The notes under the pieces: model-generated
Databases searched by the model: none
Seen by the model: the letters and a program-made list of their open reading frames with translations, nothing else
Told to the model about the DNA's origin: nothing
Position numbers and translations under genes: made by a program
Shown: one piece after another, positions 1 to 28,613 of the stretch
Layout: each line of letters opens with the position of its first letter
Numbering within the stretch: the stretch's first letter is position 1
IMG/VR virus record: IMGVR_UViG_3300020418_000031
Coordinates: 1 to 28,613 of that record
Reading direction: 5' to 3' (one strand)
From: a virus
DNA length: 28,613 nt

Positions 1-302
1 AAAATATTACCTGGATTGTCTAACACACCGTCATCATTGACGTCTGACATGTCGTACACTGGCGAATCCCAATAATCCTCAAATGGTTTTTGGGATGATG
101 CTGTTGCTGTGGCATATGGTGTAACGTTGAGGGTAGGACCCTGACACTGTATACCATTACCATATGTGTTAGTTATATATGGACCTTGTAAAACCTGTAT
201 AGCTTGGTTGGTCACTGAGCCAGAAGAATTCGCGATCGGCGATGCAGTCGCACTAACTCCACCAACTGTCTCTGCTATAGCAGAAGGCATAAACCCAGTC
301 AT
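1..302 (-). CDS. Conserved cyanophage exported protein, 3' part outside the window
   Basis: The minus-strand frame is open from the window edge to an ATG at 302-300 (MTGFMPSAIAETVGGVSATA...), with the segments TNQAIQVLQGPYITNTYGNG and YDMSDVNDDGVLDNPGNI further on. I recognise this as a widespread T4-like cyanophage protein usually annotated as hypothetical; function unknown. The ATG lies inside what looks like a signal peptide: the same frame continues upstream without a stop through a basic stretch (RNKRHRHNQ) and a hydrophobic core (YLSAIGISLAMTGF) ending in AIA, a good signal-peptidase site before ETVGG. No ATG, GTG or TTG opens that upstream part, which overlaps the 3' end of the neighbouring gene. 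Third gene of a minus-strand run. The C-terminus is not visible. Confidence 0.75.
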   Translation of the reverse strand, partial: MTGFMPSAIAETVGGVSATASPIANSSGSVTNQAIQVLQGPYITNTYGNGIQCQGPTLNVTPYATATASSQKPFEDYWDSPVYDMSDVNDDGVLDNPGNI

Positions 303-316
303 AGCAAGGGATATCC

Positions 317-745
317 CTATTGCTGAAAGATACTGGTTGTGTCTGTGACGCTTGTTACGGTTGTTTCTCTTTGTATTATTGTGTGATTCGACAAGCCTGG
401 TCCGCTGTATGTTTCCGTGAATTGAAACGGTGCACCTGGTGTTGTCTGTGTGAAGGTGGGTGTTGTCCCTACTCCTGTCCATGTTGAAGTCACTCCGTCA
501 ATAGTTACATTAGTTGTAGATGTGGTTGGTGATAAATTATCAGTTGTTGTAATTCCATTTCCTGTTACCGACCATTGATAGCCTGTATTATAATCCATGG
601 AATTTATGGTCTCTTTCACCGTAGAAGTCGTTTCCGTGTGGGTGGTCATCGAACCTTGAGTGAAATTTGGTACCACAGGCACTGCTATGACTGGGGTTAC
701 GCCCATTGCAAAAAACATGAGGAATAGTTTATATGTATTCCTCAT
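317..745 (-). CDS. Thr-rich exported hypothetical protein
   Basis: 142 residues from the ATG at 745. A TTG 12 bases further upstream could add four residues, but the ATG gives a cleaner signal peptide (MRNTYKLFLMFFAMGVTPVIA). The mature part is dominated by Thr, Ser, Gly and Val, with alternating polar/beta-prone residues and no cysteine, as in secreted or virion-surface beta proteins. It starts 4 bases after the stop of the upstream gene and ends 14 bases before the ATG of the next, so the three minus-strand genes look like one operon. No enzyme motif is visible. Signal-bearing proteins of this kind in cyanophages may be exported or assembled on the particle; which one cannot be told here. 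Confidence 0.7.
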   Translation of the reverse strand: MRNTYKLFLMFFAMGVTPVIAVPVVPNFTQGSMTTHTETTSTVKETINSMDYNTGYQWSVTGNGITTTDNLSPTTSTTNVTIDGVTSTWTGVGTTPTFTQTTPGAPFQFTETYSGPGLSNHTIIQRETTVTSVTDTTSIFQQ

Positions 746-749
746 GATC

Positions 750-1265
750 TTAATCAAAGATAGTTACTTCACTTACAAACTGACCTGTTGTTGTTGATCC
801 AATGTTACCAGTACCTGTAAGTGTGATTGCATGAGCAGCAGTAACAGTACCTGGTGCATTTGCTGAGCTATTCTGTGTGCCTGCAGATGTAATTGATACA
901 CTACCGAAGTCTGAATATTCAGATGCTGTACCTGCTATGTCACCCTTAGTGAATGACTGAGCAAAGGAAAAGGATCCTGATCCTGTCTGTGTTCCTGTGA
1001 TAGATCCTACTGTTGCGACACCTGTTGTGCCATCGTAGGTGTTAACTCCAATACCATTTGCGGTTGCACTCGATGCACCTGCTGCTGTATGGGATGTTGT
1101 CACGTTTGTACCTGAGACTGAAAAAGAATTTCCAACTCTTGAATAGGTTGCTGTTTGTGCATCTACTGTGTGTTGTAAACTTGACTGGTGTCTAGTTGAC
1201 AATCCACCTGCATTTGCAGCTGATCCTAGGGACAATAACATAATAAAGAATAATGTTTTCTTCAT
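750..1265 (-). CDS. Exported Ser/Thr/Gly-rich protein, first gene of minus-strand operon
   Basis: 171 residues from the ATG at 1265. This start is preferred over the longer reading frame because a GAGGA ribosome-binding site lies just upstream and because it opens with a textbook signal peptide (MKKTLFFIMLLSLGSAANA, then GG). The mature protein is low-complexity, rich in T, S, G and A, with repeated GT/TG steps (SITGTQTGSGSF, ITLTGTGNIGSTTTG) and no Cys, suggesting a beta-rich extracellular or virion protein. A CTAAATA late-promoter motif lies about 33 bases upstream, so late expression is expected. Composition and signal peptide match its downstream neighbour; the two may be distant paralogues. 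Function not recognised. Confidence 0.75.
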   Translation of the reverse strand: MKKTLFFIMLLSLGSAANAGGLSTRHQSSLQHTVDAQTATYSRVGNSFSVSGTNVTTSHTAAGASSATANGIGVNTYDGTTGVATVGSITGTQTGSGSFSFAQSFTKGDIAGTASEYSDFGSVSITSAGTQNSSANAPGTVTAAHAITLTGTGNIGSTTTGQFVSEVTIFD

Positions 1266-1297
1266 TTTATCCTCGCGAGGGATTACTACTGTAGCTT

Positions 1298-1304
1298 TAT
1301 TTAG
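1298..1304 (-). promoter_or_regulatory. T4-type late promoter motif (CTAAATA)
   Basis: On the minus strand the sequence reads CTAAATA, a variant of the TATAAATA octamer used by the phage late sigma factor. It sits about 33 bases before the start codon at 1265, leaving a short leader with an SD-like GAGGA. Confidence 0.6.
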
Positions 1305-1375
1305 CATAGTTTATATTACGGTATTCTGTAACAATCGAGACGGTAGTCACCATATACAGTTACATTACTTCATGG

Positions 1376-1382
1376 TTAAATA
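1376..1382 (+). promoter_or_regulatory. Putative late promoter and leader hairpin before hsp20
   Basis: TTAAATA at 1376-1382 resembles the late octamer. Right after it, 1386-1404 can fold into a hairpin (GTGTC..GACAC with a TTCG tetraloop and one bulged G), then AAAGGAG precedes the ATG at 1435. The intergenic region 1305-1434 therefore carries divergent late promoters. Confidence 0.45.
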
Positions 1383-1434
1383 GTAGTGTCGCCTTCGGGG
1401 ACACAAACAACTAACTCGCTTTTAAAGGAGAATT

Positions 1435-1878
1435 ATGAAACTAACTAAATGGACATCTAAGGATGTCGATGCAATCTTTGATGCAGCAAATCGCTACAGT
1501 GTAGGGTTTGACGATCTATTTTACAGACTACATGCATATGGAATAGGGTCTCCACAGACACAATACCCACCATATAATATTGTTAAGGAGTCTGACGAGA
1601 CATGGAGAATCGAATTAGCACTAGCAGGATGGGATCCAAAAGATGTAGAGGTCTCAACAGAAACAAACGTGCTGATAATCAAGTCAGTAGATAAAGATGA
1701 GACTGACAGTCAGGAGTATATACACAGAGGTGTAGCAGCAAGATCATTCTCTAGAGGATTCAACCTCAGTGATGATGTAGAGGTAGGTGATGTTAAGTTT
1801 ACCAATGGATTGCTATCTATTACTCTAACTAAGATCATTCCTGATCATCAAAAACGTAAGGTATATGATATATCTTAA
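1435..1878 (+). CDS. hsp20: Small heat shock protein (alpha-crystallin family)
   Basis: 147 residues, the usual size for Hsp20/IbpA chaperones, which bind unfolding proteins without ATP and hold them for refolding. The N-terminal part (RYSVGFDDLFYRL) matches the IbpA-type opening. The alpha-crystallin domain covers roughly residues 38-140, with PPYNIV at its start, WRIELALAGWDPKDVEVST as the first strands, and the conserved GFNLSDDVEVGDVKFTNGLL segment near the end. The C-terminus lacks a clear I-x-I/V oligomerisation motif beyond KIIPDH. An AAAGGAG ribosome-binding site lies 4 bases upstream of the ATG. hsp20 is a core T4-like cyanophage gene. A strong terminator follows directly, so it is probably expressed alone. 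Confidence 0.95.
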   Translation: MKLTKWTSKDVDAIFDAANRYSVGFDDLFYRLHAYGIGSPQTQYPPYNIVKESDETWRIELALAGWDPKDVEVSTETNVLIIKSVDKDETDSQEYIHRGVAARSFSRGFNLSDDVEVGDVKFTNGLLSITLTKIIPDHQKRKVYDIS

Positions 1879-1882
1879 AATT

Positions 1883-1909
1883 AAGGAGGTGCTTGACACC
1901 TCCTTTTTT
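1883..1909 (+). terminator. Rho-independent terminator after hsp20
   Basis: Perfect 9-bp stem (AAGGAGGTG 1883-1891, CACCTCCTT 1897-1905), 5-base loop CTTGA, and a T-run to 1909. The loop and right arm contain TTGACA (1893-1898), shared with the terminator at 21352. Confidence 0.9.
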
Positions 1910-1917
1910 CATGGTAA

Positions 1918-1925
1918 GATAAATA
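1918..1925 (+). promoter_or_regulatory. T4-type late promoter (GATAAATA)
   Basis: GATAAATA, one mismatch from TATAAATA, lies 19 bases before the ATG at 1945 and just after the terminator, so it can start a new transcript for the two genes that follow. Confidence 0.55.
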
Positions 1926-1944
1926 GGTCACTAGTCTTTCTAAT

Positions 1945-2370
1945 ATGAGTATCAAAATTGCTAGGATGGTTAACGGCGAAGATGTAGTCGCTGACATTAA
2001 AGAAGTAAGGAATGCACCGTCTAAGGATTTCACAAGTAATCCAGAGGATCTTCGTGTGCTTGCTTATGAATTTAAAGATGCATTTTCTATTCAATTAGAA
2101 ATGAATGAAAAGGATTTTCTTGTAGAAGAAGAAGGGAATGGGGACAATCCACTAAAGGATATCCGTATGAGATTTTATCCATACTTCCCACTAACAGTCG
2201 GGGCAAATTTTATTTCCCTACACCATGTTGTAAGTATTGCTGACCCTCATCATGAGGTGCTTAAAAGATATGAGCAAGCGTTGACCACTATTAAAAATTC
2301 AAAACCCCAAAAAGATGATGTTAAAGTTGATTATACTGAAATCCCACCCGAAGGTCTTCTTGTTGGGTGA
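1945..2370 (+). CDS. Conserved cyanophage protein, possible Sm-like fold
   Basis: 141 residues. The first 20 (MSIKIARMVNGEDVVADIKE) look like the opening strands of a small Sm/Lsm-type beta barrel. The middle contains RFYPYFPLTVGANFISLHHVVSIADPHHEVLKRYEQ; shorter parts of this pattern (YP-Y, then V-V--DP----K-Y---L) recur in the next gene, so the two are probably paralogues. The C-terminal 30 residues are charged and likely flexible. No catalytic motif is visible. The gene sits between hsp20 and gp43 behind its own late promoter. The Sm-like idea is inference from the pattern, not a database match; it could instead be an unrelated small beta protein. Confidence 0.8.
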   Translation: MSIKIARMVNGEDVVADIKEVRNAPSKDFTSNPEDLRVLAYEFKDAFSIQLEMNEKDFLVEEEGNGDNPLKDIRMRFYPYFPLTVGANFISLHHVVSIADPHHEVLKRYEQALTTIKNSKPQKDDVKVDYTEIPPEGLLVG

Positions 2371-2584
2371 CGTTGTAGAATTAGACGAAGAACCTAGTTA
2401 CCTCTTACAAAACTGCCATGAAGTTACAGGTCATGGACTGTCAAAGTATCCTCCCTACTCAGATCAAGATGATCTATTCCTAGAGAGCACAGATGTATTG
2501 ACTGTTGTAGATCCATCACCTGCTATTGCAAAGAAGTATCTAGTCATGTTAGAATCAAAGGATAAGAAAGCAAAGAATGAGTGA
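2315..2584 (+). CDS. Small conserved protein, probable paralogue of the preceding gene
   Basis: Up to 89 residues from the ATG at 2315, but that start overlaps the upstream gene by 56 bases and gives an uncharacteristic N-terminus. A TTG at 2360 or 2363, preceded by GAAGG, would give about 74 residues beginning LGDVVELDEEPSYLL, which aligns better with the family core. The segment from KYPPYS to DVLTVVDPSPAIAKKYLVML matches the C-terminal half of the upstream protein. The last two codons overlap the gp43 start by 8 bases, so expression is probably coupled to the polymerase. Function unknown. Confidence 0.75.
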   Translation: MMLKLIILKSHPKVFLLGDVVELDEEPSYLLQNCHEVTGHGLSKYPPYSDQDDLFLESTDVLTVVDPSPAIAKKYLVMLESKDKKAKNE

Positions 2585-5096
2585 TTTTTATACTAACGTA
2601 ATTATCTTCGGAGATACAGCGTTGGTAAGGGGATATCGAAACGGTGAGCGTGTGCAATACCGTGAGAAGACATCCCCTTCTCTGTTTCTAGTGCCCACTA
2701 ATCAGTCAAAGAAGTCTAAGTATAGGACTCTTGATGGTAGGTATGCACATAAGAAAAAGTTTGACGGAGTAAGAGAGGCAAGAGATTTCCTACAGAGGTA
2801 TTCTGATGTAGAAGGTATGGAAGTGCATGGATATGAGAGGTTTGTCTTCCAACATATCGCACAGAAGTTTCCTAATCGTGTCAACTATGACATAAAGAAG
2901 ATGGGTATATGGACTATTGATATTGAGGTTGCGTGTGAGAATGGATTCCCCGATGTAGAAGCATGCCAAGAGGACATGCTATGCATTACCATGAAGAATA
3001 TGATCACTAAGAAGATCATTACATGGGGCACAAGAGAGTATACAGCACCTGACATTGTAGAGTATCGTGTATTTAATACTGAGCATGAGATGCTACAGGA
3101 CTTCCATAAATTCTGGGTGCATAACACTCCTGACATCATCACAGGGTGGAATAATAACTTCTATGACATGCCTTATATCTGTCGTAGGATTGAAAAGATC
3201 CTAGGAGAGAAGTGGATGAAGAGTCTCTCACCTTGGAATGTTGTGAAAGACCGCATCGTAAATGTGCAAGGCCGAGCAAATCTCGTCTATGATATTCTTG
3301 GTGTAACTATCCTAGATTACCTTGATCTATACAAAAAATTTACCTATTCTGCACAAGAATCATACAGTCTAGAGCATATATCTACAGTTGAGTTGGGAGA
3401 GAATAAGTTAGACCATAGCATGTATGAAAACTTCAAAGACTTTTATACCTCAGACTGGAAAAGATTTGTAGATTACAACATACATGACGTTGAGTTGGTT
3501 GATCAACTAGAAAGCAAGATGAAACTTGTTGAGTTGGCAGTCACCATGGCATACGATGCTAAAGTAAACATTGATGATGTATTCTCACAGGTAAAGATGT
3601 GGGATACTCTCATATATAATGACTTGTATTCAAAGAATATTGTTGTGCCCCCTAAGGTCACCTCTGATAAGGATGACAAGTATGCAGGAGCATATGTAAA
3701 AGAACCTATACCAGGTGTTTATGACTGGGTGTGTAGTTTTGACTTGAATTCTCTGTATCCACACCTTATAATGCAATATAATATATCCCCAGAAACACTC
3801 GTAGAGGAGAGACACCCACGAGTATCAGTAGATAAGATCCTTGACGAAGAGTTTACTGCCCATCCTGATTACGCTGTCTGTGCTAATGGTGCTCAGTATC
3901 GTAAAGATATACATGGATTTCTTCCTAAGATGATGCAACGCATCTACGATGAAAGGAAGATATTCAAAAAGAAAATGCTTGCCTCCAAACAAAGGTTTGA
4001 GGAGACAGGTAATACTAGTCTATTGAATGATATTTCCACATATAATAACATTCAAATGGCAAGGAAGATTCAACTCAACAGTGCCTATGGTGCTATTGGT
4101 AATCAATACTTCCGTTACTACAACTTGGCAAATGCTGAGGCAATCACTTTGTCTGGTCAAGTCTCTATCAGATGGATAGAAAACAAGATCAACAAGTTTC
4201 TAAATAAATTATTAAACACGGAAGGTAAAGATTATGTTATTGCTAGTGATACCGATTCCATTTATTTGCATATGGATCCTTTGGTTAAAAAGGTATTCAA
4301 GGAGCGAGAGGAGAGCGATCAAAGCGTATTGCGGTTCCTTACGAAGGTGTGTGACGTGGAATTTGAAAAGTATATACAGAATTCTTATGAAGAATTGGCA
4401 ACCTATGTAAATGCTTACGAGCAGAAGATGTTTATGAAGAGAGAAAACATCGCTAATCGTGGTGTATGGACTGCCAAGAAGAGATATATTTTAAACGTAT
4501 GGGATAGTGAGGGTGTAAGGTATCATGAGCCTTCACTAAAGATCATGGGCATTGAAGCAGTCAAGTCTTCTACCCCATCATCATGTCGTGGAGCACTCCG
4601 TGAAGTCCTTAAACTCATGATGAATACTGATGAGAAGGAAGTGCAGCGTTTTGTCAGACAGTTTGAGAAAAAGTTTAAGTCACTACCTACAGATGAGATC
4701 GCATTCCCCAGATCGTGTAACAACTTACAGAAATATCATCATCCTAAAAAACTTTATGGAGCACATTGCCCCATTCATGTCCGAGGTGTGCTATTATATA
4801 ATAACTCTATCAAAGAGCAGAAACTTACACATAAATATCCCCTCGTAAAGGAGGGTGAAAAGATCAAGTATGTCTTCCTCAAGACACCTAATAAACTTGG
4901 TCGTCATGGGGAGAAGGGTGACTTCCAAAATGTCATCTCCTTCTTTAGGACTCTACCTCCTGAGTTTAAACTAGAGGAATATATTGATTATGATATGCAA
5001 TTTAACAAAGCATTTCTTGATCCACTTACCGTTATCCTTGACACGATCGGATGGTCTGCAAGGCAACGTGCAACACTTGAAGCAATGTTTGGATGA
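2577..5096 (+). CDS. 43: DNA polymerase, family B (gp43)
   Basis: 839 residues; T4 gp43 has about 900. It copies the phage genome and proofreads. The 3'-5' exonuclease domain shows Exo I DIE (D115/E117), Exo II WNNNFYD (D197) and Exo [10 protein letters not shown] (D304). The polymerase domain shows motif [11 protein letters not shown] (D389), motif [15 protein letters not shown] (497-510) and motif [12 protein letters not shown] (D558/D560). All acidic catalytic residues are present, so both activities should be intact. The ATG overlaps the preceding gene by 8 bases and the stop overlaps the uvsX start (ATGA), making a tight replication operon. No intein or split is present, unlike in some T4-like phages. 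Confidence 0.98.
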
Positions 5097-6118
5097 TTAT
5101 GACTAGCAGTTTTTTTACTGGAATTATAAAGGAAATTGATAATGAATTTGCAGCAGTTGCCAGTGATGGTATCTCTGCAGGTGACATTACACAATATGTT
5201 GATACTGGATCTTATATACTCAATGCTTTATTGAGTGGCAGTGTCTACGGTGGTCTACCTTCTAATAAGATCACAGCACTAGCAGGTGAGAGTAGCACAG
5301 GTAAAACATTCTTTGCCTTGAGTGTTGTCCGTCACTTCCTAGATACAGATCCTGATGCAGGTGTCATATACTTTGAATCTGAGTCTGCTATTAGTAAGCA
5401 AATGATTGAGTCTCGTGGTATAGATTCTAAACGTATGATCATTGTCCCTGTGACAACCGTACAAGAGTTTCGCACACAGGCAGTTAAGATTGTAGATAAA
5501 TATTTGAAGCAGAAAGAGTCTGATCGCAAACCTCTGATGTTTGTATTGGATTCACTTGGCATGTTATCTACCTCTAAAGAGATAGAAGATACTGAAGCGG
5601 GTAAAGAAACTCGTGACATGACTAGAGCACAAGTATTAAAAGGTGCGTTTAGGGTATTGACTTTGAAACTAGGTCTTGCTAATGTACCTATGATCGTGAC
5701 AAATCATACTTATGATGTTGTTGGATCTTACATCCCCACGAAAGAGATGGGTGGTGGTAGTGGACTTAAATATGCTGCATCGACTATAGTATATCTTTCT
5801 AAAAAGAAAGAGAAAGACGGCACTGATGTCGTTGGAAATATTATTAAAGTCAAGGCAGCAAAGTCTAGACTTACAAAAGAAAACGCACAAATAGAAACGA
5901 GGTTATTCTATGACGAACGAGGTCTTGACAGATATTACGGACTATTGGAGTTGGGTGAAAAGTATGGAGTCTTCGAGCGGGTTGGTAACCGTTATCGCAT
6001 TGGCGAGTCTAATGTATATCCTAAATCAATCCTTGCTGATCCAGAAAAATACTTCACCAAAGAAATAATGCAGGCACTAGACGAGAGTGCTCAAAAGGAA
6101 TTTAAGTATGGCGAGTGA
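5093..6118 (+). CDS. uvsX: RecA-like recombinase UvsX
   Basis: 341 residues. UvsX forms a filament on single-stranded DNA and carries out strand exchange in recombination-dependent replication. Walker A is GESSTGKT (65-72); Walker B is LMFVLDS (148-154). YFESESA (93-99) carries the probable catalytic glutamate, and the loop region [12 protein letters not shown] matches the DNA-binding part of the family. The start at 5093 overlaps the gp43 stop as ATGA; an in-frame ATG at 5099 is an alternative that loses two residues. It is followed, with overlap, by a dioxygenase gene and then the helicase gp41. Confidence 0.97.
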
Positions 6119-6683
6119 TCTAAAAGATTTTATTCGAGTATATGATGATGTGCTCGACTCCAACCTGTGTAAGAATGCAATCAAATCTTTTGAGGAGAAT
6201 GCAGAAGCACATGATCGTTGGGAGAATCAATTCAAACCACAGTTTACACAGTTGAATGTTACTCTCCTCGCTGAGAAGGAGAATAATAAAGCATGGGGTG
6301 TGATACAAAACGAATTGATTGCTAAAATACAATCAGTATCTGAATACTACATGAAAGATACTGCATGCTCACCATTCTGGCCACCCAAGAATAGTATTGA
6401 GCAGATCCGTATGAAAAAATATACGGCAGAGACTGAGGATAGATTTGATATCCACATTGATGTAGGTGACTATGCATCCGCACGTCGCTTTCTTGTTATG
6501 TTTTTCTACCTAAATGACGTAGAGGAAGGAGGAGAAACATCCTTTCCTAATCTAGACATGAAGGTCAAACCTAAAGAAGGTAGTGTGCTTTGCTTCCCTC
6601 CACTATGGATGTATCCTCATCTAGGTGAGCAACCTATCAGTAATGACAAATACATTATAGGCACATATTTACACTATCAATAA
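6108..6683 (+). CDS. 2OG-Fe(II) dioxygenase, prolyl-4-hydroxylase-like
   Basis: 191 residues from the ATG at 6108, chosen because AAAAGGA lies about 9 bases upstream; the frame itself is open from 6087. The C-terminal half is a double-stranded beta-helix of the P4H type: H116-x-D118 (HIDVGD), [16 protein letters not shown], the distal histidine H171 (YPHLGEQP) and K181 as likely 2-oxoglutarate ligand ([10 protein letters not shown]). Family members hydroxylate proteins, nucleic-acid bases or small molecules; the substrate here is unknown. It is embedded between uvsX and gp41, overlapping one by 11 bases and the other by 1, so it is made together with replication proteins. Confidence 0.9.
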
Positions 6684-8050
6684 TGCCAGGTATAGAAGAA
6701 ATTGTAATCAGTAATCTGATTACCAACCCAGACTACATGAGAAAGGTATTACCTTTCGTTAAGGAAGAATACTTTGATGATCTATCACAGAAGGTGGTAT
6801 TCAAAGAAGTATCTACCTTCATAGAAACGTATGACAATCTTCCAGAGCCTAATGCTATCGCTTTAGAAGTTGAGAAACGTAAAGATTTAACAGAAGATGC
6901 TGTCAATAAGGTTTTAGAGATACTAAGTGGACTAGATAAGACGGAGTATAATGAAGATTGGTTGCTTGACACTACAGAGAAGTGGTGTAGAGAGCGTGCC
7001 ATATATAATGCTCTGATGGAGTCTGTCCAAATTGCTGATGGTCAAGACAAGGCTCGTAATCAGGATGCCATACCGACAATTATGTCAGAGGCATTGTCTG
7101 TTTGTTTTGATGACCATGTTGGACACGATTACATAGAGGACTCAGAGTCACGTTATGACTTCTACCACAGAAAAGAAGAGAAAATCCCATTCGACCTTGA
7201 ATTTTTTAACAAAATTACAAAAGGTGGGTTGCCTAATAAGACTCTCAATATCGCACTCGCTGGTACTGGTGTCGGGAAAAGTTTATTCATGTGCCATATG
7301 GCTAGTGCCGTCCTCTTGCAAGGCAGAAACGTACTCTACATTACACTTGAAATGGCAGAGGAGAAAATTGCTGAGCGAATTGATGCCAACCTCCTCGACG
7401 TCCCAATCCAACAGTTAAGTGATCCACTATTCAGCAAAGGAAAGTATCAATCTAAGATAGAAAAGTTACAAGACAAGACACAGGGTCGTCTTGTAATCAA
7501 AGAATACCCTACTGCATCTGCACATGTTAACCACTTCAAGTCTTTACTCAATGAGTTGTCACTAAAGAGAGGTTTTCATCCTGAGATTATCTTTGTAGAT
7601 TATCTAAACATATGTGCATCTTCCAGATACAAAAACAACATAGTTAATTCTTACACCTATGTCAAAGCAATCGCAGAAGAGTTACGAGGACTGGCAGGAG
7701 AATTCAATGTCCCCATCGTGTCCGCTACGCAGACCACTCGCTCTGGTTATGGGAGCAGTGACGTCGAGCTTACCGATACTAGTGAGTCTTTCGGTTTACC
7801 TGCTACTGCTGATCTTATGTTTGCACTTATTGCAACCGAAGATCTAGAAGCAGTGAATCAGATTATGGTCAAACAATTAAAAAATAGATATAATGACCCT
7901 ACAGTCAACAAACGTTTTGTGTTAGGTATTGACAGAGCGAAGATGAGGCTGTATGATTGTGAGCAAAGTGCTCAAGATAATATTCTTGATAGCAATCAAG
8001 AAGAATTTACAACTGATACCAAATCTAAATTCAAAGGTTTTAAAATATGA
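6683..8050 (+). CDS. 41: Replicative DNA helicase gp41 (DnaB-like)
   Basis: 455 residues, close to T4 gp41. The N-terminal 150 residues are the helical domain of DnaB-type helicases. The RecA-like motor follows: Walker A GTGVGKS (194-200), YITLEMAEE after it, Walker B IIFVDYLN (D306), and SATQTTRSGYGSSDVELTDTSES, the motif H3/H4 region with its glutamine sensor. As the hexameric 5'-3' helicase it unwinds at the fork and recruits the gp61 primase encoded at 15456. The ATG shares one base with the upstream stop (TAATG) and its 3' end overlaps the MazG gene by 4 bases. Confidence 0.97.
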   Translation: MPGIEEIVISNLITNPDYMRKVLPFVKEEYFDDLSQKVVFKEVSTFIETYDNLPEPNAIALEVEKRKDLTEDAVNKVLEILSGLDKTEYNEDWLLDTTEKWCRERAIYNALMESVQIADGQDKARNQDAIPTIMSEALSVCFDDHVGHDYIEDSESRYDFYHRKEEKIPFDLEFFNKITKGGLPNKTLNIALAGTGVGKSLFMCHMASAVLLQGRNVLYITLEMAEEKIAERIDANLLDVPIQQLSDPLFSKGKYQSKIEKLQDKTQGRLVIKEYPTASAHVNHFKSLLNELSLKRGFHPEIIFVDYLNICASSRYKNNIVNSYTYVKAIAEELRGLAGEFNVPIVSATQTTRSGYGSSDVELTDTSESFGLPATADLMFALIATEDLEAVNQIMVKQLKNRYNDPTVNKRFVLGIDRAKMRLYDCEQSAQDNILDSNQEEFTTDTKSKFKGFKI

Positions 8051-8724
8051 AGGTTAATCCTGGCGGTTTCGCTCCTACCCCTGAGATGGATGGTGGAGAC
8101 GACATACAACAGAAAGCAGAAAAGTTTTCTAACGCAGCGACTGATGCTGCTGACAATTTTGAGCAGGCAGCAAAAGATGCTGCAGCACAAGCACCTAAAG
8201 ATGCTAAAGACGTTGCCTCTGACCCACGTTTCAACAGTGCATATAAGACCAAAGAAAAGGTCAAGCAGAAAATGTCTAGTGCTGAGAAGAAAGCAAAGCA
8301 AACAGAAGAAGATGGTAAGATCAAGATCGATTTCGACAGGTATGCTGAGTTTGTAGATCAAACATGCTCTAACCCTAGTAAACACTATGATGTATTCAGA
8401 CAGCACATGGATGCACTAGAAAAGAAAGGATGTAAAATCAATCGTCTAGACACTGCTGCATCTGGTATCTCAGCAGAGGGTGGAGAGTTTATGGAGATTG
8501 TAAAGAAGATTAAATATCAAGGCAAACCATGGAATGAAGACACCAAGGATCATCTCATTAAGGAGTTGGGTGACGTATTGTGGTATGCACAGAATGCATG
8601 TGCTGCACTAGACATTCGTATGGATGAAGTTATATACATCAACACACTTAAGTTAGCAGCACGCTATCCTAAGATGAAGTTTGACGAATACTACTCTGAG
8701 AATAGAAAGCCAGGTGATATTTAA
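8047..8724 (+). CDS. mazG: MazG-type nucleotide pyrophosphohydrolase with N-terminal extension
   Basis: 225 residues, whereas I recall cyanophage MazG proteins as about 130-150. The MazG fold is residues 93-225: IDFDRYAEFVDQT opens it, EGGE (144-147) and ELGD (173-176) are the paired ExxE and ExxD metal sites, and YYSENRKPGDI is the usual cyanophage ending. The family hydrolyses (d)NTPs to monophosphates and has been linked to host (p)ppGpp control and to recycling of host nucleotides. Residues 1-90 are an Ala/Lys/Asp-rich, Cys-free, probably helical or disordered extension (AATDAADNFEQAAKDAAAQ), which reads like a fusion. An internal ATG at 8272 could give a short form, but its ribosome-binding site is weak. 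Confidence 0.9.
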   Translation: MKVNPGGFAPTPEMDGGDDIQQKAEKFSNAATDAADNFEQAAKDAAAQAPKDAKDVASDPRFNSAYKTKEKVKQKMSSAEKKAKQTEEDGKIKIDFDRYAEFVDQTCSNPSKHYDVFRQHMDALEKKGCKINRLDTAASGISAEGGEFMEIVKKIKYQGKPWNEDTKDHLIKELGDVLWYAQNACAALDIRMDEVIYINTLKLAARYPKMKFDEYYSENRKPGDI

Positions 8725-8756
8725 GATATGGAAGTATAGTCTAGGAAGTTTCAGTG

Positions 8757-8855
8757 ATGAGAAAACGAAAGACTATGATAATTATGTGGTCATTGTACGA
8801 TCTCTTATCTTTATTAGCTATCTCATCACTAATTGTTTTATTATTAGCGGAGTAA
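8757..8855 (+). CDS. Tiny single-pass membrane protein (32 aa)
   Basis: The reading frame encodes MRKRKTMIIMWSLYDLLS and then LLAISSLIVLLLAE: a basic N-terminus followed by one long hydrophobic segment. AGGAAG lies about 9 bases before the ATG, a good ribosome-binding site. The stop codon sits in the loop of a small hairpin. Nothing identifies a function; a holin-like, membrane-anchoring or host-membrane role is possible. It fills the only gap between mazG and the next gene. Confidence 0.55.
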   Translation: MRKRKTMIIMWSLYDLLSLLAISSLIVLLLAE

Positions 8856-8860
8856 TCCGC
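8847..8860 (+). other. Short hairpin around a stop codon
   Basis: GCGGA-GTAA-TCCGC is a perfect 5-bp stem with a 4-base loop carrying the stop codon of the 32-residue gene. There is no T-run, so it is not a standard terminator; it may protect an mRNA 3' end. Confidence 0.35.
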
Positions 8861-8884
8861 CATTGGAATAATAGATCTGAGTGC

Positions 8885-8892
8885 GATAAATA
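8885..8892 (+). promoter_or_regulatory. Late promoter motif only 5 bases before an ATG
   Basis: GATAAATA ends at 8892; in T4 late promoters transcription starts about 6 bases after the octamer, i.e. at about 8898, the A of the next gene's ATG. If used, the late mRNA would be leaderless. Confidence 0.45.
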
Positions 8893-8897
8893 TAGTT

Positions 8898-9671
8898 ATG
8901 GCACGCAAGAAAGACAACGAGCCTCTCTTAGATGGGGAGGGCAACGCAGCATCACCTCTACTAGCAAACGCAGGATTCCAGTATGAATTCGACGTTATCA
9001 GATCGTTGCGTGACAAAGGTTTTGATGTGTCTGACCCTGCAGGTGCAGACAATACAAAGGCAGACTTAGAATTAAAAAAGGCAAGTAGTATAGTAAAGTT
9101 TGAATTAAAGGAAAAGTTATCTGCTGACTTTGCTCAGATGAATTTTGACTTTGATACATCAGCAATGAAGTTTACTATTGATAAGACTAAGGCAAGTGCT
9201 CAGAAAGAAGCAGCACTTACCATGATAGGCATTGCTGAAAACTTTAATATTATAAGAGAAGCAAACGATCATTGGAAACCTGCAAAGAATACACCTGCCA
9301 AGTTTACATTAAAGAATGATGCGACTCTACAACAACGTAAGAAAGGTCTTGAGTTAGATCTTAAAAGATTTCCAGACAAGTATTTGGCAGAGGGTCGTGC
9401 TGCAGCAAGAGAAGTAGAAACATATTATAATTCTAAGAGCACCTTTTACATACAGATAAAAGGAAAGGGACTATATTATATGGGTAGAGACCCAGAAGGA
9501 TATGGATGCCCACGGTTTTCTGACTCAGTAACTAGTAGTAATATCAGGATTCGTCTTAAGACTAACTCAAAGTCAAATGCACGATGGTCGTTTCTGATGG
9601 CACTTAAGATAAACAACATACGTCCTAGTAGCATGGATTTGGACGGTGACACAGGGTTTCTATCCACATGA
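8898..9671 (+). CDS. Conserved cyanophage protein, possible PD-(D/E)XK nuclease fold
   Basis: 257 residues. The first 25 are polar (MARKKDNEPLLDGEG). Around residues 50-80, ADLELKK...FELKEKLSADFAQM has the spacing of a PD-(D/E)XK active site, with D56 and E69-x-K71 followed by a polar ADFAQ segment as in several phage nucleases. Later parts (YIQIKGKGLYYMGRDPEGYG, IRIRLKTNSKS) look like beta strands of the same or a second domain. The nuclease reading is inference from a short motif. No good ribosome-binding site is visible; GAGTG is 15 bases upstream. It lies between mazG and the ligase-like gene. Confidence 0.75.
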   Translation: MARKKDNEPLLDGEGNAASPLLANAGFQYEFDVIRSLRDKGFDVSDPAGADNTKADLELKKASSIVKFELKEKLSADFAQMNFDFDTSAMKFTIDKTKASAQKEAALTMIGIAENFNIIREANDHWKPAKNTPAKFTLKNDATLQQRKKGLELDLKRFPDKYLAEGRAAAREVETYYNSKSTFYIQIKGKGLYYMGRDPEGYGCPRFSDSVTSSNIRIRLKTNSKSNARWSFLMALKINNIRPSSMDLDGDTGFLST

Positions 9672-9724
9672 TAAAGTGGCACACTACTTTCCTATTACAT
9701 AATAAAGTATAGTATTATAGAAGT

Positions 9725-10915
9725 ATGGCAAAGAATACTCACCTAGAGCATTTAGAAGATGATATTTTTAACGCTGGCTCAGCTGGTGCTAAGAATAGCA
9801 TTGCCTTTTTAGAGTCTCTCCGTGACATGCTATCCTCTGGTAAAGGTGGTGGCAACACGAAGGTCACTGTAAAATGGGACGGTGCTCCTGCTATTGTGTG
9901 TGGTAAAGATCCACAGACAGGAGAGTTTTTTGTCGGCACTAAGTCAGTCTTTAATAAGACTACACCTAAGATAGGATACAATGAAGACTTCATCGACTTT
10001 CACTACGAAGGTGCTATCAATGGTATCCTCAAGCAATGCTACAAGCAACTTAAGAAGTTACCCATTGACGGCATACTACAAGGTGACCTCCTCTATACTT
10101 CTACCCCTCCTCTTGTTACCGTTAGTGGCAAGCGAGGTTATAGATTTAAACCAAATACAATCACTTACATTGTAGATCAAGATAGTGAGATGAGTGGTAA
10201 GGTTGCAAAATCTACCATGGGCATTGTCTTTCATACCCGCTACGTTGGTGGTAGCATGGACTCTCTATCTGCAACATTCGGTGCAGATGTTAAAGGTCTA
10301 CAGGGTGTCAAAGACATTGCAGTATTCTCATCTGAATTTACTAATGTAAATGGTCTCGCTAATCTAAGTATCAGCGAGAAGAATAACATCAACAATACTA
10401 TTAGACAAGCAAAGACTAATCTCAGGTCAGGCGGTAAGTTTCTAGACGTTATATCTAAAGACAAATCTGCTATGTCTCCTGCCTCTATGTTTAAGATCTA
10501 TTTCAACCAAGTTATACGTCAAGGAAAGATTCCTAACACGTCACAGAAGATGACACAGGAGTTTATTAAATTCCTAGATGACAGATATAAGAAGGAAATC
10601 ATCAAGAAAAAGACTCCTAAAACACAAGAGCAATGGGAAAAGCGTAGATCTGACTCTGTTTCTTTTCTAAATAGTAACAAGACTATTATGTTTTCTGCAC
10701 TCAGTGGGTTTAGAAACCTCATGGATGCAAAGAATATGATTATAAATAAACTCAAAAAGATTGAAGGTGTTGGCACCTTCCTTGAAGACGAGTCAGGTTA
10801 TCGTGTAACAAGTCCAGAAGGATTTGTTGCTATCAAAGATGGCACTGCTCTTAAACTTGTTGACAGACTAGAATTTAGTCGTGCCAATTTCACCGTAGCA
10901 AAAGACTGGGGCTAA
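9725..10915 (+). CDS. Ligase-like covalent nucleotidyltransferase (KxDG family)
   Basis: 396 residues. The protein carries what look like the main motifs of the ATP-dependent ligase/capping superfamily: motif I K50-W-D-G53 (TVKWDGAPAIVCGKD), a motif III-like GILQGDLLYT (116-125), a motif IIIa-like MGIVFHTRYVG (165-175), motif IV PEGFV (364-368) and motif V ALKLVDR (375-381). In this family the motif I lysine takes AMP or GMP and passes it to an RNA or DNA end. The 190-residue stretch between IIIa and IV, rich in Lys and Ser, is unusually long. The stop overlaps the start of the next gene by one base (TAATG), and that gene encodes another nucleotidyltransferase. The substrate is unknown; it is not a recognised T4 ligase. 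Confidence 0.85.
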   Translation: MAKNTHLEHLEDDIFNAGSAGAKNSIAFLESLRDMLSSGKGGGNTKVTVKWDGAPAIVCGKDPQTGEFFVGTKSVFNKTTPKIGYNEDFIDFHYEGAINGILKQCYKQLKKLPIDGILQGDLLYTSTPPLVTVSGKRGYRFKPNTITYIVDQDSEMSGKVAKSTMGIVFHTRYVGGSMDSLSATFGADVKGLQGVKDIAVFSSEFTNVNGLANLSISEKNNINNTIRQAKTNLRSGGKFLDVISKDKSAMSPASMFKIYFNQVIRQGKIPNTSQKMTQEFIKFLDDRYKKEIIKKKTPKTQEQWEKRRSDSVSFLNSNKTIMFSALSGFRNLMDAKNMIINKLKKIEGVGTFLEDESGYRVTSPEGFVAIKDGTALKLVDRLEFSRANFTVAKDWG

Positions 10916-11979
10916 TGCGTTTTCTAGATTTCATTAAAGAAGCAAAAGAGACTACCACAAAGAAACCCTCACCATCCGCGAAGGGTCAATCTTCTAGTAC
11001 AAATAAAAAAAATGATGCTGACCCCCACGTTGCAATTACTTTTGGCAGGTTTAATCCTCCTCATGCTGGCCATGGTAAGTTACTCGATGCTGTTAGATCT
11101 CACGGAGGCGACTCGGGAAACTACCGAATCTACCCTAGCAGATCCCAAGACCACAAAAAGAATCCCCTCAACGCAGACCAAAAAGTAGGTCACATGCGTA
11201 AGATGTTTCCTCAGCATAAAGATAAAATCCAAAACAACGAGGCACACCGAAACATATTTGACATCTTAAAGGACTTGAATGACGAAGGTCATAAGCATGT
11301 CACTATGGTTGTAGGTGATGACCGTGTAAAAGAATTTGACTCACTAACTAAGAAATACAATGGAGTCCACTACGACTTCAATACAATAAATATAAAGTCT
11401 GCAGGAGCAAGAGACCCCAAGTCAAAAGATCCTATAGAGAAGTTGTCAGCATCTGCTATGCGTAAGCATGCTAGTGGTGATGACCACGATTCATTCCATG
11501 CAGGGATGCCTAAGGGTATCAGTCGAAAACATAGTCAACAGATGATGGCAGATGTGAAGACAGGAATGACACCCCCTCCTAAGAAAGGCAAAAAGAAAGA
11601 TGTCAAGGAGTGGTTTGGTGAATCACTATGGGAGTTTGCACCTAAACTAGACTACAATACATTCCGTGACTTCTATATGCTCGAGCATATTTTTAAGGTA
11701 GGAGCATTAGTAGAGCACGACGACACAGGTTTAACAGGACATGTTGTCCATCGTGGCACCAACTATGTTATATTTCAAATGCCAGATGGCACTGAGCATA
11801 AAGCATGGTTACATCACATCACAGAGAGAGAAGATCAATCTAATTATTCTGCTGATGATGGTAGTGGTAACACATGGAAGGTAGGCACAGATGAATATCG
11901 TAAGGCAGTCCAAGCAATGACACCTGGTCAAGCGACAATTAAGTTTTCTGATTTTAGAAAGAAGACTAAGACTAAATAA
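10915..11979 (+). CDS. HxGH-type nucleotidyltransferase (cytidylyl/NMN adenylyltransferase-like)
   Basis: 354 residues. Residues 38-53 (HVAITFGRFNPPHAGH) carry the HxGH signature (H50, H53) of the cytidylyltransferase / NMN adenylyltransferase superfamily. MVVGDDRVKEFD (131-142) and LSASAMRK (177-184) match the later strand and the ISSTxxR-like motif, so the nucleotide-binding core spans roughly 38-200. The C-terminal 100 residues hold a separate small beta domain (KVGALVEHDDTGLTGHVVHR, NYVIFQMPDG) that I recall from other cyanophage proteins. The N-terminus MRFLDFIKEAKE resembles T4 capsid-targeting peptides. Translationally coupled to the ligase-like gene. The exact substrate is unknown. 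Confidence 0.85.
   Translation: MRFLDFIKEAKETTTKKPSPSAKGQSSSTNKKNDADPHVAITFGRFNPPHAGHGKLLDAVRSHGGDSGNYRIYPSRSQDHKKNPLNADQKVGHMRKMFPQHKDKIQNNEAHRNIFDILKDLNDEGHKHVTMVVGDDRVKEFDSLTKKYNGVHYDFNTINIKSAGARDPKSKDPIEKLSASAMRKHASGDDHDSFHAGMPKGISRKHSQQMMADVKTGMTPPPKKGKKKDVKEWFGESLWEFAPKLDYNTFRDFYMLEHIFKVGALVEHDDTGLTGHVVHRGTNYVIFQMPDGTEHKAWLHHITEREDQSNYSADDGSGNTWKVGTDEYRKAVQAMTPGQATIKFSDFRKKTKTK
11972..11978 (+). promoter_or_regulatory. Late promoter motif (CTAAATA)
   Basis: CTAAATA overlaps the stop codon of the upstream gene and lies 36 bases before the ATG at 12015. Confidence 0.55.
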
Positions 11980-12014
11980 TAATACGTTTTAACGACTAAC
12001 CCCTTAGTAAAGCA

Positions 12015-12725
12015 ATGACTTTAGATATCAAAGTGTCTGCTGCACTGATGAAGTATAACTTCCTAGAGCAGAATAAAATCTTTCATGCACTAGAGACTGA
12101 CACAGTAGAAAAGTTAACCAAGCATCTTAAAGAAGGTGCCGAGGCAGCAATCGAAGTGATGGATTCATGGGAGCCTGTAATTGAAGGTTACGGTGGTTTT
12201 CCTATTGAGAAGGAAGCAGTTGCTAAGAAGAAGATGGAGTTTAAACGTGATAAGAACGTAGGTAGAGTCGTCTCCTCTGGTGGAGATCAGATGCTAGTCA
12301 CTGGTCGCAAGGCAGACGGACGCTATGTTGTTATGGGTAAGGATGGTCGTAAGACTGCTAAGGATGCAGTTGATATAGGTGTCACCGCAAAAGAATCCGT
12401 CGTCGGTGTTGACCTAGATGATCTCCATGAGTCTATGAAACAGGCTCGTAAAAACGTCGGTGCTTCTACTTGTTGGAAAGGATACAAGGCAAAGGGCACT
12501 AAAAAGAAAGACGGAAAAGTAGTACCTAACTGTGTTAAAGAAGAGGATAAGATTGAAGAGGGTAAGAAAGGTCTTTGGGACAACATCCATGCTAAACGTA
12601 AGCGTGGTGAGAAACCTGCTAAACCAGGTGACAAGGACTATCCTAAGACTCTCGACGTCGAATCTTTCAAACTTGAAATTAAACCAAAATACGACTGGCG
12701 AAGTAACATTAAAGGAGATTTGTAA
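12015..12725 (+). CDS. Lysine-rich cyanophage protein with CWKGYKAKGTKKK / NIHAKRKRGE motifs
   Basis: 236 residues. The N-terminal 70 are helical (LMKYNFLEQNKIFHALETD); the middle is basic (EAVAKKKMEFKRDKNVGR, DGRYVVMGKDGRKTAKDA). The C-terminal third has two segments I recall from cyanophage and related T4-like proteins: ASTCWKGYKAKGTKKKDGK then PNCVKEE, and KGLWDNIHAKRKRGEKPAKP then GDKDYPKTL. The two cysteines flank a basic loop, which could bind nucleic acid or metal. The gene follows a late promoter and stands among probable virion or core genes, so a capsid-internal role is plausible but not proven. No enzymatic motif is visible. Confidence 0.75.
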   Translation: MTLDIKVSAALMKYNFLEQNKIFHALETDTVEKLTKHLKEGAEAAIEVMDSWEPVIEGYGGFPIEKEAVAKKKMEFKRDKNVGRVVSSGGDQMLVTGRKADGRYVVMGKDGRKTAKDAVDIGVTAKESVVGVDLDDLHESMKQARKNVGASTCWKGYKAKGTKKKDGKVVPNCVKEEDKIEEGKKGLWDNIHAKRKRGEKPAKPGDKDYPKTLDVESFKLEIKPKYDWRSNIKGDL

Positions 12726-13144
12726 TGGAGCAACCTACCAGTAAAACACCTGATAGAAAAAGTGCACTCAAGACCGTTACGAAAAAGGGTATTACAGTTA
12801 ATCCAAAGAAGGAAGACCTCATGAAAGAAACCATGAAAGCAAAACTTGGTGCATCTATGGATGCATTGAAGGAAGCTGCAAAGAAATCTGCTAAGGGTAA
12901 GACCAAAGGCAAAGTAAAACGTTGGTGGGATGACGATGGTGATGGTATTGGTTATGAGCCTCATGAAGTAAAGAAAGAGCATCATGAAAAGGATGCTGAA
13001 GGCAATGTAATTCCACATGACGTCGAAGATCAGGCTGCTAAGGATGTTATCAAGGAAAGAATGAGACAGAAAATGATAGGTCTCACTCAAGACCATGATG
13101 CAGAGATGGCAGGCATCAAACCAAGTGAGTATAAAAAGTTATAA
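12725..13144 (+). CDS. Highly charged protein with an EF-hand-like DDDGDGIGYE loop
   Basis: 139 residues, very rich in Lys, Glu and Asp, without Cys. Residues 11-65 are basic and helical (KETMKAKLGASMDALKEAAK); WWDDDGDGIGYEPHE (residues 67-81) resembles the Ca2+-binding loop of EF-hand/dockerin sequences (D-x-D-x-D-G...E). The C-terminal half is acidic with His-rich HHEKD. The ATG shares one base with the preceding stop, so the two lysine-rich proteins are co-translated. It probably accompanies them in the particle; function unknown. Confidence 0.7.
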   Translation: MEQPTSKTPDRKSALKTVTKKGITVNPKKEDLMKETMKAKLGASMDALKEAAKKSAKGKTKGKVKRWWDDDGDGIGYEPHEVKKEHHEKDAEGNVIPHDVEDQAAKDVIKERMRQKMIGLTQDHDAEMAGIKPSEYKKL

Positions 13145-13147
13145 ATA
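13140..13147 (+). promoter_or_regulatory. Consensus late promoter TATAAATA
   Basis: Exact TATAAATA, overlapping the stop of the previous gene and 22 bases before the ATG at 13170. Confidence 0.7.
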
Positions 13148-13169
13148 AGGTACCCCGCTTTATAAAATT

Positions 13170-13364
13170 ATGTTTAGCTTTTTAATGCCCCTTGCATACA
13201 AGGTTATCGATGCTGCAGTCAAGAAGATTCCTGACGACGCAGAACTTGGCGAAAAATTAATCGATATCTGTCTACTTATCATCGGTAAGGCAGTAAAACT
13301 AACTAAGACTACAGCAGACGACGCTCTCTTTGAGAAAGTGAAGGAAGCTCTAGAAGCAAAGTAG
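13170..13364 (+). CDS. Small amphipathic/hydrophobic conserved protein (64 aa)
   Basis: 64 residues: MFSFLMPLAYKVIDAAVKKI, an acidic turn (PDDAELGEKL), a second hydrophobic helix (IDICLLIIGKAVKL) and a charged C-terminal helix. The pattern fits two amphipathic or membrane-associated helices. I recall similar short proteins in cyanophages just before a structural gene. It has its own consensus late promoter and another lies immediately after it, pointing to high late expression. Function unknown. Confidence 0.7.
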   Translation: MFSFLMPLAYKVIDAAVKKIPDDAELGEKLIDICLLIIGKAVKLTKTTADDALFEKVKEALEAK

Positions 13365-13372
13365 TATAAATA
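13365..13372 (+). promoter_or_regulatory. Consensus late promoter TATAAATA
   Basis: Exact TATAAATA beginning one base after the upstream stop codon, 35 bases before the ATG at 13408. Confidence 0.7.
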
Positions 13373-13407
13373 ACATATAGATGATACCACCCGTACTATA
13401 GAGAACA

Positions 13408-14253
13408 ATGGCTGTATTTGGACTAATCGATGCGAAAGCAATGGGCACGAACATTGGAGTAACCAATGGCGATGCTACCGTAACCACTAGTGGAGACTTC
13501 ACGGACGCTTCTGACAATCTTGTCAAAGTAGGTGACGTGTTAGATATCTCTGGTGTATCTTACATTGTAAAACAAGTAACGTCAGCGACGGCTATAGAAC
13601 TTCATAAGGTATATGCAGGATCAACCGCAACTATCACTGCAGCAAATGCAATCAGGAGGACACCTCCCAAGGCAGTAGCAGAATATGTTATCAAGGGTGG
13701 CGATAGCATAACTGACTACAGTCTTGTTTTTGTAGATGCTACTGAAATGACAAAGGGCACTAATGAGTCTAGAGGTATTTCAGGACCAGGTTGGTGGTTA
13801 TATCGCACATATACTACACACAATGGTGACACACGTCACAAGGCAGAATGTCTTGCATTCACACACGCCACTGCAGCTGCAGCGGGCGACGCATCTGATG
13901 ACACAATCGCAGCAGATGTAGTTGAGGTAATTACAGTCGGCACACAACCTGCTAACTCTACATCCTCTAGTGGTGCTGGTACATTCGTTGCTGCAGCAAC
14001 AGTAGACCAGTCAGGTACTATCACATATAAGTGGCAGAGACAGACAGCAACTGCAACTACTCGTTGGGTAGATGTAAGTGCTTCACTTGATACTGGTATT
14101 ACATATGCAAACTTCACTACTGCAACTCTTGCATATAGTGGACTAGCAGGCACAACACTAAATGGATATAAGTATCGCTGCGTTATCAACTCAAGCAAAG
14201 GTGCTGTAGAGAAAATGACTAACGGTGCTGCTACACTTACATTTGGTAGTTAA
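13408..14253 (+). CDS. Virion structural protein with Ig-like C-terminal domain
   Basis: 281 residues, Thr/Ala/Gly/Ser-rich, mostly beta. Residues 1-80 (SGDFTDASDNLVKVGDVLDI, SYIVKQVTSATAIELHKVYA) resemble a small beta-sandwich; residues about 180-280 look like an Ig-like domain (ITYKWQRQTAT ... TLNGYKYRCVINSSKGAVEK), with the Trp and Cys at positions typical of phage Ig decorations. Such domains decorate capsids, tails and fibres and can bind sugars. Preceded by a consensus late promoter, as expected for an abundant structural protein. It is too short for a long tail fibre; a head or tail decoration is more likely. Confidence 0.8.
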   Translation: MAVFGLIDAKAMGTNIGVTNGDATVTTSGDFTDASDNLVKVGDVLDISGVSYIVKQVTSATAIELHKVYAGSTATITAANAIRRTPPKAVAEYVIKGGDSITDYSLVFVDATEMTKGTNESRGISGPGWWLYRTYTTHNGDTRHKAECLAFTHATAAAAGDASDDTIAADVVEVITVGTQPANSTSSSGAGTFVAAATVDQSGTITYKWQRQTATATTRWVDVSASLDTGITYANFTTATLAYSGLAGTTLNGYKYRCVINSSKGAVEKMTNGAATLTFGS

Positions 14254-14259
14254 TAAATA
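14252..14259 (+). promoter_or_regulatory. Late promoter motif AATAAATA followed by a 14-bp palindrome
   Basis: AATAAATA at 14252-14259; the perfect palindrome TCAGGTATACCTGA at 14263-14276 covers the expected start of transcription at about 14265. ATG at 14285. Confidence 0.55.
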
Positions 14260-14284
14260 ATCTCAGGTATACCTGATCTTCGTA

Positions 14285-14659
14285 ATGCATTTTGAAAGTC
14301 TAACAGATAAGAATCACTTACTGTTCGCCATCAAGCACTACAACAACCCACAATCGGTTACTGTAGATGATTTCATGGAGGACATGAAGAAATTCAAATA
14401 CCTTAAGCGTTTGCTTAAGAGATACTTGAAGACTGGAACATTACGTACAAATTTAATAATCAATCACCTGATCATTTTATTCAATGTTTTTGATGAGGCA
14501 ACTATACCGTTGCTAATGTATAAACTAGAGCGAGAATACTGGTCTATACTGAAGACCTTTCTAATATTTTTAGATAGGTATCCAGAGATCAATCAGGGCT
14601 CATTGAATGAAGTTGATTTGGATATGGATGTATACGATACGCTCACTGCAATAGAATGA
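14285..14659 (+). CDS. Conserved T4-like helical protein
   Basis: 124 residues, all-helical pattern: HFESLTDKNHLLFAIKHYNN, FMEDMKKFKYLKRLLKRYLK, LIINHLIILFNVFDEATIP, EREYWSILKTFLIFLDRYP. I recognise the arrangement (start xHFESL..LLFAxKHYxNP, KYLKRLLxRY, NHLIxxFNVF) from proteins shared by many T4-like phages; it has no assigned function known to me. Late promoter upstream; the stop overlaps the next start (ATGA). Possibly a small assembly factor. Confidence 0.8.
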   Translation: MHFESLTDKNHLLFAIKHYNNPQSVTVDDFMEDMKKFKYLKRLLKRYLKTGTLRTNLIINHLIILFNVFDEATIPLLMYKLEREYWSILKTFLIFLDRYPEINQGSLNEVDLDMDVYDTLTAIE

Positions 14660-15075
14660 TCAACGAAGATGCCCCAACAATGAGTGCAGGCACTGGTGGA
14701 TTCTCTGGATCTGCTGCTGCTAGTGGTCCTGTGGCAGGATATGATCCAATGCTAGGGCAGAAGAAAGTAAAGAAGCGTAAGTATAAACCAAAAGGTTATG
14801 TCCTACCTAACGTGGGCATAGGTCCTCGCACAGGTAACGCAGGACTAGGAGAGGCAAAGCATTATCAAAAAGATAGCAGCGTCATCCCTTACCTAATACA
14901 CTTTGATGGCATTGATTCATATGTATTGTATGGTAAGTCTCCGTCTGAAATAAAGATTGAGCTCAGAAAGATATATCGTCCTGAGGTACACAAGAAAATA
15001 AAAATCACTCGTTTATACCCTAATCAAGTTATTAAATTCTACTGGGACAAACGGCAAAAGGCACTCCATGTCTGA
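14656..15075 (+). CDS. Conserved cyanophage protein with Gly/Ser-rich N-terminus
   Basis: 139 residues. Residues 1-34 are low-complexity and small-residue rich (MINEDAPTMSAGTGGFSGSA), then a basic stretch (KKVKKRKYKPKGY) and a compact C-terminal domain (YLIHFDGIDSYVLYGKSPSE to ITRLYPNQVIKFYWDKRQKA). The flexible head plus basic patch resembles phage capsid or core proteins that bind DNA or are trimmed by a prohead protease, but no cleavage site can be assigned. It overlaps both neighbours by 4-8 bases, so it is co-translated with them. Function unknown. Confidence 0.75.
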   Translation: MINEDAPTMSAGTGGFSGSAAASGPVAGYDPMLGQKKVKKRKYKPKGYVLPNVGIGPRTGNAGLGEAKHYQKDSSVIPYLIHFDGIDSYVLYGKSPSEIKIELRKIYRPEVHKKIKITRLYPNQVIKFYWDKRQKALHV

Positions 15076-15469
15076 CATCAACTCAGCAATAATAGAAAGA
15101 CTCGAAAAAGTAGTTGACACTCTTCAAGAAAATAGTGTGAAGATGGGTCAACTTCTTGCTGTACACAATGAGAAGTTAGATAAGCAAGATAAAATAGACG
15201 AAGTATTATTTGAAAAGATCGATAGACTATCTGCAGACGTCAATCGTGAGACAGCAGCAATAAAGAAAGGATGTGAGAGAGATATACGCAAGGTGGATGA
15301 CCGTTTAAGGTTAATGGAGAAGAAGATGTGGTCTATATTTGGTGCATTAAGTATCATAAGTTTCCTAGTCAGTCCAGTAGGACAGAAGATTATTAAACCT
15401 ATGTTGACAGGACAAGAAAATACTAGTATGATAGTCGGAGAGATAACCGACTTGAATGAGTTACGTTGA
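15068..15469 (+). CDS. Coiled-coil protein with one membrane helix (XhlA/holin-like topology)
   Basis: 133 residues. Residues 4-88 form a continuous heptad-like coiled coil (IIERLEKVVDTLQENSVKMG ... KGCERDIRKVDDRLRLMEKK). Residues 88-106 (WSIFGALSIISFLVSPVGQ) are one hydrophobic span, followed by a short tail. N-terminal coiled coil plus C-terminal membrane segment is the layout of XhlA-type haemolysin/holin accessory proteins, so a role in lysis is possible. Against this, it is wedged between conserved small genes and primase rather than by an endolysin. The 3' end overlaps gp61 by 14 bases. Confidence 0.7.
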   Translation: MSDINSAIIERLEKVVDTLQENSVKMGQLLAVHNEKLDKQDKIDEVLFEKIDRLSADVNRETAAIKKGCERDIRKVDDRLRLMEKKMWSIFGALSIISFLVSPVGQKIIKPMLTGQENTSMIVGEITDLNELR

Positions 15470-16433
15470 TACCCAATACATAGATCGTCTTGGGGTCAGA
15501 CTAGAAAAATTCAAACACCAAGGACGCACCTATAATTTTAGGTGTCCCTATTGCGGTGACTCCCAACGCTATAAGAGTAAAGCGAGGGGGTATTTTTTTA
15601 TGCGTAATAATGATTACGTTTATAAGTGTCACAACTGTGGTATCTCTAAGTCTCTCTCTACCTTTTTGAAGGATCAAGCGTCAGATTTATACTCAGAATA
15701 TCTCTTAGAAAAATATAAAAAACCTAAGAAGAAAGAGGTCTTACCTGACTTGTCAGCAAAGCCATACTTTGCTACCAAGCCAACAGGTCTCCAAGATGTT
15801 GCTAGTCTAAATAATGAGCATCCCGCAAGACAATATCTAGAGAAAAGAAGACTACCTGCAGAAGCATTCTATACCTTATATTATGTTGACAAGTTTAAGG
15901 CATGGGTAAACTCTCAGAGTCCAAACTATTTTGAGAGTCTTAAGAATGACCAACCTAGAATAATCATCCCTCTTATTGATCATGACGGAAAATGGTTTGG
16001 CATTCAAGGTAGATCACTAGCACCTAAAAGTGTGCTAAGATATATCACATGTATCTTTGACAAAGATAAAACAAAACTCTTTGGATTGGATCGCATCAAT
16101 ACTGACGAAGAAGTCTATGTCACGGAAGGACCGTTTGATTCCTACTTCCTACCTAATGCTATTGCCATGTGTGGTAGTGATGTTGACTATAGCACTTTCA
16201 ATTATCAATTTACATTCGTCTATGACAACGAGCCACGAAACAAGGAGATCGTTGATAAAATAATTGATACAATAGACAAAGGATATTCAGTGGTAATATT
16301 TCCTAAGACTATTAAAGAAAAAGATCTTAATGACATGCACCTAGCAGGGCATGATGTGAAACAGATCGTAAAGAGCAACACCTTTCAAGGTGCTGAAGCA
16401 AAAGTAAAACTAACATTCTGGAAAAAGGTATGA
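15456..16433 (+). CDS. 61: DNA primase subunit (gp61)
   Basis: 325 residues, near the size of T4 gp61. It makes the RNA primers for lagging-strand synthesis with gp41. The N-terminal zinc ribbon has C30-x2-C33 (FRCPYCGDS) and C58-x2-C61 (YKCHNCGIS). The TOPRIM-like catalytic domain shows VYVTEGPFDSYFLPNA (Glu in TEG) and the later FVYDNEPRNKE acidic segment. The 5' end overlaps the coiled-coil gene by 14 bases and the 3' end overlaps nrdA by 4, so primase and nucleotide reductase are translated together. Confidence 0.95.
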   Translation: MSYVDTQYIDRLGVRLEKFKHQGRTYNFRCPYCGDSQRYKSKARGYFFMRNNDYVYKCHNCGISKSLSTFLKDQASDLYSEYLLEKYKKPKKKEVLPDLSAKPYFATKPTGLQDVASLNNEHPARQYLEKRRLPAEAFYTLYYVDKFKAWVNSQSPNYFESLKNDQPRIIIPLIDHDGKWFGIQGRSLAPKSVLRYITCIFDKDKTKLFGLDRINTDEEVYVTEGPFDSYFLPNAIAMCGSDVDYSTFNYQFTFVYDNEPRNKEIVDKIIDTIDKGYSVVIFPKTIKEKDLNDMHLAGHDVKQIVKSNTFQGAEAKVKLTFWKKV

Positions 16434-18724
16434 GCACCAACGTCGTCAAGCGTAATGGCAGTGTTGAGTCACTTAACTTAGAAAAAATTCATAAGATGGT
16501 AGAGATGGCATGCGATGGTGTCGCAGGTGTCTCTGAATCTGCAATAGAAATGAATGCTAACTTGCAGATTTTTGATAATATTAAAACCAATGATATACAA
16601 GAGATCCTTATCAAGTCTGCAAACGATTTGATATCTCTAGACACACCAAACTATCAGTTTGTCGCTGCTCGTTTGCTGCTGTTTTCTCTCCGAAAAGCAG
16701 TCTACAACGCACATCCTGACAGTCACCCACATTTATATTCACATATCAAAGACTGTATTGGTCATGGACTATATGATCCTGCCCTTCTAGACTCGTACAG
16801 CGAGGAGGAGTGGGACGAAATCAATTCCATGGTTGACTATGATAGAGACTATATGTTTACATATGCTGGCTTACGTCAGGTTGTAGATAAATATCTCGTA
16901 CAAGATAGATCATCCAACGAGGTGTATGAAACACCACAGCAGATGTATGTGATGATCGCAGCAACTTTGTTTCAACGCTATCCACAGGAGAGCAGACTTA
17001 CATATGTCAAAAAATACTACGACGCAATCTCAAGGCACAAAATCAACATCCCGACTCCTATCATGGGAGGTGTGCGGACTCCCCTTAGGCAATTTGCTAG
17101 CTGTGTTCTTGTTGATATTGATGACACCCTCGATAGCATCTTTAGCAGTGACATGGCTATTGGTTACTACGTTGCTCAAAGGGCTGGAATCGGGATTAAC
17201 GCAGGCAGAATCCGTGGGATCAACAGTAAAATCCGTGGCGGGGAAGTGCAGCACACAGGTGTTGTCCCTTTCCTCAAAAAGTTTGAGAGCACTGTCAGAT
17301 GTTGCACTCAAAATGGCATCCGTGGTGGATCCGCAACAGTCCACTTCCCCATTTGGCACCAAGAAATAGAAGATATCCTAGTCCTTAAGAATAATAAAGG
17401 GACAGAAGATAATAGAGTAAGGAAACTAGACTACAGTATTCAACTTAGTGAGTTATTTTACAAGAGGTTTATTGCCAGTGGAAACATCACACTATTCTCA
17501 CCTCACGATACACCAGGTTTGTACGATGCTTTTGGCACTGACAAGTTTGATGATCTCTATACACGTTATGAATCTGATGACTCGATTCCGAAGACTGTTG
17601 TCCCTGCTCAGGACTTGATCCTTGCTATGCTCAAAGAGAGAGCAGAGACAGGACGTATATACTTGATGAATATCGATCACTGTAATACACATTCATCTTT
17701 CAAAGACAAGGTGAATATGAGTAACCTATGTCAAGAGATTACTCTACCCACAGATCCTATCCAGTCCTTACAAGGACAAGGTGAGATCGCTTTGTGTATC
17801 CTATCTGCTATCAACGTAGGTAAGATTACAAAGACTAGTGAGTTGGAGAATCTATGTGACCTTGCAGTCCGTGGTCTTGAAGAGTTGATTGACTATCAAG
17901 AGTATCCTGTCAAGGCAGCAGAGGACTCTACTATTGCACGTCGCTCACTAGGTATAGGTTATATTGGACTAGCACATTACCTTGCTAAACAGGGTGTCAA
18001 GTATAATGATCAAGGTGCTTATGATCTTGTCCATGAGTTGACAGAATCATTCCAATACTACCTATTGAAGGCATCAAATCAACTCTCAAAAGAGAGAGGA
18101 CCTTGTGGTAATTTCTCAGTGACAAAGTATCATGATGGAATTCTTCCGATCGATACATATAAGAAGGACGTAGACAACATTACCTCGGTAGCATACCAAC
18201 ATGATTGGAATTCTCTTAGGGATGACATACAGAAATTTGGACTCAGGCACAGCACTCTGTCCGCACAAATGCCTTCGGAGAGCAGCTCCGTTGTGTCAAA
18301 CGCAACCAATGGAATCGAGCCACCTAGAGACTACCTGTCCGTTAAGAAATCGAAGAAAGGACCTCTTAAGCAGATTGTTCCGCAATACAACACATTAAAA
18401 AATAACTACACACTCTTGTGGGATATGCCATCCAATGAGGGTTACATCAAGGTTGTTGCGGTTATGCAGAAGTTTTTTGATCAAGCGATCAGTGGTAACT
18501 GGTCATACAATCCAGAGAATTATCCTAACAATGAGATTCCTATGTCAGTATTCTCTATGGATTTGTTAAACACATACAAATATGGTTGGAAGACCTCATA
18601 CTATCAAAATACATACGATAATAAAAAAGATACAGAAGAAACAGAGAATAAAGCAGCAGTAGAAAATCTTATCAATGATATTCTGTCTGGCGACGAGGCA
18701 GAATGTGACGCATGTAATGTATAA
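16430..18724 (+). CDS. nrdA: Ribonucleotide reductase class I, large subunit
   Basis: 764 residues, full length. It reduces ribonucleoside diphosphates to dNDPs, supplying the dNTP pool for phage replication. An ATP-cone segment is at the N-terminus (VVKRNGSVESLNLEKIHKMV). Active-site residues are visible: C225 in FASCVLV, the N432-L-C434-Q-E436 motif carrying the thiyl-radical cysteine, and C456 in ALCILSAINVG. The radical-transfer tyrosines are in TSYYQNTYD near 730. The C-terminal C759-D-A-C762 pair is the swinging redox arm, so a thioredoxin or glutaredoxin must regenerate it; no nrdC follows nrdB here. It is directly followed by nrdB, 20 bases away. Confidence 0.97.
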   Translation: MSTNVVKRNGSVESLNLEKIHKMVEMACDGVAGVSESAIEMNANLQIFDNIKTNDIQEILIKSANDLISLDTPNYQFVAARLLLFSLRKAVYNAHPDSHPHLYSHIKDCIGHGLYDPALLDSYSEEEWDEINSMVDYDRDYMFTYAGLRQVVDKYLVQDRSSNEVYETPQQMYVMIAATLFQRYPQESRLTYVKKYYDAISRHKINIPTPIMGGVRTPLRQFASCVLVDIDDTLDSIFSSDMAIGYYVAQRAGIGINAGRIRGINSKIRGGEVQHTGVVPFLKKFESTVRCCTQNGIRGGSATVHFPIWHQEIEDILVLKNNKGTEDNRVRKLDYSIQLSELFYKRFIASGNITLFSPHDTPGLYDAFGTDKFDDLYTRYESDDSIPKTVVPAQDLILAMLKERAETGRIYLMNIDHCNTHSSFKDKVNMSNLCQEITLPTDPIQSLQGQGEIALCILSAINVGKITKTSELENLCDLAVRGLEELIDYQEYPVKAAEDSTIARRSLGIGYIGLAHYLAKQGVKYNDQGAYDLVHELTESFQYYLLKASNQLSKERGPCGNFSVTKYHDGILPIDTYKKDVDNITSVAYQHDWNSLRDDIQKFGLRHSTLSAQMPSESSSVVSNATNGIEPPRDYLSVKKSKKGPLKQIVPQYNTLKNNYTLLWDMPSNEGYIKVVAVMQKFFDQAISGNWSYNPENYPNNEIPMSVFSMDLLNTYKYGWKTSYYQNTYDNKKDTEETENKAAVENLINDILSGDEAECDACNV

Positions 18725-18744
18725 CCACAACCTAAGGAATCTAA

Positions 18745-19881
18745 ATGTCTATAACCGTTTTCAATAGTAACCAAGTGGATACTAAGAAACAACCAATGTT
18801 TTTCGGAGCACCCTTAGGGATGCAGAGATATGATGAATACAAATACCCAGACTTTGAAAGACTTACACAGTCTCAACTAGGATTTTTTTGGAGACCAGAG
18901 GAGGTCTCACTACAAAAAGATAGGTCTGACTACAAAACACTAAACGATCAACAGAAGCATATTTATACTTCTAACCTTAAATATCAGATCCTCCTTGATA
19001 GTGTGCAAGGCAGAGGACCTGGCATGGCATTCGCCCCTTACTGTTCATTGCCCGAATTAGAAGGTGCTATCGGTGTATGGAATTTCATGGAGCAAATCCA
19101 TAGTAGATCTTATACACACATTATAAAGAATGTATATGCAGATCCATCAGAGGTCTTTGATACTGTATTAGATGACGAGAAAATTTTAGCTAGAGCGAAG
19201 TCGGTAACTAAAGCATATGATGACTTCCTTGACGCAGTAGGAGAATATGCAGAAGGTAACATGTGGAAGCCAGGTTGGAAAGACTCACCTACTTCACAGT
19301 GGACACTGCATGACCTAAAGAGAAGACTTTACAGGGCTATTGCTAACGTCAATATCCTTGAAGGAATACGTTTCTATGTTTCATTCGCATGCTCTTTCGC
19401 TTTCGGTGAGTTAAAACTCATGGAAGGATCAGCAAAGATCATTGCATTGATTGCTAGAGACGAATCACAACATCTAAACATCACTCAAAAGATTCTAAAG
19501 AAATGGGATCAAGGTGACGATCCAGAGATGCAACAAATTGCAAGAGAAGAAAAAGAAAACATCACACAAATGTTTGTTGATGCTGTAGAAGAGGAGAAAG
19601 ATTGGGCAACCTATCTATTTTCTCAAGGTAGCATCATCGGTTTGAATGAGAGATTGCTATGTCAGTATGTCGAATGGACTGCCAACCGTCGTATGAAAGC
19701 GATAGGTTTGACACCTGTATTTGATGTGCCACTCAGCACTAACCCACTACCATGGACTAACCATTGGTTGAATAGTAAGGGTCAGCAGAATGCTCCACAA
19801 GAGACCGAGATCGAATCCTACATAGTAGGTGGTATCAAACAAGATGTTGGACAAGAAACCTTCGCAGGATTTTCACTTTAA
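18745..19881 (+). CDS. nrdB: Ribonucleotide reductase class I, small (radical) subunit
   Basis: 378 residues. It houses the di-iron centre and the stable tyrosyl radical. Ligands and radical are all visible: D85 (LLDS), E116 and H119 and the radical Y123 in MEQIHSRSYTHI, then FGELKLMEGSAK and ARDESQHLN supplying the second set of Glu/His ligands. The C-terminus (QETFAGFSL) has the hydrophobic acidic-to-Phe/Leu tail that docks into NrdA. The ATG follows an AAGGAATCTAA leader. The 3' end overlaps the next gene. Confidence 0.97.
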   Translation: MSITVFNSNQVDTKKQPMFFGAPLGMQRYDEYKYPDFERLTQSQLGFFWRPEEVSLQKDRSDYKTLNDQQKHIYTSNLKYQILLDSVQGRGPGMAFAPYCSLPELEGAIGVWNFMEQIHSRSYTHIIKNVYADPSEVFDTVLDDEKILARAKSVTKAYDDFLDAVGEYAEGNMWKPGWKDSPTSQWTLHDLKRRLYRAIANVNILEGIRFYVSFACSFAFGELKLMEGSAKIIALIARDESQHLNITQKILKKWDQGDDPEMQQIAREEKENITQMFVDAVEEEKDWATYLFSQGSIIGLNERLLCQYVEWTANRRMKAIGLTPVFDVPLSTNPLPWTNHWLNSKGQQNAPQETEIESYIVGGIKQDVGQETFAGFSL

Positions 19882-20281
19882 ATTTCAACACCATTGGGGA
19901 GGTGTCCCTAGTGATGTGCAGAAATTCGAGGACTGGTGTAAGAAACAAAGGGGCATCTTTAGATGGGTGCTACTTAATTTTGCACTACCTTGGTATGCAC
20001 AGTGGTGGTTAGAATGGAAGGTCGATAAGACCATGTACGATGTTGATCAACAAATTGAAGACCTTGTTGATCAATGGAATGAAGAAGAAAAGAAAAACGA
20101 AATCATCGTGGAAAGAAAACCAAGCGAAGTCAAAGGACTGGACGATATCTCCATTAGATCCTCTTGGCCACCACCAGATCAGTGGTATCAAGGACCACTT
20201 GAAGTTTTTACGTCAAGTGAAATCCCACCTAAAGAGACACAAGATACTACCCAACCACCCGACCCATGGGAAGAAACGTAG
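19844..20281 (+). CDS. Conserved protein downstream of nrdB, Trp-rich, proline-rich tail
   Basis: 145 residues from the ATG at 19844; a GTG at 19829 is an alternative. It overlaps nrdB by 38 bases in another frame. The N-terminal half is aromatic-rich (FEDWCKKQRGIFRWVLLNFA, PWYAQWWLEWKVDK), possibly a membrane-associated helix, then an acidic helix (IEDLVDQWNEEEKKNEIIVE). The C-terminal 50 residues are proline-rich and probably disordered (SSWPPPDQWYQGP, PPKETQDTTQPPDPW). I do not recognise a function. In many cyanophages a glutaredoxin gene (nrdC) is found near here, but this protein has no CxxC. Confidence 0.7.
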   Translation: MLDKKPSQDFHFKFQHHWGGVPSDVQKFEDWCKKQRGIFRWVLLNFALPWYAQWWLEWKVDKTMYDVDQQIEDLVDQWNEEEKKNEIIVERKPSEVKGLDDISIRSSWPPPDQWYQGPLEVFTSSEIPPKETQDTTQPPDPWEET

Positions 20282-20282
20282 T

Positions 20283-20390
20283 AATAACCGTAAGTCTTAA
20301 GGAAAGATTAATAAAGTTATAACATTAAGTTAAATAACTAACTTGCTAAATAGTTGTGGATATGCTAACATATCCGTATCGTTCATCTTA
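20283..20390 (+). promoter_or_regulatory. Late promoter region with 5'-terminal hairpin
   Basis: Contains TTAAATA (20330-20336) and CTAAATA (20346-20352). The 7-bp hairpin GGATATG-CTAA-CATATCC (20358-20375) begins where the transcript from the second motif should start. A degenerate copy of the downstream intergenic repeat (CGTAAGTC..TTAAGGAAAG) is at about 20288-20306, and ATCGTTCAT at 20378-20386 precedes the ATG at 20391. Confidence 0.55.
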
Positions 20391-20597
20391 ATGTTAGAAG
20401 TTGCATTGCTATCTTCGCTACTCACACAACACCATCCGTCCCATTGGACGATGACATGTGCAGAGTGGAATAGGAATCGGGCAGAGATAATGGCAGATGC
20501 CAATCACATACCCGATGCTAAAGAGTATCTTATAGATTACTTCTTTACAAAGGTTGAGGAAGAAGGATGCAAACCCTATATGTTAGGACGCAAGTAA
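20391..20597 (+). CDS. Small exported/membrane protein with two cysteines (68 aa)
   Basis: 68 residues from the ATG at 20391. The frame is open from 20343, but that stretch holds the late promoter and hairpin, so the shorter start is chosen. It opens with a short hydrophobic run (MLEVALLSSLLTQ), then a domain with C23 near the start (MTCAEWNRNR) and a second Cys near the end (EEEGCKPYMLGRK), about 38 residues apart. The next gene has the same plan, so they are probably paralogues. If exported, the cysteines could form a disulfide. No ribosome-binding site is visible; the sequence ATCGTTCATCTTA just before the ATG recurs before the next gene. Function unknown. Confidence 0.65.
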   Translation: MLEVALLSSLLTQHHPSHWTMTCAEWNRNRAEIMADANHIPDAKEYLIDYFFTKVEEEGCKPYMLGRK

Positions 20598-20609
20598 GTC
20601 GCGGAACGG
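20586..20609 (+). repeat. Small-ORF module repeat, copy A (GGACGCAA-N9-GGAACGG)
   Basis: GGACGCAA at 20586-20593, nine bases including a stop codon, then GGAACGG at 20603-20609. Copy B at 20799-20822 has the same two blocks and the same spacing. GAACG-GAT-CGTTC (20604-20616) is a perfect hairpin ending 6 bases before the next ATG. Confidence 0.6.
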
Positions 20610-20622
20610 ATCGTTCATTCTT

Positions 20623-20814
20623 ATGATACATATGCTTGCTCTATTAGTGAGTGCTACTCAAGTAGTCACTGTCTCATGTGGAGACATTAACGAACTTGTA
20701 GATCGTGCTAAAGTCTATCCAGACCTTAGCGATAAAGATAGACAAGAGATTGTTGATCTTTACTATGAGTTTGGAGAAACACAAGGATTGTATTGTAGGG
20801 ACGCAAACGACTAA
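20623..20814 (+). CDS. Small exported protein with two cysteines (63 aa), paralogue of preceding
   Basis: 63 residues. N-terminal hydrophobic signal-like segment (MIHMLALLVSATQVVTVSC), then an acidic helical domain (LVDRAKVYPDLSDKDRQEIV) and a final Cys (GLYCRDAND). Cysteine spacing (about 39) and the pattern A..PD..K..(I/L)-D--(Y/F) match the preceding small protein, so this is likely a diverged duplicate. The ATG follows the repeat hairpin and the motif ATCGTTCATTCTT. Function unknown; a periplasmic or envelope role in the infected cell is plausible if it is exported. Confidence 0.65.
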   Translation: MIHMLALLVSATQVVTVSCGDINELVDRAKVYPDLSDKDRQEIVDLYYEFGETQGLYCRDAND

Positions 20815-20822
20815 AGGAACGG
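20799..20822 (+). repeat. Small-ORF module repeat, copy B (GGACGCAA-N9-GGAACGG)
   Basis: GGACGCAA at 20799-20806 and GGAACGG at 20816-20822, again separated by nine bases and spanning the stop codon of the upstream small gene. A further GGACGCAA occurs at 21398-21405 in the talC leader. Confidence 0.6.
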
Positions 20823-20833
20823 GGACTCGGATC

Positions 20834-20845
20834 ACTCGCAAGAGT
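20834..20845 (+). other. GNRA hairpin in the leader of the DUF4278-like gene
   Basis: ACTC-GCAA-GAGT forms a 4-bp stem capped by a GCAA tetraloop. Two SD-like sites (AAAGGAG, TAGGAG) follow before the ATG at 20880. Confidence 0.35.
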
Positions 20846-20879
20846 TAAAGGAGAAATTCAACCTACTTTAGGAGTAAAC

Positions 20880-21020
20880 ATGACTACTATTACATATCGT
20901 GGCGTCAAGTATGACGCTGAGCAGTACAAAGCAAAGGTACTAGCAGAAGCCGCACAGGCAAGAAACCATGAGTTAATGTATCGTGGTGTTAAAGTCCAGA
21001 AAAAACTAGCAGTGGTGTAG
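20880..21020 (+). CDS. DUF4278-like small protein (46 aa)
   Basis: 46 residues containing the YRG motif twice: MTTITYRGVKYDAEQYKAKV at the start and ELMYRGVKVQKK near the end, separated by an Ala-rich helix. The YRG signature is that of the DUF4278 family, known from cyanobacteria and cyanophages, function unknown. TAGGAG lies 5 bases upstream of the ATG. Followed after one base by another tiny gene. Confidence 0.75.
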   Translation: MTTITYRGVKYDAEQYKAKVLAEAAQARNHELMYRGVKVQKKLAVV

Positions 21021-21021
21021 G

Positions 21022-21150
21022 ATGATGGAAGCACTACAAACTGTTGGTTTAATCAACCTCGGGTGCGTGGTGTTCCTTTCTTTCATTTACTACGAGATTC
21101 GCTTCCTTCAGTCTTTTAGGCAGGAGCAATGCGATGGGACTCAAAGTTAA
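21022..21150 (+). CDS. Tiny single-pass membrane protein (42 aa)
   Basis: 42 residues: MMEALQTVGLINLGCVVFLS, then FIYYEIRFLQSFRQEQCDG. One hydrophobic span (about residues 8-24) followed by a polar tail with a cysteine. It starts one base after the upstream stop, with AGGA as ribosome-binding site, and its 3' end overlaps the next gene. Function unknown; conserved gene order would be needed to confirm it. Confidence 0.55.
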   Translation: MMEALQTVGLINLGCVVFLSFIYYEIRFLQSFRQEQCDGTQS

Positions 21151-21325
21151 AATAGAATGGGACTACGGTTTACCCGAATATAATCCAGACATACATGATC
21201 CAGAGAGAGTGTTTGCTCTCCTGTGCTATCGTGGTATTCATTATGCAAAATGGGTTAATCTGAATGTGTTCGGCACACCCTCTTGGTTTACCAAAAATCC
21301 ACGCAAGGGTGAGAAGAAAAAGTAA
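21134..21325 (+). CDS. Small hypothetical protein with a YRG motif (63 aa)
   Basis: 63 residues, starting GLKVKIEWDYGLPEYNPDIH. The middle has LLCYRGIHYAKWV, whose YRG resembles the DUF4278 motif seen two genes upstream. The C-terminus is very basic (NPRKGEKKK), suggesting nucleic-acid contact. GGAG lies 8 bases before the ATG at 21134. It is the last gene before a strong terminator. Confidence 0.65.
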   Translation: MGLKVKIEWDYGLPEYNPDIHDPERVFALLCYRGIHYAKWVNLNVFGTPSWFTKNPRKGEKKK

Positions 21326-21351
21326 ATTGTAAAAACATTATTAAATTTTAG

Positions 21352-21378
21352 AGGAAGGCTTGACACCTTCCTTTTTTT
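21352..21378 (+). terminator. Rho-independent terminator before talC
   Basis: 7-bp stem AGGAAGG (21352-21358) / CCTTCCT (21366-21372), loop CTTGACA, then a T-run to 21378. The loop matches that of the terminator after hsp20. Confidence 0.9.
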
Positions 21379-21627
21379 ATGTTAACTTATATTTGTTGGA
21401 CGCAACATGGGAGTGACTGAATAAACTTACTGGCAACCGCTAGTTAAGGTGATGAGTCAGAGGTGGTGCTCGCTGTCCGCAGGGGCAGAACTACTCAACC
21501 AAGTAGGACTCAGGCAAGGACGTATTTACTTCTGTAGTAATGCCCGTTCTTTGTTGGTATACAGAAACCCAACCTCCCTCTTCTTTTTCTGTAAAAATAA
21601 ATAAGAGTAACTATGCAAAGGAGAGTC
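21379..21627 (+). ncRNA. Structured non-coding leader upstream of talC
   Basis: About 250 bases with no supported gene. 21453-21512 can form a compact three-way junction: outer stem TGAGTC (21453-21458) / GACTCA (21507-21512), hairpin CTGTCC-GCAG-GGGCAG (21473-21488) and hairpin CTACT-CAACCA-AGTAG (21491-21506). GGACGCAA at 21398 repeats a motif from the small-ORF modules. A late promoter lies at 21596. It may be an independent small RNA transcribed after the terminator. It matches no riboswitch or tRNA I can recognise. Confidence 0.45.
21596..21603 (+). promoter_or_regulatory. Late promoter motif AATAAATA before talC
   Basis: AATAAATA, one mismatch from the late consensus; expected transcript start at about 21609, with AAGGAG (21618-21623) and the talC ATG at 21628 just downstream. 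Confidence 0.6.
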
Positions 21628-22287
21628 ATGAAACTATTTCTAGACAGTAGTAATACTGAGGTAGTTTTAGATGCCGTAGGGACAGGGTTAATAGATGGTG
21701 TAACAACTAACCCCTCTCTAATGTTAAAACAGGGACAAGATCCTGTTACAGTTATTAAACAGATATGTGATATGTTTGGATGGACTGCCTCAGTATCTGC
21801 AGAGGTAGTTGGAGCAACAGCAGAAGAGATGCTAGACATGGCAGATGATTATATTGATATTCATCCAAGTGTAACTATTAAATTACCTCTCAATCCAGAA
21901 GGACTGAGGGCATGTAAAGAATTATCAGAAGACGGTATCTCTACAAACGTAACGCTTTGTTTCTCTGTCACTCAAGCAATACTTGCAGCAAAGGCAGGAG
22001 CAACTTACGTCTCTCCATTTGTAGGGAGGGTTGACGACAATGGTTTTGATGGTATACAATTAATATCAGATATATCTAAGGTCTTTAAACAACATAAAGT
22101 TGAGACACAGATACTAGCAGCATCTATTCGTAACGTAAAAGATGTTGGTAAATGTTTTGAAGTTGGTGCAGACATCTGCACAATACCTCCAAGCATATTT
22201 GATAAGATGTATAAGCATGTTTTAACCGACAAAGGGTTAGAGCAATTTGATAAGGACTGGGAATCATTACAATCTAAACTAATATGA
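21628..22287 (+). CDS. talC: Transaldolase (TalC type)
   Basis: 219 residues from the ATG at 21628, which has AAGGAG 5 bases upstream; the frame opens slightly earlier at 21613. This is the short TalC/fructose-6-phosphate-aldolase-like transaldolase common in cyanophages. It transfers a dihydroxyacetone unit in the pentose phosphate pathway and during infection favours NADPH and ribose-5-phosphate for dNTPs. Visible residues: D6 (LFLDSS), TTNPS (26-30), Schiff-base K85 (SVTIKLP), and the later LCFS, YVSPFVGR and AASIRN segments of the (beta/alpha)8 barrel. The stop overlaps the next start (ATGA). Confidence 0.96.
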   Translation: MKLFLDSSNTEVVLDAVGTGLIDGVTTNPSLMLKQGQDPVTVIKQICDMFGWTASVSAEVVGATAEEMLDMADDYIDIHPSVTIKLPLNPEGLRACKELSEDGISTNVTLCFSVTQAILAAKAGATYVSPFVGRVDDNGFDGIQLISDISKVFKQHKVETQILAASIRNVKDVGKCFEVGADICTIPPSIFDKMYKHVLTDKGLEQFDKDWESLQSKLI

Positions 22288-22442
22288 ATCACCAAAAAGT
22301 AAAACGTCTTGCACATCAGTTAAAAGAGTTAGCATCTGAGTTAGAAGATGCACTCAAAGAAGACGTTAGTGCATACACTACTGCTACCAGAGCACCCTTC
22401 ACACCATCTTATACATATAAAGATGAGTATGAAGGTAATTGA
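22284..22442 (+). CDS. Small conserved protein coupled to talC (52 aa)
   Basis: 52 residues: a charged amphipathic helix (KVKRLAHQLKELASELEDAL) followed by a short tail (AYTTATRAPF, then TYKDEYEGN). I recall similar short proteins directly after talC in other cyanophages. It overlaps talC by 4 bases (ATGA), so translation is coupled. It could be a small coiled-coil partner protein; function unknown. Confidence 0.7.
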   Translation: MNHQKVKRLAHQLKELASELEDALKEDVSAYTTATRAPFTPSYTYKDEYEGN

Positions 22443-22775
22443 TTGAAACCGCAGAGTGCAAAAGCGAAAGGTAGAAACTTTCAGAAGTGGGTAAGAGATA
22501 TGCTCATAGAGCATCGTGACGTACACCCTGAGGACATAGAGTCTAGAAGTATGGGTGCAGGTGGCGAAGATCTTATCATGGCAAGAGATGCTAGAAAGAA
22601 ATTTCCTTTCTCAATAGAGTGTAAAAATGTTGAGAAACTTAACGTATATGATGCATATGATCAAGCGTGTGCTAACGCAGGTAACCATACACCTGCTCTT
22701 TTTATGAAGAAAAACAGGAAGAAGGCACTAGTGGTGTTGGATGCCGAATGGTTTATTAAAAATTTTCAACCTTGA
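22443..22775 (+). CDS. PD-(D/E)XK-like endonuclease (Holliday-resolvase type), TTG start
   Basis: 110 residues beginning with TTG directly after the upstream stop, with AAGG about 10 bases before it. The opening KPQSAKAKGRNFQKWVRDML is characteristic of a small cyanophage nuclease-like family. The active-site pattern is SMGAGGEDLIM (D43) and SIECK (E59-x-K61), followed by ALFMKKNRKKALVVLDAEWF, i.e. a PD-(D/E)XK core. It may cut branched or host DNA; a role in recombination is inferred from fold only. Confidence 0.8.
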   Translation: MKPQSAKAKGRNFQKWVRDMLIEHRDVHPEDIESRSMGAGGEDLIMARDARKKFPFSIECKNVEKLNVYDAYDQACANAGNHTPALFMKKNRKKALVVLDAEWFIKNFQP

Positions 22776-22800
22776 CAGATGAATAGAGATCATATATACT
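22772..22800 (+). promoter_or_regulatory. Host sigma70-type promoter
   Basis: TTGACA (22772-22777) and TATACT (22795-22800) with a 17-base spacer; the -35 is perfect and the -10 has 5 of 6 matches. Expected start about 22807. It drives the operon of small genes and dioxygenases at 22824-25531. Confidence 0.8.
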
Positions 22801-22823
22801 TACGAGAGTTATACTTTGCAATC

Positions 22824-22952
22824 ATGGCTCCTATCGAATTCGTAGACTCAGTAGAGTTTTTAATTGATAAGTTACATTATCTGATTGAAGAAGGCAAGAC
22901 AGAGGAGGCAGAGATTGTAGCGTCACAAATTAGACAGATTGAAACGACATGA
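22824..22952 (+). CDS. Small acidic protein (42 aa)
   Basis: 42 residues: APIEFVDSVEFLIDKLHYLI, then a helical acidic segment EEGKTEEAEIVASQIRQIE. First gene after the sigma70 promoter. The stop overlaps the ATG of the dioxygenase (ATGA), so the two are coupled. No motif identifies a function. Confidence 0.65.
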   Translation: MAPIEFVDSVEFLIDKLHYLIEEGKTEEAEIVASQIRQIETT

Positions 22953-23521
22953 TGGAATTCCCATTCCGTGTCCCAATCTGCACTTACGAGATTGAAGACT
23001 GGGAAGAGAAGAAAAAATCCATCCAACTACCAGACCTAGCAGATAAACATCTGGATCAGGGTGTGGAAGTTTATACTGACTTTTTTGAATGGGATCATGC
23101 AGGCACATTGCCACCGTATGCTGACCAAGTTTTTAAGGCAGCAGCAATCCCTATAAATAAATTCAAAAAAAGTGGTTGCCTTGGTCGCAATCATCAGATG
23201 GAGATCTCATCAATGTGGTTTGAGTCTCAACTAGATTCTCATAAACACCGAGTGCACAACCATGGCATGTATGGTTGGTCATGCATTCTTTATTATGATT
23301 TCAATGAAAACATACACATGCCAACAACTTTTTACTCACCCTTCCATGACTTCAAGGATGGCAACTTAATGTCGTACGTCCCAAGAGTTAGGGAAGGGTC
23401 GATTGTGTTCTTTCCTGCAGCATTGCACCATGAATCAATTCCGAATAGATCCCCTGTCAAGAGGACGATCATCTCCTTTAACGTTAAAGGACATGTAGAC
23501 AAGACTAAAGCAATTATTTGA
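22949..23521 (+). CDS. Putative 2OG-Fe(II) dioxygenase-like protein
   Basis: 190 residues. The C-terminal half has the double-stranded beta-helix pattern of 2OG-Fe(II) enzymes: H103-N-H105 in RVHNHGMYGWSCILYYDF, a turn region, then GSIVFFPAALHHESIPNRSP with H160/H161 as distal ligand and R172 as the likely 2-oxoglutarate anchor before TIISFNV. The first pair is HxH-like rather than the standard HxD/E, so activity needs testing. Substrate unknown. The stop codon lies in the 5' arm of the tRNA-like structure at 23520. Confidence 0.8.
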   Translation: MMEFPFRVPICTYEIEDWEEKKKSIQLPDLADKHLDQGVEVYTDFFEWDHAGTLPPYADQVFKAAAIPINKFKKSGCLGRNHQMEISSMWFESQLDSHKHRVHNHGMYGWSCILYYDFNENIHMPTTFYSPFHDFKDGNLMSYVPRVREGSIVFFPAALHHESIPNRSPVKRTIISFNVKGHVDKTKAII

Positions 23522-23580
23522 TTCAGTGTATGGTGCATTTAATAGGTTCGATTCCTGTCTGAATCATTGGCGAAAGCCAA
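23520..23580 (+). ncRNA. Truncated tRNA-like RNA structure with adjacent GNRA hairpin
   Basis: GATTCAG (23520-23526) pairs perfectly with CTGAATC (23559-23565) like a 7-bp acceptor stem. The next A could act as discriminator. Inside is a canonical T-arm: ATAGG-TTCGATT-CCTGT (23542-23558), with one G-U pair. TGTA-TGG-TGCA (23527-23537) could be a tiny D-arm. No anticodon arm is present, and the total is about 47 bases instead of 72-76. TTGGC-GAAA-GCCAA (23567-23580) follows directly. The element overlaps the upstream stop codon and precedes the ATG at 23606. It is not a functional translation tRNA; it may be an mRNA processing or stability signal or a tRNA remnant. Confidence 0.5.
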
Positions 23581-23605
23581 GTCCCAACAGAAAAGGAGTT
23601 TACTA

Positions 23606-23818
23606 ATGTCAGTAAAGGATCGTTTTTCAAATCGTATGTCCATTCTAAGGTCAGCGATCAACGGCGAGGTTGAATTGGATAAAGAATACCCAACTTTATT
23701 TCAAGCACTCTGTAGGTTTTATGCCGATAAACGTCGTGTCCAATTCTGGGGTATTGATGTTGAGGAGGATTATGAAATTCTAATCGACAATCTAAATTAT
23801 GATTTAACTTATGGATGA
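23606..23818 (+). CDS. Small conserved protein (70 aa)
   Basis: 70 residues from the ATG at 23606, preferred over the earlier TTG at 23567 because AAAAGGAG lies about 8 bases upstream and because the longer start would run through the GNRA hairpin. Content: SVKDRFSNRMSILRSAINGE, LDKEYPTLFQALCRFYADKR, then an acidic end (GIDVEEDYEILIDNLNYDLT). Helical and mixed-charge; no motif. It overlaps the next gene by 8 bases, so it is coupled to a JmjC/cupin-like dioxygenase. Confidence 0.65.
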   Translation: MSVKDRFSNRMSILRSAINGEVELDKEYPTLFQALCRFYADKRRVQFWGIDVEEDYEILIDNLNYDLTYG

Positions 23819-24308
23819 TCAGAGATACATTTTTTATAGTGACATATTCCCCAAGCATGTTGACGTGCCATGGGAGAGTGTGTTAATGTATGTAAATGCA
23901 ACTCTAAACGACCCTACTGGTCATTGTCATGTAATAAGTGATGGAGGTCCGCCCTCTTATATGTCTAAGTGGAGGAGAGGATATCCCTGTCCTCCTCTTT
24001 TTACTATCGCTAGACGAGAGTTTGAAGCATGGTCAGGACATGAGTGTCAAAACATGGATGTTTATGTTTCTTACTTTGCACCTGCTGACACATTCGGCAG
24101 GCATAAAGATGAAGAAGATGTATTAATCGTAGGAGTCAAAGGAAGGACATCCTATAGATTTGATACCAATGCATGTGAAACATGCTTAGCAGATATAGTC
24201 ACCGTCAATCCTGGCGATGCACTATACATACCTAAGGGGATGTATCATGAAGCATCACCCAAATCTCCTCGAGCAATATTTTCATATAGAGTAGATGCTA
24301 AAACCTGA
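23811..24308 (+). CDS. Cupin/JmjC-like Fe(II)-dependent dioxygenase
   Basis: 165 residues. The metal-binding half is clear: H98-K-D100 in FGRHKDEEDVLIVGVKGRTS, then VNPGDALYIPKGMYHEASP with H146 as the third ligand, and R154 followed by AIFSYRVD. PGDxLYIPxGxxHEA is the signature seen in JmjC/ROXA-type hydroxylases, which act on proteins (for example ribosomal proteins) or RNA. The substrate here is unknown. The N-terminal half (residues 1-90) has no recognised motif. It overlaps both flanking genes. Confidence 0.85.
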   Translation: MDDQRYIFYSDIFPKHVDVPWESVLMYVNATLNDPTGHCHVISDGGPPSYMSKWRRGYPCPPLFTIARREFEAWSGHECQNMDVYVSYFAPADTFGRHKDEEDVLIVGVKGRTSYRFDTNACETCLADIVTVNPGDALYIPKGMYHEASPKSPRAIFSYRVDAKT

Positions 24309-24906
24309 GATCACAACCTATAAAGATAAGATATGTGAAAAGCATAATGATTTTATCTGGGGCGACTTTGTATCTGATGAGTCAGTCACAGAAGTTGTAA
24401 ACTTCTACAGGCACCAACAGTTTCTACCTTTCATTGAAGGTCAAGTGCAATTAAGTGGGGAGTCACATACCAATAAAGAATTTAAAGATTCTCGTGACCT
24501 GCATGTACCATTCCAAGCAGCAGTCATGCATTGTGAAAAGTATCTCGTTGAATTGCAGAGGATACTAGAGTTATACATGGATAGGTTTCCTTTCTGTGAG
24601 TTATCTGATTTCCGTATCGTCGAGCCACTTTCTATACAATGGTATCCTAAGGGTGGTGGTTTTAAACTTTGGCATACAGAGAGATCAAACTGCCTACCAA
24701 GCAATGTGTATAGACACCTTGTCTTTATGACATACCTAAACGATGTCCCTGATGGTGGCACCGAGTGGTTTCATCAAGATAAGTATGTGCCTGCACAAAA
24801 AGGATACACAGTCATCTGGCCATCAGATTGGACACACTTTCATAGAGGAAGAGTATCCGAGACGAAGGAGAAGATGATAATAACAGGATGGTTTTCATTT
24901 CAATAG
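24295..24906 (+). CDS. 2OG-Fe(II) dioxygenase, prolyl-4-hydroxylase-like
   Basis: 203 residues. The core is P4H-type: WHTERS (H127-x-E129), HLVFMTYLNDVPDGGTEWFH, PSDWTHFHRGRVS with H181/H183 as distal ligand, and K193 before MIITGWFSF as the likely 2-oxoglutarate anchor. HxE instead of HxD is tolerated in the family. It shares YLNDVxxGGxT with the dioxygenase at 6108, so the two are probably homologous. Third dioxygenase-like gene in this operon; overlaps the previous by 14 bases. Substrate unknown. Confidence 0.9.
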   Translation: MLKPEITTYKDKICEKHNDFIWGDFVSDESVTEVVNFYRHQQFLPFIEGQVQLSGESHTNKEFKDSRDLHVPFQAAVMHCEKYLVELQRILELYMDRFPFCELSDFRIVEPLSIQWYPKGGGFKLWHTERSNCLPSNVYRHLVFMTYLNDVPDGGTEWFHQDKYVPAQKGYTVIWPSDWTHFHRGRVSETKEKMIITGWFSFQ

Positions 24907-24910
24907 TCCA

Positions 24911-25159
24911 ATGATCGGCAAAGAAACACCTGCTATCAAGTATGATAGAGCATTAACATTATTTCAAGAGTCAGTCTTGAAACCTGACCATAAACTAAGA
25001 GCATGTGCACACAACCAAGGATGCTTTGATGAGTTGATGGAAATCAGAGAGCACGTCTTAGAATATCTCAAGACATTGAGAGAAGTAACACATCATACTA
25101 ACCCAGATGAGAGCGATCAAATAGAGACAGAAAAATTAATTGAAATCAAAAATGTATAA
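24911..25159 (+). CDS. Small helical conserved protein (82 aa)
   Basis: 82 residues: AIKYDRALTLFQESVLKPDH, CAHNQGCFDELMEIREHVLE, then an acidic tail. The two cysteines (C32, C38) are close together. Helical, soluble, no recognised motif. It overlaps the next small membrane-protein gene by 8 bases. Confidence 0.6.
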   Translation: MIGKETPAIKYDRALTLFQESVLKPDHKLRACAHNQGCFDELMEIREHVLEYLKTLREVTHHTNPDESDQIETEKLIEIKNV

Positions 25160-25268
25160 ATCAGCATTTGCATTGATTGTGACACTTATATTACTGTCCA
25201 TGGCGATATACGAAAGTGGTATCATCAATGGTAGAATAATTATAGATTCATATACACCACTACAATGA
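25152..25268 (+). CDS. Tiny membrane or exported protein (38 aa)
   Basis: 38 residues: MYKSAFALIVTLILLSMAIY followed by ESGIINGRIIIDSYTPLQ. One basic residue then a hydrophobic span of about 16 residues, as in a signal anchor. It overlaps both neighbours by a few bases. Too short for family assignment; plausible because the overlaps fit the operon style. Confidence 0.5.
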   Translation: MYKSAFALIVTLILLSMAIYESGIINGRIIIDSYTPLQ

Positions 25269-25531
25269 CAAAAACAGAAATCATTCTAGAGCGTTATCCA
25301 TATCGCTTTGTCCAGAAAGGTTTGCTAGAAAACAATGGTGCACCTGACTTCAGAATACAGAAGTTTCATGACATACAGGAGAGATACTACGACATGTATT
25401 ATCTTGACAGTCAAGCACAACTTGATTGTTGTATAGAAGATCCTGAGTATGTCAAGTGGTTAGATCCAGACCCAGAGGTTGCAGCATATCCAAACAAAAG
25501 TGATACAGTTTCGTATCAACCTGCCATGTAA
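25265..25531 (+). CDS. Conserved cyanophage protein (88 aa)
   Basis: 88 residues: TKTEIILERYPYRFVQKGLL, an aromatic stretch (RYYDMYYLDSQAQLDCCIED) and an acidic/proline tail (DPDPEVAAYP). Tyr-rich with a CC pair. No motif recognised. Last gene of the operon before the terminator at 25562. Confidence 0.65.
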   Translation: MTKTEIILERYPYRFVQKGLLENNGAPDFRIQKFHDIQERYYDMYYLDSQAQLDCCIEDPEYVKWLDPDPEVAAYPNKSDTVSYQPAM

Positions 25532-25553
25532 TGTTAGGAAACCCTGACATAAG

Positions 25554-25561
25554 TATAAATA
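25554..25561 (+). promoter_or_regulatory. Consensus late promoter abutting a terminator
   Basis: Exact TATAAATA at 25554-25561. The late start site is expected at about 25567, the last base of the left arm of the terminator hairpin (25562-25567), so late transcripts would begin inside the hairpin and could not fold it. Confidence 0.6.
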
Positions 25562-25586
25562 CCTGCTCTAATCAGCAGGTTTTTTA
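25562..25586 (+). terminator. Rho-independent terminator before the hli operon
   Basis: Stem CCTGCT (25562-25567) / AGCAGG (25574-25579), loop CTAATC, followed by a run of T (25580-25585) and further T-rich sequence. Confidence 0.9.
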
Positions 25587-25644
25587 TTTTTGTAGTGATA
25601 GCAACAGTTTTCAGAGAATGTCAGGAATTTTATATAAAAGGGGG

Positions 25645-25674
25645 TTGACAAAAACTTAATCTTTTATATATAAT
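25645..25674 (+). promoter_or_regulatory. Host sigma70-type promoter of the hli operon
   Basis: TTGACA (25645-25650) and TATAAT (25669-25674) with an 18-base spacer, both hexamers perfect. Expected start about 25681, 22 bases before the ATG at 25703. It should be read by the host polymerase early in infection. Confidence 0.85.
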
Positions 25675-25702
25675 TATGTAACAATACTTCATACAACGAA
25701 AC

Positions 25703-25900
25703 ATGACCGTAACAACTGAGTCAGGTGGAAGACAAAACGCTTTCCCAACCGAGACACGTCCTTACATTGATGAGACAGTAGCATACGAAGGTTACCCACA
25801 GAATGCAGAAAAAGTTAACGGTCGTTGGGCAATGATCGGTTTCGTAGCATTACTAGGTGCATACATTACTACTGGTCAGATCATACCAGGTATCTTTTAA
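25703..25900 (+). CDS. hli: High-light inducible protein (longest of the four)
   Basis: 65 residues. The N-terminal 30 are soluble; residues 36-65 form the chlorophyll-binding single helix: E36-x-x-N39-G-R41-W-A-M (EKVNGRWAMIGF), then LLGAYITTGQIIPGIF. Hli proteins bind chlorophyll and carotenoid and protect photosystem II under stress. First gene after the sigma70 promoter. Its C-terminal TGQIIPGIF recurs in the hli gene two downstream, indicating duplication. Confidence 0.95.
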   Translation: MTVTTESGGRQNAFPTETRPYIDETVAYEGYPQNAEKVNGRWAMIGFVALLGAYITTGQIIPGIF

Positions 25901-26025
25901 TGGACTTTAGTCACAAGTATTGGAGATACGCAGAATTAGTTAATGGCAGACTTGCCATGCTAGGACTTATCATCGCTACTATAAACTACGGTTTCTTTGG
26001 TAGCATATTTCCACCAATTTTCTAA
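25900..26025 (+). CDS. hli: High-light inducible protein, divergent (41 aa)
   Basis: 41 residues: DFSHKYWRYAELVNGRLAML with E12..N15-G-R17 intact, then GLIIATINYGFFGSIFPPIF. The C-terminal half lacks the TGQIIPG ending of its neighbours, so it belongs to another hli subtype. The ATG shares one base with the preceding stop (TAATG). Confidence 0.9.
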   Translation: MDFSHKYWRYAELVNGRLAMLGLIIATINYGFFGSIFPPIF

Positions 26026-26069
26026 TGAAAATTAATTCACAATTCACAATCAACAAAGAGGAAAAACTC

Positions 26070-26177
26070 ATGACACCAGAAGCAGAAAGATTTAATGGAT
26101 GGGCAGCAATGCTAGGTTTTGTAGCAGCAGTTGGTGCTTACACATTCACAGGACAAATCATTCCAGGTATCTTCTAA
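26070..26177 (+). CDS. hli: High-light inducible protein lacking the motif Arg (35 aa)
   Basis: 35 residues from the ATG at 26070, which has AAAGAGG 8 bases upstream; an in-frame ATG at 26025 would give 50 residues. The motif reads E6-R-F-N9-G-W11-A-A-M, so the Arg that normally pairs with the Glu is replaced by Trp. The helix continues GFVAAVGAYTFTGQIIPGIF. I recall NGWAAM-type Hli proteins from Prochlorococcus and its phages. Confidence 0.85.
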   Translation: MTPEAERFNGWAAMLGFVAAVGAYTFTGQIIPGIF

Positions 26178-26299
26178 TGACAGATATCGAATCAAAGAAA
26201 GTTGCTGAGAAACTTAACGGTAGACTAGCAATGCTAGGCATCATAGCAGGACTAGGTGCTTACTTAACTACAGGACAAATCATTCCTGGTTTTGTATAA
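26177..26299 (+). CDS. hli: High-light inducible protein (40 aa)
   Basis: 40 residues: TDIESKKVAEKLNGRLAMLG with E11..N14-G-R16 intact, then IIAGLGAYLTTGQIIPGFV. Shares the TGQIIPG ending with the first and third hli. The start overlaps the preceding stop by one base. Confidence 0.92.
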   Translation: MTDIESKKVAEKLNGRLAMLGIIAGLGAYLTTGQIIPGFV

Positions 26300-26452
26300 G
26301 TGGAGATCACTCCCTTCCAAGCAATACTATGGTGCTTCTATCCACTAGGAGCACTTGTTTTACTTGAGTTATTCCTTCGTGCCACCAATGGGGATGACGA
26401 TGACAACGATCAAGGTGGTGGTATAATGCAACCTGTTTACGGAGCAGTCTAA
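26300..26452 (+). CDS. Small membrane protein with acidic tail, GTG start (50 aa)
   Basis: 50 residues starting at the GTG immediately after the last hli stop: EITPFQAILWCFYPLGALVL, LELFLRATNG, then DDDDNDQGGG and a short tail. One hydrophobic span of about 20 residues, then an Asp-rich loop. I recall similar PFQAILWCFYP proteins beside hli and psbA genes in cyanophages; function unknown, possibly a thylakoid-membrane partner. Confidence 0.75.
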   Translation: MEITPFQAILWCFYPLGALVLLELFLRATNGDDDDNDQGGGIMQPVYGAV

Positions 26453-26589
26453 TGTCTGACGCAATGTCACAATCTTATCACGACGTCATGGAAGTATACA
26501 GACGTCCTATGTCAATCAGATTCATCCCTAGAATTGCGGGATGGGGATCTACTATTATCTTTGCGGTTGGCTTATACCAAGTTGCATGA
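26452..26589 (+). CDS. Small membrane protein (45 aa)
   Basis: 45 residues: SDAMSQSYHDVMEVYRRPMS, IRFIPRIAGWGSTIIFAVGL, YQVA. A polar head with RR, then one hydrophobic span. The ATG overlaps the previous stop. Its place between hli and peroxiredoxin genes suggests a thylakoid or stress role, by context only. Confidence 0.65.
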   Translation: MSDAMSQSYHDVMEVYRRPMSIRFIPRIAGWGSTIIFAVGLYQVA

Positions 26590-26595
26590 TATAAT
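26567..26595 (+). promoter_or_regulatory. Sigma70-type promoter before the peroxiredoxin gene
   Basis: Perfect TATAAT (26590-26595) with TTGGCT (26567-26572, 4 of 6) 17 bases upstream. Expected start about 26602; ATG at 26623. Confidence 0.6.
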
Positions 26596-26622
26596 ACATA
26601 ACTGTAAGAGACAAAATTAATT

Positions 26623-27144
26623 ATGGAGATCCCAAGTGTGGATTTTGTCTTTGTCAGACAGAAAGATTGTCATGACAAAGCATTTGGATATGATACAGTT
26701 AACTCAAAAGAATTACTAGGCACAGGCAAGCATGTATTGTTTGCTTTACCAGGTGCCTTCACTCCTACATGCACCCAATTTCAATTACCCTCCTTCGAGT
26801 CATCTTATAATAACTTTAAGGAAGAAGGTTACGAGGTTTGGTGTATTTCTGTGAACGATGGTTTCGTTATGAATGCATGGCAGAAGGAGTTAGGAATAGA
26901 AAAAGTGAAATTGATTCCAGATGGTAACGCTATGTTTACTGGTCTAATGAATCAACTGGTTACCAAGACACCTAATGGTTTTGGACTTCGCTCTTGGAGA
27001 TACGCATGTATCATAGAAGAGGGAGTAATTACAAAGATGTTTGAAGAACCAGGTAAAGTTGATGATGCAGAGGAAGATCCTTACGAGGTTTCCTATCCAG
27101 AAAACATTATCAACTGGATTAGAAATGGAGAAGAATACACCTAA
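26623..27144 (+). CDS. Peroxiredoxin (AhpC/TSA, Prx5-like)
   Basis: 173 residues. PGAFTPTC (43-50) holds the peroxidatic cysteine C50 in the Prx5-type PGAFTPxC signature. The later EVWCISVNDGFVMNAWQKEL and PDGNAMFTGLMNQLV segments match the thioredoxin-like fold of this group, which reduces H2O2 and organic peroxides with thiols. There is no fused glutaredoxin domain. Encoded beside hli and psbA, it probably limits peroxide damage around photosystem II during infection. It may not be present in all cyanophages. Confidence 0.92.
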   Translation: MEIPSVDFVFVRQKDCHDKAFGYDTVNSKELLGTGKHVLFALPGAFTPTCTQFQLPSFESSYNNFKEEGYEVWCISVNDGFVMNAWQKELGIEKVKLIPDGNAMFTGLMNQLVTKTPNGFGLRSWRYACIIEEGVITKMFEEPGKVDDAEEDPYEVSYPENIINWIRNGEEYT

Positions 27145-27313
27145 GAAATTCAGATTGGAAGTCTTTGATGGTGAGTCTTGGTTAACCCTATCTCACTATA
27201 GAGGACTGTCAAAAGTCAAGGTAAACTTTCTATACTACCTAAGTCAACTAATGGCTGCTAAGATGGGTAAGGATATAGAATACACAGTAAGAATTATCGA
27301 AGATGAATCCTAA
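27125..27313 (+). CDS. Small conserved protein (62 aa)
   Basis: 62 residues from the ATG at 27125, overlapping the peroxiredoxin gene by 20 bases. Content: FRLEVFDGESWLTLSHYRGL, SKVKVNFLYYLSQLMAAKMG, then YTVRIIEDES. Mixed alpha/beta pattern, no motif. Function unknown; it overlaps the next gene by 11 bases. Confidence 0.65.
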   Translation: MEKNTPKKFRLEVFDGESWLTLSHYRGLSKVKVNFLYYLSQLMAAKMGKDIEYTVRIIEDES

Positions 27314-27587
27314 AGTAGATTTCTCAAGTGACTGGCGATTTAATGATGGTCAAATGCATGCTCGCCAGTTTTGTTTAAACGCATTTATACAGCATCGTAT
27401 CAACCTGACCAGAGATGTGTATGAATTTTGTGCCTATTATATTGAGGAAGGACTCTTCCAAAGACACCTCGATGATATGAGAGAGGGCAAAGCATTTCGT
27501 GAGAAAGAAATTCACGATGAGATTATTTTGTGTTGGCAGAAATATGGAGAAAGATTTTTAGGTTTCAAAGACCCCTTGACAGAATGA
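27303..27587 (+). CDS. Conserved cyanophage protein (94 aa)
   Basis: 94 residues: VDFSSDWRFNDGQMHARQFC, INLTRDVYEFCAYYIEEGLF, FREKEIHDEIILCWQKYGER. Helical, with scattered His and Cys but no clear metal site. It ends just before the psbA promoter, whose -35 overlaps its last codons. Function unknown. Confidence 0.7.
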   Translation: MNPKVDFSSDWRFNDGQMHARQFCLNAFIQHRINLTRDVYEFCAYYIEEGLFQRHLDDMREGKAFREKEIHDEIILCWQKYGERFLGFKDPLTE

Positions 27588-27605
27588 TGCAAAAGCCTAT
27601 ATACT
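27576..27605 (+). promoter_or_regulatory. Host sigma70-type promoter of psbA
   Basis: TTGACA (27576-27581, perfect) and TATACT (27600-27605, 5 of 6) with an 18-base spacer. Transcription should start about 27612, giving a leader of roughly 200 bases before the psbA ATG. Confidence 0.75.
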
Positions 27606-27611
27606 AAGGAA

Positions 27612-27813
27612 GTTGTTTTAATTTCAACACACTGTAAAGATTTCTTTACACTTGCAGAAGGACCCGAAAGATCGTCACCCTGTTGCACAACTGCTCTTAA
27701 ACCGAGACCTATAGGCAGAATAATACTTCGTCTCTAATATCCAGAAGGGAAGGGATTTCTGGAAATATAGTATCACTTCTAACCCTTGAAGTCCTACTAA
27801 AAACGTCTTACTA
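27612..27813 (+). promoter_or_regulatory. Long structured psbA leader
   Basis: About 200 bases without a supported gene. Visible hairpins: GTTG/CAAC near the expected 5' end, TGTAAAG-ATTT-CTTTACA (27633-27650, perfect 7 bp) and TCCAGAA/TTCTGGA (27740-27763) enclosing the purine loop GGGAAGGGAT. The ATG at 27814 has no strong ribosome-binding site, so the leader may control translation or mRNA stability. Confidence 0.5.
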
Positions 27814-28613
27814 ATGACAACTCTTTCAACTCAAACCCGCAGCAGAGGTCTCCTAGCAGGATGGCCAGAGTTTTGCGAGTGGGTAACATCAACAAACAAC
27901 AGATTATATGTTGGTTGGTTTGGTGTTTTAATGATTCCATGTTTGCTCGCAGCAGCAGCATGTTTCATCGTTGCTTTCATAGCAGCACCTCCTGTCGATA
28001 TCGACGGTATCCGCGAACCTGTAGCAGGATCTTTCTTATATGGAAACAATATCATCTCAGGAGCAGTCGTGCCCTCTAGCAACGCTATTGGATTGCACTT
28101 CTATCCAATCTGGGAAGCAGCAACAGTTGACGAATGGCTCTACAACGGAGGACCATACCAACTCGTTATCTTCCACTTCCTTATCGGTATCTCAGCTTAC
28201 ATGGGACGTCAATGGGAACTTAGTTATAGATTAGGAATGCGTCCATGGATCTGTGTAGCATACTCTGCACCAGTTTCAGCAGCATTCGCAGTATTCTTAG
28301 TGTATCCTTTCGGTCAGGGATCTTTCTCAGACGGAATGCCTCTAGGAATTTCAGGTACATTCAACTTTATGTTTGTGTTCCAAGCAGAGCACAACATTCT
28401 AATGCATCCTTTCCACATGGCAGGAGTAGCAGGAATGTTTGGTGGTAGTCTCTTCAGTGCAATGCACGGTTCTCTAGTTACATCTTCTCTAATCAGAGAG
28501 ACAACTGAAGACGAGAGTCAAAACTACGGATATAAATTTGGACAAGAAGAAGAAACATACAACATAGTAGCAGCACACGGTTACTTTGGTCGTCTTATCT
28601 TCCAGTATGCTTC
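27814..28613 (+). CDS. psbA: Photosystem II D1 protein, 5' part (runs off the window)
   Basis: 266 codons are visible of about 360. D1 binds the redox cofactors of photosystem II and turns over quickly in light; phage copies keep photosynthesis going when host synthesis fails. The sequence is unmistakable: [100 protein letters not shown]. Residue 133 (position 130 in usual numbering) is Gln (MGRQWE), as in D1:1-type proteins, not Glu. Segments such as [13 protein letters not shown] and SAYMGRQWE are as I recall them from Prochlorococcus PsbA. No intron is seen in the visible part. Confidence 0.98.

Follow-up and report, generated by a model that had tools for sequence, protein, structure and literature searches.

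A miniature tRNA-like element in a viral DNA stretch of 28,613 nt (the window) is a tRNA derivative, descended from an intact tRNA-Arg(UCU) at its own locus, a conclusion that comparison with related phages can be taken to settle. The element lacks an anticodon arm and is embedded in an operon, between an oxygenase gene and a gene for a conserved cyanophage protein. That this former decoding tRNA now serves as a t-element-like mark for RNase P and RNase Z in a polycistronic mRNA is the best reading that we can offer, although we consider it evenly balanced between true and false; it presumes that the transcript runs through the element, that both enzymes cut there, and that the cuts bring a benefit.

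The preliminary description of this region had noted a perfect 7-bp acceptor stem, a T arm with the loop TTCGATT, the lack of an anticodon arm, an A followed by a second hairpin capped by GAAA, and overlap with the upstream stop codon, and all of these features are borne out. The acceptor pairs are all Watson-Crick (7/7), no CCA is encoded, and the minimum-energy fold contains both the acceptor and the T arm. The possible D arm also mentioned there is less secure: the hairpin TGTA-TGG-TGCA (23527–23537) forms three pairs in the centroid fold, but it is absent from the minimum-energy fold, includes a U-G pair, and has no covariation support. The folding energy of the element relative to shuffles is modest (z −1.6), and since this value is unremarkable the case for the element does not depend on energy. 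Neither ARAGORN nor Rfam (including RF00005) calls a tRNA at this position, and no tmRNA, with its tRNA-like domain and tag reading frame, was found in the window. An antisense match to Plastid-ycf2 returned by Rfam at a permissive threshold (19.1 bits, against a gathering value of 65.7) was ignored. A descriptor of the architecture, specifying seven paired acceptor bases, a linker of 8–25 nt, a 5-bp T stem, and a TTCRA loop, has 8 distinct matches in 2.03 million bases of scanned strand from the collected loci, three of which are versions of the mini element, and no matches in shuffled copies of the scanned strand (2 Mb).

Features of the tRNA-like element and its flanks, numbered from the first nucleotide of the window.
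Feature	Position	Strand	Remark
Upstream gene, 2OG-Fe(II) oxygenase (PF13759)	22949..23521	+	TGA stop at 23519–23521 shares the first two bases of the element
Whole element: acceptor 5′ strand, linker, T arm, acceptor 3′ strand, discriminator, in that order	23520..23566	+	followed directly by the hairpin
Acceptor 5′ strand GATTCAG	23520..23526	+	RNase P predicted to cut at 23519/23520
Linker of 15 nt, TGTATGGTGCATTTA, replacing D and anticodon arms	23527..23541	+	possible weak D-arm remnant of 3–4 bp, GG in loop
T arm ATAGG-TTCGATT-CCTGT	23542..23558	+	5/5 paired, one G-U
Acceptor 3′ strand CTGAATC (23559–23565) and discriminator A (23566)	23559..23566	+	predicted RNase Z cut after 23566
Hairpin TTGGC-GAAA-GCCAA (GNRA) adjoining the tRNA-like 3′ end	23567..23580	+	in relatives position and fold kept, sequence not
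Ribosome-binding site AAGGAG of downstream gene	23593..23598	+	read directly from the sequence
Downstream gene, conserved 70-residue cyanophage protein, function not assigned	23606..23818	+	present in 357 phage records

The element begins inside the upstream TGA stop and ends 39 nt ahead of the next start codon, and no promoter- or terminator-like signal was found between the upstream and downstream genes. It had earlier been placed between two dioxygenase genes, but the next reading frame encodes the 70-residue protein and no dioxygenase, and the cupin/JmjC-like and 2OG-Fe(II) oxygenase genes lie after that. The window also contains strong Rfam matches to manA RNA (RF01745; 21394–21583), upstream of a talC-like gene, and to PhotoRC-II RNA (RF01717; 27677–27776), upstream of a psbA-like gene.

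Evidence for the origin of the element comes from its relatives. Cyanophage P-TIM40 (Kyanoviridae, host Prochlorococcus NATL2A) carries an annotated tRNA-Arg with anticodon UCU (NC_028663.1, 171832–171904) at the matching intergenic position, and a pairwise alignment matches its acceptor, T arm, and 3′ flank to those of the window, where the tRNA middle is missing. An intact tRNA-Arg(UCU) is found just upstream of the 70-residue gene in ∼70 of the ∼85 IMG/VR loci that have this gene and usable upstream sequence; in these loci it is sometimes followed by tRNA-Val or tRNA-Asn. The truncated 46-nt form is present in the window and in nine further contigs. These ten sequences make up one clade (support 95/96, one change needed) in a tree built from the two genes that follow the element, with L012 and L021 as the nearest intact relatives, and the simplest account of this topology is that the anticodon arm was lost once, in one lineage. 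The suggestion of a deliberate tRNA mimic was thus mistaken as to origin. With tRNA pseudogenes the element shares descent from an intact gene and the loss of decoding, and with t-elements it shares homology to a tRNA gene, seen in the syntenic intact tRNA-Arg of relatives.

Other truncations of this tRNA were sought with the pattern GATTCAGT-N(5-35)-GGTTCGANTCC, which matched 69 stretches, none of which outside the one truncated clade has the acceptor paired 7/7 at the right offset; a search with a model of the mini form found no second copy in the cyanophage records searched. Two apparent mini-tRNAs were rejected, L083 because upstream sequence completes a full-length tRNA and L069 because it is a normal tRNA-Val, and the "tRNA-Pyl" that ARAGORN reports in L192/L193 proved, when inspected, to be an Arg(UCU) gene assigned to the wrong type.

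The hairpin that follows the element is itself a nearly constant companion of the tRNA. Of 33 distinct relatives, nearly all have a stable hairpin that begins 0–2 nt past the tRNA discriminator base, or past the last tRNA where there are two. Its stem takes many different sequences (for example TGGGC/GCCCA, GTCC/GGAC, CGGGC/GCCCG, TTGGC/GCCAA). As judged from these loci, the conserved module is tRNA, abutting hairpin, and gene, with the tRNA of the window lineage evidently cut down to a minihelix.

Across 12 sequences of intact and mini forms 144/144 pair cells pair, far above slid controls (only 22–51% paired) and shuffled controls, and two-sided changes occur at 7/12 pairs. Full pairing with two-sided changes is expected of any tRNA. 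In the mini clade alone, which is the informative case, only one-sided changes are seen: 12/12 pairs survive, three sites vary (two in stems, one in the linker), and both stem sites alternate A/G opposite U with pairing kept. No compensatory change of both partners after truncation was found in this clade, and the two-sided T-stem change may predate the truncation or have come by recombination. Stems broken without compensation, which had been named as evidence against the element, were sought within the clade and none was found.

The extent of substitution was compared between the deepest lineage of the clade, L011/L056, and other members. Divergence of L011/L056 from L007/L057 is ∼15% over 4.9 kb of DNA, and from the L006–L009 group ∼20/61 four-fold sites of gene 23811 differ (∼34%). 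Between L011/L056 and L007/L057 the 47-nt element has 0 differences, where 47-nt segments average 7.1, and the 86-nt element plus spacer has 1; segments equally conserved make up 2.1% (47 nt) and 0.3% (86 nt) of the alignment, and no 86-nt segment within ∼1 kb is as conserved as the element plus spacer. The corresponding values for the window versus L010 are 26% and 17%, with no significant under-substitution. The two variable stem sites are linked and do not follow the gene tree, L011 and the L006 type having one state and L010 and the window the other; recombination has therefore probably touched the element, and could also homogenize it. Because pairing is intact and the element is identical across the most diverged lineages, the acceptor/T-arm minihelix is more likely than not still under selection, although recombination or a recent truncation may also account for its conservation.

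Nevertheless, the element may be a young tRNA pseudogene, in which decoding was deleted, the remnant drifts, and pairing is left over because of short elapsed time or copying by recombination, the main rival reading, which we hold to be somewhat improbable. The single origin of the truncated form and the ordinary conservation between the window and L010 are in keeping with it, and recombination is evident nearby in the homoplasy of the two variable sites and in a gene of ∼625 nt that, among contigs otherwise ∼97% identical, some have and others lack directly at the 5′ side of the mini-tRNA (window 23519/23520 versus L057 3129–3753). This insert seems to correspond to gp203 of P-TIM40, annotated as "minor coat protein", and its presence or absence exactly at the 5′ edge of the element marks the tRNA edge as a recombination boundary. 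In addition, L194, L195, and L198 have lost the 5′ half of the tRNA-Arg upstream of the 70-residue gene homologue without replacement, the upstream reading frame extending into the T arm and stopping at a TGA in the acceptor 3′ strand. This decay, independent of the loss in the truncated clade, indicates that the function is dispensable somewhere, which keeps the pseudogene reading alive. However, free drift accords poorly with the lack of any difference between lineages as diverged as L011/L056 and L007/L057, and with retention of pairing at both variable stem sites, for which the chance per random stem substitution is 0.18–0.41. Loss of the tRNA through absent codon demand was rejected, since the window genes use AGA more than any other Arg codon (82/249) and demand is thus not absent.

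The processing model that we propose starts from a tRNA-Arg(UCU) gene from which a single event, in one lineage of Prochlorococcus/Synechococcus myoviruses, removed ∼27 nt covering the anticodon arm and the greater part of the D arm. The remnant can no longer decode, and the minihelix with its abutting hairpin would persist because it still works as a t-element in the operon mRNA. Cleavage by host RNase P would fall within the UGA stop codon and that by RNase Z at 23566/23567, which would place the GNRA hairpin at the very start of the downstream message. A 5′-terminal stem slows RNase E-type decay, and the hairpin at the new 5′ end could protect the downstream message. Because the element starts within the upstream UGA, cleavage would leave the oxygenase message without a stop codon; overlap of the tRNA start with the upstream TGA is also found in P-TIM40. 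A U precedes the predicted RNase P cut and G1-C72 forms the first pair, both favorable features for RNase P. These two features, the lack of an encoded CCA, the continued pairing of both arms, and the under-substitution of the segment in one comparison lend indirect support to the processing reading, which the preliminary description had raised alongside a 3′-end stabilizer and a decayed tRNA. For bacterial RNase P stacked acceptor and T stems suffice (PMC11221534), cyanobacterial RNase P favors substrates lacking CCA (PMC4264200), and RNase P substrates also include certain mRNAs and phage RNAs, M3 and C4 among them (PMC11143913). In Haloferax both RNase P and tRNase Z process t-elements, which are tRNA-like structures located where transcripts end (PMC4326828), and plant mitochondrial t-elements are RNase P/RNase Z substrates that receive CCA but are not charged (PMC11658184). 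In its anatomy the mini-tRNA corresponds to an element of this type.

The same architecture could be kept purely as a stacked hairpin that stabilizes mRNA ends, the 3′ end of the oxygenase message and the 5′ end of the next, without cleavage by tRNA enzymes, which we regard as quite unlikely. The twelve stacked pairs with a GNRA hairpin and the conservation of the 3′ hairpin in nearly all relatives would suit such a role, but it leaves the kept T-loop TTCGANT and the tRNA geometry unexplained, and the predicted stability is ordinary. We consider it very improbable that the mini-tRNA is released and works in trans, perhaps by titrating, as a decoy or sponge, some tRNA-binding enzyme of host or phage for which the acceptor and T arms are enough. 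Having no anticodon, such an RNA would escape anticodon nucleases, which would favor this role, as would the binding of minihelices by several tRNA enzymes (see PMC11221534 above), but the element is single-copy and embedded in an operon.

Further tRNA-like elements were encountered in other phages. An unrelated 50-nt element in L053 (4054–4103), with a 7-bp acceptor GACGATA/TATCGTC and a T arm, also lacks an anticodon arm and has no ARAGORN or Rfam call, and L046 (1320–1440) contains a tRNA-like T arm and acceptor core within a larger inverted repeat, TACTACATCATG...CATGATGTAGTA, possibly a structured RNA. The mini-tRNA model and a T-arm scan also led to the large-phage contig L053 (7289–12208), where some twelve tRNA-Leu-like elements are interspersed among short genes. 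A scan for their 3′ end matched at least 120 stretches, placing a multi-copy, intergenic family in large phages (L053 and loci L204–L283). Among the matches listed, 90/114 instances examined have no ARAGORN tRNA call, and the 85 distinct elements mostly have a 5′ AGTCAGG-TGGCG, a variable middle, and a 3′ T arm plus acceptor (ACAGGTTCGAATCCTGTCCTGACTA); of these 85, 6% lie inside ORFs versus 68% of random positions, and the median distance to the next ORF is 96 nt versus 236. Some are called by ARAGORN once introns are permitted, so that intron-bearing tRNAs, degenerate tRNAs, and tRNA-like punctuation are all possible. It is conceivable, though unlikely, that phages recurrently convert tRNA genes to anticodon-less punctuation, as in the cyanophage mini-tRNA-Arg and the large-phage tRNA-Leu-like family, both being cut by host tRNA-processing enzymes that define mRNA ends.

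The mini element offers a natural case of a tRNA gene between decoding and an RNA-structure role, with the ancestral intact state kept in sister phages. If the predicted cleavage is true, the element would count as a phage t-element, operon-embedded phage tRNAs would have an mRNA-processing role separable from translation, and this would provide a simple possible reason for the retention of some phage tRNAs. A literature search in which subscription papers were thinly covered found no report of phage t-elements or of phage tRNA-like elements without an anticodon arm.

Compared with known systems, the window form resembles tRNA-Arg(UCU) of P-TIM40 in lying between the same genes, in the acceptor 5′ strand GATTCAG, the T arm, the hairpin abutting the 3′ end, and the TGA overlap, whereas nothing is left of its anticodon arm and little of its D arm, and its discriminator is A rather than G. 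The t-elements of plant mitochondria and haloarchaea are likewise tRNA-derived or tRNA-like and located at gene boundaries, and those of plants also have no encoded CCA; these are recognized by RNase P and RNase Z, whereas cleavage of the window element is predicted and its carrier is a phage. To our knowledge, described t-elements are near full length and occur in cellular or organellar genomes. Minihelix model substrates of RNase P have the same stacked acceptor and T stems, but they are synthetic and usually carry a 3′ CCA, whereas the window element is natural and has a 15-nt linker bulge. M3 RNA and the C4 antisense RNA of P1/P7 are phage RNAs that host RNase P cleaves although they are not tRNAs, and such cleavage is predicted here too, although neither, as far as we know, is descended from a tRNA gene.
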